A program made the position numbers and the translations under genes. Of a stretch of 30,037 nucleotides of DNA, positions 1 to 30,037 are shown piece by piece. The notes under the pieces are model-generated. The model saw only the letters and a program-made list of their open reading frames with translations. It searched no databases and was not told where the DNA came from. Source of the stretch: a virus. Positions within the stretch are counted from its first letter, which is position 1, and the number at the start of each line of letters is the position of its first letter. Where the stretch lies: positions 1-30,037 of IMG/VR virus record IMGVR_UViG_3300017737_002013, one strand, 5' to 3'.

Positions 1-92
1 ATGATCTGTCCTGTAGATGCATAAGCACCCATTGCTGCAATGACTCCGATCATTGCTGCCCAACCATTAATGCGTTCTGCGTTTTCGTTCAT
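1..92 (-). CDS. hli: High-light-inducible protein (Hli), partial at window edge
   Basis: The frame opens at ATG 92-90 and runs off the window, leaving 30 visible residues beginning MNENAERINGWAAMIGVIAAM. It has the Hli/CAB-like motif E-R-I-N-G-W-A-A-M-I-G (residues 6-16) in a single membrane helix, which matches the short (~35-40 aa) cyanophage Hli type, so only a few residues should be missing. Hli proteins bind chlorophyll and carotenoid in thylakoids and protect photosystems during stress; phage copies are thought to sustain host photosynthesis during infection. The start ATG overlaps the TGA of the upstream gene (ATGA), so translation is probably coupled. It is the third gene of the operon driven from 550-578. 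Family assignment is firm; the C-terminus is not visible. Confidence 0.88.
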   Translation of the reverse strand, partial: MNENAERINGWAAMIGVIAAMGAYASTGQI

Positions 93-304
93 GAGTTTTC
101 TCCAAGTGTAAGATAAAATTTAGTTTGGTCTGATGGTGAGTTCTCATAGATGGAACTATCACCATACTCTTTGTGGTCTTTGTATCCAACCATACGACCT
201 TTCGTATTTTGGATAGCTCCCATCATAGCAATGATGAGAAAGATTGCTGGTGGTCCTATGATAAGAGCACCACCAATCACATAGTACGTGAGGAGTTCAA
301 TCAT
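89..304 (-). CDS. Small single-span membrane protein between two hli genes
   Basis: A 71-aa protein with one hydrophobic segment at about residues 4-29 (YYVIGGALIIGPPAIFLIIA region), followed by a charged soluble tail (KGRMVGYKDHKEYGD). I do not recognise the family. It starts 1 nt into the stop of the upstream hli gene (TAATG) and its own TGA overlaps the ATG of the downstream hli gene. It is therefore locked into an hli operon and very likely acts at the thylakoid or photosystem membrane; that role is inference from context. It lacks the Hli E-x-x-N-G-R signature and does not look like PsbN as I know it. Confidence 0.75.
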   Translation of the reverse strand: MIELLTYYVIGGALIIGPPAIFLIIAMMGAIQNTKGRMVGYKDHKEYGDSSIYENSPSDQTKFYLTLGENS

Positions 305-522
305 TAGAATCCGAACGCACCAAAAAAGAATACGCTACCACTGAAAGCATAAGAGACAACAGCAGCAACAAATCCAACCATAGCAGTCCGTCCATTCAGT
401 TTCTCTGCTTTCTCTGCATATGACTCATACCCATAACGCTGTGCGTCAGTCTCAGAGATATACATTCTTGGTTCAGTGGCGTACATGTTTGTACGTCCAC
501 CGTCTTCAGTTGTTACAGTCAT
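304..522 (-). CDS. hli: High-light-inducible protein (Hli) with N-terminal extension
   Basis: A 72-aa protein. The Hli/CAB motif E-K-L-N-G-R-T-A-M-V-G-F lies at about residues 40-51 and is followed by a hydrophobic helix to the C-terminus (VVSYAFSGSVFFFGAFGF). The E and N-G-R residues of the motif are the chlorophyll-binding and helix-packing positions of the family. A ~35-residue soluble N-terminus, which the short hli at the window edge lacks, distinguishes it. It is the first gene of a three-gene operon with a near-consensus host-type promoter 28 nt upstream of its ATG. This suggests early expression by host sigma-70 RNA polymerase. Confidence 0.9.
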   Translation of the reverse strand: MTVTTEDGGRTNMYATEPRMYISETDAQRYGYESYAEKAEKLNGRTAMVGFVAAVVSYAFSGSVFFFGAFGF

Positions 523-549
523 GATACGTTTCGCAATGAATCTTTACAT

Positions 550-578
550 AGTATATAGTAAACGTAAAGTTTTGTCAA
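550..578 (-). promoter_or_regulatory. Host-type (early) promoter of the hli operon
   Basis: On the minus strand, TTGACA at 578-573, a 17-nt spacer, and TATACT at 555-550. Both boxes and the spacing are close to the sigma-70 consensus. It lies just upstream of the hli gene starting at 522. The -35 box contains the TGA stop codon (577-575) of the small gene upstream. Confidence 0.8.
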
Positions 579-730
579 TACCTATATTCGCTAATTTTAT
601 CTAATACCTTTGATAAGTACTGATGACCTTTCCATTTCTCACCACTAGAAATTTTCTCTTCATCTAACTGGTGTTTCAGAATATAGATATGCGATAACAA
701 TTCGTTCTTATCAAGACTTCCTTTTGGCAT
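575..730 (-). CDS. Small conserved-looking cyanophage protein (51 aa)
   Basis: ATG at 730-728, stop TGA at 577-575, 51 aa beginning MPKGSLDKNELLSHIYILKH and ending LDKISEYRY. It is highly charged and predicted mostly helical. From memory, T4-like cyanophages carry a family of ~50-aa proteins with the same MPKGS start and (V/I)LDKIxEYRY end; this was not checked by search. Function unknown. It is separated from the upstream oxygenase stop by 26 nt, and its stop is embedded in the -35 box of the hli promoter. Confidence 0.7.
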   Translation of the reverse strand: MPKGSLDKNELLSHIYILKHQLDEEKISSGEKWKGHQYLSKVLDKISEYRY

Positions 731-756
731 ATTAAATTTAACGTGTTACTTACTAA

Positions 757-1317
757 TTATACGTACTTTGCCCAACCTGTCGCAATATACTTGGTTTTTG
801 TGTTAGAAACCTGACTTCTATGGATATGAGTAAAGAACGCAGGCCAAACACATAACTTACCAGCCTTAGCTATTATAACAGCATCTTGATTTAAAAACTC
901 AGTTCCACCATCGTCAACATCATTCAGATAAATCATCCAAGCAAGGATTCTCTTCATCCCTATGGAATCATATCCTGATGATTCACAGTGCCATTGTTTG
1001 AATCCCTCTCCTGGATTATATTTCTGCAAATTATACGAACTATCTACATCCCACGGAGTGTCAATAGCATTGATGCCTATACAAAAATCCATGTACTCAC
1101 GGGCTCCCAAAGACACTGCTTTTCCAATGATAAGATCGGCAATACTCTCATCATGAAAATCCATTCTCAAATCGGTACTAGATTTAATATCAGATACTAT
1201 CTCATTGCCAGCAACCTTTCCTAAGGTATGTTCATTACTATTTTTTTCAAAAAAATCCAGTACCTTCAGACAATCTTCTGTAGATAAAGCACCTTCTTTT
1301 TGATATACAAAATTCAT
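757..1317 (-). CDS. 2OG-Fe(II) oxygenase, prolyl-4-hydroxylase-like
   Basis: A 186-aa protein with the double-stranded beta-helix signatures of the P4Hc family. The first metal ligands are H110-x-E112 in WHCESSG. There is a GGTEF strand at 137-141, and WPAFFTHIHRS at 158-168 supplies the distal histidine (H164 or H166). K176 in KYIATGW is the likely 2-oxoglutarate-binding lysine. An HxE rather than HxD pair is a known variant. Such enzymes hydroxylate proteins or small molecules; the substrate is unknown. The ATG overlaps the TGA of the upstream gene (ATGA). It resembles the oxygenase at 13783-14379 in the ending THxHRx-KYIATGW and is probably a paralogue. Confidence 0.85.
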   Translation of the reverse strand: MNFVYQKEGALSTEDCLKVLDFFEKNSNEHTLGKVAGNEIVSDIKSSTDLRMDFHDESIADLIIGKAVSLGAREYMDFCIGINAIDTPWDVDSSYNLQKYNPGEGFKQWHCESSGYDSIGMKRILAWMIYLNDVDDGGTEFLNQDAVIIAKAGKLCVWPAFFTHIHRSQVSNTKTKYIATGWAKYV

Positions 1318-1538
1318 TTATTAATCTGATTATCTAACTGAGATTCCATCCTAGCCACATGCACAACCAATTCCATATGTTGGCTCTCCATAATTTGTAG
1401 TTGATGCTGAAGTTTTTCTATCATATCATAAAGATTTTCATGAGTACAATCAATTTGTGACTTGTCTTTAGGAATCGTATATCCCTTATCAGTATTTGAA
1501 TAAAACCATTTAGCAAGTTTTTTGACTTTCTTTTTCAT
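1314..1538 (-). CDS. Small coiled-coil protein of unknown function
   Basis: 74 aa if started at ATG 1538. A longer frame begins with TTG at 1565 but would overlap the upstream gene by 19 nt, so I prefer the ATG. The N-terminus is basic (MKKKVKKLAKWF). Residues ~30-74 form a heptad-like, Q/E/L-rich helix (NLYDMIEKLQHQLQIMESQH) that looks like a coiled coil. Its TGA overlaps the ATG of the downstream oxygenase. Function unrecognised; a scaffold or structural role is possible. Confidence 0.6.
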   Translation of the reverse strand: MKKKVKKLAKWFYSNTDKGYTIPKDKSQIDCTHENLYDMIEKLQHQLQIMESQHMELVVHVARMESQLDNQINK

Positions 1539-1546
1539 TTGATTAC

Positions 1547-1756
1547 TCAGTCTAATTGGTAACAAGTTGATCGAGCTAGTTCTGGATTCTTTTTGAGTGT
1601 TCTAAACACATGACCATGCACGTCTGCTTCCAAAGTAAGGTGTGCTTTAGTATGCACGAACTGAATCATGAATAACATTCCAACAAACGTAAGGTTTAGG
1701 TAAGTAACTGGATGATTAAAACCTTTCCATAGAAATTTAATCACTGGTGTGTTCAT
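1547..1756 (-). CDS. Small protein with one predicted membrane segment
   Basis: A 69-aa protein starting at ATG 1756. A hydrophobic stretch at about residues 18-34 (TYLNLTFVGMLFMIQFV) could span a membrane; the C-terminal part is charged (RTLKKNPELARS). Family not recognised. It is the first gene after the terminator at 1792-1816. Only an AT-rich stretch (AATATATACT at about 1773) resembles a promoter, and no clear -35 is seen. Confidence 0.55.
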   Translation of the reverse strand: MNTPVIKFLWKGFNHPVTYLNLTFVGMLFMIQFVHTKAHLTLEADVHGHVFRTLKKNPELARSTCYQLD

Positions 1757-1791
1757 TACAAATACATCAATAGTATATATTACTGGGCATT

Positions 1792-1816
1792 AAAAAGGGA
1801 CTCTCGTCAGAGTCCC
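1792..1816 (-). terminator. Rho-independent terminator of the porin-like gene
   Basis: On the minus strand, GGGACTCT, loop GACG, AGAGTCCC (stem 8 bp, perfect), immediately followed by TTTTT (1796-1792). It lies 33 nt after the stop of the porin-like gene and before the next minus-strand gene. Confidence 0.9.
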
Positions 1817-1848
1817 CAAACATCTAGATGTTTATTTTATCTGGAAGA

Positions 1849-2220
1849 TCAGAAGTTGTACTTCAATCCCACCTTACCGCCGTATCCACGGTCGAGATCT
1901 TCGTCACCAGAACCGACAAAGGAGACTTCACCATATGCACCCAGTGCATCGGTAACAGCGAACCCAAGACCTGCCTTACCAGAAGGAACGGTGTCGCTCT
2001 CGCCGCCGTCAGGGGAGACTACAGTAGCACCGCCTTGGACGTAGTATGATGCAGACTCACCCAGTGCGCCTTCGTAGCCCACGTGAAGGTCAGTAGCGGC
2101 ACCGTTGTAGTTGGATCCAGTCCAACCAGCATTGGTTTCTACGTTAACGTAGGGACCTGCAAGGGCAGCACCAGCAGAAGCGAACAGAGCAGCGGAGGCT
2201 GCGAATACAGATTTAAACAT
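1849..2220 (-). CDS. Exported porin-like / outer-membrane beta-barrel-like protein
   Basis: A 123-aa protein with a clear signal peptide (MFKSVFAASAALFASAGAALA, cleavage likely after residue 21 before GPY). The mature part (~102 aa) is Gly/Ala/Tyr-rich with alternating polar and hydrophobic strands (DLHVGYEGAL, ASYYVQGGATV, GLGFAVTDALGAYGEVSF). It ends in an aromatic residue (LKYNF), as outer-membrane barrels do. At this size it could form only a small barrel or part of one. It has its own promoter, long structured leader and strong terminator, so it is a monocistronic unit. The base composition is richer in G+C than its neighbours. Localisation is inferred; whether it alters the host envelope or sits in the virion is unknown. 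Confidence 0.75.
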   Translation of the reverse strand: MFKSVFAASAALFASAGAALAGPYVNVETNAGWTGSNYNGAATDLHVGYEGALGESASYYVQGGATVVSPDGGESDTVPSGKAGLGFAVTDALGAYGEVSFVGSGDEDLDRGYGGKVGLKYNF

Positions 2221-2350
2221 TTAAGAATACCTTTAGTTACTTGCGGAATGGTTACCCGCAGATGAATAGAGACATCGACTTGTCTCGTTGTTAAGTATAC
2301 AACTGGCACAGTGCCAATTGTTACAACCCGTAATAAAACAGGTTGGTTCA
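2221..2350 (-). promoter_or_regulatory. Structured ~130-nt 5' leader of the porin-like gene
   Basis: Between the promoter and the ATG lie three inverted repeats. One is an 11-bp arm palindrome with one mismatch at 2299-2321 (ACAACTGGCAC-A-GTGCCAATTGT on the plus strand). The second is GAGACA/TGTCTC at 2269-2286. The third is TGCGG/CCGCA at 2242-2260, near the AAAGG ribosome-binding site (about 2230). Such an arrangement could control mRNA stability or translation, or the palindrome could be an operator. No known riboswitch is recognised. Confidence 0.45.
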
Positions 2351-2351
2351 G

Positions 2352-2385
2352 TATTTATACTACCTTAGATTTTGAAGTTTGTCAA
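2352..2385 (-). promoter_or_regulatory. Composite early/late promoter of the porin-like gene
   Basis: TTGACA at 2385-2380, 17-nt spacer, TAGTAT at 2362-2357: a near-consensus sigma-70 promoter. The perfect T4 late element TATAAATA lies at 2359-2352 and overlaps the last three bases of the -10 box. The gene may therefore be transcribed both early and late. Confidence 0.75.
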
Positions 2386-2393
2386 GCGCGAGA

Positions 2394-3194
2394 TTAGGCA
2401 GTGTCCCTATCTCGTCCTGCAACACGTCCAAGGTAAGGATCATACTCAGTGATCTTATCGATAGTTAGATCACTGCCACGGGTCTCCCAGAGGTTCCTGA
2501 GACCGTCATGAGATCCTCTATGGAAGATCTCAATATGTTCTGGATGAATGGAAGATCCCAATTCGATCTTATACAAAAAGATAGGAGCAGCATATGAAAC
2601 TCCAGAGTTGTAGATAAGATCGTCTGCAACTGGACGAGGCTTTACACCGTTGTCCAGTTTATATTTTTCACCACGACAATGGTGATCAATGATTTTCTTA
2701 GCATGATGTCTAGTTATGGCATAACATGCAGTAGAGAAGTCATTGACAAATCTACGATGAATATTGACATGCAATTCACCAGGACAAATGATTGCTACCT
2801 GGCAAACATCCCAATCGTATGGAATCCTAGAGATGAATTGTCTCCAGGTGAATGTCCAATACCTAGCAGTACTAATGTCACAATCATCTTCCATGATGAT
2901 TGCGTAAGGTTCATCAGTTTCCTCATAGAAATGTTTGATAGCTTGAAGGTGAGATGTGACGCATCCAATCTCACCAGGACTCATGTTATCAGGATATCTG
3001 CCTTGGATAATATCACTGAGATCGTCACCAATCTCAGGTCTACCATCGTAAGCAGAGACTCTAGTATAGTCTTTGATCTCCCAATAGTCAAGTTGTTCTT
3101 GCATCCACTCCCAGCGTTCTGGTTGACCATCAAGATTGATGACATAGAGAGGACCAAACCCCTTCAATTTATAAGTAGATTTATTCTTGTCCAT
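2394..3194 (-). CDS. Glycosyltransferase family 25 (LPS biosynthesis type)
   Basis: A 266-aa protein with the GT25 signatures in order: VINLDGQPERW at 18-28, GEIGCVTSH at 74-82 and IIMEDD at 99-104 (acidic, metal/nucleotide-sugar site). GT25 enzymes include galactosyltransferases of lipooligosaccharide and of collagen; the sugar here cannot be read from sequence. The length is typical (~250-270). The start ATG overlaps the upstream DUF6445-like gene by 14 nt. It is the last gene of the glycan operon, with no obvious intrinsic terminator behind it; the porin-like gene's promoter starts 9 nt after its stop. Confidence 0.85.
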   Translation of the reverse strand: MDKNKSTYKLKGFGPLYVINLDGQPERWEWMQEQLDYWEIKDYTRVSAYDGRPEIGDDLSDIIQGRYPDNMSPGEIGCVTSHLQAIKHFYEETDEPYAIIMEDDCDISTARYWTFTWRQFISRIPYDWDVCQVAIICPGELHVNIHRRFVNDFSTACYAITRHHAKKIIDHHCRGEKYKLDNGVKPRPVADDLIYNSGVSYAAPIFLYKIELGSSIHPEHIEIFHRGSHDGLRNLWETRGSDLTIDKITEYDPYLGRVAGRDRDTA

Positions 3195-3699
3195 TGGGAT
3201 CTAAATCAAAAAAGAATACTTGTGTTAGTCTGCTAGTTTCAAGAGTAGTTCCAAATCCAGGAACTATACTCCTATGATACAACGATTTGCCTCGATATGC
3301 AACCAGCCTATTGTAGACATTACCTATCGCGAGATTCATTTCCCACTCATCATCATTGTCCCTATGAAAAATTCCTGTCCCCGAGTCCACATCAGGATGG
3401 GGAGTAAGGTAAAGAACAGCTGCCCATTTGGTACACTCATCTCTATGTACCCAGGTTTCTGTTTTCTCTTCACAAGATTGAACACGGAATGAATCATTAT
3501 CCCAGGTCCATATGATCTTGGTGCCAAAAATCTTTTGAAATTTAGCATCAACCTCATCAAATAAGTCCCCAGCAAGAGCTGCAGTACTCCTACGTCCAGG
3601 AACATTAGGAATACGAGAGTAGTCCAAAGTGAGTGCTGTTTGTCTAATCAGATCTGGTTGATCCAAAAAGTTATCAATAACGATTAAGTTTTTATCCAT
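3181..3699 (-). CDS. DUF6445-like putative 2OG-Fe(II) oxygenase
   Basis: A 172-aa protein beginning MDKNLIVIDNFLDQPDLIR, the 'N-F-L' opening common to small phage and marine bacterial oxygenases. WVHRDE at 83-88 gives H85-x-D87. LYLTP (96-100), SGTGIFHRD (106-114) and LYHRS (140-144, H142) follow, then R157 in SRLTQVFFF. That is a plausible H-x-D...H...R facial triad and co-substrate site. I associate this pattern with DUF6445. It lies inside the glycan operon between a GT11 and a GT25, with overlaps of 14-16 nt on each side. Modification of a sugar or a carrier is therefore possible; that is inference. Confidence 0.7.
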   Translation of the reverse strand: MDKNLIVIDNFLDQPDLIRQTALTLDYSRIPNVPGRRSTAALAGDLFDEVDAKFQKIFGTKIIWTWDNDSFRVQSCEEKTETWVHRDECTKWAAVLYLTPHPDVDSGTGIFHRDNDDEWEMNLAIGNVYNRLVAYRGKSLYHRSIVPGFGTTLETSRLTQVFFFDLDPNGQE

Positions 3700-4541
3700 C
3701 CTGCCGCATAAAGATCTGAGGTATCCTTATCTTTATAGTCTGGTCCAAACCACATTTCAGGTGCAACAACTGCACCTCTATTATTCTGGAGGTATGCTCC
3801 CCACCAAGATAAAGATGAGTTGGCAATGATTGCACCAGAACATAGACTCATGATGCAAAGGTCCACGAAAGGTTCCCAGGATCCATCTGAATACTTGTCT
3901 TGAGGTTCAGAGACTAAGAACCTATCATGAGAAAAGAACTCCTGTTCCTTGACCCATTCTGGAGAGTCTGAACAGACAACAACAGGTTGATCATCATCAA
4001 AATACTTCAGAGCTTTCTCGTAATAGGAAATCGGTTGTGGGGGATGTTGCGACGAACATTGTGTGTACGACCACTTAAATCCCCTAGCATCGACAAGGTT
4101 AGGATCCCCCCTACGAACATGAAGAAAGAGAGGTGCTTGATCCAGCGAATCGACCATCTCTTTGCAGGGATCCAGGATTGAATCATGGAAAGTAAAATCT
4201 CTTAGAATCTCATCCTTAATGTTGGCGAAGTATTTCTCCGACTGAAAGAATCCAAATAAACTAACGTCATTCGGACACATTCTATGCAGTTCTTCGTCGA
4301 AGTGGAAATGTTTTTCAACAACTACTGGAGCATGTCCACGATCAAGAACATGTAGGTTGGAGGAACCAACCGATTCCAACTTGAATGCTCTACCGAGACT
4401 ATAGTTATCAACACGTTTTGCATCATGTGGAGGAATACCGAATTGGTATCCTCTCATTGCAGCAATACCTCTGACTGCTGCATACTGGAACATCTGGTTA
4501 CCCAGTCTTCCTAAGTTTCCAAGTTGATTAAAGGCTAGCAT
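3684..4541 (-). CDS. Alpha-1,2-fucosyltransferase family protein (GT11), copy 1
   Basis: A 285-aa protein, the usual GT11 length. Motifs: GRLGNQMFQYA at 11-21 (N-terminal donor-fold signature), HVRRGD at 141-146 (canonical HxRRGD GDP-sugar motif) and NSSLSWWGAYL at 241-251. GT11 enzymes transfer L-fucose from GDP-fucose in alpha-1,2 linkage, usually to galactose in LPS O-antigen. This copy keeps all signature residues. It overlaps the upstream GT-A gene by 14 nt and the downstream oxygenase gene by 16 nt. Two paralogues lie at 5361-6257 and 6259-7119. The donor could also be GDP-L-galactose, given the operon's epimerase. Confidence 0.9.
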   Translation of the reverse strand: MLAFNQLGNLGRLGNQMFQYAAVRGIAAMRGYQFGIPPHDAKRVDNYSLGRAFKLESVGSSNLHVLDRGHAPVVVEKHFHFDEELHRMCPNDVSLFGFFQSEKYFANIKDEILRDFTFHDSILDPCKEMVDSLDQAPLFLHVRRGDPNLVDARGFKWSYTQCSSQHPPQPISYYEKALKYFDDDQPVVVCSDSPEWVKEQEFFSHDRFLVSEPQDKYSDGSWEPFVDLCIMSLCSGAIIANSSLSWWGAYLQNNRGAVVAPEMWFGPDYKDKDTSDLYAAGWIKT

Positions 4542-5364
4542 TGAGTTCTTCTCCCCGACGTTTAATGTAATCTAATTTTGAATAATATTGAGTCAAACTG
4601 TCTTTACTTTGTGTACGAATCCAGTTCCATAGTCGATCATTATCTTGAAACTTAGGATTGTGGTAGTGTGAGTTGAACGTTCTACCATGTTCAAAATGAT
4701 AGATGTCATCAATGACTCTGCCTACTTTGAACCCAAAAAGATTGAGTCGATAATAGAACTCACAGTCTTCAGCACCCCAAGAAATAAACTCTTCGTTCCA
4801 CATACCAGCGGAAACCTGTGCAGCTTTTGTAATCATCTGACCCCATCCAATAGAAGAAGGGATACGTTGTTTGTTACTATCAAGAACACTCAGATCAAAA
4901 TCTGTTCCATCGTGAGAGGAAAGAAACTTATCTAACAACTTGTCGGAATAGTTTACAGCCCACTGATAGATCCCGCATCCAAAAGGATAAACAACATCAG
5001 ATCCTTCTTGTGTAATTCCTTGATAGGCAAGTTCATGACTATTTTTTGGTAGGACTACATCAACATCATGATTATAGATGATTGGAGTTTCAGCTGCTAC
5101 ACATAGATCATTTAGAATTCTAGTCTTATGGAAGAATTTTTCATCACTCTTCTCAAAACTATGTTTCAGTTGACCGATGTCACCAACGTACTTCTTGATT
5201 TGAGGAAGAGCGAACTCAATAAATTGTGATTTGGTATCAACTTCTTTAATTAAAACTTTGGCCTCAGGAAAGTTCTTGAGTAGATACGATACTGATGTAA
5301 TTACGTTACGAAGACGGTCATCAGATTCGATTCTACAAGGCAATAGATAACTTAAATCTTTCAT
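4528..5364 (-). CDS. GT-A fold glycosyltransferase (GT2/GT7-C-like)
   Basis: A 278-aa protein. It has a metal-binding DxD in YNHDVDVVLP (D100-x-D102). WGAEDCEFYYR at 196-206 is equivalent to the W-G-x-E-D motif of the galactosyltransferase C-terminal domain (Glyco_transf_7C), where the E-D residues take part in acceptor binding or catalysis. No membrane segment is present, so it is a cytoplasmic enzyme. It sits between GT11 copies 1 and 2 with short overlaps (14 nt and 4 nt). It may build the backbone that the GT11 enzymes decorate. Donor sugar unknown. Confidence 0.78.
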   Translation of the reverse strand: MKDLSYLLPCRIESDDRLRNVITSVSYLLKNFPEAKVLIKEVDTKSQFIEFALPQIKKYVGDIGQLKHSFEKSDEKFFHKTRILNDLCVAAETPIIYNHDVDVVLPKNSHELAYQGITQEGSDVVYPFGCGIYQWAVNYSDKLLDKFLSSHDGTDFDLSVLDSNKQRIPSSIGWGQMITKAAQVSAGMWNEEFISWGAEDCEFYYRLNLFGFKVGRVIDDIYHFEHGRTFNSHYHNPKFQDNDRLWNWIRTQSKDSLTQYYSKLDYIKRRGEELNASL

Positions 5365-6257
5365 TCGGGAGTCACAGGTGTTGGATCATTATGAAGTTTG
5401 ACCCATCTCTTTGGGATCATATCCTTCATATCGTAGTGGGCATATGCAGATCCAAACCAGGGATCGGGTACAACTACCTTTCCTGTGTTGTTCTGCAACC
5501 ATGCTCCCCACCAAGACAGAGATGAGTTGGCGATGATTGCCCCTCCACAAAGACTCATTAAACAGAGATCAATGTATGGCACAGAAGCACCATCACCAAA
5601 CTCTTCGTAGGATGAATCTGAGAAGTGGAAGCGATCACCTTGTAACCATGGTTGTTCTTTACACCAGTCAATGGTATCAGATACGACAATAATATTTTTA
5701 TCTTCTGGAAACTCTTTCAAAGCTTCGAGATAATATTCTTCCTTACACAATGGATGATATTCTTGTACCATTTGATAAGACCATTTCTCACCTCTCCTTC
5801 CAGTAAGATTCGGAGAACCTCTACGAACATGTAGAAAAATACATCCCTCACGTCCACCAAGAGAATCAATATAATCTTGGCAAGGTGTTAGGTAAGATTC
5901 CTTAAAAGTAAAATCTTCGCGAATGGAAGCAGTGATCTTCTCAAAGTATCGCTCTGTCTGAAAGTTACCAGAGAAGTCTGAATCATCGGAACATTCATTA
6001 AAAATTTGTTCATTGAAATGCATGTCACGATATTCTACCCTATTGGCAATAAAATACTCTCCAATATTTTTTTCCAGATCACAATTAGTCAGTTCAAAAC
6101 AATCGAATAGACCATAGTTGTCTAGTCGATCTGCATCTGGTCCAGGAACAAACCACTCAAATCCCCTATTGTCTGCAACTCCGCGAACAAAAGCGTACTG
6201 AAACATCTGGTTACCCAGCCGACCTTCATTACCGAGTCCCTTAAATGTAATAGCCAT
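5361..6257 (-). CDS. Alpha-1,2-fucosyltransferase family protein (GT11), copy 2
   Basis: A 298-aa GT11 protein with GRLGNQMFQYA at 12-22, HVRRGS at 143-148 and NSSLSWWGAWL at 244-254. The canonical HxRRGD aspartate is replaced by serine (S148). Both arginines of the motif, which contact the GDP-sugar pyrophosphate in related enzymes, are kept. It is otherwise full length, so probably active with altered specificity; activity loss cannot be excluded. Its start lies 1 nt after the stop of copy 3 and its TGA overlaps the next ATG. Confidence 0.88.
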   Translation of the reverse strand: MAITFKGLGNEGRLGNQMFQYAFVRGVADNRGFEWFVPGPDADRLDNYGLFDCFELTNCDLEKNIGEYFIANRVEYRDMHFNEQIFNECSDDSDFSGNFQTERYFEKITASIREDFTFKESYLTPCQDYIDSLGGREGCIFLHVRRGSPNLTGRRGEKWSYQMVQEYHPLCKEEYYLEALKEFPEDKNIIVVSDTIDWCKEQPWLQGDRFHFSDSSYEEFGDGASVPYIDLCLMSLCGGAIIANSSLSWWGAWLQNNTGKVVVPDPWFGSAYAHYDMKDMIPKRWVKLHNDPTPVTPE

Positions 6258-6258
6258 T

Positions 6259-7119
6259 TCACTTACTCCAATCTAAAGTTTCCCAACGTGCAGGAACGAT
6301 CATAGAAGTATCTAGGTGAGTCATAGAAGACCCAAACCACTTCTCTGGATTAGGAGCAACAATTTTTCCACGATCATTCTGCAACCAAGCTCCCCACCAA
6401 CTGAAAGAACTATTTGCAATGATGCCACCAGAACAAAGACTCATCAAACACAGATCAACCTGTGGGAGAAGAGTATTCTGCATCTTACCAGTACCATCAA
6501 TAGTCTGATACGGATACCTTTCATTGTTTTCATTGAACATGAATCGATCATCACTAAAGAATGACTGTTGTTTGCACCAGCCAATATCATCAGTGAATAC
6601 AAAACATGGAGTATCTTTAGGGAAGTGAGTTAACGCTTCCTCATAATAACTGATCGGAAGAATAGGATGGAACTCTTCCCTGCCGATGTTATCTGCCTGT
6701 CGGACATGTATAAAAATGGGATCACAGTCAAAAGAGTTAACCAACTCATTACAAGGATCCAAATAATCCGAGCGGAAAGTGAAGTCCTCATGAATATTAT
6801 CTACTATATGTAAGAAGTAATCTTCACACTGTAAATATGCATCGATATTTACATTATCTTTCGTATAATATAATTTATCATCGAAAGCATGTGTGGACTC
6901 CCCTACGTTAGGAAAGTTAGTAATTCCAAAATTCTCTGGTTTACAATGAACCATTTCAAAGGTCTCAAACAAACCATAATTATCCCGATGATTAGTATCA
7001 TCAGGAGGAATCATCCAATCATATCCATTATAAGCAGCAATGCCTCGCAAGGAGGCATACTGAAACATCTGGTTACCTAGTCTTCCATTACTTCCTAGGC
7101 GATTATAACTAATGGTCAA
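6259..7119 (-). CDS. Alpha-1,2-fucosyltransferase family protein (GT11), copy 3, TTG start
   Basis: A 286-aa GT11 protein with GRLGNQMFQYA at 12-22, HVRQAD at 138-143 and NSSFSWWGAWL at 236-246. The second arginine and the glycine of HxRRGD are replaced by Q141 and A142. This is the most diverged of the three copies at the donor site. The start is TTG at 7119-7117: no ATG lies near, the conserved GT11 N-terminus begins at residue 11, and a strong GGAGG sits 8 nt upstream of the TTG. The TTG overlaps the TGA of the dehydrogenase gene (TTGA). It is probably functional as a transferase with a changed donor or acceptor. Confidence 0.87.
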   Translation of the reverse strand: MTISYNRLGSNGRLGNQMFQYASLRGIAAYNGYDWMIPPDDTNHRDNYGLFETFEMVHCKPENFGITNFPNVGESTHAFDDKLYYTKDNVNIDAYLQCEDYFLHIVDNIHEDFTFRSDYLDPCNELVNSFDCDPIFIHVRQADNIGREEFHPILPISYYEEALTHFPKDTPCFVFTDDIGWCKQQSFFSDDRFMFNENNERYPYQTIDGTGKMQNTLLPQVDLCLMSLCSGGIIANSSFSWWGAWLQNDRGKIVAPNPEKWFGSSMTHLDTSMIVPARWETLDWSK

Positions 7120-8267
7120 AGGTCAATCCTCCAAAACGGTTCGTGAATTTCTGCAGGGTTCTTAACAAAGATTATACTGTCTCCATAAAGATCAATCAGT
7201 TCATCTTCATGTTGCTCAATTAGATCTTCAATCTCCTGAACATAAACAGTATACCCATCTTTCAACAAATCTTCAACCAGCAAGAATCGGGGACTCTCTA
7301 CTGTCATATCAGATCCTTTCTTAAATGCAATACTCTCAATGAAGAAGGGGAGATTGTTTACATTTTGTTCAATGCAATATCGCTTGATGAAGTTGGAGTG
7401 TGCATCATTAAACTCGTCAGTTACATCAGGAAGATTATACTCAAGACCAACAGTCTTAGCGTAGTGTCCCAATGCACGATTATCTCGGGGCAAACAAGGA
7501 CCACCAAAGCCTAATCCATAACCTAGATATTTACTTCCAACTCTAGTATCATCTCCGACAGCAGTAAGAACATTATCAATCTCATCTCCACAACCAGAGT
7601 TGTAAAGAATTTGACCCATCATATTTGCGTAACTAATCTTATATGTAAGGAAACAATTCACACCAATTTTAGTGATCTCTGCAGCCTTACGAGACATTGG
7701 ATAGAAATGAACATCACTATCCTGAATGTCCTCATAGATCATTTGAATCTCACCAAATCCTCTAGAGTCATCTCCTCCACAGAGAATCATATCAGCACCT
7801 TTCATATCACGAATGATAGTTCCTTGTGCAATAAACTCTGGATTATAATACACAGAGATGCCACGATCTTTAAGACGATCCTGGACCGTATCACTGTACC
7901 CAGGATTAACTGTAGACCCAATAACAAAAACTTTATCTTGCAAGTCAGGAGATTTTAGCAGATCCTCCACAACCATATCCACACACTGACAATCATAACT
8001 GCCGTCTGAAAGAGAAGGAGTGGGGACAAATGTAAAGATAAGATCTGATGAACGAATAACTTCTTGGTTATTGACCGTAGCCTGAAAATTTTCAGCTCTC
8101 ATTAAAAGATCTTCAACTTCAGGTTCGTTACTAAAAATTTCACGACTGTTCAGTTGAGTGACGTATTTTGATTGCACGTCAGAAACAATGACAGAATGTC
8201 CACTCTCTTCACAAAGAAGAGCGAAGCAGATTCCTAGACGACCTGCACCAATGACACCGATTCTCAT
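7116..8267 (-). CDS. UDP-glucose/GDP-mannose 6-dehydrogenase family protein
   Basis: A 383-aa protein. N-terminal Rossmann domain GVIGAGRLG at 4-12 with D30 after strand 2 (NAD). GSTVNPG at 117-123 and YNPEF at 141-145 belong to the same domain. The central helix has E197-x-x-K200 and N204. The catalytic cysteine is C258 in GFGGPCLPRDNRAL (253-266; the family usually has GGSCFPKD). A C-terminal domain starts near residue 290. Members oxidise the C6 alcohol of a nucleotide sugar to a uronic acid with 2 NAD+, e.g. UDP-glucose to UDP-glucuronate. The C-terminus is somewhat short for the family. It lies next to NAD synthetase, which makes its cofactor. Confidence 0.9.
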   Translation of the reverse strand: MRIGVIGAGRLGICFALLCEESGHSVIVSDVQSKYVTQLNSREIFSNEPEVEDLLMRAENFQATVNNQEVIRSSDLIFTFVPTPSLSDGSYDCQCVDMVVEDLLKSPDLQDKVFVIGSTVNPGYSDTVQDRLKDRGISVYYNPEFIAQGTIIRDMKGADMILCGGDDSRGFGEIQMIYEDIQDSDVHFYPMSRKAAEITKIGVNCFLTYKISYANMMGQILYNSGCGDEIDNVLTAVGDDTRVGSKYLGYGLGFGGPCLPRDNRALGHYAKTVGLEYNLPDVTDEFNDAHSNFIKRYCIEQNVNNLPFFIESIAFKKGSDMTVESPRFLLVEDLLKDGYTVYVQEIEDLIEQHEDELIDLYGDSIIFVKNPAEIHEPFWRIDL

Positions 8268-9031
8268 TTCTTGTTAACCAAATTAAATGTAGGGATGGGA
8301 AGCATTTTATGCTTGTTTTTGCAGTTGAAGTCATGGAGAATACGAACTGCTGGACCATTGCCATATTCCATGGCATGTTCTAAGTCTGCATAAGATGCAC
8401 CAATCTGGTCCTCATCAGTGCGTCCATCGTCCCATAAACCATCAGTAGGTTTTGCGTTGACAATCTCAGGAATTACTCCATTAAATTGTCCAAGTTCTCT
8501 TACTTCTGTTTTATAAAGATCAGCAATCGGAGCAATATCAACGCCACCGTCACCATACTTAGTATAAAAACCAACTCCATAGTCTTCTACTTTGTTACCA
8601 GTACCAACAACGATACCATCTACAGATGCAGCAACCTGGTATAGAGTAATCATGCGGAGTCGTGATCGACTGTTAGCACCTGCCATCTTATTAACAGAGT
8701 ACTCCATACCAAATTCATTACCAATAGTCTCAATAAACTTTCCAAACACTTCCGAAAGATCAGCTTTCAGAACTGTTACATTATGATAGTTATTTTTCAA
8801 CCATAAAAGATGAGCATCAGATAATGTTTCCTGTTCACTATTTTGGTTGATTGGCATACCAACTGCATAGACTGGAAGACCAGTCTTTGCTGCAAGGGTA
8901 GAGGAGACTGCGGAATCAATACCACCAGATACTCCGACTACCAAAGATTTGATATTGCTTGAACTACAATAATCACACATCCATGCGACGATATCGCATG
9001 TAAGTTTCATATAATCAGGGATTCGATTCAT
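8264..9031 (-). CDS. nadE: NAD+ synthetase (NH3-dependent type)
   Basis: A 255-aa protein with the PP-loop SGGIDS at 35-40 (ATP pyrophosphate binding). ANSRSRLRM is equivalent to the family N-x-x-A-R-x-R-M motif. GTGNKVEDYGVGFYTKYGDG contains the deamido-NAD/ammonia-site residues, and the flexible loop KPTDGLW-DDGRTDEDQIG follows. It catalyses nicotinic acid adenine dinucleotide + ATP + NH3 to NAD+. No glutaminase (nitrilase) domain is present, so it needs free ammonia or a partner. The length fits bacterial NadE. The start overlaps the upstream methyltransferase by 17 nt; a later ATG at 9010 is possible. A PP-loop sugar amidotransferase is a less likely alternative because the NAD-site motifs are complete. 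Confidence 0.88.
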   Translation of the reverse strand: MNRIPDYMKLTCDIVAWMCDYCSSSNIKSLVVGVSGGIDSAVSSTLAAKTGLPVYAVGMPINQNSEQETLSDAHLLWLKNNYHNVTVLKADLSEVFGKFIETIGNEFGMEYSVNKMAGANSRSRLRMITLYQVAASVDGIVVGTGNKVEDYGVGFYTKYGDGGVDIAPIADLYKTEVRELGQFNGVIPEIVNAKPTDGLWDDGRTDEDQIGASYADLEHAMEYGNGPAVRILHDFNCKNKHKMLPIPTFNLVNKK

Positions 9032-9815
9032 CTTTTTTTGTAGCTAGAATAACAGTGTTTTCGTAGTCTCTACCAACGTCGAAGGTAAAAGTTTCCTTCA
9101 TCTTGTCGATGAAGTCATTATAGTGGAAATCATTAAAGTTGACAAGATTGTAGATAAGATAAGCAAACTTAGTATTGGTAACCAACTTGTCATAGTATTC
9201 CATTTGGACTTCAAGACTGCACTCAGACAAAGCATAATTGCTGATGAAGAGATCAATGTCCGCAATCTCTTCATACTCAGTACATGGAATGCATTTTACT
9301 TTGTCTTTGAGATCAGGAAACTGATCGATGTACTTTCTTTGTAGAGCACTAACCTCTGGAAGGTCAATCAGAATGTACTCATCGAACTCACAAACAGTGC
9401 TGAGAACTTTACATAGTCCACCATACCCTCCACCAACTTCAACAATACGATTGATAGGCGCATCATTAATCAGAAAAGCCATCTCAAATGTATTCTTAAT
9501 ATACCTTAGAGTGGTGGGTGAGATCTGACCATCAATACCAGGATAAACATGTTTGTTTGGGGAACCATACTTATCATTTTCTCGGAATCCCTCAAGGTTT
9601 TCCTCAAGAGCTTCCTCATTCATCTCACGAGCCATATTCAAATATGACTGTCCCTGTTCCTTAAGAACATGTTCTAAAATTGTTGTATATTCAGGGTTGG
9701 ATTTGAATACTTCAAAAGAAGAATCATCTTCTACTGCTTCAACACAAGCACGTAGATACTCATCTGCAATTTGATCTTCGGCTTCCCAACCGTTTCTATT
9801 TACTGTGGTTGTCAT
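9015..9815 (-). CDS. Putative sugar O-methyltransferase (SAM-dependent)
   Basis: A 266-aa protein. The class I SAM-binding motif is IVEVGGGYGGLC at 124-135, with an acidic ending of strand 2 (YILIDLPEV). A long helical N-terminal region (1-110) precedes it, including NKHVYPGIDGQISPTTLRYI. This matches the 'putative sugar O-methyltransferase' family found in O-antigen and glycan clusters. It probably methylates a hydroxyl of a sugar in the glycan made by this operon. Acceptor unknown. It overlaps its upstream neighbour (GT10) by 4 nt (ATGA). Confidence 0.78.
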   Translation of the reverse strand: MTTTVNRNGWEAEDQIADEYLRACVEAVEDDSSFEVFKSNPEYTTILEHVLKEQGQSYLNMAREMNEEALEENLEGFRENDKYGSPNKHVYPGIDGQISPTTLRYIKNTFEMAFLINDAPINRIVEVGGGYGGLCKVLSTVCEFDEYILIDLPEVSALQRKYIDQFPDLKDKVKCIPCTEYEEIADIDLFISNYALSECSLEVQMEYYDKLVTNTKFAYLIYNLVNFNDFHYNDFIDKMKETFTFDVGRDYENTVILATKKDESNP

Positions 9816-10768
9816 ACTGTTACAGCTCTTTGATTTCTAAGGGGATCTAATTGGTTTAAGTAGTTCGCATACATATAGTCTTCTGCAACTCGCATCTCTG
9901 TAGCGATTTTGAAGTTCTCTGCGATGGCATCTTTCTTCGATAGGTAGTATTCCTGAGTCAACTTGTCCCAAGGAATATTTTCCCAAGGATTTTCCTGATC
10001 GAGAAAGATTATTCCTTCATGATTGAAATACTGTGCAACTCCCGCTGTGCCATAATACACAGGAATAGTTCCACAAGCAAAACAATCAGTCAGTTTCTCT
10101 GTAAAGTACGTTGGATAGTTTGCATTCTCCACAGCAAAAGAAAACAAGTAGTCTGCAAGTGCTCTAGATTTTTCTTTAAGTGGAAGTTCCTGTGGAAGTC
10201 CCCAACCAAAAAGATCGTCGCCACCATACTTATTAAAGTATTCTTGAACTACTTTGAGACGACGTTGATGTCCCAGAGTATATCCCTTATTAGATGCAAC
10301 CATTGAAACTAGTTTGCACTTATCATAGATCTGTCTATCCATAATCCAAGGAGCGGCATTAGAAAGACAGTAAAGAAATTTACCTTCTGGACCAGACTCC
10401 TCAGTAAGTCTTTGATCACAAGTAAAAATACCATCTACCCGACTAGCAACAAAATCGTAGTTGTCTTCGATAAATTTATACTGATCGGGAATGATTTCTC
10501 TAGACTCAAGCAACCAAATAAACTTAGGAAGATCACTAGTATCTTCTAAGACTTCTAAAGCTCTATGGTTGACATACAGATTGCAGAGTCCAGATCCATC
10601 ACGAACCCAGCGGGTATAGACAGATCTGTTGTTTGCAGATGTAGAGGGTTCCAAATCATCATTACAAATTAAATTGATTGGAAACTTTTGATCTGGAGAC
10701 AGGACTGTAGTATCAGTATTACCTAATCCATTATCTCTCGTTAGTGATTTCTTAAATCCGTTACTCAT
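9812..10768 (-). CDS. Alpha-1,3-fucosyltransferase family protein (GT10)
   Basis: A 318-aa protein. The GT10 signature is at 207-240: YLFSFAVENA, then YFTEKL and a G-T-I-P-V-Y-Y-G end. It is equivalent to the family pattern F-x-x-x-F-E-N-S...Y-x-T-E-K...G-x-x-P-V-Y-x-G, whose Glu, Asn, Tyr and Lys bind GDP-fucose. The N-terminal half is more variable and should bind the acceptor. No transmembrane anchor is present, as in bacterial GT10 enzymes. With three GT11 copies in the same operon, four 'fucosyl'-type transferases are available. The donor may be GDP-fucose from the host or GDP-L-galactose from the operon's own epimerase. Confidence 0.85.
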   Translation of the reverse strand: MSNGFKKSLTRDNGLGNTDTTVLSPDQKFPINLICNDDLEPSTSANNRSVYTRWVRDGSGLCNLYVNHRALEVLEDTSDLPKFIWLLESREIIPDQYKFIEDNYDFVASRVDGIFTCDQRLTEESGPEGKFLYCLSNAAPWIMDRQIYDKCKLVSMVASNKGYTLGHQRRLKVVQEYFNKYGGDDLFGWGLPQELPLKEKSRALADYLFSFAVENANYPTYFTEKLTDCFACGTIPVYYGTAGVAQYFNHEGIIFLDQENPWENIPWDKLTQEYYLSKKDAIAENFKIATEMRVAEDYMYANYLNQLDPLRNQRAVTV

Positions 10769-11609
10769 GGCAATGCTTCATTTCTCTATAGACTTTTTCA
10801 ATACCTTCTTTGATACTAGTTTTTGGTTTCCACCACTTAGTAATAAAGGTATCTGCCTGGTTGCGAGCATCTTTCTGAACAGTGTCCTTCGACTCTGCAG
10901 GAATGACTTGTACTTCTCTACCATCAGCACCAAATAGATCTTGAATAATCTTTCCGATTTCCAAAATACTTGTACTAATAAAAGAAGTAATATGAAGAGG
11001 GTCAGTAGAGGTGAAGTCATCGTAATTTTCCATGACTGCCTCAAGAGCTTCACAGCAATCTTCTGCGTAGAGAAACTCTCGTTGTTCTGTACCATCTGTC
11101 ATCATATCAATGACACCATTCCTAAATCCCTTATCGATAAAGTCTGTAATGACATGAGCTTTTTCCATGTCATTTTCAATACCATATACGTTCCAGAATT
11201 TAACAATCTTGCCACCCAGGGACTCAGTATATAGTTCACCAACTCTCTTCATAACTCCGTAAGGAGAGTAACTCATACTACTCATCTGAGATGAAGCAAA
11301 TACGAGAGGAACCTTATACTTCTCAATATATTGGAAAGCATTACACATCATCCTTGAATTGTTATCAAGGAACTTAAATGTATGTTGATACTTTTTCAGA
11401 TAGTGAGATCCACCAACATCGAATGCAAGAAAGAAACAAAAATCTGTATCTTTCAATACATCCTGCAAGCAGACATTAGGAATACGAGTCATATCCTGAT
11501 AGTCTGCATTGACTTTATCAAACTCAATTACATCATGTCCTTTGACCTTCAAATACTGAGTCAAATATGCACCGATCTGACCCGAAGATCCCAAAATAGT
11601 AATTTTCAT
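10761..11609 (-). CDS. NAD-dependent epimerase/dehydratase (extended SDR)
   Basis: 282 aa from ATG 11609 (a TTG 6 nt upstream gives two extra residues, but the ATG forms a neat ATGA overlap with the upstream stop). Rossmann motif GSSGQIG at 7-13, acidic D31 after strand 2, FASSQMSS at 104-111, and the catalytic Y117-x-x-x-K121 in SPYGVMK. A substrate-domain segment REFLYAEDC follows, as in nucleotide-sugar 4-epimerases and dehydratases. The exact reaction is not readable. The family acts on GDP-, UDP- or dTDP-sugars. It is distinct from the 3,5-epimerase at 12198-13232 and may act on its product. Confidence 0.82.
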   Translation of the reverse strand: MKITILGSSGQIGAYLTQYLKVKGHDVIEFDKVNADYQDMTRIPNVCLQDVLKDTDFCFFLAFDVGGSHYLKKYQHTFKFLDNNSRMMCNAFQYIEKYKVPLVFASSQMSSMSYSPYGVMKRVGELYTESLGGKIVKFWNVYGIENDMEKAHVITDFIDKGFRNGVIDMMTDGTEQREFLYAEDCCEALEAVMENYDDFTSTDPLHITSFISTSILEIGKIIQDLFGADGREVQVIPAESKDTVQKDARNQADTFITKWWKPKTSIKEGIEKVYREMKHCHE

Positions 11610-12205
11610 TCCCAACCAACAGTATGCTTAGATCCAAAGTTTACTAGTCCAGTTCCACTCATATGTCCAACTTCAGTTACATCAATCGTAGGATCTTCAA
11701 TTGCATCCCACATATCCTGAACTTCAGGCCAACCAGGACCAATATCATCTAGAAGAATGATACCTTTCCATCCTTTGTCGTTCAGGAACTCCATCATCTC
11801 AACTTCTTGAACACCATCATGTGGATCAACATCAATCATAATGATGGAGATCTCATCATAGTTTAGAGTTTCATCTTCACGGAAGTCTTGAATCTTAAAT
11901 TCAATGTTGTCCTTCACGATTTTAGATGCGCCTTGCTCAACCAGATCATAACTAATGACACGGTTGTTTTCGTTATAGGAAAGTGCAAGGGCAGATCCAC
12001 CGACGCGAGTACCTACATCAAGGATAACAGAATCATTGAAACAGGTAGAGAGATATGCATAGAGACGATATTCGGACTGACCAGCAGAGAGCCAGTCATT
12101 AGCATTCAAAGATATACTTTCAAGTTCAAAGACATCTAGGTTTCTAATCTCAGATTTCTTGAGAACAATTGTAGTGTCAGGTACTTTAGTAATAGTTTCA
12201 GACAT
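11606..12205 (-). CDS. Class I SAM-dependent methyltransferase (Methyltransf_24-like)
   Basis: A 199-aa protein with SAM motif ILDVGTRVGGSALAL at 61-75. Acidic D87 after strand 2 is seen in VISYDLVE. IMIDVDPHD at 122-130 and GIILLDDI at 148-155 form a metal-ligand-like D...DD pattern, as in O-methyltransferases of the Methyltransf_24 group. These often act in glycan or cephalosporin-hydroxylase-like contexts. It probably methylates a sugar or a sugar-linked acid. It overlaps the epimerase gene by 8 nt and the next gene by 4 nt. Confidence 0.75.
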   Translation of the reverse strand: MSETITKVPDTTIVLKKSEIRNLDVFELESISLNANDWLSAGQSEYRLYAYLSTCFNDSVILDVGTRVGGSALALSYNENNRVISYDLVEQGASKIVKDNIEFKIQDFREDETLNYDEISIIMIDVDPHDGVQEVEMMEFLNDKGWKGIILLDDIGPGWPEVQDMWDAIEDPTIDVTEVGHMSGTGLVNFGSKHTVGWE

Positions 12206-13232
12206 TGGTCAGTTCACGTTCAGGTAGTTTACGGGTTTGAATTTGAGCAGAGATCCACTCATAAGTTTTGCGGATTCCTTCCTCAAGAGTTTGAGAATAA
12301 TCCCATCCTAGTTTCTCACGAACTAGATCATTATTTGAGTTACGTCCACGAACACCCAAAGGTGCGTCGAGTTTGTGTAACTTTGTCACTACTTTACCAG
12401 AAACCTTGGCAGCAGTCTGCACCAGTTCATTAATAGTAACCATCTCTTCAGATCCAATATTAACAGGACCCATAAAGTCACTATCCATCAGTCGTCGAGT
12501 TGCTTCAATGCATTCGTCAATGAACAGGAAGGAACGAGTTTGTAAGCCATCTCCCCACACCTCGATGCCTCCACCGACCTCTGGGAGGAGAGCGACTTTA
12601 CGGCAGATTGCAGCTGGAGCTTTCTCTTTTCCACCGTCCCAGGTCCCCTGGGGACCAAAGATGTTGTGATACCTTGCAACACGAATAGGAATACCATAGT
12701 TCCTATTGTAAGCAAAATATACTCTCTCAGAGAAGAGTTTTTCCCATCCATATTCAGAGTCTGGTGCTGCTGGGTATGCAGATTCTTCACGGCAGTCAGG
12801 GTTGTTGGGGTCCAATTGATTACGCTCTGGGTACATACATGCAGAAGAGCTGTAGAAAATCTTAGTCTTATTTACTCCAAGAGCATCATTAATTTTCTTT
12901 TGTCTATCCAATACATTTAGATTGATACTAGCAGAATTATGCATAATATCTGCGGAGTGTTCATCAGTAAAGATGTAACCAGCACCACCCATATCAGCAG
13001 CGAACTGATAGATCTCATCAAAAGAAGTATTATTAACTGAAAGAATACTTTCTACAAGAGTTTGATCCCGAAGATCTCCAGCAACAAATTCATGTGCCAT
13101 AGTTTCAGAGAACTCTGGATATTTAATATCAACACCTCGGACCCAATAACCTTCTTGGATCAGACGTTTCACCATATGACTTCCAATGAAACCACCAGCA
13201 CCGAGAACCAATGCTGTTTTTTGTTGCGTCAT
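12198..13232 (-). CDS. GDP-mannose 3,5-epimerase-like protein
   Basis: A 344-aa extended SDR. NAD motif GAGGFIG at 11-17; AADMGGAGYI at 78-87; SSSACMYPE at 128-136 with C132; Y161-x-x-x-K165 in EYGWEKL; RYHNIFGPQGTW at 187-198; KEKAPAAICRK at 202-212; WGDGLQTRSF at 226-235. These match plant GDP-mannose 3,5-epimerase closely, including the second catalytic Cys and Lys positions (C132 and K204 here). That enzyme converts GDP-D-mannose to GDP-L-galactose or GDP-L-gulose. It is the first gene of the glycan operon, so its product is probably the activated sugar for the downstream transferases. An ADP-heptose-type epimerase is much less likely. Confidence 0.85.
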   Translation of the reverse strand: MTQQKTALVLGAGGFIGSHMVKRLIQEGYWVRGVDIKYPEFSETMAHEFVAGDLRDQTLVESILSVNNTSFDEIYQFAADMGGAGYIFTDEHSADIMHNSASINLNVLDRQKKINDALGVNKTKIFYSSSACMYPERNQLDPNNPDCREESAYPAAPDSEYGWEKLFSERVYFAYNRNYGIPIRVARYHNIFGPQGTWDGGKEKAPAAICRKVALLPEVGGGIEVWGDGLQTRSFLFIDECIEATRRLMDSDFMGPVNIGSEEMVTINELVQTAAKVSGKVVTKLHKLDAPLGVRGRNSNNDLVREKLGWDYSQTLEEGIRKTYEWISAQIQTRKLPERELTNV

Positions 13233-13254
13233 GTTTTAATAACGTACTGCGTTG

Positions 13255-13288
13255 TATTTATTATATTATGTCTAGGGGTTTTATGCAA
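13255..13288 (-). promoter_or_regulatory. Composite early/late promoter of the glycan operon
   Basis: On the minus strand, TTGCAT at 13288-13283, 17-nt spacer, and a perfect TATAAT at 13265-13260. The late-type element AATAAATA at 13262-13255 overlaps the last three bases of the -10. The geometry is the same as at 2352-2385. It lies 22 nt upstream of the epimerase ATG. Confidence 0.6.
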
Positions 13289-13293
13289 CCCCT
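13274..13293 (-). repeat. 7-bp stem-loop at the end of the upstream oxygenase gene
   Basis: AGGGGTT, 6-nt loop, AACCCCT, spanning the TAA stop of the oxygenase gene. There is no U-tract on the minus strand, so it is not a standard intrinsic terminator. It may stabilise the 3' end or dampen read-through into the glycan operon. Confidence 0.4.
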
Positions 13294-13811
13294 GACACAT
13301 ACTTAATTGCTAGAGTAAATCTATAGTCTTCTTTGTAAGCAACTGCTTTGTGCAGTATCATTCCATCAAAACATATAGATCTATTTGGTATAGGAGCGAC
13401 TCCTTGTATAGAAAAGTCCTCATACAAAAATTGGGTCTCTCCACAGAAGGAAGGATCCCAAGGCCTATCGGCAAGATATACTAAAATTGTTTTGCAATTG
13501 CCATCTGTATGAAAATTACTATACTCTCTAGGAGCAAAGCAATTAATATACATTCTCATAGATTGATATCCAGTTAGATCTGGATACAATTCTTTGATTC
13601 TTATATCCACATGTTTATGGACTTCAGAAGATGGATCAATTTCATGAACCATTGCAGATGGTTTTACTGGTGTTCCAGCGAGATATCCTGTTTGCAGATA
13701 AGATTCAGTCTCTCCCCACTTATAATCGGATTCTCTTGAATACTCTATAAGATAGTTGTAAAACTGATCATTAAAAGTATATTCATTTATCTTTAATTTG
13801 TTTTCTGTCAT
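13281..13811 (-). CDS. 2OG-Fe(II) oxygenase
   Basis: 176 aa from ATG 13811. The frame is open further upstream but would overlap the preceding oxygenase by over 100 nt, and the ATG has GGGA 6 nt before it. SNFHTDGN at 98-105 gives H101-x-D103. The cupin-like core continues with SICFDGMILHKA (145-156, H154), and R164 lies in YRFTLAIKY. That is a complete HxD...H...R set. Substrate unknown. It overlaps the oxygenase at 13783-14379 by 29 nt and is the middle of the tandem trio's downstream end. Confidence 0.82.
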   Translation of the reverse strand: MTENKLKINEYTFNDQFYNYLIEYSRESDYKWGETESYLQTGYLAGTPVKPSAMVHEIDPSSEVHKHVDIRIKELYPDLTGYQSMRMYINCFAPREYSNFHTDGNCKTILVYLADRPWDPSFCGETQFLYEDFSIQGVAPIPNRSICFDGMILHKAVAYKEDYRFTLAIKYVSGVA

Positions 13812-14379
13812 TGATCCCAGCAGTATGTACCTCACGCAAACCAATTGATCCTTGATACCAACCAGTAGCAATATACTTATCACCACTTAGCGGAGGGTTG
13901 CCTCTATGGAGATGAGTGAATCCTCCAGGCCAGATAAGAACAGTTCCTTTCTTTGGGCGAACTCTTCGCTTCTGATATTGAAACTCAGTTTCACCACCCT
14001 CTTTGACATCATTCAAATAAACCATCCAGGCAATGGTTCTGTGTTGAACGTCCCAGTTTAGATTCTCACCATGAAAAAGATGATAACCTTGTGTTGGTTC
14101 AGTTTTTTGCACTAGTGTTAATGCACTCACATAATTAAAGTTAGTAAGATATGGATATTCGCTAACATAATCAAAGAGACATTGGTCAACAGATTCCATT
14201 AGTTGTTTATTCTCTGCTGGAGAAAATGCACTAAAGCAAACTTGTTGATCCTTCACTTGCATGAAGTTTCTCGGGGCAACATGGCTAGAATTATCCACGT
14301 AACGACAGATCCAATTACAAAAATCGGAATCTACCGCTCCTTCATAGAGACCAATAAAATCTTCGTACTTAGGTTTCAT
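13783..14379 (-). CDS. 2OG-Fe(II) oxygenase, prolyl-4-hydroxylase-like
   Basis: A 198-aa protein. Metal ligands H103-x-E105 in YHLFHGEN; GGETEF at 128-133; WPGGFTHLHRGNPP at 150-163 (H156/H158); K168 in KYIATGW (2OG lysine). The pattern is that of the P4Hc superfamily with an HxE pair, as in the gene at 757-1317. The ATG at 14379 has no Shine-Dalgarno-like purine run: it is preceded by CCCCCCCGAAA. It overlaps the stop of a possible 24-codon ORF (ATGA), so it may depend on translational coupling. The same frame stays open for 34 codons upstream without an ATG, GTG or TTG. Confidence 0.85.
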   Translation of the reverse strand: MKPKYEDFIGLYEGAVDSDFCNWICRYVDNSSHVAPRNFMQVKDQQVCFSAFSPAENKQLMESVDQCLFDYVSEYPYLTNFNYVSALTLVQKTEPTQGYHLFHGENLNWDVQHRTIAWMVYLNDVKEGGETEFQYQKRRVRPKKGTVLIWPGGFTHLHRGNPPLSGDKYIATGWYQGSIGLREVHTAGINDRKQIKDK

Positions 14380-14450
14380 TTTCGGGGGGGTTGCAGGCTC
14401 GCCACCAATTTTTTTACTGGAAATTGGAAACCAGGCGGGATCAATCCCAT
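14376..14450 (-). CDS. Possible 24-aa leader ORF coupled to the oxygenase
   Basis: ATG at 14450-14448, stop TGA at 14378-14376 overlapping the oxygenase ATG. The peptide starts MGLIPPGFQFPVKKL. It fills the only ~100-nt gap between two oxygenase genes. No strong ribosome-binding site is seen. It could be a real micro-protein, a coupling leader or chance. Confidence 0.3.
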   Translation of the reverse strand: MGLIPPGFQFPVKKLVASLQPPRK

Positions 14451-14476
14451 CCGCACCAGCAGGCTTAACCCTTATC

Positions 14477-14944
14477 CTACGGGGATCTAATTACATAATC
14501 CCAAGGGTTTATGATAATAGACTGTCGTCGTCCATCAACTGTAAACATTTCATCAACAGCATGTCTGATACCAGGACCAAAGATAACTAATCGATTTTGC
14601 AATGGTTTGATGGACGTTCCGTTTTCAAAAAGAAGTTTACCACCAAGAATATTTTCTATCCTTATATAATAAACTAAAGTACATATTGGAAAAGAATTGA
14701 TACCTTCTTGTTTAAAAAGAATCTCATCTTTATCCATATGCCAACCAAGTTCAGGGTTATTTTGACTCCAAACTTCATAACCAATACATTCTGATAAATC
14801 AAAATGTTTTTTTGCTTTATCCAATAAAGGATTTAAACATTCAATATCCTCCTTCGGTTGGAGGTAGTAGTTATGGTAATTAATATTAGCATCAAGAATT
14901 TCTTTTACCTGAAGATCAGTTAAAACATCATCTAGAATAAACAT
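14477..14944 (-). CDS. 2OG-Fe(II) oxygenase
   Basis: 155 aa from ATG 14944, which follows the upstream TAA by 1 nt (TAATATG). An ATG at 14977 would add 11 residues and a 32-nt overlap, and MFILDDVLT is the usual opening for small oxygenases of this kind. Ligands: WHMDKDE at 68-74 (H69-x-D71), H128 in GPGIRHAV, and R139/R140 in GRRQSIIINPW. The length is near the minimum for the fold. It is the first of three oxygenases in a row. Substrate unknown. Confidence 0.82.
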   Translation of the reverse strand: MFILDDVLTDLQVKEILDANINYHNYYLQPKEDIECLNPLLDKAKKHFDLSECIGYEVWSQNNPELGWHMDKDEILFKQEGINSFPICTLVYYIRIENILGGKLLFENGTSIKPLQNRLVIFGPGIRHAVDEMFTVDGRRQSIIINPWDYVIRSP

Positions 14945-14945
14945 A

Positions 14946-15194
14946 TTACCAATGATTAAGAGGGCATGTAGCCCCATTAAAACGAACTTTATTTACCATG
15001 AAGCAACCACATTCCTTGCACCTAGAACTTTCAAATTCATAACGATCACAAGATTCACAAATAGAATTACGTAGATCAATCAAATCATCAGATACAAGAA
15101 GTCTCCTAGTCTTTGCGAAGGACTTGGCAATATCTAAAGCAGTATTAGATAAATTTCTTGCTTGTTCTGGGATACTAGGGAAGTCGTTACTCAT
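14946..15194 (-). CDS. Small zinc-ribbon-like protein
   Basis: An 82-aa protein with an amphipathic N-terminal helix (IPEQARNLSNTALDIAKSF) and a C-terminal Cys cluster: C46-x2-C49, C59-x2-C62-x-C64 and C77. This is typical of the small cyanophage proteins with one rubredoxin-like or zinc-ribbon module. I recall similar ~80-aa T4-like cyanophage proteins of unknown function; this is memory, not a search. It may bind DNA or protein. Translation may couple to the following oxygenase. Confidence 0.65.
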   Translation of the reverse strand: MSNDFPSIPEQARNLSNTALDIAKSFAKTRRLLVSDDLIDLRNSICESCDRYEFESSRCKECGCFMVNKVRFNGATCPLNHW

Positions 15195-15276
15195 TAAACA
15201 AAGGGGTCATTGATCCCGACCAGGGTGATTTTATAGTCATCCCAGGACTAGCTCCACCAGTGCTGTTATAGTCCAT
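15187..15276 (-). CDS. Possible 29-aa micro-protein
   Basis: ATG 15276-15274 to TAA 15189-15187, peptide starting MDYNSTGGASPGMTIKSPW and ending TPLFNE; the stop overlaps the next gene's start by 8 nt. It fills the gap between two genes. A second frame over the same DNA also looks protein-like (ITLVGINDPFV, ending at TAA ~15194), so a frameshift relic is possible. No clear ribosome-binding site. Confidence 0.35.
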   Translation of the reverse strand: MDYNSTGGASPGMTIKSPWSGSMTPLFNE

Positions 15277-15290
15277 CCGTGACTTTAAGA

Positions 15291-15566
15291 TCATGAGGAT
15301 ACAGTGTCCTTTACATAACAAGGAACGCCTTCAGGATCTAACCACTTAGGGTATTCATGATCCTCAATTGCTAGGAGCATCTGATCTCCATTATCAAACA
15401 AGTAAATATCAGAATACTTTTTAGTATATTCATTCGCTTTCTGCAACCGAAAATCTGGTTTACCATTCAGTTGAATGTAACCTCTCTGCACAAAACGATA
15501 AGGAAATCGTTCGTGAATAACAATAGTTTTTGTTGAAGCAACAGACTTAGGATCTAGATCGTTCAT
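15291..15566 (-). CDS. Hypothetical protein (91 aa)
   Basis: No family recognised. It is soluble and rich in aromatic and charged residues (IHERFPYRFVQRGYIQLNG, IYLFDNGDQMLLAIEDHEYP), and predicted beta-rich. Its ATG overlaps the TGA of the upstream 70-aa gene. It is expressed from the promoter at 15799-15827. Confidence 0.65.
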   Translation of the reverse strand: MNDLDPKSVASTKTIVIHERFPYRFVQRGYIQLNGKPDFRLQKANEYTKKYSDIYLFDNGDQMLLAIEDHEYPKWLDPEGVPCYVKDTVSS

Positions 15567-15775
15567 GAAACAGCACAGTTAAGGTCATTAAAAAGACATT
15601 CAACTAAAGTTTGATAGTCGTCTTCAAGATCTCCAGAGAAATCTACACCTTCTTTTTCGTAAAATCTACGAACTTTTTTATAGAGTTTTGGATTTTTAAC
15701 ATCGAGATAACAATCGCCATTCGCAGCTGCTGTCAGCATACTAATGTCTTTTTTGAACTTAACTAGAACAGACAT
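15563..15775 (-). CDS. Hypothetical protein (70 aa)
   Basis: A soluble, charged protein starting MSVLVKFKKDISML, with a basic middle (NPKLYKKVRRFYEKEG) and an acidic part (SGDLEDDYQTLVECLFNDL). Not recognised. It is the first gene behind a host-type promoter, so probably early; small early phage proteins often act on host functions, but nothing here shows that. Confidence 0.65.
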   Translation of the reverse strand: MSVLVKFKKDISMLTAAANGDCYLDVKNPKLYKKVRRFYEKEGVDFSGDLEDDYQTLVECLFNDLNCAVS

Positions 15776-15798
15776 GAGTCGGTTAGGTGTACGAGTTA

Positions 15799-15827
15799 AT
15801 CTTATCGTATTGGACTGGGATTGTCAA
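15799..15827 (-). promoter_or_regulatory. Host-type promoter ahead of the 70-aa gene
   Basis: TTGACA at 15827-15822, 17-nt spacer, TAAGAT at 15804-15799, 23 nt before the ATG at 15775. The -35 box contains the TGA stop (15826-15824) of the antitoxin-like gene. Confidence 0.75.
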
Positions 15828-16042
15828 GGAGCTTCTGCTGTCTCTTGGTATAGTTTGAAGTAGTCATCATCCATAGGAGATGCAATCCCTGCTTCGATAG
15901 AAGCTTTAATTGCCTCTTCAGAAGGCACCATCATAACATCTTTTCCGTCTGGTGTGAGAATATGAAATGATTCTCCTTTCTCAACTCTATCAAAGATAGA
16001 ATCAAAATTAGACTCCAATTGTTCCAATGTAATTTTTTCCAT
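15824..16042 (-). CDS. Phd/YefM-like antitoxin-domain protein, no toxin beside it
   Basis: A 72-aa protein with the Phd/YefM pattern: LESNFDSIFDRVEKGESFHI (residues 9-28) and GKDVMMVPSEEAIKA (33-47). In this family the N-terminal fold binds DNA and the C-terminal tail neutralises a RelE or Doc toxin. The upstream neighbour is a peroxiredoxin and the downstream ones are unrelated small genes, so it is an orphan. It may neutralise a host toxin or act as a regulator; that is inference. Confidence in the family is moderate because the protein is short. Confidence 0.7.
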   Translation of the reverse strand: MEKITLEQLESNFDSIFDRVEKGESFHILTPDGKDVMMVPSEEAIKASIEAGIASPMDDDYFKLYQETAEAP

Positions 16043-16056
16043 CGAAGGGTATAAAA

Positions 16057-16659
16057 TTAAATGTTTACGTCTGTGGGGTCGGAAAGAGAATCTGATTTTT
16101 TATTAAATTCATCTAGTTTGGCTTTCGTAGTTTCACGATTCCTCAGATACTCAAGAATTGCTGCAGCGGAAGTAAATTGATACGGATCATCTGCGGAGTT
16201 ATTCTTTTCTCCAGTTTCTGGAGCTTCTTCAAATTCATGGACAACAACATTATCATTAATGATCAAAGCATGCCTCCACGCTCTTCTACCCATGCCAGTA
16301 TTGAAGAACTGTATTACTTTTTGTCCTGGAGAAGCAAATTGTTCAAACCTTAAGAGCCAAGCACCGTTTCCATCACACAAGTATTGTTGTTTCTTGATAC
16401 CCATAGACTTCCACCAGGATTTCATCACCCATGGATCGTTCATAGAACAGCAATAAACTTCGTCAATTCCAAAAGATTTGATTTCATCATAGGCTTCCTC
16501 AAACTCTGGTACATGTTTGGTACTACATGTAGGGGTGTAGGCTCCACAAACAAAGTATACTACTACTTTTTTGCCCTTAAATTCATCGTGTACTGGTTTT
16601 TTCTTTAGCGTATTTTTTTGCGTTAGATAAAACAATTCAGCATTTGGGACTTGAAACAT
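16057..16659 (-). CDS. Peroxiredoxin (Prx5/type II-like) with an altered active-site proline
   Basis: A 200-aa protein. FVCGAYTPTCSTKHVPEFE lies at 36-54, with T42 and the peroxidatic C45. SMNDPWVMKSWW (72-83) and the DGNGAWLLRF and GRRAWRHALI segments fit the AhpC/TSA-redoxin group closest to Prx5. It would reduce H2O2 or alkyl peroxides with a thiol donor in the cytoplasm. The universal PxxxTxxC motif here reads C38-x3-T42-x2-C45, with Cys in place of Pro. Further cysteines are C70, C71 and C95. The C-terminus (from ~residue 145) extends beyond the usual domain with a charged tail. Phage peroxiredoxins could protect photosynthesis from peroxide. Confidence 0.82.
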   Translation of the reverse strand: MFQVPNAELFYLTQKNTLKKKPVHDEFKGKKVVVYFVCGAYTPTCSTKHVPEFEEAYDEIKSFGIDEVYCCSMNDPWVMKSWWKSMGIKKQQYLCDGNGAWLLRFEQFASPGQKVIQFFNTGMGRRAWRHALIINDNVVVHEFEEAPETGEKNNSADDPYQFTSAAAILEYLRNRETTKAKLDEFNKKSDSLSDPTDVNI

Positions 16660-16691
16660 GATTTTAAATTCTTTAGACGTAAGGTATATAT

Positions 16692-16892
16692 TCAGCCAAG
16701 TGGCTTTATAGATTGGAACTGCTCTTTTAGATTATACGACAGTTTATAGTTTTCAGTCAACACATAATATCCAATTATAGACGATCCGTCACACTCAAAT
16801 CCATATCCTTTCACACACTCTTCCGAATCGTCAATACGAAATTTTTTCTGCCCAGAAAGGTATGAGTGGTATCGTTCGTCTAGATTAATCAT
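16692..16892 (-). CDS. Hypothetical protein (66 aa)
   Basis: A small soluble protein beginning MINLDERYHSYLSGQKKF, with Tyr-rich beta-like segments (IIGYYVLTENYKLSYNL). Family not recognised. Its ATG shares one base with the TAA of the upstream Cys-rich gene (TAATG), so the two are probably co-translated. Confidence 0.6.
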   Translation of the reverse strand: MINLDERYHSYLSGQKKFRIDDSEECVKGYGFECDGSSIIGYYVLTENYKLSYNLKEQFQSIKPLG

Positions 16893-17140
16893 TATCGTTC
16901 CTCGAAGGTTAATTTACGAACTTTACGTTTGCGTCGTTCTTCCTGGTATTTTAGGTCAGAATTTGTCAGAAAACCCTGACTTTCAGCATAATTTTTACAT
17001 TTAATAATAATTACACAGTTTAAATCTACCGCCGTGATAGTGTCATCTTTGATCATCATATTGTTTTCGCAACCACAGGCTTGTAGTTTCGATGATGAGA
17101 TGATTTCTTTATTGCAACAGGTGCATTTTGTATGTAACAT
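16892..17140 (-). CDS. Cys-rich, probably zinc-binding small protein directly after tRNA-Val
   Basis: An 82-aa protein with a Cys cluster at C6, C8, C9, C22 and C24, plus C42 and C48, and a basic tail (EERRKRKVRKLTFEER). It looks like a small metal-binding, possibly nucleic-acid-binding protein; family not recognised. The ATG lies only 6 nt after the 3' end of tRNA-Val, so no Shine-Dalgarno sequence can lie between them outside the tRNA. Confidence 0.65.
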   Translation of the reverse strand: MLHTKCTCCNKEIISSSKLQACGCENNMMIKDDTITAVDLNCVIIIKCKNYAESQGFLTNSDLKYQEERRKRKVRKLTFEER

Positions 17141-17146
17141 TTGTTA

Positions 17147-17218
17147 TGGGAGATACTGGGGTCGAACCAGTGACATCTTCGGTGTAAACGAAGCGCTCTA
17201 CCTCTGAGCTAATCTCCC
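17147..17218 (-). tRNA. tRNA-Val (anticodon UAC)
   Basis: 72 nt. Acceptor stem GGGAGAT/ATCTCCC, D-arm GCTC...GAGC, anticodon stem CTTCG/CGAAG with loop TTTACAC (anticodon TAC), T-arm ACTGG-TTCGACC-CCAGT, discriminator A. CCA is not encoded. Its first 10 nt overlap the end of the upstream oxygenase gene, and its T8-A9-G10 is that gene's stop codon. Confidence 0.95.
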
Positions 17219-17862
17219 AAGGAAACCCACATGGTAGGATCAGAAACATGATGTTCTGAATCCCAATCTGTTTTGTCTTTAGATGTTATCATTATATCAT
17301 ATGAAATAGAAAATCGGAAGTCATTTCCAGTAAATTCTGTAACTCTATGCTCTAATGAAGAAGGGAAAATTAGAAGTTGATTTTCGGTAGGTGAATAGAT
17401 ACGATTTTTTTTATCTATTGTAACTGGTAATTTTTTAAGTACATGATCGGGAGGACACATGAATACAATGTCGCCTCCATTATTTTTATCACATTTTAGA
17501 TAATAAACTGCACTAATGTGTGCATTTCTATGGTTATGTTGAGCAACTGCTCCGTCAGTATCACAAACAACAGGCCAAGATTTTTGAATATAAATCTTAT
17601 GTTTCGATACGTCTACACCAATTTCTGTTAAGTATCTAATAACGTGATCATACAGATAATTATTGATCCACTTAAATTCTTCGTGTTCTGAGATTTGATG
17701 GTGGCCTGTTTTATCTCCAGTTATATTTAAACATGTGTCTAAAAAATAACCAAACTCTTGAGTGTATTTATAGAAGAATTTTGTAAGTTTATTTTTTTGT
17801 TCTTCAGTGCCATCAATCCAATCATAATATATGGGAACGCCAAAACAAGATTCAATTGTCAT
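17209..17862 (-). CDS. Putative 2OG-Fe(II) oxygenase (2OG-FeII_Oxy_5-like)
   Basis: A 217-aa protein. SWPVV at 95-99 and QHNHRNAHISAVYYLKC at 108-124 carry candidate ligands H109/H111 and N110. IFPSSLEHRV at 165-174 has H172, and R183 lies in FRFSISYDI. This resembles the 'putative 2OG-Fe(II) oxygenase' family common in marine phages. The last 10 nt lie inside tRNA-Val and the TAG stop is tRNA positions 8-10. Cleavage by RNase P at the tRNA 5' end would remove the stop from the message. The start overlaps the upstream 99-aa gene by 11 nt. Confidence 0.75.
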   Translation of the reverse strand: MTIESCFGVPIYYDWIDGTEEQKNKLTKFFYKYTQEFGYFLDTCLNITGDKTGHHQISEHEEFKWINNYLYDHVIRYLTEIGVDVSKHKIYIQKSWPVVCDTDGAVAQHNHRNAHISAVYYLKCDKNNGGDIVFMCPPDHVLKKLPVTIDKKNRIYSPTENQLLIFPSSLEHRVTEFTGNDFRFSISYDIMITSKDKTDWDSEHHVSDPTMWVSLGD

Positions 17863-18151
17863 CGGGAAGATCTTGTGGATTTTCTAAATCTAATTCATAA
17901 ACCAAAGGCATAGCAAGTTCCTCAGTAAGGTATGAGGAAGATTTATATAATTGTTCATCCGTAATTATTTTATTTTTATTTGCTTCCATGACTACTTCTG
18001 GATCATCCATAGCAACTGATGGTACTTCATCAAATGTGAATGGAACATAATTCAGAAAATACATTTTTACAATCATGGTATGATCTCCAGTTTCATACCA
18101 AACATATGATTGTTGAACTCTCAGTTTATTCATATGTTTTTTTGCACACAT
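17852..18151 (-). CDS. Hypothetical protein (99 aa)
   Basis: A soluble, acidic protein with aromatic-rich beta-like segments (QQSYVWYETGDHTMIVKMYF). Not recognised. An alternative ATG at residue 7 (18133) is possible; neither start has a clear Shine-Dalgarno. It lies 23 nt after tRNA-Gly and overlaps the following oxygenase by 11 nt, so it may be a partner of that enzyme. This is context only. Confidence 0.6.
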   Translation of the reverse strand: MCAKKHMNKLRVQQSYVWYETGDHTMIVKMYFLNYVPFTFDEVPSVAMDDPEVVMEANKNKIITDEQLYKSSSYLTEELAMPLVYELDLENPQDLPDDN

Positions 18152-18174
18152 TGATATTTAACATGTACGGTTTA

Positions 18175-18246
18175 AGCGGGTGATCGGGATCGAACCGATG
18201 GCATCTAACTTGGAAAGATAGCGTTCTACCGCTGAACTACACCCGC
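18175..18246 (-). tRNA. tRNA-Gly (anticodon UCC)
   Basis: 72 nt. Acceptor GCGGGTG/CACCCGC, D-arm GTTC...GAAC, anticodon loop TTTCCAA (anticodon TCC), T-arm ATCGG-TTCGATC-CCGAT, discriminator T, no CCA. The anticodon stem CTATC/GTTAG has one U-U mismatch. Its first 10 nt overlap the upstream oxygenase gene, whose TAG stop is tRNA positions 8-10. Confidence 0.93.
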
Positions 18247-18815
18247 ATTGGTCCCGTAAATGCAATGTTACCAGCGATCATAAATCTATTATCTACTGGG
18301 CAGGGATCCACCTGATGAGACATATGACCTGCAAATACAACTAACCTACCTTCAGTAACCTGAATTTCGTTGCCTTCTAATACTAAAGGGGAACTTCCTT
18401 CTGGGCAATTAATATAGTATGCAAAGGACATTGCATAAGGGTAATGGTTATGATAAGTTGCATATGAACCTTCATTATACCACATTCCCCAATAGTCTGC
18501 AACTTTAAAGTTTTTAAATTGTGGAGGGCTATCGTGATAAGCAGTACCAGTTCCTTGAGCAATGAGATCAGCACAGTTTACACTTTCCGAATCTATCCAA
18601 TCAATTAAAATTGATAATTCTTTACAACCAACTGGAGTAATTGTAGATACAAATGGGGTTCTACGTGCTTCACCATTAACAATAATTTCGACAGAATACT
18701 CTTTAATCCATTCCATAAGTCCTGGATTAATTTCTTCCCAATTTGGACACTCTAAAATTACAGGTTCAAACAACCTGTACTTTGAACTTGTAGTTGAATA
18801 GTTTCTATACTTCAT
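18237..18815 (-). CDS. Putative 2OG-Fe(II) oxygenase wedged between two tRNAs
   Basis: A 192-aa protein. YHNHYPYAMSFAYYI at 121-135 (H122/H124), VFAGHMSHQV at 160-169 (H164/H167) and R177 in NRFMIAGNIAF follow the same plan as the oxygenase at 17209-17862. Like that gene, it belongs to the phage 'putative 2OG-Fe(II) oxygenase' group; substrate unknown. The ATG is 1 nt after tRNA-Leu, and the frame upstream is closed by a stop within the tRNA, so this is the only start. No ribosome-binding site exists outside the tRNA. The stop lies within tRNA-Gly. Processing of both tRNAs would leave an almost leaderless mRNA lacking its stop. Confidence 0.78.
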   Translation of the reverse strand: MKYRNYSTTSSKYRLFEPVILECPNWEEINPGLMEWIKEYSVEIIVNGEARRTPFVSTITPVGCKELSILIDWIDSESVNCADLIAQGTGTAYHDSPPQFKNFKVADYWGMWYNEGSYATYHNHYPYAMSFAYYINCPEGSSPLVLEGNEIQVTEGRLVVFAGHMSHQVDPCPVDNRFMIAGNIAFTGPMRV

Positions 18816-18816
18816 A

Positions 18817-18898
18817 TGTCGATGAAAGGACTTGAACCTTCAAGAGTTGCCTCACTAGAACCTAAACCTAGCGCGTATACCAATTCCGCCACATCGAC
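18817..18898 (-). tRNA. tRNA-Leu (anticodon UAG)
   Basis: 82 nt. Acceptor GTCGATG/CATCGAC, anticodon stem-loop CTAGG-TTTAGGT-TCTAG (anticodon TAG), long variable arm (TGAGGCAACTC region) as expected for Leu, T-arm AAGGTTCAAGTCCTT, discriminator A, no CCA. Confidence 0.93.
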
Positions 18899-18901
18899 GA
18901 A

Positions 18902-18975
18902 CGACTCAGGTTGGACTCGAACCAACGACCGACTGCTTAGAAGGCAGTTGCTCTATCCATCTGAGCTACTGAGTC
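18902..18975 (-). tRNA. tRNA-Arg (anticodon UCU)
   Basis: 74 nt. Acceptor GACTCAG/CTGAGTC, D-arm GCTC...GAGC, anticodon stem-loop ACTGC-CTTCTAA-GCAGT (anticodon TCT), T-arm GTTGG-TTCGAGT-CCAAC, discriminator G. Only 3 nt separate it from tRNA-Leu. It is the first tRNA behind the promoter at 19048-19076. Confidence 0.95.
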
Positions 18976-19041
18976 AAAAGGTAGTTCCTATCGCCGCTAA
19001 CCTTGAACTACCAAGGAGGTTACCGCAGTGGTACTAACCAC
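18976..19041 (-). promoter_or_regulatory. Structured leader of the tRNA operon with terminator-like hairpin
   Basis: Between the promoter and tRNA-Arg: hairpin GTGGT-TAGT-ACCAC (19041-19028); hairpin CCTTG-GTAGTT-CAAGG (19016-19001); and an overlapping 8-bp perfect stem GGTAGTTC/GAACTACC (19012-18980, 17-nt loop) followed directly by TTTT and the tRNA 5' end. The last two cannot form together. It could be an attenuator, a processing signal or a collapsed tRNA remnant. Confidence 0.5.
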
Positions 19042-19047
19042 TTTTAT

Positions 19048-19076
19048 AATATAACGGATAAACTGATTGATGTCAA
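19048..19076 (-). promoter_or_regulatory. Host-type promoter of the tRNA operon
   Basis: TTGACA at 19076-19071, 17-nt spacer, TATATT at 19053-19048. The -35 box contains the TGA stop (19075-19073) of the 120-aa gene upstream. Confidence 0.8.
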
Positions 19077-19435
19077 CCTCGTATGCCAGACATCCAATCA
19101 CCAGAACCTTCTTGGAAAGTTTCAGATCCTCCAGGAGGATTGATCTGAATAGTAAGTTTACCCTTGTGCGTAGAAAAGTTATACATCACTTCATGGATAT
19201 TGTCTGGCTCTTTATTTTCTTCTTTGCGATTTGATTCTTCTCTTCTTGATGCTTCCTCAAGCATTTCTTCATGAGTCATTTGCTTTTCACTTTTAATTGG
19301 AGAAGGACCAAACCAAGGATCATCAGGTAGGATTATAGGTGCTGGAATTCCAGTGTATTTAAAACTAACATCGATATTAGTTTTCCCATCAGACTTTACT
19401 TTACGATTTGATTTGACTAATAGTTTTTCAAACAT
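19073..19435 (-). CDS. Hypothetical protein (120 aa)
   Basis: A soluble protein with a basic N-terminus, a Pro-rich middle (GIPAPIILPDDPWFGPSP) and an E/R/N-rich helical stretch (MLEEASRREESNRKEENKE). A beta-like C-terminal segment (GKLTIQINPPGGSETF) follows. Not recognised. A late-type element AATAAATA (19533-19526) lies about 90 nt upstream, so it is probably late and possibly structural. No clear Shine-Dalgarno precedes the ATG. Confidence 0.65.
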   Translation of the reverse strand: MFEKLLVKSNRKVKSDGKTNIDVSFKYTGIPAPIILPDDPWFGPSPIKSEKQMTHEEMLEEASRREESNRKEENKEPDNIHEVMYNFSTHKGKLTIQINPPGGSETFQEGSGDWMSGIRG

Positions 19436-19451
19436 GAGAATTTAAAATTCT

Positions 19452-19521
19452 AGAGTGCTGTAACAGTTTATAGTAGATAGGGGTTATTGATTTGGGGTTC
19501 TACGAGTATTCTTAGCACTCT
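19452..19521 (-). repeat. 8-bp inverted repeat enclosing most of a 5' leader
   Basis: AGAGTGCT at 19452-19459 and AGCACTCT at 19514-19521 are perfect reverse complements. They bracket the leader between the late-type promoter and the 120-aa gene. A palindrome-like AGAATTT-T-AAATTCT sits at the gene's start site. They could fold the leader into one long hairpin. Confidence 0.4.
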
Positions 19522-19525
19522 GATC

Positions 19526-19533
19526 TATTTATT
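19526..19533 (-). promoter_or_regulatory. Late-type promoter element (AATAAATA)
   Basis: Matches NATAAATA on the minus strand. It overlaps the TAA stop of the lysozyme-like gene and lies about 90 nt before the 120-aa gene. Confidence 0.5.
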
Positions 19534-20101
19534 CCAACTTCAACATCTTTGAGTACTCATATGCATAAACCTCTCGGTTACCTTTGATTCCCCAACCCAA
19601 CCAGTAGTAAGCAGGTTTCATATAATAAGATACAGTCTGTCCACCGCCTTCAAATTGTGGAAGGACACGTTGAAAGATAGGTTCGTTAATCATATAACGT
19701 ATCTGACCATCCAATGAGGACGGATTACAATCATACTTAGCACAGAAGTTTCCAAGACCCTTGTAACGACCAATAGAAGTCCATTGGATCAAACCATATC
19801 CACCACTCTTACACTCGGTGTAGGAGACGCGAGCACCACCCTCGCAAATGTTAGGGATGAACTTACTCTCCTGCTTGATGTTACCCATGATCGTAGAAAG
19901 AGCATTGCGATCAGTGATCTTTGTTTTTTCTTGAATCAAGAGGAGAACATACTGTTCCTCTGGAGTACAGTCTTCACATTTCCACTGTAGTTCTTCAACT
20001 TCTTCATATTGAAGTTGAGGTGGTCTTACAGGAGATGCATCAATCTGAACTGGGGTAAGAACCGAGCACAGGAGAAGTGAGGCAATAGTAGAAATTTTCA
20101 T
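19529..20101 (-). CDS. Exported tail-lysozyme-like protein
   Basis: A 190-aa protein with an N-terminal signal-peptide-like segment (MKISTIASLLLCSVLTPV, likely cleavage near residues 20-25). The domain from ~47 to 185 follows: IMGNIKQESKF at 71-81 with the likely catalytic E78, then GGYGLIQW at 100-107, NFCAKYDC and YYWLGWG. This pattern matches the phage tail lysozyme family that cleaves peptidoglycan. Seven cysteines (six outside the signal segment: 42, 45, 86, 97, 120, 125) suggest disulphides in an oxidising compartment. No lipobox is present around C12. It could act as an endolysin exported by the host Sec system or as a virion enzyme. Confidence 0.75.
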   Translation of the reverse strand: MKISTIASLLLCSVLTPVQIDASPVRPPQLQYEEVEELQWKCEDCTPEEQYVLLLIQEKTKITDRNALSTIMGNIKQESKFIPNICEGGARVSYTECKSGGYGLIQWTSIGRYKGLGNFCAKYDCNPSSLDGQIRYMINEPIFQRVLPQFEGGGQTVSYYMKPAYYWLGWGIKGNREVYAYEYSKMLKLE

Positions 20102-20105
20102 TTAA

Positions 20106-20249
20106 TTATGAAACGTTAGAAACATTAATGAATGTTTCTTTGTATTCTTCATAGAGTGAGATAGCATCCTCAAGACGCTCATCATCAACCAATTCATGTA
20201 TACGATCCACGATATAATCGCGAACGGTCTCCTTAGATTGGTTTTCCAT
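20106..20249 (-). CDS. Small helical protein (47 aa)
   Basis: ATG at 20249 preceded by AAGGA. The longer frame (from 20318) lies inside the nuclease gene and begins with a non-ATG codon, so I prefer this start. It is a charged, helical protein (ETVRDYIVDRIHELVDDERL) of unknown function. It overlaps the upstream nuclease gene by 17 nt and may be transcribed from the promoter inside it. Confidence 0.65.
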   Translation of the reverse strand: MENQSKETVRDYIVDRIHELVDDERLEDAISLYEEYKETFINVSNVS

Positions 20250-20724
20250 CGAAGTAATCCTTCCTGAAATAACGACTGAGAACGTTCCTATTGTAATACG
20301 CAGGTTGTCCGTTGTCAAGCTGTTCAGTCAAGACGTTGTTCACAAAAAGTTGACGAGTCTCCTCGTAATTTACAAAGCCCTTTGTGGGGTGAACGGAAAG
20401 TATCTCTCGTCTGAAGGAACTATTTCCAATTCTACGGCGTTCTTCAGCAAGTTCGTCAGAACTTCCGTAGTATCTTTTCCAGTCGCTCTCACTTTTAACT
20501 CTCCTAGATTTACCTCTAGGCTTTCTATGTTGCCAAAAATATTTTCTGCCGATGTATTGTCTTCCGTCTTCGAGATTTGAGATCCTGTATACAAAACCAT
20601 AGTTGTCGCCAATGTCATCAGACTCAAAGCACTTACCATCGTACATCCAAGGGTTAGGATAGGAGCATGTGCTAGGAGAAGTTTCCCCTTCTCCCTCAGT
20701 CTTTCTCTCAGGTTTGCCATTCAA
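20233..20724 (-). CDS. GIY-YIG endonuclease-like protein
   Basis: 163 aa. The GIY-YIG core reads YGFVYRI (42-48) and QYIGRKYFW (56-64), with R60 after YIG. A downstream acidic residue in NYEETRQLF (E121/E122) is the likely metal ligand, and N145 lies in YYNRNVL. This matches the compact nuclease domain conserved in T4-like cyanophages and Seg-like homing enzymes. It has no separate DNA-binding domain beyond a short basic stretch (HRKPRGKSRRVK). The start is TTG at 20724; the next in-frame ATG is residue 27, just before the conserved core, so the true start is uncertain. Confidence 0.78.
   Translation of the reverse strand: MNGKPERKTEGEGETSPSTCSYPNPWMYDGKCFESDDIGDNYGFVYRISNLEDGRQYIGRKYFWQHRKPRGKSRRVKSESDWKRYYGSSDELAEERRRIGNSSFRREILSVHPTKGFVNYEETRQLFVNNVLTEQLDNGQPAYYNRNVLSRYFRKDYFDGKPI
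20290..20318 (-). promoter_or_regulatory. Possible promoter inside the GIY-YIG gene
   Basis: TTGACA at 20318-20313, 17-nt spacer, TACAAT at 20295-20290, 41 nt before the 47-aa gene. It would serve that gene and the lysozyme-like gene. It is coding sequence (Q-L-D-N-G-Q...Y-Y-N), so chance is possible. Confidence 0.45.
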
Positions 20725-20757
20725 TTGAATTAATAAAACTCTAAGTTATATAGTCAG

Positions 20758-21594
20758 TTATGGCACAAACTTATTGGGTTGATATCCCTTAGAATTAAAT
20801 GGTTTGCCAAGTTTGTCTGGAACATATTTTGAAGATCCATCACCTTTTGGTGCATACTTTCCACCATTACCAAACAGTTTGTCATATCTCTTGGCACTGA
20901 CTGTATTTCCAGTTCCACCTGAACCCAATGGATCTCCAACAACCTTAGTTCTCTGGTAGTTAGTTCCACCTGTTCTGTTTGTTTTTACTGCTTTAAAATC
21001 AGTCATCTGATTGGCACCAGATGCTTGTCTAGTATTAAATCTTCCACCAGTTCCAGTGGGAACTGCATATCTATATTTGGTGTTGTATTTGTTCTTTGCC
21101 CCAAACGGAAGGCCACGTTTATCTAATCTAGGTTCTTTAGATCTTTCAGGTCTCTCTGGACTATCTGGTCTATCGGGTTTCTCTAGCCTATCTGGCCTCT
21201 TTGGTCTTTCAGGTCTTTCAGGTCTTTCTGGTTTTGGTTTCCGTTTAACCCTCTCTTCGGGTTTTTGTTTTGGATTGTTTCCTCCGCCTGGTTGAGGATT
21301 AGGTTCACTTCTCATCTGAAGACTGCCACCAACACTTACAGATCTCTGAGTTGTAGGAGCACTGGATGTACTAGCAGAAGTACCTGGACTTTGAATAGCT
21401 TGTGTGATACCACTTCCAATCTTATCACCCTGCCCACTAACTTTATTTTGATCGTATCTAATTCCGGCTTTGTATTGTTTTGTGTTATTACCGCCGCTAA
21501 CACCTCCACCTACACTAAAACCACGTCCAGGTCTAATAGAAGCTCCAAAGGATGCACCACTAACTTCTGTAATAAATTCTCTATATGTTTTCAT
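20758..21594 (-). CDS. Low-complexity protein with Pro-Glu-Arg repeats
   Basis: A 278-aa protein opening with MKTYREFITEVS, an N-terminus I recall from several T4-like cyanophage proteins (from memory). Residues ~10-100 are Gly/Ser/Thr-rich. Residues ~108-155 are a Lys/Arg-Pro-Glu/Asp repeat (PERPERPERPKRPDR and so on), basic and probably extended. The C-terminal part is Gly/Lys/Tyr-rich (GNGGKYAPKGDGSSKYVP). No catalytic domain is visible. It is intrinsically disordered and possibly a nucleic-acid-binding or head-internal protein. It has both a host-type (21647-21675) and a late-type (21618-21625) promoter upstream. Confidence 0.65.
   Translation of the reverse strand: MKTYREFITEVSGASFGASIRPGRGFSVGGGVSGGNNTKQYKAGIRYDQNKVSGQGDKIGSGITQAIQSPGTSASTSSAPTTQRSVSVGGSLQMRSEPNPQPGGGNNPKQKPEERVKRKPKPERPERPERPKRPDRLEKPDRPDSPERPERSKEPRLDKRGLPFGAKNKYNTKYRYAVPTGTGGRFNTRQASGANQMTDFKAVKTNRTGGTNYQRTKVVGDPLGSGGTGNTVSAKRYDKLFGNGGKYAPKGDGSSKYVPDKLGKPFNSKGYQPNKFVP
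21121..21250 (-). repeat. Short tandem repeats coding for Pro-Glu-Arg units
   Basis: On the plus strand, 9-nt units of the type TCAGGTCTT or TCTGGTCTA recur about a dozen times (e.g. ggtctttcaggtctttcagg near 21200-21220). They encode (K/E)RP-type triplets, and the copy number could vary by slippage. Confidence 0.65.
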
Positions 21595-21617
21595 AGAATC
21601 ATCAGAAGCTTCTTATA

Positions 21618-21625
21618 TATTTATT
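21618..21625 (-). promoter_or_regulatory. Late-type promoter element (AATAAATA)
   Basis: Matches NATAAATA on the minus strand, 24 nt before the ATG of the Pro-Glu-Arg repeat gene. A 10-bp palindrome AGAAGCTTCT follows at 21604-21613. Confidence 0.55.
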
Positions 21626-21646
21626 CCTTTGAACCTTGGCAGAGTT

Positions 21647-21675
21647 AGTTTACCCGTGATTGAATACCTTGTCAA
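21647..21675 (-). promoter_or_regulatory. Host-type promoter ahead of the repeat protein
   Basis: TTGACA at 21675-21670, 17-nt spacer, TAAACT at 21652-21647 (weaker -10). The -35 box contains the TGA stop (21674-21672) of the DUF3008-like gene. Confidence 0.55.
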
Positions 21676-22256
21676 TCTTTATTTGATACCCACTTTTTCT
21701 TTTCTTTATCCCACTTCTTAACTTCCCCTGGACGTAGCTTTTCTTTCGCATCTTTTGATTGGGAAACAAACTCTTTCCAGTTCTTCCCATGTTTCATACG
21801 CATCGTCTTAGCGTAATTCACTTTCTCATTATCCTTAATGCTTTTCATAGCCTTTGGATCAGAAAGAATACTACTTCTGAGTCCTTCATCAACCTTTTTT
21901 CTTTCAGGCAAACCTTTATGTTTAGTAGATGCAAAGTCCTTTACATCTTTCTTTTTCATTGATGCAGCGGCTTTACCTACATCTCCTCCGATGTTTGCTT
22001 CTCCCTTTTGGACTGCGCGAACCATTCCAAAGAACTTTTGTTGAGCCTTAGATACTGATTCTTCGGAGACGCTTCCACCATCAGAACCCCCATTAGGTTC
22101 CCCATTCCCAGTTCCATTGCCATTCTTGTTATTTCCATCCTTACCCTCTTCGTCTTTTTCAATTACTCCACCACGTCCCACATGCCACCCTAGAGGAATT
22201 TTTTTGCATTTCTCGTCAGTGTAACACCAGTAATGTCCCTGTTTACATTTAGCCAT
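21672..22256 (-). CDS. DUF3008-like protein with Cys and Gly/Asn-rich N-terminus
   Basis: 194 aa from ATG 22256, which shares one base with the upstream TGA (TGATG); a TTG one codon earlier is ignored. A Cys-containing segment KCKQGHYWCYTDEKCKKIP at 3-21 is followed by a Gly/Asn/Glu linker (~35-65). A DUF3008-like block AQQKFFGMVRAVQKG...MKKKDVKDFASTKHKGLP lies at ~71-117. The C-terminus is Lys-rich. Similar modular proteins occur in T4-like cyanophages (from memory) and function is unknown. The very basic C-terminus suggests nucleic-acid or head association. Confidence 0.72.
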   Translation of the reverse strand: MAKCKQGHYWCYTDEKCKKIPLGWHVGRGGVIEKDEEGKDGNNKNGNGTGNGEPNGGSDGGSVSEESVSKAQQKFFGMVRAVQKGEANIGGDVGKAAASMKKKDVKDFASTKHKGLPERKKVDEGLRSSILSDPKAMKSIKDNEKVNYAKTMRMKHGKNWKEFVSQSKDAKEKLRPGEVKKWDKEKKKWVSNKD

Positions 22257-22954
22257 CAATCAAACCTTGAAGAATAAATGCCTTTGTTCTTTTCTTTTTC
22301 TTTCTTAGTGTAACCTTTGGCAACAATACGAGAAGTATCTTTACTTACGCGACGGTTATGTGTCTGGAGATCAGTTTCTTTTTCTCCCTTAGTCTTTTTC
22401 TCTTGACGAGAACCAGGGAAGTCTTTGGCGTGTGCTTTACCTTCTACTGATTTTTTAATGTCAAGTTTTTTTCCAGTTTTCTTCTCATGTGTATCAAGAA
22501 CGCTCTGGCGTTTCTTCACTGCTTCCAAAGATTCTTTTGCTTTATCTTCGGTCTTTTCTTTACCTTCCTTACGTGGACCACGACGAGCTTCTTCAAGTCT
22601 CTGACGTACATCCTCTCTCATCCAGCGAGGAACGGTATCATCTTTGACCTTCTTCATATCATCTACAGCTTTTTCATTATTCTTTCTTCTTTTTTTCATA
22701 TCTTTTTCTAGATATGAGTCACCCTTTTTCTTTTTATCTTCCAGAATTGCTTGTGTAATAGTTTCTGCAGAGTTCCAAAGATTATTTTCCTTAATATAAG
22801 TATCAATTATCTCTTCGGTAGTCCATTTGGTTACATCGTATCCTTCCTCTTGCAAATTTTTAATCCAAGAAGTATAATTATCCAAGTGATACTCACACAA
22901 TTCAGATTTAAACTGCTCGTATGCTTCTCTATGTTTGCTGACTTTATTTGTCAT
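22256..22954 (-). CDS. Lysine-rich helical protein, probably virion- or assembly-associated
   Basis: A 232-aa protein. The N-terminal ~75 residues form an amphipathic helical domain (EQFKSELCEYHLDNYTSWIK; KWTTEEIIDTYIKENNLW). The rest is dominated by K/E/R (KKKGDSYLEKDMKKRRKNNE, RRGPRKEGKEKTEDKAKE) with no visible enzyme motif. The C-terminal DTSRIVAKGYTKKEKEK resembles a basic nucleic-acid-binding tail. A late-type element lies 34 nt upstream (22995-22988), so late expression and a structural or packaging role are plausible. Not recognised beyond that. Confidence 0.65.
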   Translation of the reverse strand: MTNKVSKHREAYEQFKSELCEYHLDNYTSWIKNLQEEGYDVTKWTTEEIIDTYIKENNLWNSAETITQAILEDKKKKGDSYLEKDMKKRRKNNEKAVDDMKKVKDDTVPRWMREDVRQRLEEARRGPRKEGKEKTEDKAKESLEAVKKRQSVLDTHEKKTGKKLDIKKSVEGKAHAKDFPGSRQEKKTKGEKETDLQTHNRRVSKDTSRIVAKGYTKKEKEKNKGIYSSRFD

Positions 22955-22987
22955 GGTATAAAAAAGGAAAACATGGTCGTATACTCA

Positions 22988-22995
22988 TATTTATT
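22988..22995 (-). promoter_or_regulatory. Late-type promoter element, minus strand
   Basis: AATAAATA on the minus strand, 34 nt before the ATG at 22954. It lies back to back with the plus-strand element at 23001-23008. Confidence 0.6.
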
Positions 22996-23000
22996 AGAAC

Positions 23001-23008
23001 AATAAATA
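23001..23008 (+). promoter_or_regulatory. Late-type promoter element, plus strand
   Basis: AATAAATA on the plus strand, 30 nt before the ATG of the fibre-like gene at 23038. Only 5 nt separate it from the divergent minus-strand element. Confidence 0.6.
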
Positions 23009-23037
23009 GAAGAAATAGACCTTATCATAAGAAATAA

Positions 23038-25674
23038 ATGGCTAGACAGGGAATATTCACTGGATTTACGCCGAATGATGGTCTGGGAGATTCCCTCGCA
23101 TCTGGTGCAGTAAAAGTAAATGCCAATTTTCAGGAGATTTATAATACCTTTGGAGATGGAACAGAGTTATCTGCCAACGCAGGTTCTGCAGGAACTTGGA
23201 CCAAGGCAAGTACATACGGTATTACTACCAGTAAGTATGTTGGTATTGGCACGACTCTTCCAACTAGTCAACTGCATGTAGAAGGCAATACATTACTTTC
23301 GGGTATTACGACAGGAACATTCATTGGGGATGGATCTGGACTAACTGGTGTTACTGCTATTGGACAGGGCATTGTCATCAAAAACAGTGGATCTGTTCTT
23401 GGTGTAGCACAAACCGTAAATTTCAATGACCGACTTAATGTAAGTAGTGTCTTTGGTGGTAACGTAACCATAGACGCAGTAGACTATGTATCCTATGCAA
23501 CTGTATCTGGCATTGCATCATATACTCCTATTGCAGGATTCGCATCTCTAACAAATTATTCTCCACTATCAGGAATCTCTTCGTATACACCCGTCGCTGG
23601 TGTAGCAACCTTCGCAACCTCTGCAGGAATCGTTACATATTCTTCTGCAGCAGGTGTTGCAACTAATGCAGGTGTCTCTGAGTACGCAAAGGTCGCTGGC
23701 ATCTCCTCATATACACCCGTTGCAGGTCTCTCTACCATTGCGGGGTATGCACAGACTGCAGGTATCGCAACAGTCTCTCAGAACCTCTCTGGCACCCCTT
23801 CTATCCTGGTTGATAACATCAACTCAGGTGCAGGTATTGTAACCTTCCCAGGTCAAGGCAGTAAGATGCGCTTTGACTTTGACTCTACCACTGACATGCC
23901 TAGTGCAGTGTCTTGGAGAGGAATGTTTGCCTATGCGAACAACTCAAAGCAAGCATACGTTTCTTATGGTACTACTAACGGTGGATATAATGGTTGGAGA
24001 AGACTTCTTGTAGAAGATATCCATGGCAACTATGAGACCACTGGTATCCTAACAGCTTCTACATTCTCTGGAGATGCTTCTGGGCTATACAATGTCCCAG
24101 CTTCCAGTTCTATTTGGAAATCTGGTCCTACTGGCATTACTACAAATAGCAACGTTGGTATTGGAACCACCAATGCAGAGGAAGCTCTTTCTGTTCTAGG
24201 TAACTTTAGACTTAAAGGAAGAATCGTAGGTACTGCAACAACTAACATCCTACCATTCCTCTTTGCAGAGTATAGAACTCTACCAAGTCCTACTGAGTAC
24301 CATGGTGCATTTGTTCATACCCATGATACTGGAAAGGCATATTATGCTCATGCGGGAAGATGGACTGAACTTCTTAATAGAAACATAGATGGAACCATCG
24401 GCGTCGGGACAGATCATTTCACCGCTGGTATCATCACTGCAAATACATTCTACGGTGATGGATCCAACCTAACAGGTGTTACAGCATCAGGATCTGGTGT
24501 TGTTATTCAAGAAGAAGGAGGCACTGTTGGAACTGCTGCAACCATTAACTTCGTTGGTGCTGGTGTTACTGCAACCTATTCAAATGGAATTGCAACCATT
24601 GAAATTACCGACGTAGTTGGTAGTGGATCGACTGGTGGAGCAACCACACTGAATGATCTGACTGATGTTGTGTCCTCTGGAGCACAGATCAATGATATCC
24701 TGAAGTACAATGGATCTATCTGGACAACTGCTACTGGAATCAGCACACAAAACGCAGATAACGTTAGACTAGGATTTGGTGCTGCGAGTGATCTCCAGAT
24801 CTGGCATGATGGAGCTCAAAGTTATATCAATGAAAATGGAAGTGGGTCTCTATTCATAGATTCTAGTGCATTGTATCTACAGAATAGTGGATCAACCAAA
24901 CTACAAGTAACTCAATATGGTATCAATGTAACAGGTGTTGTAACTGCAACTTCATTCGTTGGTGATGGCTCTGGGTTAACTAACCTTCCAGGGGGAGGTA
25001 GTTATGGCAACTCTGATGTTGATACCCATCTCAATACTGGAATTGCTTCCAGTAGTGATGTTCTAAGTTGGAATGGTTCTGATTATGCTTGGGTAGCAAT
25101 CAGCACCAGTTCATATCAAAATTCAAATGTAGATACACACCTCAATGTTAGTGGTGCTTCTTCAGGTGAAATTCTCAGTTGGAATGGTTCTGATTATGCT
25201 TGGGTAGCAGATCAGACTGGCGGAGGCGGAGGAGGTACTGGGTACTTTGAAAAGACTGATGCTGGAATTAATACTAATACCAGTATTGGCATTGGAACAA
25301 CTAATCCCATAGGTAACCAATCACTTCAAATAAGAAACACCGTATTTGAAAGTCATGGTGTTGCATCATCTTCTTTCACTGCATCTGCTGGAACACCTCA
25401 AGAAATTGATGTGTATACTGAAGACTTCGTAACCGCAGAATATACAATATCCATTATCAATGGAAATAATTACCAGGCACAAAAAGCATTAGTGATGCAT
25501 ACTGGTGCGGGCACAACCGCATATGTATCACAGTATGGTCAAATGTATGAACCGAATAAAATTGCCGATGTATCGGTAACACTATCTGCTGGTCAAGTTC
25601 AAGTAAGATTAGTTCCAGTCACTGGAATATCTGGGCTAACTACTTATAGATTCACAACACAAAGAATGCTTTGA
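23038..25674 (+). CDS. Large repeat-built fibre-like virion protein
   Basis: An 878-aa protein. The N-terminus MARQGIFTGFTPNDGLGD...KVNANFQEIYNTFGDG is of the type I associate with cyanophage fibre or virion proteins. Residues ~148-248 consist of tandem short units (GIASYTPIAG, GISSYTPVAG, GVATFATSAG) suggestive of a beta-helix or trimeric fibre. Modules GDGSGLTGV and VGIGTT recur. The C-terminal third holds two copies of SNVDTHLN...LSWNGSDYAWVA, also present in the protein at 28033. The last ~140 residues (TEDFVTAEYTISI...TTYRFTTQRML) look like a globular tip, possibly receptor-binding. It is transcribed from the late-type element upstream. Fibre assignment is inferred from the repeats and neighbours. 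Confidence 0.8.
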   Translation: MARQGIFTGFTPNDGLGDSLASGAVKVNANFQEIYNTFGDGTELSANAGSAGTWTKASTYGITTSKYVGIGTTLPTSQLHVEGNTLLSGITTGTFIGDGSGLTGVTAIGQGIVIKNSGSVLGVAQTVNFNDRLNVSSVFGGNVTIDAVDYVSYATVSGIASYTPIAGFASLTNYSPLSGISSYTPVAGVATFATSAGIVTYSSAAGVATNAGVSEYAKVAGISSYTPVAGLSTIAGYAQTAGIATVSQNLSGTPSILVDNINSGAGIVTFPGQGSKMRFDFDSTTDMPSAVSWRGMFAYANNSKQAYVSYGTTNGGYNGWRRLLVEDIHGNYETTGILTASTFSGDASGLYNVPASSSIWKSGPTGITTNSNVGIGTTNAEEALSVLGNFRLKGRIVGTATTNILPFLFAEYRTLPSPTEYHGAFVHTHDTGKAYYAHAGRWTELLNRNIDGTIGVGTDHFTAGIITANTFYGDGSNLTGVTASGSGVVIQEEGGTVGTAATINFVGAGVTATYSNGIATIEITDVVGSGSTGGATTLNDLTDVVSSGAQINDILKYNGSIWTTATGISTQNADNVRLGFGAASDLQIWHDGAQSYINENGSGSLFIDSSALYLQNSGSTKLQVTQYGINVTGVVTATSFVGDGSGLTNLPGGGSYGNSDVDTHLNTGIASSSDVLSWNGSDYAWVAISTSSYQNSNVDTHLNVSGASSGEILSWNGSDYAWVADQTGGGGGGTGYFEKTDAGINTNTSIGIGTTNPIGNQSLQIRNTVFESHGVASSSFTASAGTPQEIDVYTEDFVTAEYTISIINGNNYQAQKALVMHTGAGTTAYVSQYGQMYEPNKIADVSVTLSAGQVQVRLVPVTGISGLTTYRFTTQRML
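23488..23790 (+). repeat. Tandem ~8-10-residue repeats in the fibre-like gene
   Basis: Units of the type (S/A)-Y-(T/S)-x-(V/I/L)-(A/S)-G-(I/V/F)-(A/S) repeat about ten times (residues ~148-248). DNA copies such as TCATATACACCCGT(C/T)GC recur. Confidence 0.7.
24976..25013 (+). repeat. 38-bp exact repeat, copy A (copy B at 28207-28244)
   Basis: From ttaactaacc to ggcaactc, identical over 38 nt to 28207-28244 in the later fibre-like gene. A second shared block (AGTTGGAATGGT...TGGGTAGCA) occurs at about 25070, 25185 and 28300. Confidence 0.9.
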
Positions 25675-25691
25675 TTCGGGAGGTATAAGAA

Positions 25692-28010
25692 ATGTTTTCT
25701 ACTGATACTAATATCGACGAATGGTACGAACAGAGGAGAGTAAATTTTGAATCTCTCAAAGAAACTCTACCAAAAAAGCCAACAGAAAAAGAATCAAAAA
25801 AAGAATACTGTATTCTCTGTCATACAAAAAAGGACTGGGAGCATGTTCACGAAATCCTAATGCAGGATGGAACTCTTGAAGATAATATTCCATCCAGGAC
25901 TGTAGAGTGTCCGAGTGCATGTAATCATAGTGAACTCAGAGGAATCTATCTATTAGACGATGATGAAGTTGAACAGTTGAAAAATCATCCTGGCGTTGCA
26001 AATGTAAATATCAATGCTTCTGCATATCCAGGCACCTATATGGATAACCCTGACAATTTAGTCGAGAGTTTGACAAAAGAAAATAGATATGCATCTAATG
26101 TTTGGTGTCAAGGATATTCATATGTCAATAGTTATACTAGTAGCACTCCTGGCATAGACCTCAAAAATAGAGGATCTATGCAATTACTCAGACATGTCCA
26201 AAAGAAAAGTCCTTGGGTGTCTGGTCAATGGGAAACGGGAGCAGGAGTAGCCGGTACTACAGGAGCTTCGATACAAATTGGTAGTCAAATACCACAATAT
26301 GGAACGGGGAAAGACGTTGATGTTATTGTATGCGACCAAGATATGTGGTTCGGTCACATCGAATTTCAGAATACTTTAGGTATCAGTACACTTACCACAG
26401 CAGATACTCCACAAAATTATGTTGGCGGTAACAAATTATCTAACAGTGGGATCTCTACAACAGTAGGTACATGCGATCTTTTAGATTTAGTTTTAGATGC
26501 TCCATACTATTTGGACCCAGAATTCTTTAATGCAGATCCTGGTAATAGACTTACTACTCGTTGGGATGGAACAACTGTCCCCACAGATTCAGCTGGTCTC
26601 AACTGGTGGAGAAACAACAGTACAACTTATAGATCTCCAAAATTTGTATCTGCAGGCATTGGAACTGGAGAAGCAGTTGCAGGTACAGTAGAAGATTTTG
26701 GTGCTATTCTTGCAAACTCATCTTATACGAGATCTAGATCTAACGGTAGTAATACTGCATATCAAAATAATAGTGGTTTCCATGGAACTCCATGTGCTTC
26801 ACAAACATATGGTAGACAATATGGATGGGCTTATAATTCTAACAAGTGGTTCCTAAATCTATATGGTACTTATGGTGTATTGTGGGAAGTTGGGTTTGAT
26901 ATGCAGAAAGTATTCCATCAGATTAAACCAATAAATTCATCTAAAGGTGATAAGGATCCAACTATTTCCAGTAATAGTTGGAGTAATAGAGTAGGTTCAT
27001 GGAGTAGTGGATACATTAACCACAGAGATGCTGCAGGAACTGGCCAGGCACCATTAGACGGATCAAACGCAGTATCTTATGGTAGTCAAGTAGGACCTCT
27101 CATTGGTAATAGTGGGACGTTAGCAATCGAATATGAGTTTGATAACTCAATTATTCAATCAGGTGTTGAACTTGTAGAATCTGGAGTTATTTTCTGTTAT
27201 GCCGCTGGCAATAGAGACCAAAAAGTGGTAAGAGGTGATCATCCAGACTACAATAATTACTATACTTTATCTGATAATCAAACTCCTGCAGAAGGAAGAC
27301 GATCGGGATACAGTAGTATGCCTGGAATTTATTTCCAACCGTTCTATAATCGGATTGGATATCCAGGACAAATTGGCAAACGACATGATACGAAGGGAGT
27401 AGCTTTCTATAAAGGAATTGGAGTTGGTGCTTTAGACGAATACGGCACAACGAGCAGTTCTGCTGGAGAAGTTGGGGTGGGAACCTTCTATAGACAATGC
27501 AAAACCTCATATAGTAATATGGGAAATGGAGTTGATATTTTTGCACTATGCGATATGAGTTTTGCTGCATGTGAGGATAACAGTAGTGGGTATAAAAGAT
27601 ATGATAGATACTACGATCTTGATGGAGTCACATCTGTAGAGTCTGAAGATAGGTTATTCAACGGAACAAGTTCTGCAACTCCTATTGCTGTTGGTCTTAT
27701 GGCAACTAAACTTGAATATAATAGAGGTTGGAACTGGGCCGATATGAAACATTGGTTCAAGACAGCTTTGGGTGGACCCCTGTTGGGAAGCACAGACTCT
27801 GCAGGAACATCTACAGTGTATGCTGGTATTGAAGGTGATGGTGACTACACTACTTCCTTATGGACTGATTCTTATACCCTTCAAGGTAGTGATGCACCTG
27901 TTATTTGGGATGCGCCAACAGGTGCAGAACCAAATTTAACTAAATTAATTGATGGTGGAGCTCAACCCCTCACATTCTCTGGCGACATCACCATTAAAAT
28001 TGTAGAATAA
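25692..28010 (+). CDS. Subtilisin-like (S8) serine protease domain virion protein
   Basis: A 772-aa protein. The triad is visible: D215 in DVIVCDQD (209-217), H364 in GFHGTPCAS (362-370), S660 in NGTSSATPIAVGLMA (657-671), and oxyanion Asn N507 in CYAAGN. The N-terminal ~200 residues precede the catalytic domain, with Cys pairs at 40/43 and 73/77; they could be a propeptide or virion anchor. There is no signal peptide. About 150 residues lie between the Asp and the His, many more than in a typical subtilase, so an insertion (~230-350) is present. It sits between two fibre-like genes and has a strong GGGAGG 8 nt before its ATG. Likely roles are fibre or head maturation, or cleavage of host surface protein; this is inference. 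Confidence 0.85.
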   Translation: MFSTDTNIDEWYEQRRVNFESLKETLPKKPTEKESKKEYCILCHTKKDWEHVHEILMQDGTLEDNIPSRTVECPSACNHSELRGIYLLDDDEVEQLKNHPGVANVNINASAYPGTYMDNPDNLVESLTKENRYASNVWCQGYSYVNSYTSSTPGIDLKNRGSMQLLRHVQKKSPWVSGQWETGAGVAGTTGASIQIGSQIPQYGTGKDVDVIVCDQDMWFGHIEFQNTLGISTLTTADTPQNYVGGNKLSNSGISTTVGTCDLLDLVLDAPYYLDPEFFNADPGNRLTTRWDGTTVPTDSAGLNWWRNNSTTYRSPKFVSAGIGTGEAVAGTVEDFGAILANSSYTRSRSNGSNTAYQNNSGFHGTPCASQTYGRQYGWAYNSNKWFLNLYGTYGVLWEVGFDMQKVFHQIKPINSSKGDKDPTISSNSWSNRVGSWSSGYINHRDAAGTGQAPLDGSNAVSYGSQVGPLIGNSGTLAIEYEFDNSIIQSGVELVESGVIFCYAAGNRDQKVVRGDHPDYNNYYTLSDNQTPAEGRRSGYSSMPGIYFQPFYNRIGYPGQIGKRHDTKGVAFYKGIGVGALDEYGTTSSSAGEVGVGTFYRQCKTSYSNMGNGVDIFALCDMSFAACEDNSSGYKRYDRYYDLDGVTSVESEDRLFNGTSSATPIAVGLMATKLEYNRGWNWADMKHWFKTALGGPLLGSTDSAGTSTVYAGIEGDGDYTTSLWTDSYTLQGSDAPVIWDAPTGAEPNLTKLIDGGAQPLTFSGDITIKIVE

Positions 28011-28013
28011 ATA
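28006..28013 (+). promoter_or_regulatory. Late-type promoter element (AATAAATA)
   Basis: It overlaps the TAA stop (28008-28010) of the protease gene and lies 19 nt before the next ATG, so spacing for a separate transcript is short. Confidence 0.45.
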
Positions 28014-28032
28014 GTTAGAAAAGTTAGTACCC

Positions 28033-28761
28033 ATGACAGAAAAACCTTTTGGTGTAAAACAACTCAATATTATTGGTGCTACTGGTACTCCTACGATTGA
28101 GAGTGCAGGAGACTTAAATATTGGCGGCAATCAAGTTGCAATCACAACCAATACTACTGTGTCAGGTGTTGTTACTGCAACTGCATTTGTAGGTAACGGT
28201 GCTGGATTAACTAACCTTCCAGGGGGAGGTAGTTATGGCAACTCGGATGTTGATACACATTTAAATCAATCAAATCCAACTTCTGGATATGTTCTTAGTT
28301 GGAATGGTAGTGACTATGCTTGGGTAGCAGATCAGAGTGGCAGTGTACCAGCAAACCTTACTGCAACAACCTTAGATGTAAGTGGTATTTGTACTGCTGG
28401 TAGTTTTGTTACGGATCTAATCTCTGGTGATGGAACCAGTAGAGGATTTGCAACTAGATACTATGTCACTTCCAGTGGTTCTAGTGACTATCGTTTTGCT
28501 GGTCCTGGTCAAAGAAATACTGTAGGAAATCCAACTATCTATTTGATGAGGGGTTTCACTTATATCTTCGAGAATTCTACAGGAAACTCACATCCATTCC
28601 GTATTCAATACCAAAGTACAACTACTGGTGTAGGAACCTATGTCAGTGGGGCACAGAATGGAACTCAAGTATTCACAATCCCACATGATGCACCAGCTGC
28701 ATACGAATATCAATGTACCGCTCACGGTGGTATGAAAGGAACTTTTATCATCCCTAGTTAA
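28033..28761 (+). CDS. Short fibre-like protein with C-terminal cupredoxin-like domain
   Basis: A 242-aa protein. Residues ~28-102 share modules with the 878-aa protein (GNGAGLTNLPGGGSYGNS; SDVDTHLN; LSWNGSDYAWVAD). Residues ~165-242 form a cupredoxin-like beta sandwich. Likely copper ligands are H187 (NSHPFRI), then C228, H231 and M234 in YQCTAHGGMKG. The Cys-x2-His-x2-Met spacing equals that of amicyanin, and all four type 1 ligands are present. No signal peptide is present. As a virion tip domain it may bind copper or only use the fold for host contact. It is the short paralogue of a fibre, with the protease gene between the two. Confidence 0.78.
   Translation: MTEKPFGVKQLNIIGATGTPTIESAGDLNIGGNQVAITTNTTVSGVVTATAFVGNGAGLTNLPGGGSYGNSDVDTHLNQSNPTSGYVLSWNGSDYAWVADQSGSVPANLTATTLDVSGICTAGSFVTDLISGDGTSRGFATRYYVTSSGSSDYRFAGPGQRNTVGNPTIYLMRGFTYIFENSTGNSHPFRIQYQSTTTGVGTYVSGAQNGTQVFTIPHDAPAAYEYQCTAHGGMKGTFIIPS
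28207..28244 (+). repeat. 38-bp exact repeat, copy B (copy A at 24976-25013)
   Basis: Identical to 24976-25013 over 38 nt; the first difference is T to G after ggcaactc. The two copies are in the same orientation 3.2 kb apart with the protease gene between them. Confidence 0.9.
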
Positions 28762-28762
28762 T

Positions 28763-29353
28763 ATGTCACCACTATCATTTGGAATCGGCAAGTCCCGAGG
28801 AACGGTATTTGATCCAGCAATTTTCTACTGCAATTTTCTAGTATTCAACTGGAATTGGTCAGACGGAAAAGACTTTGATATCATAGCACAGTTTATTGAA
28901 CCAAACTTTAGTGGGCAGGTAGGCGCAAGAAAAGGAACTAAGATAACAAATCTTGATCAAACAGTTACATATATGGAATGGGGAGGAGATAATGTTTTAG
29001 ATACAGATAACGGATACGAATCTATTATTATTGATGTCCCTGCTATTCTTTCAGCTCCTGGTAATAATTCCCCAAAAATTATTTTGGATTTGAGAGGAAC
29101 TTGGTATGACCAAGTTGGACTAAATCCAATTATTATTAGTGCTGATGGATTTCAAGGTGGAACACCATTCAAAGAAGGTGAAACTGGAAATATTCCTGGT
29201 TTTGGTTTCTACAATCCAACAGCTGTTCAAACTTTCGAGAACTATAAACAATCTTTCGGTACACAAATCATCACAACAAACCGTGAAAATGATGGCCAAC
29301 GGATCACGAGAGTAGAAATTGATACATCCACATTCAACATGCGATATTTTTAA
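28763..29353 (+). CDS. Hypothetical protein, probably structural (196 aa)
   Basis: The ATG follows the preceding TAA by 1 nt (TAATATG). The soluble protein contains aromatic beta-like segments (FYCNFLVFNWNWSDGKDFD, IILDLRGTWYDQVG) and a Gly/Asn-rich end (GFGFYNPTAVQTFENYK). An acidic DLRGTWYD block could resemble part of a metal-binding beta-sandwich, but I do not recognise a family. The context (behind two fibre-like genes, same strand, no gap) suggests a virion or fibre-associated protein. Confidence 0.65.
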   Translation: MSPLSFGIGKSRGTVFDPAIFYCNFLVFNWNWSDGKDFDIIAQFIEPNFSGQVGARKGTKITNLDQTVTYMEWGGDNVLDTDNGYESIIIDVPAILSAPGNNSPKIILDLRGTWYDQVGLNPIIISADGFQGGTPFKEGETGNIPGFGFYNPTAVQTFENYKQSFGTQIITTNRENDGQRITRVEIDTSTFNMRYF

Positions 29354-29361
29354 TATAAATA
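29354..29361 (+). promoter_or_regulatory. Late promoter element (TATAAATA)
   Basis: Perfect T4 late consensus TATAAATA on the plus strand, 24 nt before the ATG at 29386, directly after the upstream stop. Confidence 0.7.
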
Positions 29362-29385
29362 CGGCTACATCATATATGCATAACA

Positions 29386-29883
29386 ATGATTAAAACAGCA
29401 CTGTTTTTTAGTATGTTATTGATGACCGCATCAGCAGCAAATGCAGGTGCTCTTAACCATAAATTATCTTCTAGTATTCAGTTGACCGTTGATGCTGCAC
29501 AAACCAATGTCACAAGACTTGGTAGTACATTTTCAATCTCAGGCAGCGGTGTAGATACTACTGACGGAACCACAGTCAACACAATTTCTACTGGTGCAAT
29601 TACTTCTGGTGTTTATTCTCCAGGTACTATTGCTGCCACTCAAGACACTCCAGGAAACGCTTTTAGTTTCTCTCAGTCCTATACACAGGCTGATGCAATT
29701 CCAACAGCAGCAGTCACTGTTGGTGATGTAGCAAACTTCGGCAACATTACATCTACAACTGCAGGAGTTGCTGGTTCTCTTGCTGGTACTCTAACGCCTA
29801 CTGGTGCGATTACTTTGACCGCTGGTGGAGCTGGTACAAATGCTACGGGACAATTTGTCTCTGAACTCACGATTCTACACTAA
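29386..29883 (+). CDS. Exported Thr/Gly-rich protein
   Basis: A 165-aa protein. The signal peptide MIKTALFFSMLLMTASAANA ends in a good A-N-A cleavage site before GALNHKL. The mature protein is rich in Thr, Gly, Ala and Ser, with alternating beta-type segments (TGAITSGVYSPGTIAAT; GSLAGTLTPTGAITLTAGG) and almost no charged residues or cysteines. That looks like a surface-exposed or fibre-type beta protein. Function unknown. It is driven by a perfect late element, so it is made late and sent to the periplasm or envelope of the host, or the leader is removed during virion assembly. Confidence 0.72.
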   Translation: MIKTALFFSMLLMTASAANAGALNHKLSSSIQLTVDAAQTNVTRLGSTFSISGSGVDTTDGTTVNTISTGAITSGVYSPGTIAATQDTPGNAFSFSQSYTQADAIPTAAVTVGDVANFGNITSTTAGVAGSLAGTLTPTGAITLTAGGAGTNATGQFVSELTILH

Positions 29884-29903
29884 ATATATGGAGGTCAAAG
29901 ATC

Positions 29904-30037
29904 ATGACTTCTGGAAAGACGATCATATCTATTGTGATGTCTGCAGCGGCAGTAAGTCTTATTCCTGCCGCTGCTCTAGCGGTCCCCGTGGTCCCAAACT
30001 TCAGTCAAGGCTCCATGACGAGCCACACGGAGACAAC
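29904..30037 (+). CDS. Exported protein, partial at window edge
   Basis: ATG at 29904 with a strong GGAGG at 29890-29894 (9-nt spacing). 44 residues are visible before the edge: a signal peptide (KTIISIVMSAAAVSLIPAAALA) then VPVVPNFSQGSMTSHTET. The opening resembles exported T4-like cyanophage proteins I remember with 'NFxQGSMTSHTETT', but the rest is not visible. It pairs with the preceding exported protein, and both are probably late. Confidence 0.72.
   Translation, partial: MTSGKTIISIVMSAAAVSLIPAAALAVPVVPNFSQGSMTSHTET

Follow-up and report, generated by a model that had tools for sequence, protein, structure and literature searches.

Protein genes bordered by tRNA genes in described systems

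In mitochondria, protein genes adjoin tRNA genes and cleavage at the tRNA ends sets the ends of the mRNAs, as at the human MT-ND1/TRNI junction (tRNA punctuation). For MT-ND1 and MT-ND2, an in-frame stop is created by flanking tRNA sequence, and a bacterial in vitro system supported termination on MT-ND1 with a flanking tRNA fragment (PMC9674279). The phage locus described here resembles this arrangement but differs in two respects. In mitochondria the stop is created by cleavage and polyadenylation, whereas here tRNA positions 8 to 10 already form an entire TAG, which cleavage would remove; moreover, the arrangement concerns no more than a few of the phage genes.

The E. coli secG-leuU operon offers a second parallel, a protein gene with its own stop codon being followed there by a tRNA gene. 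Both lie on one transcript that is separated by tRNA processing, and a statement in PMC3985628, referring to Mohanty and Kushner 2008, describes an mRNA-tRNA operon cut by RNase P. In the phage, in contrast, the stop lies in the tRNA, and co-transcription is suggested only by the layout and a single promoter-like site.

Deposited CDS features of the cyanophages Sf-FS3, S-SCSM1, S-RIM32 and S-SSM7 likewise enter the next tRNA, by about 9 to 21 nt, although they belong to other gene families than those studied here, except in Sf-FS3, where both oxygenase overlaps are present; we found no paper discussing these overlaps in the open-access literature searched. The literature on tRNA punctuation that we found deals mainly with organelles. 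A description of stop codons at U8-A9-G10 of tRNAs in phages or bacteria was not found in the open-access literature, subscription papers lying mostly outside the search. The tRNA-dependent lysogeny of phages (PMC10865867) is a different phenomenon, in which host tRNAs contain the attachment sites.

Two tRNAs provide the stop codons of two oxygenase genes

The closest isolates of the window (the whole stretch of 30,037 bases analyzed) are Synechococcus phages, foremost Sf-FS3, and we therefore regard it as a cyanophage fragment, from a virus infecting marine cyanobacteria. Its minus strand carries, in this order, tRNA-Arg, tRNA-Leu, oxygenase-2, tRNA-Gly, a 99-aa ORF, oxygenase-1 and tRNA-Val (Table 1). 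All four tRNAs scored 53 to 70 bits, compared to a gathering score of 29 for Rfam RF00005. Short overlaps between genes are frequent across the whole window.

Two further features were observed on the same strand. An ORF near the tRNA block (19529-20101) matches phage tail lysozyme (PF18013, 1.4e-12), and a wcaG RNA (RF01761) was detected at 14391-14488 with 77.7 bits (gathering score 42). This RNA has been mentioned for T4-like cyanophages (PMC9964418).

Table 1. Features of the tRNA/oxygenase block and its surroundings, in coordinates of the window.
Feature	Position	Strand	Description
Oxygenase-1	17209..17862	-	217 aa, 2OG-Fe(II) oxygenase; terminal three codons and stop inside tRNA-Val
tRNA-Val(UAC)	17147..17218	-	Rfam RF00005, 68.8 bits, and ARAGORN; positions 8-10 are the oxygenase-1 stop
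TAG stop of oxygenase-1	17209..17211	-	U8-A9-G10 of tRNA-Val; 8 relatives keep it, in one case as TAA (A10)
Oxygenase-2	18237..18815	-	192 aa, 2OG-Fe(II) oxygenase; starts 1 nt past tRNA-Leu, ends within tRNA-Gly
tRNA-Gly(UCC)	18175..18246	-	Rfam RF00005, 66.4 bits; positions 8-10 are the oxygenase-2 stop
TAG stop of oxygenase-2	18237..18239	-	U8-A9-G10 of tRNA-Gly; other relatives use U20-A21-G22
tRNA-Leu(UAG)	18817..18898	-	3' end separated by 1 nt from the start codon of oxygenase-2
tRNA-Arg(UCU)	18902..18975	-	first tRNA of the block
99-aa ORF	17852..18151	-	phrog_4134 (function unknown); between tRNA-Gly and oxygenase-1; 11-nt overlap with oxygenase-1
Promoter-like TTGACA-17-TATATT	19048..19076	-	upstream of the tRNA/oxygenase block; 11/12 matches; also in locus L011
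Exchanged block (end of 99-aa ORF, oxygenase-1, tRNA-Val)	17146..17950	-	from comparison with L011/L012

Oxygenase-1 terminates with TTG GGA GAT TAG and oxygenase-2 with ATG CGG GTG TAG. With G1 placed by Rfam at 17218 for tRNA-Val and at 18246 for tRNA-Gly, both stops coincide with tRNA positions 8 to 10 and each overlap is exactly 10 nt. ARAGORN sets the start of tRNA-Val at 17219, one base too early; the Rfam coordinates were used. Sequence and Rfam placement thus confirmed the initial annotation, in which both reading frames ran 10 nt into tRNA-Val and tRNA-Gly and ended on U8-A9-G10: neither enzyme gene has a stop of its own, and the next tRNA gene provides the TAG.

Oxygenase-2 is adjoined by tRNAs on both sides, as it also starts 1 nt past the 3' end of tRNA-Leu (18817), which had been missed at first. 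A gap of 1 to 2 nt between tRNA-Leu and oxygenase-2 is found in the window, in Sf-FS3 and in loci L017, L018, L141, L149 and L155. With a start this close behind tRNA-Leu, any upstream initiation signal would lie within that tRNA. The window and, similarly, related loci thus show one feature of tRNA punctuation, namely protein genes flanked directly by tRNAs with almost no spacer.

Oxygenase-1 lost its own stop, and the oxygenase-2 stop varies in position

Eight oxygenase-1 homologues that overlap a tRNA share the C-terminus W-(V/T)-x-L-GD*, whereas non-overlapping homologues end in W-x-x-(L/I/V) or one or two residues off (NPSNWVEL*, DPTHWKVL*, SPHHWVQV*). The non-overlapping proteins stop about two residues sooner; the tRNA therefore took over from a stop that was lost, and the protein gained no more than Gly-Asp. 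The overlap persists over dS values of about 0.8 to 1.6 without reversion. In L149 and L009, which represent one contig, A10 replaces G10 in tRNA-Val and changes the stop to TAA; the partner of A10 was already U25 in that clade, leaving the base pair intact and the stop kept. Related genes that end well before the tRNA, named beforehand as a finding that would speak against the arrangement, were encountered in part: the oxygenase-1 homologue of S-SCSM1 ends 33 nt before tRNA-Gly.

The stop at U8-A9-G10 is used by oxygenase-2 of the window and its nearest relatives. Oxygenase-2 of Sf-FS3 and L014-L019 is in a different reading frame and stops at U20-A21-G22, which gives an overlap of 21 nt. Judged from these sequences, the stop of oxygenase-2 is looser in position than that of oxygenase-1 and drifts between U8-A9-G10 and U20-A21-G22.

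An oxygenase-2 homologue of S-SSM7 (L005, 2380-2700) has no tRNA behind it and ends with AAGGGTGTAACAGACTGGTAA, in which 14 of 21 positions are identical to the 5' end of a tRNA-Gly. This level was reached by 3 of about 2,460 distinct ORF ends (ends lying in tRNAs left out). It is no more than suggestive of an earlier tRNA overlap, of which the S-SSM7 end may be a leftover.

Stops at U8-A9-G10 recur ahead of various tRNAs

Other phage genomes, to which the initial annotation had pointed for comparison, contain the arrangement repeatedly. The survey covered 255 phage loci and the window, a non-random sample collected mostly via tRNA-Val and tRNA-Gly patterns, with 906 distinct tRNA contexts found by ARAGORN. 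Among upstream ORFs of at least 100 aa that end between -150 and +75 of a tRNA (n = 269), 28 stop exactly at U8-A9-G10 and 16 further inside the tRNA. Compared to these 28, the background of ORF stops is about 1.1 per nt at -60 to -21 and 4.3 per nt at -20 to -2. The excess arises because TAG occupies positions 8 to 10 in 649 of the 906 tRNAs, so that any ORF reading into such a tRNA in this frame is forced to terminate at that point.

When ORFs of at least 80 aa are considered, those with U8-A9-G10 stops fall into 14 single-linkage families, which make up 22 family-tRNA pairs; nine tRNA types lie behind them (Val, Gly, Asn, Arg, Asp, Pro, Ile, Thr and Gln), and several families use this stop ahead of different tRNAs. 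The stop lies at U8-A9-G10 in 22 of 41 overlapping family-tRNA pairs, compared to 25% under a frame-neutral run-in model (P about 1e-4, with no correction for related sequences or non-genic ORFs). A likely reason for its over-representation is that no shorter overlap guarantees a stop, although a functional preference for the short overlap, instead of minimal extension of the protein, might also be involved.

Bacterial loci collected via a tRNA-Val pattern showed a U8-A9-G10 stop in 3 of 65 cases (ORFs of at least 100 aa, not confirmed as genes), which speaks against an explanation confined to phages. In addition, ORFs of 164 to 414 aa in the bacterial loci L291, L323 and L329 were observed to end with TGA 6 nt inside tRNA-Val or tRNA-Lys.

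Probable compaction onto a stop built into tRNAs

The overlap is real, conserved and recurrent, and its simplest explanation is compaction, with the gene ending on a stop present in nearly all tRNAs. We assign a probability of about 0.7 to the overlaps being such a passive by-product of genome compaction onto the built-in TAG, with no dedicated switch. Spacer and own stop would have been lost, so that each oxygenase gene became joined to the tRNA that follows, and the near-invariant U8-A9-G10, or U20-A21-G22 in another frame, would have served as a ready-made stop that the tRNA structure prevents from drifting. Two observations weigh against a purely passive reading: U8-A9-G10 exceeds its expected share among overlaps, and the oxygenase-1 overlap has not reverted despite large synonymous divergence.

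In bacterial tRNAs, RNase P releases the 5' end at G1. Genes and tRNAs of the block most likely share one precursor RNA, as hinted by their common strand, the lack of spacers and one promoter-like site upstream. Promoter-like sites were not enriched over shuffled sequences (19 versus 17.2), and the T4-type late promoter TATAAATA, considered as a candidate, occurred no more often than in shuffled sequences (47 sites against an expected 52.8). Ribosomes would complete the oxygenase on the uncut precursor, moving through the 5' part of the tRNA in its unfolded state. A cut before G1 would then free the tRNA and strip the oxygenase message of its last codons and stop, as had been proposed and as the geometry supports. 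Since the cut strips the stop, the oxygenase would have to be translated from uncut precursor, and cut messages, being non-stop, would probably be subject to ribosome rescue. The initial annotation had called mRNA and tRNA mutually exclusive products. This is correct in that the cut would remove the stop but too strong in that a precursor could be translated several times before a later cut. Competition between translation and tRNA maturation would thereby be a passive, tolerated consequence.

It had also been suggested that the arrangement is under selection for tRNA-controlled protein output. In such a selected switch, tRNA maturation would shut off oxygenase synthesis, the RNase P cut producing a non-stop message that leads to tmRNA rescue and a product tagged for decay; oxygenase output is then predicted to drop while tRNA output rises. 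The overlap is kept in eight oxygenase-1 relatives, U8-A9-G10 is above its expected share among overlaps, and full processing would cut oxygenase-2 off from its stop as well as from its upstream region. However, the stop of the oxygenase-2 family drifts between two positions, homologues without any overlap exist, and the same arrangement is shared by numerous genes and tRNAs that are unrelated (14 or more ORF families, ahead of 9 tRNA types) and extends to bacteria. Geometry and conservation aside, the present evidence gives no support to selection for tRNA-controlled output: given stop drift, the involvement of unrelated genes and the fact that compaction onto a built-in TAG predicts overlap, regulation is conceivable but unsupported. 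We consider a selected switch unlikely, and equally doubt the broader notion that U8-A9-G10 is a recurrent, selectively retained stop of phages, and in part of bacteria, at which tRNA maturation acts as a timer ending production of the upstream protein.

If the use of tRNA stops is general, an invariable part of the structure of almost all tRNAs also serves as a stop codon, phage genes can safely shed their own stop and spacer, and a gene stays intact when the tRNA that follows it is exchanged. Protein output would be tied to RNase P cleavage, providing a simple site for studying how ribosomes and RNase P compete for the same RNA. CDS ends within tRNAs should not be trimmed as errors during annotation, even if compaction is entirely passive.

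Oxygenase-1 and tRNA-Val were exchanged as one block

The window and its close relatives L011/L012 are about 85 to 100% identical over several kilobases, but only about 65 to 78% identical within a block at about 17950-17146, with about 87 to 90% over tRNA-Val. Seven substitutions fall in tRNA-Val, compared to one in the roughly 95 bases past its 3' end. The right edge of the block is the 3' end of tRNA-Val, and the left edge is gradual and lies inside the 99-aa ORF. Between L221 and the window, oxygenase-2 is identical at synonymous sites, whereas oxygenase-1 has a dS of 0.85. From the divergent block and this contrast we conclude that oxygenase-1 and tRNA-Val were replaced together. The gene-plus-tRNA cassette of the initial annotation thus stands as a unit swapped in one block, though its duplication finds no support.

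The overlap might persist because phage recombination transfers the gene jointly with its tRNA, the breakpoints falling at the edges of tRNAs. Oxygenase-1 and tRNA-Val are about 70% identical to L011/L012 between flanks of about 85 to 100%, and identity resumes at the tRNA 3' end. Families with U8-A9-G10 before different tRNAs would be expected if exchange occurred within the conserved 5' part of tRNAs, and cyanophage tRNA genes are located with non-syntenic genome regions (Sullivan et al. 2010, PMC3037559). Against this, a single clear exchange event was observed, with a gradual left edge in the 99-aa gene, and exchange is possible without an overlap, which may be incidental. We regard linkage as an improbable reason for the overlap and prefer compaction.

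The oxygenase ORFs as genes

Oxygenase-1 matches PF13759 (Pfam, 8e-19) and phrog_81 (1.6e-31). Oxygenase-2 matches phrog_81 (1.5e-21) and PF13759 (5.7e-6), the latter with 27.1 bits and thus barely at the Pfam cut-off of 27. Reading the translations by eye, we found HNH, a later H and an R in both, which are candidates for the metal-binding histidines and the distal Arg of this enzyme family. Compared with relatives, dN/dS is about 0.2 to 0.3 (for example, dS 0.85 and dN 0.27 for oxygenase-1 versus L009), pointing to purifying selection. By their homologues, Pfam and PHROG matches and low dN/dS, both ORFs are judged to be real genes. It is very unlikely that they are non-coding frames running into the tRNAs by chance or artefacts of annotation: although some short ORFs of the survey are probably spurious and every frame that enters a tRNA in matching phase has to stop at the TAG, both ORFs match 2OG-oxygenase families, their homologues have the same ends, and dN/dS is well below 1.

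The origin of both arrangements from a duplicated gene-plus-tRNA cassette is more improbable still: the two genes share membership in phrog_81 and have overlaps of the same length, 10 nt, but the aligned oxygenases are only 24% identical over 90 aa, each is closer to genes of other phages than to its counterpart, tRNA-Val and tRNA-Gly are different isoacceptors, and the equal overlap length is accounted for by U8-A9-G10.
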